From positions 1-11,489 of the forward strand of contig WJIO01000065.1 of the NCBI GenBank assembly GCA_014730235.1: a DNA stretch of 11,489 nucleotides, read 5' to 3'. The notes beneath the pieces were generated by a model. That model was not told the DNA's origin. It saw nothing but the letters and a program-made list of their open reading frames with translations, and ran no database searches. The stretch's first letter is position 1; the number at the start of each line of letters is the position of its first letter. The stretch is from Candidatus Poribacteria bacterium (GTDB lineage Bacteria > Poribacteria > DTPJ01 > WJIO01). Positions 1 to 11,489 of the stretch are shown here, piece after piece. The translations under genes and the position numbers were made by a program.

Positions 1-1413
1 CCTATATCCCGTAAACGTATATGGGGTATGCCGGTTCCTGTCTTTCATTGTAAAAAATGCAAGCTACAGTATGATCCCGTTAAAAGTATAGACGAATCAA
101 GAAGCTTAATTAGAAGAAAAGGCTTTGATTGGTGGTTAAAAGCTAAGCCTAATGATATTCTGCCGGATGGCGTTACATGTGAAACTTGTGGTACAAGAGA
201 TTTCAGATGGGGCAACGATGTATTGGATACTAAATTCATGTCAGCAATGATTTACAGAAATTCATATGTAAAAGAACAAGTTCCTGATCATTCTAAATCT
301 TTGTATACCGGAACAGACATACCTGATGAAAAAAACTTCCAGTTATCTTTAATACCTGCGTTCGCTATTGAAGAATCCGTTCCTTTTGATGCTGTGTTTT
401 TTCATAGATATATAAAAAACGATAAAGCTAATGATTTAGATATTAAAGCTTATTGTAAAGAATTTAGTGTTGATGTCTTTCGCCTCTGGGTTATTTCAAT
501 AGGACAAAAACATGATAGCGTTTTATCCCGGGATAGACTTGACGTGGTTAATAAATTTTACAGGTGTATAAGAAACACTTGCAGGTTTTTATTGAGTAAT
601 ATAAGTGATTATAACCCGCAGGAAGATTCTCTGGATTCTATAGATATGCGAGAATCTGATCGCTGGATTCTTAATAGGATTATGATCCTCATTAAAAATA
701 TTGATTTGGCACTTAATAATTACAATTTTCACAGGTTTTACAATCTACTGCACAATTTCTTTCATGGTGATGCTTCAGATTATATTAATATAACCAAACG
801 CAGGCTTTACACGCTTCCCCGATGGTCTATGAACAGGAGATCAGCTCAAACTGCTATATATGAGTTTGTAGTGAAAATTACGAAAATTTTGTCGGTGGTA
901 ATTCCTTATACTGCTGAGGATATTTGGCGTCATATACCCGGGATTGCCAGCACATATCCCAGTGTATTTATGTCAGAATGGCCAGAAATACAGGGAAGTT
1001 TTGTTGACCATGATTTGTTATCTAATTGGGATACGCTATTTAGAATTCGTCAGGAAGTACATAAGGTATTTGTTGATTTAAAAGATAAAGTCTTGCTGGA
1101 GAATTCACTTAAAGCCTGCGTAACAATTTATCCATCATCAGATCTCTTTGAACTTCTTGATACTCATATTGATGATTTGGAGAATATCTTTGGCGTTTCC
1201 CAGGTTCGTCTTATGCAGCCTGATTTACCTGTTCCTGATTCGATTTGGATTTCTGAAAATATTGAGGGATTGGGTATCGAAGTAAAACAAACCCCAGGTG
1301 ACAAATGTGAAAGATGCTGGATATATTCAGATACTGTTGGTTCTAGTAAACAGCACCCAAGTTTATGTTTTAGCTGTATAGCAATACTTGAAGGTGGAAC
1401 TCATTATATTTAA
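1..1413 (+). CDS. ileS: Isoleucyl-tRNA synthetase-like protein, C-terminal part (5' end outside window), catalytic motifs degenerate
   Basis: The frame is open from base 1, so the ATG at 28 is internal: the first residues, PISRKRIWGMPVPVF, align with the WCISRQRxWGVPxPxF stretch of IleS. Downstream come a Cys4 knuckle (Cys codons at 49, 58, 178, 187), the end of the catalytic core (VDVFRLWV), the anticodon-binding helical domain (RCIRNTCRFLLSN, DRWILNRI, RRSAQTAIYEF, PYTAEDIWRHIP) and the C-terminal zinc motif CERCW...LCFSC (Cys codons at 1306, 1315, 1366, 1375). Position directly before lspA is the classic ileS location. Oddity: the family's DxWFDSG is DTKFMSA (226-246), GSDQHRGWF is replaced near 310-350, and the KMSKS loop is missing with about 8 residues deleted (412-447). 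It is therefore probably not an active synthetase, despite an intact frame. A divergent paralogue with a new role, or a young unitary pseudogene, are alternatives. Confidence 0.9.
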   Translation, partial: PISRKRIWGMPVPVFHCKKCKLQYDPVKSIDESRSLIRRKGFDWWLKAKPNDILPDGVTCETCGTRDFRWGNDVLDTKFMSAMIYRNSYVKEQVPDHSKSLYTGTDIPDEKNFQLSLIPAFAIEESVPFDAVFFHRYIKNDKANDLDIKAYCKEFSVDVFRLWVISIGQKHDSVLSRDRLDVVNKFYRCIRNTCRFLLSNISDYNPQEDSLDSIDMRESDRWILNRIMILIKNIDLALNNYNFHRFYNLLHNFFHGDASDYINITKRRLYTLPRWSMNRRSAQTAIYEFVVKITKILSVVIPYTAEDIWRHIPGIASTYPSVFMSEWPEIQGSFVDHDLLSNWDTLFRIRQEVHKVFVDLKDKVLLENSLKACVTIYPSSDLFELLDTHIDDLENIFGVSQVRLMQPDLPVPDSIWISENIEGLGIEVKQTPGDKCERCWIYSDTVGSSKQHPSLCFSCIAILEGGTHYI

Positions 1414-1433
1414 ACATAAGGGAGATAAAAATC

Positions 1434-1958
1434 TTGTCAGTTTCAATTACAGATACCTCAAAAGATATAGCCAAATCAAGTCTGCCAATGGTTATCACGG
1501 CGGTATTAGTTATAGCTCTTGACCAGGTTACAAAAGAAATAATACGCAATACTGTTGCTATAAGAGGAACAATACAGGTTATCAAGGGTTTTCTTCAAAT
1601 AACCTACGCTGAGAACACCGGCGCAGCTTTTGGCATGTTTCGCGGTAAAAATAATGTATTTATTATAATAGGCATTATTGCTATAATATTTATACTGCTT
1701 TATTACAGACAATTCAGGTCAAGTACCTGGATGAGAATATCCCTGGGTTTTCTTTTGGGTGGTGCTGTTGGTAATATGATTGACAGGATTGTCTTTCATT
1801 ATGTTACAGATTTTATCCGGGTTCGCTGGTGGTTTTTGCGTCTTCGCTGGTGGCCTTCGTTTAATGTTGCTGACGCGGCTGTTTTAATTGGTGCATCAAT
1901 GTTAATCATAGGAATGTTTATAGAAAGCAAAAATATTCCCCAAACAGAAAAAGGATAA
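1434..1958 (+). CDS. lspA: Lipoprotein signal peptidase (signal peptidase II)
   Basis: This inner-membrane aspartyl protease cleaves the signal peptide of diacylglyceryl-modified prolipoproteins. The 174-residue protein has four hydrophobic segments and all family blocks: LDQVTK (29-34), ENTGAAFG (60-67), GNMIDR with catalytic Asp117, and FNVADAA with catalytic Asp147. The start is TTG at 1434, with AAGGGAG (1418-1424) nine bases upstream. It lies 20 bases after the IleS-like gene and 2 bases before lgt, whose product supplies its substrates. An oddity is a duplicated RWW block (residues 131-140), made by an 11-base direct repeat, which makes the loop before the second catalytic Asp a few residues longer than usual. 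Confidence 0.97.
   Translation: MSVSITDTSKDIAKSSLPMVITAVLVIALDQVTKEIIRNTVAIRGTIQVIKGFLQITYAENTGAAFGMFRGKNNVFIIIGIIAIIFILLYYRQFRSSTWMRISLGFLLGGAVGNMIDRIVFHYVTDFIRVRWWFLRLRWWPSFNVADAAVLIGASMLIIGMFIESKNIPQTEKG
1822..1853 (+). repeat. Short direct repeat inside lspA
   Basis: TTCGCTGGTGG occurs at 1822-1832 and again at 1843-1853, a period of 21 bases (7 codons). In the protein it gives VRWWFLR followed by LRWWPSF. This looks like an in-frame tandem duplication of a loop segment. Confidence 0.8.
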
Positions 1959-1960
1959 AT

Positions 1961-2761
1961 ATGAGACCAACTTTATTTACAATTGGTTCTTTGCCTGTTA
2001 GAGGTTATGGTCTTATGGTGGCCCTGGGTTTTTTAATTGCCATATTTTACGCATCAAGAAAGGCAAAAAAAGAGGGTATACCACCACAGATAATTTTTGA
2101 TCTGGGACTTTATGTATTAATCAGCGCTCTTTTAGGTGCGCGACTTTTTCACACTTTCCAGCATTTAAATTCTTATGAATCAATATGGGATGCTTTTAAA
2201 ATCTGGCAAGGAGGATTAGCTTATTACGGTGGTCTAATGCTGGCTGTGATAGTTACCGTAGTATATCTGCGATGGAAAAAGATATCAATTGTCCGGGTTG
2301 GTGATATAATCGCACCGGCGATGATCCTTGGGATGGCATTTGGTCGTATAGGCTGTTTCCTGGCCGGATGTTGTTTTGGTAAACCAACCTCACTTCCCTG
2401 GGGAATGAGTTTTCCTGAAGGTTCGCTGGCATGGCTTGAAATGGGATCGCAAAAAATTCACCCTACCCAGTTATATTCTTTCTTATCACTCCTGATAATT
2501 TTTGCTTTACTCAATCTATTAAGAAAATATTTTAAAATTCCCGGTCAAATTTTTATGTTGACTATTATGACTTATTCTGTTTTTAGATTTTTGATTGATT
2601 TTATAAGATATTACACACCAGATGAAAAAATTGGAGCCTTGACTACATCCCAGGTAGTTAGTATACTGGCTTTTATTATTTCATCTATATTTTTAGTTAT
2701 ACTTTCTATACGAAATAAAAGTGAAGTTGGTGATAATAATGGCAGAATTGGAAATATTTAA
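1961..2761 (+). CDS. lgt: Phosphatidylglycerol--prolipoprotein diacylglyceryl transferase
   Basis: The enzyme transfers diacylglycerol from phosphatidylglycerol to the lipobox cysteine of prolipoproteins, the step before LspA. The 266-residue polytopic membrane protein has the Lgt hallmarks: RGYGLM near the N-terminus, GGLAYYGG (84-91), the signature GRIGCFLAGCCFG (128-140) with the essential Arg129, HPTQLY (167-172), and a C-terminal FRFLIDFIRYY with the conserved Arg pair. The ATG at 1961 has AAAGG (about 1949-1954) upstream, overlapping the end of lspA. Its last 23 bases overlap def, suggesting translational coupling. Confidence 0.97.
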   Translation: MRPTLFTIGSLPVRGYGLMVALGFLIAIFYASRKAKKEGIPPQIIFDLGLYVLISALLGARLFHTFQHLNSYESIWDAFKIWQGGLAYYGGLMLAVIVTVVYLRWKKISIVRVGDIIAPAMILGMAFGRIGCFLAGCCFGKPTSLPWGMSFPEGSLAWLEMGSQKIHPTQLYSFLSLLIIFALLNLLRKYFKIPGQIFMLTIMTYSVFRFLIDFIRYYTPDEKIGALTTSQVVSILAFIISSIFLVILSIRNKSEVGDNNGRIGNI

Positions 2762-3266
2762 ATACGGTTCGGATATACTCAGAGTAAAAGCCAAATATAT
2801 TGAGGAAATTACCGAAGAAATAAAGCAACTCGCTGAGAATATGCTAAGTACCATGTATTCTTCCGATGGTGTGGGTCTAGCTGCCCCTCAGGTTGGTATA
2901 TCAAAACAAATAATTGTTCTTGATGTAGATCCCTATAATCCGGAAGCAAAACCTATGGCTCTTCTTAATCCCAAAATAATTGAATGTGAGGGTGAGGACG
3001 ATGGAGAAGAGGGTTGCCTCAGTGTTCCTGATATTAGGGGAATAGTCCGACGATATAAAAACGTAGTGGTGGAAGCAATGGATCTGGATGGTAAAAAGCT
3101 GCGTATTGAAGCTTCTGATCTAATGGCCAGGGCTTTACAGCATGAGATAGACCATCTTAACGGCATACTATTTGTTGATCATCTTAGCCGCCTGAAACTT
3201 CGTCTTATCAAGAAGCAATTGAACAAAATCGAAGAGGAAGCAAAGGCAAAACAACGGGCAAGTTAA
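2739..3266 (+). CDS. def: Peptide deformylase
   Basis: This metalloenzyme removes the formyl group from the N-terminus of nascent proteins. The 175-residue product carries all three motifs: GVGLAAPQ (44-51), EGCLS (91-95, metal ligand Cys93) and QHEIDH (134-139, ligands His135 and His139, catalytic Glu136). I chose ATG 2739 (MAELEIFKYG) rather than the upstream in-frame GTG at 2721 because Def proteins usually begin just before the L.I..YG.. block. It overlaps lgt by 23 bases and ends 1 base before fmt, which adds the formyl group it removes. The C-terminal 25 residues are Lys/Glu-rich. Confidence 0.96.
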   Translation: MAELEIFKYGSDILRVKAKYIEEITEEIKQLAENMLSTMYSSDGVGLAAPQVGISKQIIVLDVDPYNPEAKPMALLNPKIIECEGEDDGEEGCLSVPDIRGIVRRYKNVVVEAMDLDGKKLRIEASDLMARALQHEIDHLNGILFVDHLSRLKLRLIKKQLNKIEEEAKAKQRAS

Positions 3267-3267
3267 A

Positions 3268-4212
3268 ATGCGTATAATATTTATGGGTACTGACATATTT
3301 GCTGTACCAGCTTTGAAAGCCATTGCCGGAAGTTCACTGGAACTGGTTGCTGTCATTACCCAACCGGATCGTCCAAAGGGTAGAAAATTAAAACTTACTC
3401 CTTCACCGGTTAAAAAATCAGCCCAGAACTTAAGCTTGGAAGTATACCAGCCCGAAAAAGTTAGTGATAAAACTTTTATCAATGAGGTTTTAAAACCCAT
3501 TAAACCTGACATCATCGTGGTGGCGGCTTATGGTCAGATATTGTCCTCAGAGATAATACACATGCCACCTATAGGTTGTATAAATATACATCCTTCACTA
3601 CTGCCAAAACTTCGTGGTGCTGCGCCTATTCAACGGGCAATTATCAATGGTGATAAAGAAACCGGTGTAACAATCATGTTCCTTGATGAAGGTGAAGATA
3701 CAGGAGATATTATAATTCAGGACAGGACACCAATTAATCTGTCAGATACAGCAGAAGACCTATTTATTAGATTATCGGAATTAGGGTCACAGATGCTTAT
3801 GAAGGTACTGGATATGGCCCAAAAACAAATTCTTCCCCGGTATCCCCAGGATGACACCAAAGCTACCCATGCCCCTAGATTAACAAAAGAGGTGGGAAGA
3901 ATAGATTGGAATAAAAGCAGTATTGATATTCATAACCTGATCCGGGGAACTATACCCTGGCCTGGAGCATATACGAACTTTAATGAAAAATTAAGGGTTA
4001 AAATTTGGGAGAGCTGGCCTGTCAGTGATTTATCATCAACATCAGGATCACCAGGTATTATAGTTGATATAGTTTCAGATAAAGGTATTATTGTATCTAC
4101 TGGTCAGGATGAATTGCTTCTAAAAACTATTCAACCTCCAAACAAGGCCAAAATGGATTTTAAAGATTTTGTTAATGGTTACAGAGTCAAAATCGGTGAT
4201 ATGTTTATTTAG
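3268..4212 (+). CDS. fmt: Methionyl-tRNA formyltransferase
   Basis: The enzyme formylates Met-tRNAfMet with 10-formyl-THF, allowing initiation. The 314-residue product has normal family length. The N-terminal Rossmann domain starts MRIIFMGT and contains the catalytic Asn106/His108 in NIHPSLLPKLRGAAPIQ and Asp144 in DEGEDTGD. The C-terminal OB-type tRNA-binding domain starts around residue 205 (RIDW..., IRGTIPWPGAY) and ends near KIGDMFI. The start ATG lies one base after the def stop with no strong ribosome-binding site, so translation is probably coupled to def. Confidence 0.97.
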   Translation: MRIIFMGTDIFAVPALKAIAGSSLELVAVITQPDRPKGRKLKLTPSPVKKSAQNLSLEVYQPEKVSDKTFINEVLKPIKPDIIVVAAYGQILSSEIIHMPPIGCINIHPSLLPKLRGAAPIQRAIINGDKETGVTIMFLDEGEDTGDIIIQDRTPINLSDTAEDLFIRLSELGSQMLMKVLDMAQKQILPRYPQDDTKATHAPRLTKEVGRIDWNKSSIDIHNLIRGTIPWPGAYTNFNEKLRVKIWESWPVSDLSSTSGSPGIIVDIVSDKGIIVSTGQDELLLKTIQPPNKAKMDFKDFVNGYRVKIGDMFI

Positions 4213-4227
4213 GAGATTTCGTAAGTA

Positions 4228-5241
4228 ATGCCAGATGAAAAACGCTCTTTAATTCCTGATATTCTGAAAATCAGCTTTATTTTTCTGGTTTCCGTGATCG
4301 TCCTGGCTCTGGTTGCATTTTTTATGGCCAGATTTCTGATAAAAGGTAATCAGATTGAAGTGCCAAATGTTATCGGAAAAAGCTTTATAGAAGCCTTCGA
4401 TATACTCAGCGAAAGCGGTCTTAGAACTCAAAAGATGGACGAAAGAAAATACAGTGCGGAATTACCGGAAAATTACGTGGTAGAGCAAAGACCAGTTCCT
4501 GGAACAAAAGTCAAAAAAGGCAGGGAAATAACTATATTTTTAAGTCGTGGAACAGAAGAGGGTACAATTCCCAGGTTAATAGGACAGCCTTTTTCCGAAG
4601 CTGAAAATATCCTGAAATCTGTAGGTTTAAAAGTCGGTAGTGTAGCAAGAATACATTCTGATGATTATCCCCAGAGAGGAATGATAATAGCTCATACGCC
4701 AACTCCCGGTGTAACTATTCAACGTGGTAGCGAAGTAAACCTTCTGGTAAGTATGGGCCCCCTGTCAGCAGAACTTACCATGCCTGATCTGGGTGGTAAG
4801 AATTTGGATAACGCCGTTAAAGAGCTTGAATCTATGGGACTTAAAACCGGCAGGATTACGCGTAAAGTATCACCAGCCATTAACCAGGCAGATGTGGTTC
4901 TTGAGCAGTCTCCTTTACCCAATGATCAGGTAGCCGCAGGTATTGCAGTTGATCTAGTGGTAAGTTCAGCAGGCGAAAGTCAAAGCGTTAGCTCAAGGAT
5001 TGTTTTCCTGAGATATGAAGTTCCTGCCAGGACTGTTGATCCGGATCAACCTGGACAGGAAGATACATCACCTCGTTATCTTAAAATAATCGTGGAAGAC
5101 CAAAACGGCGTAAGAACCATTGAAGATGGCATGTTTCCTCCCGGTGAAACCAAAGTTTATCCACTGCGTATATCCGGTCGCGGTATTGCCAAGATTTATG
5201 TTGATGATACGAAATGGCCTGTAGAAACCCGAAAACTCTAA
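4228..5241 (+). CDS. Membrane-anchored protein with three PASTA domains
   Basis: The protein has a short cytoplasmic tail, one transmembrane helix (about 14-38), and three successive PASTA domains (about 43-108, 112-178, 183-247). Each begins with a hydrophobic-P-x-hydrophobic-x-G entry (VPNVIG, IPRLIG, MPDLGG) and ends in a PxxGxxVxxG-like strand. A C-terminal beta-rich region of about 80 residues (255-333) is unassigned. PASTA modules typically bind peptidoglycan or muropeptides. There is no kinase or penicillin-binding domain, so this is a stand-alone PASTA protein, most likely a cell-wall or division accessory factor. The AGGAG at 4211-4215 overlaps the fmt stop, placing the gene in the same operon. 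Confidence 0.88.
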   Translation: MPDEKRSLIPDILKISFIFLVSVIVLALVAFFMARFLIKGNQIEVPNVIGKSFIEAFDILSESGLRTQKMDERKYSAELPENYVVEQRPVPGTKVKKGREITIFLSRGTEEGTIPRLIGQPFSEAENILKSVGLKVGSVARIHSDDYPQRGMIIAHTPTPGVTIQRGSEVNLLVSMGPLSAELTMPDLGGKNLDNAVKELESMGLKTGRITRKVSPAINQADVVLEQSPLPNDQVAAGIAVDLVVSSAGESQSVSSRIVFLRYEVPARTVDPDQPGQEDTSPRYLKIIVEDQNGVRTIEDGMFPPGETKVYPLRISGRGIAKIYVDDTKWPVETRKL

Positions 5242-5271
5242 AGAAAGGGATTAGGGGAAACCTGCGATGCC

Positions 5272-6021
5272 ATGTCCAGCCTGAGACATTTTTATATCCC
5301 TCCGGATCAAATTCAGAATAATATTGCATACATATCTGGTAAAGAATTCCATCACCTTACTAATGTTTTACGTCTTGGAGTAGGTGATGAAATTGTTATA
5401 CTGGACGGCATTGGTGGAATATATCGGGCTGTATTGGATTCCGTTGATCGTAAAAAAGCAGCTTGCAGGATTTTGAAGTATGAGAAATCAAAAAAACCAT
5501 CCATCAGTGTTAATTTATTCGTAGGATTACCAAAATCCGATAAAATGGATATGATTGTCCAGAAGGCAACGGAGATCGGTGCTGACAGTATTACTCCCAT
5601 GAAATGTAAATATTCCGTACCTGATTTATCACCTCAGCGAGAGTTGAAGCGTCTGGAAAGATGGAAAACAATTTCCATTGAAGCGGCAAAACAATCACAC
5701 AGACCTCATTTTCCATCCATATTTGGTCTTGTATCCCTCCATGACTCAATTAAAAAATCTTCAGAAAACTTAAAAATTATACTTGTGGCTAGAATTCCTG
5801 AAAATGGAAATGTTTTTAAATTGAAAGATATTCTTAAAACAAATCCAGATTTCCAGGGGAGCAATATATTCATAGGCCCTGAAGGTGGTTTTTCTGATGA
5901 GGAAATAGATTTATCCATATCAGCCGGTGCAATACCTGCAACCCTGGGTAAAAATATAATGCGCACAGAGACAGCAGCTATTGCTGCATTGAGTATTATT
6001 CTTTATGAACTTGGCTGTTGA
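5272..6021 (+). CDS. rsmE: 16S rRNA (uracil(1498)-N3)-methyltransferase
   Basis: This SPOUT-class enzyme makes m3U1498 in 16S rRNA using SAM. The 249-residue product has the usual length and the family blocks: N-terminal PUA-like domain with FHHLTNVLRLGVGDEI (26-41), KSDKMDMIVQKATEIGAD (88-105), SIEAAKQSHR (135-144), the SAM-knot loop IGPEGGFSDEE (201-211) and LGKNIMRTETAA (225-236). The ATG at 5272 is preceded by AGGGGA (5253-5258). It is probably the last gene of the housekeeping operon or its penultimate transcription unit. Confidence 0.96.
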   Translation: MSSLRHFYIPPDQIQNNIAYISGKEFHHLTNVLRLGVGDEIVILDGIGGIYRAVLDSVDRKKAACRILKYEKSKKPSISVNLFVGLPKSDKMDMIVQKATEIGADSITPMKCKYSVPDLSPQRELKRLERWKTISIEAAKQSHRPHFPSIFGLVSLHDSIKKSSENLKIILVARIPENGNVFKLKDILKTNPDFQGSNIFIGPEGGFSDEEIDLSISAGAIPATLGKNIMRTETAAIAALSIILYELGC

Positions 6022-6036
6022 AATCCTGAAAGGATT
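6022..6036 (+). promoter_or_regulatory. Small hairpin containing the ribosome-binding site of the next gene
   Basis: AATCC (6022-6026) and GGATT (6032-6036) can pair around the loop TGAAA. The likely Shine-Dalgarno AAAGGA (6029-6034) of the gene starting at 6046 lies partly in the stem. The stem is only 5 pairs, so any effect on initiation would be mild. Confidence 0.25.
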
Positions 6037-6045
6037 GAATACATC

Positions 6046-7254
6046 ATGAAAAAAAATCTTAAAAATATGACAGGAAATATAAGACATCTTCTAAACGCCG
6101 TAAAAGTTTCCCTTAAACAAGGCGGCAGCTTTCTGGAAAGCCGATGCATCCCAAACGGACCTATTATGCAGGAACAAAATCTGAGTTATATACACAAAGC
6201 CACATGGGGTATGTACGCTTCCGGGGTGGAACATTCTTTAATCGCAAAGTTACTGGATTGGGCAATGGAAAAGGCTTTACAGCCTAACGGCGATTTTTAT
6301 TTTCCCGATGAAGCACCTGAGTATAAGGATATGCAAAGACTTTATCGTCCATTGACATTTGGCAAAGTAGCCGTATGGATAGACCATCCAGTCATGAAAA
6401 AACAAAGGGTAATTGACCGGATTCTGCAATATCAACACGAATCCGGAGGGGTGTTTAACTATATAGGTGATGATCCCGATAACATCCAAGAGCAGGATAC
6501 TATTGGAACCCTAAACACCAGCTTTTTCGGACACCTGATGTTAGCCCTGGATATGAAAGAACAAGCCATAAAAGCGGGTAACTGGCTTTGTAACTTTGTG
6601 GATGCCAACAGGGAATATATGTCAAAAAATATAATGTATTGCAATATGACTCCAGCAGGTGATCTTGTTACCCATCTTGAACCAGGAGAAAATATCTCCG
6701 GCAAGCTGGATTACATTTCACCAAAGCAGGAGTTCTGGCAACCGGGAACAGTGATGGCCTATCTTGCAGTTCTGTATGAAAAAATGCTGGATTCATGGGG
6801 TTACAGCGAAGAAAGTGCCCAACCTTATCTGGATAGTGCTTTAACTTTACTGGAATTTGAAAGTGGGATGCCCCTCTATACATACCTTTGGCCATCCAAA
6901 TGCAAAGTTGGTTGGGGCGCGGGGGAAATACTCAGGATTATGGTAAAGTATAGTATAGGTAACGAAGAACAGTTGTATAAAGCATATAAAGCAGCGAGAA
7001 AGGTTGCCATATTTACCTTTATGGATAATCAGCTTCCTCATGGCGGCTGGTCGTGTATGCATTATCCATTGAGTGAGTTAATACCTGAAATGGCCTTTGA
7101 ATATAAACCCCTTAAAGGCATTATTAATGTGCCAGACAAGCAGATACCCGATTCCCAGAACATATTCCTGCCAGCCGAGGAAATATCAGGTGAATTCTTA
7201 GGTGAAATGGAAGCCATAAAGCGCGGACTGGAAGAAGTTCTTAAAAAATTGTAA
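6046..7254 (+). CDS. Predicted alpha/alpha-toroid protein (terpenoid-cyclase/prenyltransferase-like fold), function unknown
   Basis: I do not recognise a named family. The 402-residue protein is largely helical and shows spaced Gly-rich aromatic loops: PNGDFYFPDE (80-89), ESGGVFNYIGDD (132-143), PHGGWSCMHYP (331-341). These resemble the helix-hairpin ends of alpha/alpha-toroid proteins such as squalene-cyclase/prenyltransferase repeats or six-hairpin glycosidases. No DxDD cyclase motif is visible. There are many Trp/Tyr residues (QEFWQPGTVMAY, YTYLWPSKCKVGWG), as in carbohydrate- or lipid-binding barrels. No signal peptide is seen, suggesting cytoplasmic location. It lies 24 bases after rsmE and 32 bases before the sialidase-like gene, with which it likely forms a functional pair. 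Carbohydrate handling is an inference from that neighbour only. Confidence 0.65.
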   Translation: MKKNLKNMTGNIRHLLNAVKVSLKQGGSFLESRCIPNGPIMQEQNLSYIHKATWGMYASGVEHSLIAKLLDWAMEKALQPNGDFYFPDEAPEYKDMQRLYRPLTFGKVAVWIDHPVMKKQRVIDRILQYQHESGGVFNYIGDDPDNIQEQDTIGTLNTSFFGHLMLALDMKEQAIKAGNWLCNFVDANREYMSKNIMYCNMTPAGDLVTHLEPGENISGKLDYISPKQEFWQPGTVMAYLAVLYEKMLDSWGYSEESAQPYLDSALTLLEFESGMPLYTYLWPSKCKVGWGAGEILRIMVKYSIGNEEQLYKAYKAARKVAIFTFMDNQLPHGGWSCMHYPLSELIPEMAFEYKPLKGIINVPDKQIPDSQNIFLPAEEISGEFLGEMEAIKRGLEEVLKKL

Positions 7255-7286
7255 TAAATTATATCCAAAACAGGAGAAATAATATT

Positions 7287-8582
7287 ATGAGCAGTCAAAT
7301 TCAGGTCGGTGATCCAAAAACAGAATGGAAGCGCAGCAATCCCGATATAATCGTATACATACCAGAAGAAGATGGAATAAACGACGGTGATAACGAGCAT
7401 TTTCTTGTCTTTGAATCTCCTGATGGTGAAGAACTTCTGGCCATGTGGAATCAAAGTTCCTGTGAAGGCCGGGGTGATAATCATATTGTTATAGCCCGTA
7501 GCAAAGACGGCGAAAACTGGTCTAAACCGCAGTGGATCGCTGGCACTCATCCCGGAACTGATGAACCACAGGCAAGCTGGGGGTTTCCTGTAGTATCGAA
7601 ACAGGGAAGAATATACTGCTTTTATGTCAGGGAACTGAATGTCTATGATAACAGCCGCCAGGCCAGCGGCGCTATGGGATGTCATTATTCCGACGACCAG
7701 GGACACACATGGATACAGGGTAAAAATATCCTCATGAAACGCAATCGTTATGATAATCCTGATCCATCTATCCCCCGGAACTGGATCGTCTGGCAAAAGC
7801 CTATTCGGGACAGCCAGGGAAGATGGTTTGTGGGATACTCCCAGGATACCAGTAATTCAATGATGAAATATACCCCGGCTGGATGGTGGGAAAATGAGCT
7901 TAGATGCCAATTCATGAGGTTTGATAATATTGACGACGCTCCTGATCCGACGGATATAAAAATAACATGGCTTCCATACGATGAAGAAGGTTTAACCGTT
8001 CCCCATCCATATTTACCTGATGTGACTATTGCAAATGAACCAAGTGTGGTTTTACTACCTGATAATCGGATTTTTACCACCATCAGGAACGCTACCGGGC
8101 ATATCTGGTATTCTATGTCAGAGGATGATGGGGAAACTTGGCGAAAAACCGAAGTGATGAGATATAAAGACAACGGAGAGCCAGTTAAAGAACCAATAGC
8201 CCCCTGTCCTATCTATGCCCTGAATGATGGACGTTACTTGCTGGTATTTCATAACAACGATGGTCGCTTTGGTCCATACAACCAATTTGAGCGTAAATGG
8301 AAAACCAACTATGCCAACCATTTCCGCCGCCCCGGATTTATTGCTGTGGGAGAATTTCGTCCTGAAGCCCATCAACCTATATGGTTCAGCCAGCCCAAAC
8401 AAATACTGGACACTGATGGCGTTATAGTAGGCCCAAAGCGAACAGCCGAAATCGCCACATATACCAGCCTGACAGAATGGAAGGGTAAAAGGGTTTTGTG
8501 GTATCCAGACCGTAAATATTACCTTCTGGGTAAGTATATCACTGATGATATGCTTGATGATATGGTAGTAGATAGAAGTTAA
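7287..8582 (+). CDS. BNR/Asp-box sialidase-superfamily protein
   Basis: The 431-residue protein has three Asp-box (SxDxGxxW) loops: SKDGENW (72-78), SDDQGHTW (135-142) and SEDDGETW (278-285). Between them is the family-like block EPSVVLLPDNRIFTTIR (251-267), whose Arg267 matches the position of a conserved sialidase arginine. These indicate a six-bladed beta-propeller of the sialidase superfamily. The usual N-terminal RIP/Arg-Ile-Pro motif is not evident, so sialic-acid hydrolysis is not assured; another glycoside substrate or binding role is possible. No signal peptide is visible, unusual for a secreted glycosidase. AGGAG (7272-7276) precedes the ATG. GC content is higher than in flanking genes. 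Confidence 0.8.
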   Translation: MSSQIQVGDPKTEWKRSNPDIIVYIPEEDGINDGDNEHFLVFESPDGEELLAMWNQSSCEGRGDNHIVIARSKDGENWSKPQWIAGTHPGTDEPQASWGFPVVSKQGRIYCFYVRELNVYDNSRQASGAMGCHYSDDQGHTWIQGKNILMKRNRYDNPDPSIPRNWIVWQKPIRDSQGRWFVGYSQDTSNSMMKYTPAGWWENELRCQFMRFDNIDDAPDPTDIKITWLPYDEEGLTVPHPYLPDVTIANEPSVVLLPDNRIFTTIRNATGHIWYSMSEDDGETWRKTEVMRYKDNGEPVKEPIAPCPIYALNDGRYLLVFHNNDGRFGPYNQFERKWKTNYANHFRRPGFIAVGEFRPEAHQPIWFSQPKQILDTDGVIVGPKRTAEIATYTSLTEWKGKRVLWYPDRKYYLLGKYITDDMLDDMVVDRS

Positions 8583-8628
8583 TTATTTCTCCTGGTGATA
8601 GCCATAATAAAATGGATAAAAAATAAAT

Positions 8629-8654
8629 TGTCACACACTCTTTGATTATACGTC
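8629..8654 (+). promoter_or_regulatory. Candidate ECF-type promoter of the sigma-factor gene
   Basis: TGTCACA at 8629-8635 and CGTC at 8651-8654 are separated by 15 bases. This resembles the TGTCACA/CGTC pairing reported for some ECF groups (for example ECF41-like, with about 16 bases). It lies about 27 bases before the TTG start and just before the AAAAAAGGAG ribosome-binding site (8661-8670). It suggests autoregulation. The match is by eye in AT-rich DNA. Confidence 0.4.
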
Positions 8655-8680
8655 TAATGTAAAAAAGGAGAGTGAGAATA

Positions 8681-9787
8681 TTGACAACAGATAGGGAATT
8701 AATTCATCGAATAAAAAATGGAGAAAGTGAAGCATTCAATCAAATTTTCTTCAGATATTATAAAAACGTTTTTTCTATCTGCTTGTCTATTCTCAAGAAT
8801 CCAGAAGACGCTGAAGAAGCAACCTCTGATACATTTATACATGCTTATTTCAAGCTGGAACAGATTAAGAATCCCGATAAATTGGCAAATTGGTTAAATC
8901 GAATAGCCCAAAACCGCAGTCGTGATTATCTACGTAGCAAGAAGTCATCAAAAGAAAAATTAAAAAGAATTATTTTACAGTTAGATAAAATTAAGGATAA
9001 TTCAATTCAAGTATATCCTTTCTCAGAGCGGGAATTGATAGAAATTATTATGAAAACTATCGAATCCCTACCACAAAAGGATATAGATATTATTCGGGCA
9101 AGGGCAGAAGGTTTAAGTCATTCAGAAATCAGCGACAAATTAGGAATCTCTCAGCAGGCCAGCAGGGCAAGATTTTATCGAGCCAGAAAGAAAGTTACTG
9201 AAAATGTTAGAAAGTTTCTATATGGAACACTTGGTTTATTCAGAAAAGTAACTTTAAAGGGTTTAATATCCGGGGGGATTGTGACAATGAAAACAGCACC
9301 AGTAGTGAAAATAGGAATATTAGTTGTAGTAATATTGAGTTTGGGGTTTTTAGGTTTTCGGGTGGTACAATTCAATAATAAGACTAAGTCTAATCAAATA
9401 GTTAATGAAGAAAAACAGGAAATTAAAAAGGAAATAAAGACAGATTCAGTCAAAATAAAACCAAAACTAATCACTGAATCTAATCATGTAGATGCAAATG
9501 TCGGCAATGTATCTAATAATCAAAATGATGACGTCGCAACTGAGGATATGAAGAGTTTTGTCAAAATGATTGACGCAATTGAAGAAAATAATAATCTTGA
9601 AAAGTCTGAAGAGTCATTCAAGGAAGAACCTGAACAAAATATTGCCAGAGAATTAAGGATAGAATTAGAAAATATGCTAAACAGATGTATTGAATTAGGT
9701 GAAGATATTGTTCCACGCTTAGAAGCTATAGGAAAAATAAAAGATCCTGCTATCAGAAATGCAGAACTAAAAAAATGGACAATTTAA
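8681..9787 (+). CDS. ECF-type RNA polymerase sigma factor with transmembrane segment and C-terminal tail
   Basis: Residues 1-90 form sigma region 2 (ELIHRIKNGESEAFNQIF, KNPEDAEEATSDTF, WLNRIAQNRSRDYLR). Residues about 115-175 form region 4 with the helix-turn-helix LSHSEISDKLGISQQASRARF. A hydrophobic helix follows (about 208-229, VKIGILVVVILSLGFLGF), then a charged Lys/Asn/Glu-rich linker and a short helical region (about 290-368). The architecture implies a sigma factor tethered to the membrane with its tail outside the cytoplasm. I chose TTG 8681 (10 bases after AAAAAAGGAG) over the in-frame GTG at 8672, which sits almost on the ribosome-binding site. Composition is very AT-rich (15 GC in 60 bases at 9421-9480). 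The frame ends in an A7 run that may permit -1 shifting into the following reading frame. Confidence 0.85.
   Translation: MTTDRELIHRIKNGESEAFNQIFFRYYKNVFSICLSILKNPEDAEEATSDTFIHAYFKLEQIKNPDKLANWLNRIAQNRSRDYLRSKKSSKEKLKRIILQLDKIKDNSIQVYPFSERELIEIIMKTIESLPQKDIDIIRARAEGLSHSEISDKLGISQQASRARFYRARKKVTENVRKFLYGTLGLFRKVTLKGLISGGIVTMKTAPVVKIGILVVVILSLGFLGFRVVQFNNKTKSNQIVNEEKQEIKKEIKTDSVKIKPKLITESNHVDANVGNVSNNQNDDVATEDMKSFVKMIDAIEENNNLEKSEESFKEEPEQNIARELRIELENMLNRCIELGEDIVPRLEAIGKIKDPAIRNAELKKWTI
9769..9775 (+). other. A7 slippery heptamer, candidate -1 frameshift or transcriptional slippage site
   Basis: Seven A's lie in the phase A AAA AAA relative to the sigma-factor frame (CTA AAA AAA TGG). A -1 shift gives CTA AAA AAA ATG GAC and continues into the 61-codon frame ending at 9960. 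The zero frame stops four codons later (W-T-I-stop). A sequencing error of one A in the homopolymer would produce the same picture. Confidence 0.4.
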
Positions 9788-9960
9788 ATTTTGAGCAAAT
9801 AAGGCTTATCCAAAAGATCGGTGAAATTGAATTTTACTATTACAAAGATGCAAATGAAGAATGGCAAGAAGCCATTAAACCCGGAGGATGGCTTTATGAA
9901 TTGAAAATTAGAGTGAAACCTCATAAACCCATTGACGTAAAAGCAGCTGTGAATAAATAA
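9775..9960 (+). CDS. Short reading frame, probable C-terminal extension of the sigma factor or separate small protein
   Basis: The frame encodes 61 residues, starts MDNLNFEQIRLIQK and ends KAAVNK, and overlaps the sigma gene by 13 bases. It contains EWQEAIKPGGWLYELKI, a compact mixed beta/aromatic stretch. No Shine-Dalgarno precedes the ATG, only the A-rich run, which favours expression as a fusion (365 + 61 = 426 residues) through frameshifting, or a mutated or mis-sequenced single gene. Codon and base use match the sigma gene. I recognise no family. Confidence 0.45.
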   Translation: MDNLNFEQIRLIQKIGEIEFYYYKDANEEWQEAIKPGGWLYELKIRVKPHKPIDVKAAVNK

Positions 9961-9964
9961 AAAT

Positions 9965-9996
9965 TTGTCAACTTTTTAAGTAATCATATATCTAAT
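9965..9996 (+). promoter_or_regulatory. Second copy-like site resembling the sigma-gene promoter region
   Basis: TTGTCA (9965-9970) and TCTAATGTAA (9991-10000) repeat the two blocks found at 8628-8633 and 8653-8662, at almost the same distance (26 versus 25 bases between block starts). Nothing recognisable as a gene starts on the + strand after it, so it could be an orphan promoter, a small-RNA promoter or a chance AT-rich match. Confidence 0.2.
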
Positions 9997-10094
9997 GTAA
10001 TCGTTAAAAAATGGATATAATTTAGTTGTCATTTACCATCATTATAAAGGTATTTTCTAAACACATTTTTCATTTTTTAACGATTACATCTAAT
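9990..10094. repeat. Direct repeats ATCTAAT flanking an inverted repeat
   Basis: ATCTAAT occurs at 9990-9996 and 10088-10094, exactly at the outer ends of a perfect 17-base inverted repeat: GTAATCGTTAAAAAATG at 9997-10013 and its reverse complement at 10071-10087. Because the direct repeat begins and ends with AT, the pairing extends by two more bases by chance. Confidence 0.75.
9997..10087. mobile_element. MITE-like 91-base element with terminal inverted repeats
   Basis: 17-base perfect terminal inverted repeats enclose 57 AT-rich non-coding bases and are bounded by 7-base direct repeats, the expected footprint of transposition with target duplication. It lies in the convergent gap between the sigma-factor region and the LPP20-like gene. 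I cannot match the ends to a known IS family. A long hairpin or a dyad operator is the alternative. The rest of the 9961-10201 gap shows no gene and no convincing terminator. Confidence 0.4.
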
Positions 10095-10201
10095 AAAGTC
10101 ATAAATATTTTTCGACGGATACTATAGAATTTTCAGTAAATACAAGTTTCTATAGCTTTCTAATCACTTATTTAGCAAGCTCCTACTCAACAAAATACCA
10201 C

Positions 10202-10753
10202 TTAATTACCATTTAAATTATCTTTAATTTTTCTAAAGCTCTCAGACTTTTCAAGCTTTTTTTGAAGTTCTTCATCAGAATTTACCCAGTTCAAAAGGGC
10301 AATATCAGCATCCTTAATACACATCTTCATGGTAACTTTGGCCTGATAACCTGATCCCGTAGGTCTTATCCTTTGCTCTGTAATCCTGGTATTTTTCAGG
10401 ATAAATTCGGAATATACGGACTTGTCCATGTTTTCTATTTGCGGTTTTTCCCCGGCTTCAATTAACATTTCGCCAATCCTGAATTCGATTAGCTGGGAGA
10501 TTTTCAGACGGGCTTCGTGTTTAGCTGTATCCAAAGCCATTTCCCGGTCGCTGGAATCACCTGTAGCGGAGACGAATATAAAGCTATCATCAGCTTTTTC
10601 AGCAGTTTTAATTACCAATCCTTCAGGAGTTTTGGTATGAAATTTTAATTCTGATACTCCTGTATTCTCTTTTCCGCCACATCCTGAAAAAGTCACATAT
10701 AAAATAATAACAAGGTAAATAACCGGATATTTTTGGTCAATAACCAATTTCAC
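10202..10753 (-). CDS. LPP20-like lipoprotein
   Basis: The 183-residue protein begins with a Lys-containing n-region, a hydrophobic stretch (10-22) and a lipobox FSGC with Cys25, so it should be processed by the Lgt and LspA encoded in this window. The region about 60-145 resembles the LPP20/YcfL-type domain (ATGDSSDREMALDTAKHEAR, then KNTRITEQRIRPTGSGYQAK), found in many outer-membrane or periplasmic lipoproteins of unclear role. The tail is Lys/Glu-rich. The start is GTG at 10751-10753 (- strand), with GGGAG seven bases upstream inside the end of the transglycosylase gene, whose stop lies only 4 bases away. The two are an operon. Confidence 0.8.
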   Translation of the reverse strand: MKLVIDQKYPVIYLVIILYVTFSGCGGKENTGVSELKFHTKTPEGLVIKTAEKADDSFIFVSATGDSSDREMALDTAKHEARLKISQLIEFRIGEMLIEAGEKPQIENMDKSVYSEFILKNTRITEQRIRPTGSGYQAKVTMKMCIKDADIALLNWVNSDEELQKKLEKSESFRKIKDNLNGN

Positions 10754-10757
10754 TAAC

Positions 10758-11489
10758 CTACTCCCAGGCCAGGTAATTATTTTTGCGTCTGGTTACCTTG
10801 GCCAGATAATCTTTTGTTTCATCAGGCATCTCTTTTCGCAAAGCTTCATAAACCATTGGTGGAGACATTTCATGGACTTTATACTTTTTTATTACCCTCC
10901 TGATTACATTGCCCATCCCTCCATTATATGCAGCGATAACCATATACTCCTGTTTAACCGGGTCTTTAATGCCGTAAAAATACCTGGTTCTGAGAAGATT
11001 CATATAAGCAATCCCCAAATTTATGTTATTATTTGGAACATAAAGGTAACTTGGTTTTGGCTGTTTATCCTCTTTATGAACGTATTTATAAGCGTCTCTG
11101 CCGGCGTATTTAGGAACTATCTGCAAAAGTCCATAGGCGGGGATATGGGATTTGGCCAGAGGATTAAAATAAGATTCTGTTTCCATTACGGCCATTACCA
11201 GAGGGATGCTTTCGTTATATTTCATGCAGTTAATTTTTACCTGACTTAAATACTGCTTTGCCCTGACTGCCAGGTGTTCAGGAACCATCTTTATAACTAC
11301 TTTGGCTTTAACGCGCTCAACACCATCGTTGGATTTTATTGAACGGGCGGCGATCTTTACCTCAGGTAATACTTCGTTTTCGGTAAATTCTTTAACATTA
11401 TCATGAGTAACCTCTTCCCCGGACTTGGTTTTAACCTGACCCTGAAGTAAATTTCTGTTTGCTTCATTTTTGTCCGAGAATATATTTAC
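10758..11489 (-). CDS. MltC-like membrane-bound lytic murein transglycosylase, N-terminus outside window
   Basis: The frame is open to the window end: 67 residues precede the Met whose codon is 11286-11288, so the protein is cut at its N-terminus. The visible part ends an MltC-type N-terminal domain (KAKVVIKMVPEHLAVRAKQY), then gives the SLT lysozyme-like domain: METESYFNP with catalytic Glu (codon 11175-11177), AYGLLQIVP, NINLGIAYMNLL, AAYNGGMGNV and the terminal YLAKVTRRKNNYL. It cleaves the glycan strand of peptidoglycan to 1,6-anhydro products, normally from the outer membrane. The order and length match E. coli MltC well. The signal peptide or lipobox cannot be seen. Confidence 0.88.
   Translation of the reverse strand, partial: VNIFSDKNEANRNLLQGQVKTKSGEEVTHDNVKEFTENEVLPEVKIAARSIKSNDGVERVKAKVVIKMVPEHLAVRAKQYLSQVKINCMKYNESIPLVMAVMETESYFNPLAKSHIPAYGLLQIVPKYAGRDAYKYVHKEDKQPKPSYLYVPNNNINLGIAYMNLLRTRYFYGIKDPVKQEYMVIAAYNGGMGNVIRRVIKKYKVHEMSPPMVYEALRKEMPDETKDYLAKVTRRKNNYLAWE

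Follow-up and report, generated by a model that had tools for sequence, protein, structure and literature searches.

The window, meaning the whole stretch of 11,489 nucleotides that was analysed, begins inside a gene for an IleRS-like protein. The frame comprises 470 codons counted from the first base of the contig, which indicates that the contig start truncates the gene and that only its 3' half is present. We refer to this gene as pseudo-IleRS, or dead ileS1. The features of the locus are as follows.

1..1413, + strand: pseudo-IleRS (dead ileS1), 3' half, 470 aa, no stop; IleRS and Anticodon_1 profile matches
4..27, + strand: ISRKRIWG, partly kept remnant of the CISRQRxWG block (alignment)
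49..60, + strand: first Zn knuckle CKKC, residues 17–20 (C17, C20), kept (alignment; cysteines kept in 41/41 relatives)
178..189, + strand: second Zn knuckle CETC, residues 60–63 (C60, C63), kept (alignment; cysteines kept in 41/41 relatives)
226..246, + strand: DTKFMSA replacing DVWFDSG, residues 76–82 (alignment)
313..339, + strand: TDIPDEKNF replacing GSDQHRGWF, residues 105–113 (alignment)
424..429, + strand: eight-residue deletion removing KMSKS, between residues 142 and 143 (alignment; same loop shortened in phylum relatives)
658..1122, + strand: anticodon-binding helical domain (Pfam Anticodon_1), residues 220–374, kept (profile match; AlphaFold pLDDT mostly 80–97)
1297..1380, + strand: C-terminal Zn motif (zf-FPG_IleRS), residues 433–460, with C436, C439, C456, and C459 (profile match; kept only in the window member)
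1434..1958, + strand: lspA (signal peptidase II), downstream neighbour in relatives too (profile match; relatives' loci)
1961..2761, + strand: lgt (profile match)
2721..3266, + strand: def, peptide deformylase (profile match)
3268..4212, + strand: fmt, single copy in the genome (profile match; nearest relatives from the same order, then the phylum)

The gene order after pseudo-IleRS was lspA, lgt, def, fmt, a PASTA protein, and an RsmE-like RNA methyltransferase. Further along the window, a 402-aa protein without NCBIfam or Pfam match (6046–7254) is followed by a BNR-repeat (sialidase-like) protein (7287–8582) and by an ECF sigma factor (8672–9787) with a long C-terminal extension that contains a hydrophobic, probably transmembrane stretch. 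Contamination was considered as the origin of the contig and rejected, because the genome has no other fmt than the one on this contig, and the nearest sequences to it come from the same order and phylum, the closest match being a same-order genome at 56%.

An earlier note on this DNA had described an intact frame at the ileS locus, and a single open frame was indeed found over 1..1413. The chance of such a frame at the base composition of the window is ~3e-16, and its GC contents by codon position (0.43/0.35/0.28) resemble those of the adjoining genes.

Motifs of the window protein

The best profile families for the window protein were IleRS (TIGR00392, NF040702), Anticodon_1, and zf-FPG_IleRS. 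The protein is not of the IleRS2 or MupA/MupB type, with MupA and MupB scores far under those of ordinary IleRS models. Motifs were called from a 24-row alignment of the window protein and 23 normal IleRS1, to which it was 29–34% identical. The alignment contained all the active-site changes that the earlier note had read by eye, i.e., the conversion of DxWFDSG into DTKFMSA, the rewriting of GSDQHRGWF, and the deletion of about eight residues with KMSKS. The reported change of WCIS to PIS stood in part: PISRKR replaces the CISRQR of normal IleRS1, but the contig opens with the codon for P, and the preceding W lies off it. Measured against catalytic IleRS1, the window protein thus lacks KMSKS and DxWFDSG/GSDQHRGWF and possesses the Zn knuckles and the anticodon-binding domain. 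Retention of this domain, of both knuckles, and of the C-terminal Zn motif, which reads DKCERCW..C..C in the alignment, had also been claimed and was supported by profile matches and alignment.

Sites that are near-invariant in IleRS1 were kept at 9 of 41 positions (22%) in the active-site block (residues 73–150), compared with 53 of 80 (66%) elsewhere in the window protein (p = 6e-6, Fisher test). Within the window, this agrees with the proposal that the loss is limited to the ATP/aminoacyl site, but relatives have also lost the editing threonines. The window itself holds no HIGH or editing region, and the N-terminal half of the gene is absent from the assembly. An AlphaFold model of the window protein, built with the alignment rows, had good confidence in the anticodon and C-terminal parts, and its top structural match as a whole was the IleRS-tRNA structure of S. 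aureus (1qu2, Z 27.3). Confidence fell below 50 at residues 73–85 and 87–117, around the lost motifs; low values at residues 73–117 may be owed partly to the absent N-terminal half of the Rossmann fold.

Distribution, descent and selection in the phylum

A family profile search detected the dead IleRS1-like protein in at least eight families of the same phylum, with 77 of the 84 genomes searched being positive. The earlier note had named orthologues with a normal KMSKS in close relatives as one finding that would refute it, and no counterpart alignable at that site had an intact one. Going beyond that note, the protein is phylum-wide and ancient and occupies the place of the ancestral ileS, and the losses extend to HIGH and to the editing residues. 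Most members are full-length, with fragments in G016, G074, G079, and the source genome (G000). Beyond the phylum, only IleRS2-sized matches were recovered at the cut-off used from four other phyla (1, 4, 132, and 54 genomes).

The losses are shared throughout the alignable members. H1 and G3 of HIGH were kept in 0 of 42, the Trp of DxWFDSG in 0 of 41, and the editing threonines T1, T3, and T2 in 0, 0, and 1 of 41, respectively. The KMSKS loop was shortened or deleted; its first lysine position was aligned in only three members and was K in none. The four Zn cysteines, by contrast with these catalytic residues, were present in all 41. Assembly error or local decay in the source genome was rejected, as identical losses occur in independently assembled relatives. 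In-frame stops flagged in some relatives were dismissed, being positions where the alignment overruns the ends of open frames.

Mean conservation in the family was 0.42–0.43 across the Rossmann and editing parts and 0.37 in the anticodon-binding region. Stretches conserved specifically in the family are REMPT, QDIFLK, and PGHHPxxY, while most of the residues conserved in the family coincide with conserved positions of normal IleRS and appear structural. The C-terminal Zn domain was found in the window member only; families f7, f9, and f10 retain some sequence there without the cysteines, and the others stop before it. A Lys/Arg-rich N-terminal tail, with a net charge of +2 to +15, was present in each of the 24 proteins inspected from the largest family (f3) and missing outside it. 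These tails have ~30–48 residues (e.g., L101, L186), and two of them carry an AT-hook-like KRGRP.

At every examined locus where the gene end was on the contig, dead IleRS1 lay directly upstream of lspA. Upstream of it, relatives have proC together with either a frame or a gap the size of yggT, with divIVA and yggS in several families. A position of ileS before lspA with such upstream genes is usual in Firmicutes. The conserved neighbourhood (yggS, proC, and divIVA in several families; lspA, def, and fmt) fits vertical descent of the gene. Descent from IleRS1 was likewise indicated by the ancestral locus, for which the upstream genes come from relatives only, and by branching with IleRS1 and not with IleRS2. 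In a tree on the window's columns, the window protein and 18 members formed one clade apart from normal IleRS1 (support 100/99), and the split between window and IleRS2 had support of 100/100. The window member was outermost in the clade, and the branching order agrees with a stepwise erosion of dead IleRS1, although several branches are long and the order is to be read with caution. No T-box or other known RNA was found upstream of the gene at 12 loci.

Decay of a pseudogene that is on its way out after takeover by IleRS2, with stops yet to accumulate, would account for the lost active-site motifs and for the absence of the gene in some genomes. No family member was found by the profile search in G003, G004, G007, and G029, each >90% complete; the other three of the seven genomes without a counted member (G001, G066, G081) are less complete. 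No gene remnant was detected at the locus in G004 and G007, where a yggT-like frame and lspA are separated by a clean gap, and dead IleRS1 is dispensable in some lineages. However, dozens of species have open frames of ~700–950 aa, and the family-specific conserved residues, the invariant Zn cysteines, and the ancient spread over families all argue against decay. The median dN/dS of dead IleRS1 was 0.16 (range 0.10–0.23) in the 32 pairs whose dS was usable; same-genome controls gave 0.135 (fmt) and 0.097 (lspA). Because the median is near that of fmt, the gene of the phylum is not a pseudogene; decay is refuted at the level of the phylum, and we regard it as very improbable. The same ratio backs the earlier proposal of selection for a non-catalytic role.

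IleRS2 and the charging of tRNA-Ile

The earlier note had predicted a second, active-type IleRS elsewhere in the genome. The source genome encodes a separate and complete IleRS2 of 1045 aa with KMSKS (contig C267; L009:4565-7699, - strand), and IleRS2 was found in nearly all genomes of the phylum, including single-contig genomes. In one 95% complete genome (G056, L121), dead IleRS1 was present and IleRS2 was not found, probably owing to an assembly gap. Most IleRS2 read in the phylum have GVHH replacing HIGH. This type of swapped motif has been linked to mupirocin hyper-resistance and is tolerated by IleRS2 but not by IleRS1 (PMC10485003). A second, divergent IleRS2 lineage occurs in f5 and f6 (L145, L146, L149, L199, L200), with GVHH and with MHKS replacing KMSKS, and is 35–41% identical to the IleRS2 of the source genome.

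The IleRS2 of the source genome reads TIAH at the HIGH position and so has no catalytic His in the first and third place. This oddity, and the location of the N-terminal half of the window gene outside the assembly, would leave room for a dead IleRS1 that is still an IleRS, catalysing via unusual residues and possibly complementing the TIAH enzyme. We give this scarcely any credence, since the KMSKS loop is deleted and DxWFDSG/GSDQHRGWF are rewritten, when the mere swap to GXHH already abolishes catalysis in IleRS1 (PMC10485003).

The source draft genome also has two full-length LeuRS that are 54% identical (L013:2605-5061, L014:2992-5493), both with HMGH and with KMSKS in one and VMSKS in the other; contamination of the bin (4.77%) is possible. 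Its ValRS (L010:4984-6390) is also cut at a contig end, and the N-terminal half was not found.

Proposed function and comparison with known systems

We propose that IleRS2 took over charging and that the displaced IleRS1 was probably kept as a non-catalytic pseudo-synthetase. The ancestral ileS1 of the phylum would still occupy its ancestral place before lspA, and the takeover of tRNA-Ile charging is suggested by the co-occurrence of the two proteins; a natural inhibitor may have selected for it. IleRS1, on this view released from catalysis, has lost HIGH, DxWFDSG, KMSKS, and the editing threonines, while dN/dS, distribution, and tree show that purifying selection has held the full fold and the structural zinc sites since before the phylum diversified. 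Because the sites were lost while the fold stays under purifying selection, dead IleRS1 would work without aminoacylation.

For its molecular action, we tentatively suggest that it binds an RNA, probably tRNA, and serves as an accessory factor, a chaperone, or a regulator, a reading that falls somewhat short of an even chance. The confident prediction of the anticodon domain in the window protein and the basic N-terminal tail of f3 would support it; the lower conservation of the anticodon-binding region and the restriction of the tail to f3 count against it. Normal IleRS1 needs the C-terminal Zn domain for tRNA recognition. The loss of this domain outside the window would speak against specific recognition of tRNA-Ile.

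Dead IleRS1 might instead be a scaffold or regulatory partner of proteins, without RNA binding; IleRS2 and the divIVA/lspA envelope-division cluster are examples of possible partners. Its constant linkage to lspA, the linkage to divIVA in several families, and the co-occurrence with IleRS2 point in this direction. However, the linkage is explained by the inherited ancestral ileS locus, and the largest family keeps the protein although divIVA is missing from its locus, which makes this role rather unlikely.

A remodelled enzyme, whose old Rossmann or editing pocket handles another substrate, has a precedent in SbzA, an IleRS-like aminoacyl transferase of SB-203207/SB-203208 biosynthesis that moves Ile from Ile-tRNA to a metabolite (PMC6331615). 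Like dead IleRS1, SbzA is an IleRS-derived protein alongside a working IleRS, with a role besides charging, and the stretches REMPT, QDIFLK, and PGHHPxxY could be read as traces of such remodelling. But SbzA has HIGH and KMSKS, belongs to a Streptomyces biosynthetic cluster, and shows weak residual charging (PMC6331615). An SbzA-type transferase was rejected for the window protein, which has no KMSKS and no biosynthetic cluster at its locus, and the mainly structural look of the conserved residues makes remodelling in general improbable.

Returning to the pseudo-synthetase, it seems likely that a full-length, catalytically dead class I synthetase gained a new conserved non-enzymatic function, as an RNA/tRNA-binding regulator or a scaffold, after displacement by IleRS2. 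If true, bacteria would possess an ancient pseudo-synthetase. A large class I enzyme has here lost its synthetic and its editing site, yet most of a phylum keeps it at the original ileS locus under selection of the strength seen for housekeeping genes, with charging probably left to another enzyme type. It would offer a natural experiment on the uses of an IleRS apart from tRNA charging, and a case of IleRS2, a kind known for antibiotic resistance, displacing the housekeeping enzyme. Gene position and partial profile matches probably lead to an annotation as ileS, which would mislead pathway and drug-target inventories.

Compared with bacterial IleRS1 (S. aureus 1qu2/1ffy, Priestia megaterium 8c9e), to which it is 32–33% identical, the window protein shares the fold, the Zn knuckles, the anticodon domain, the C-terminal Zn motif, and the position before lspA. 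It differs in having no KMSKS, DxWFDSG, or GSDQHRGWF, and its relatives also have no HIGH or editing threonines. IleRS duplicates treated in reviews are resistance enzymes (IleRS2) and SbzA. HisZ derives from HisRS, a class II synthetase. With HisZ and other aaRS-like proteins, dead IleRS1 shares the re-use of a synthetase fold without tRNA charging, but HisZ has a known role in histidine synthesis (PMC9437257). The dead or re-used synthetase paralogues reviewed are mostly derived from class II, small, or in possession of part of the chemistry (PMC9437257).

The nearest parallel is LeuRS-I of Sulfolobaceae, a class I duplicate of full length that coexists with a working enzyme and has a disrupted editing domain (PMC9437257). 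LeuRS-I does not aminoacylate, yet it is needed for optimal growth (PMC9437257, citing Weitzel 2020); it differs in being archaeal and LeuRS-derived and in still making leucyl-adenylate. Our search of the open-access literature found no description of a dead IleRS1 conserved across a phylum, nor of any full-length class I synthetase that has lost both of its sites and is still kept throughout a phylum. Dead IleRS1 would belong to the known kind of aaRS-like proteins.
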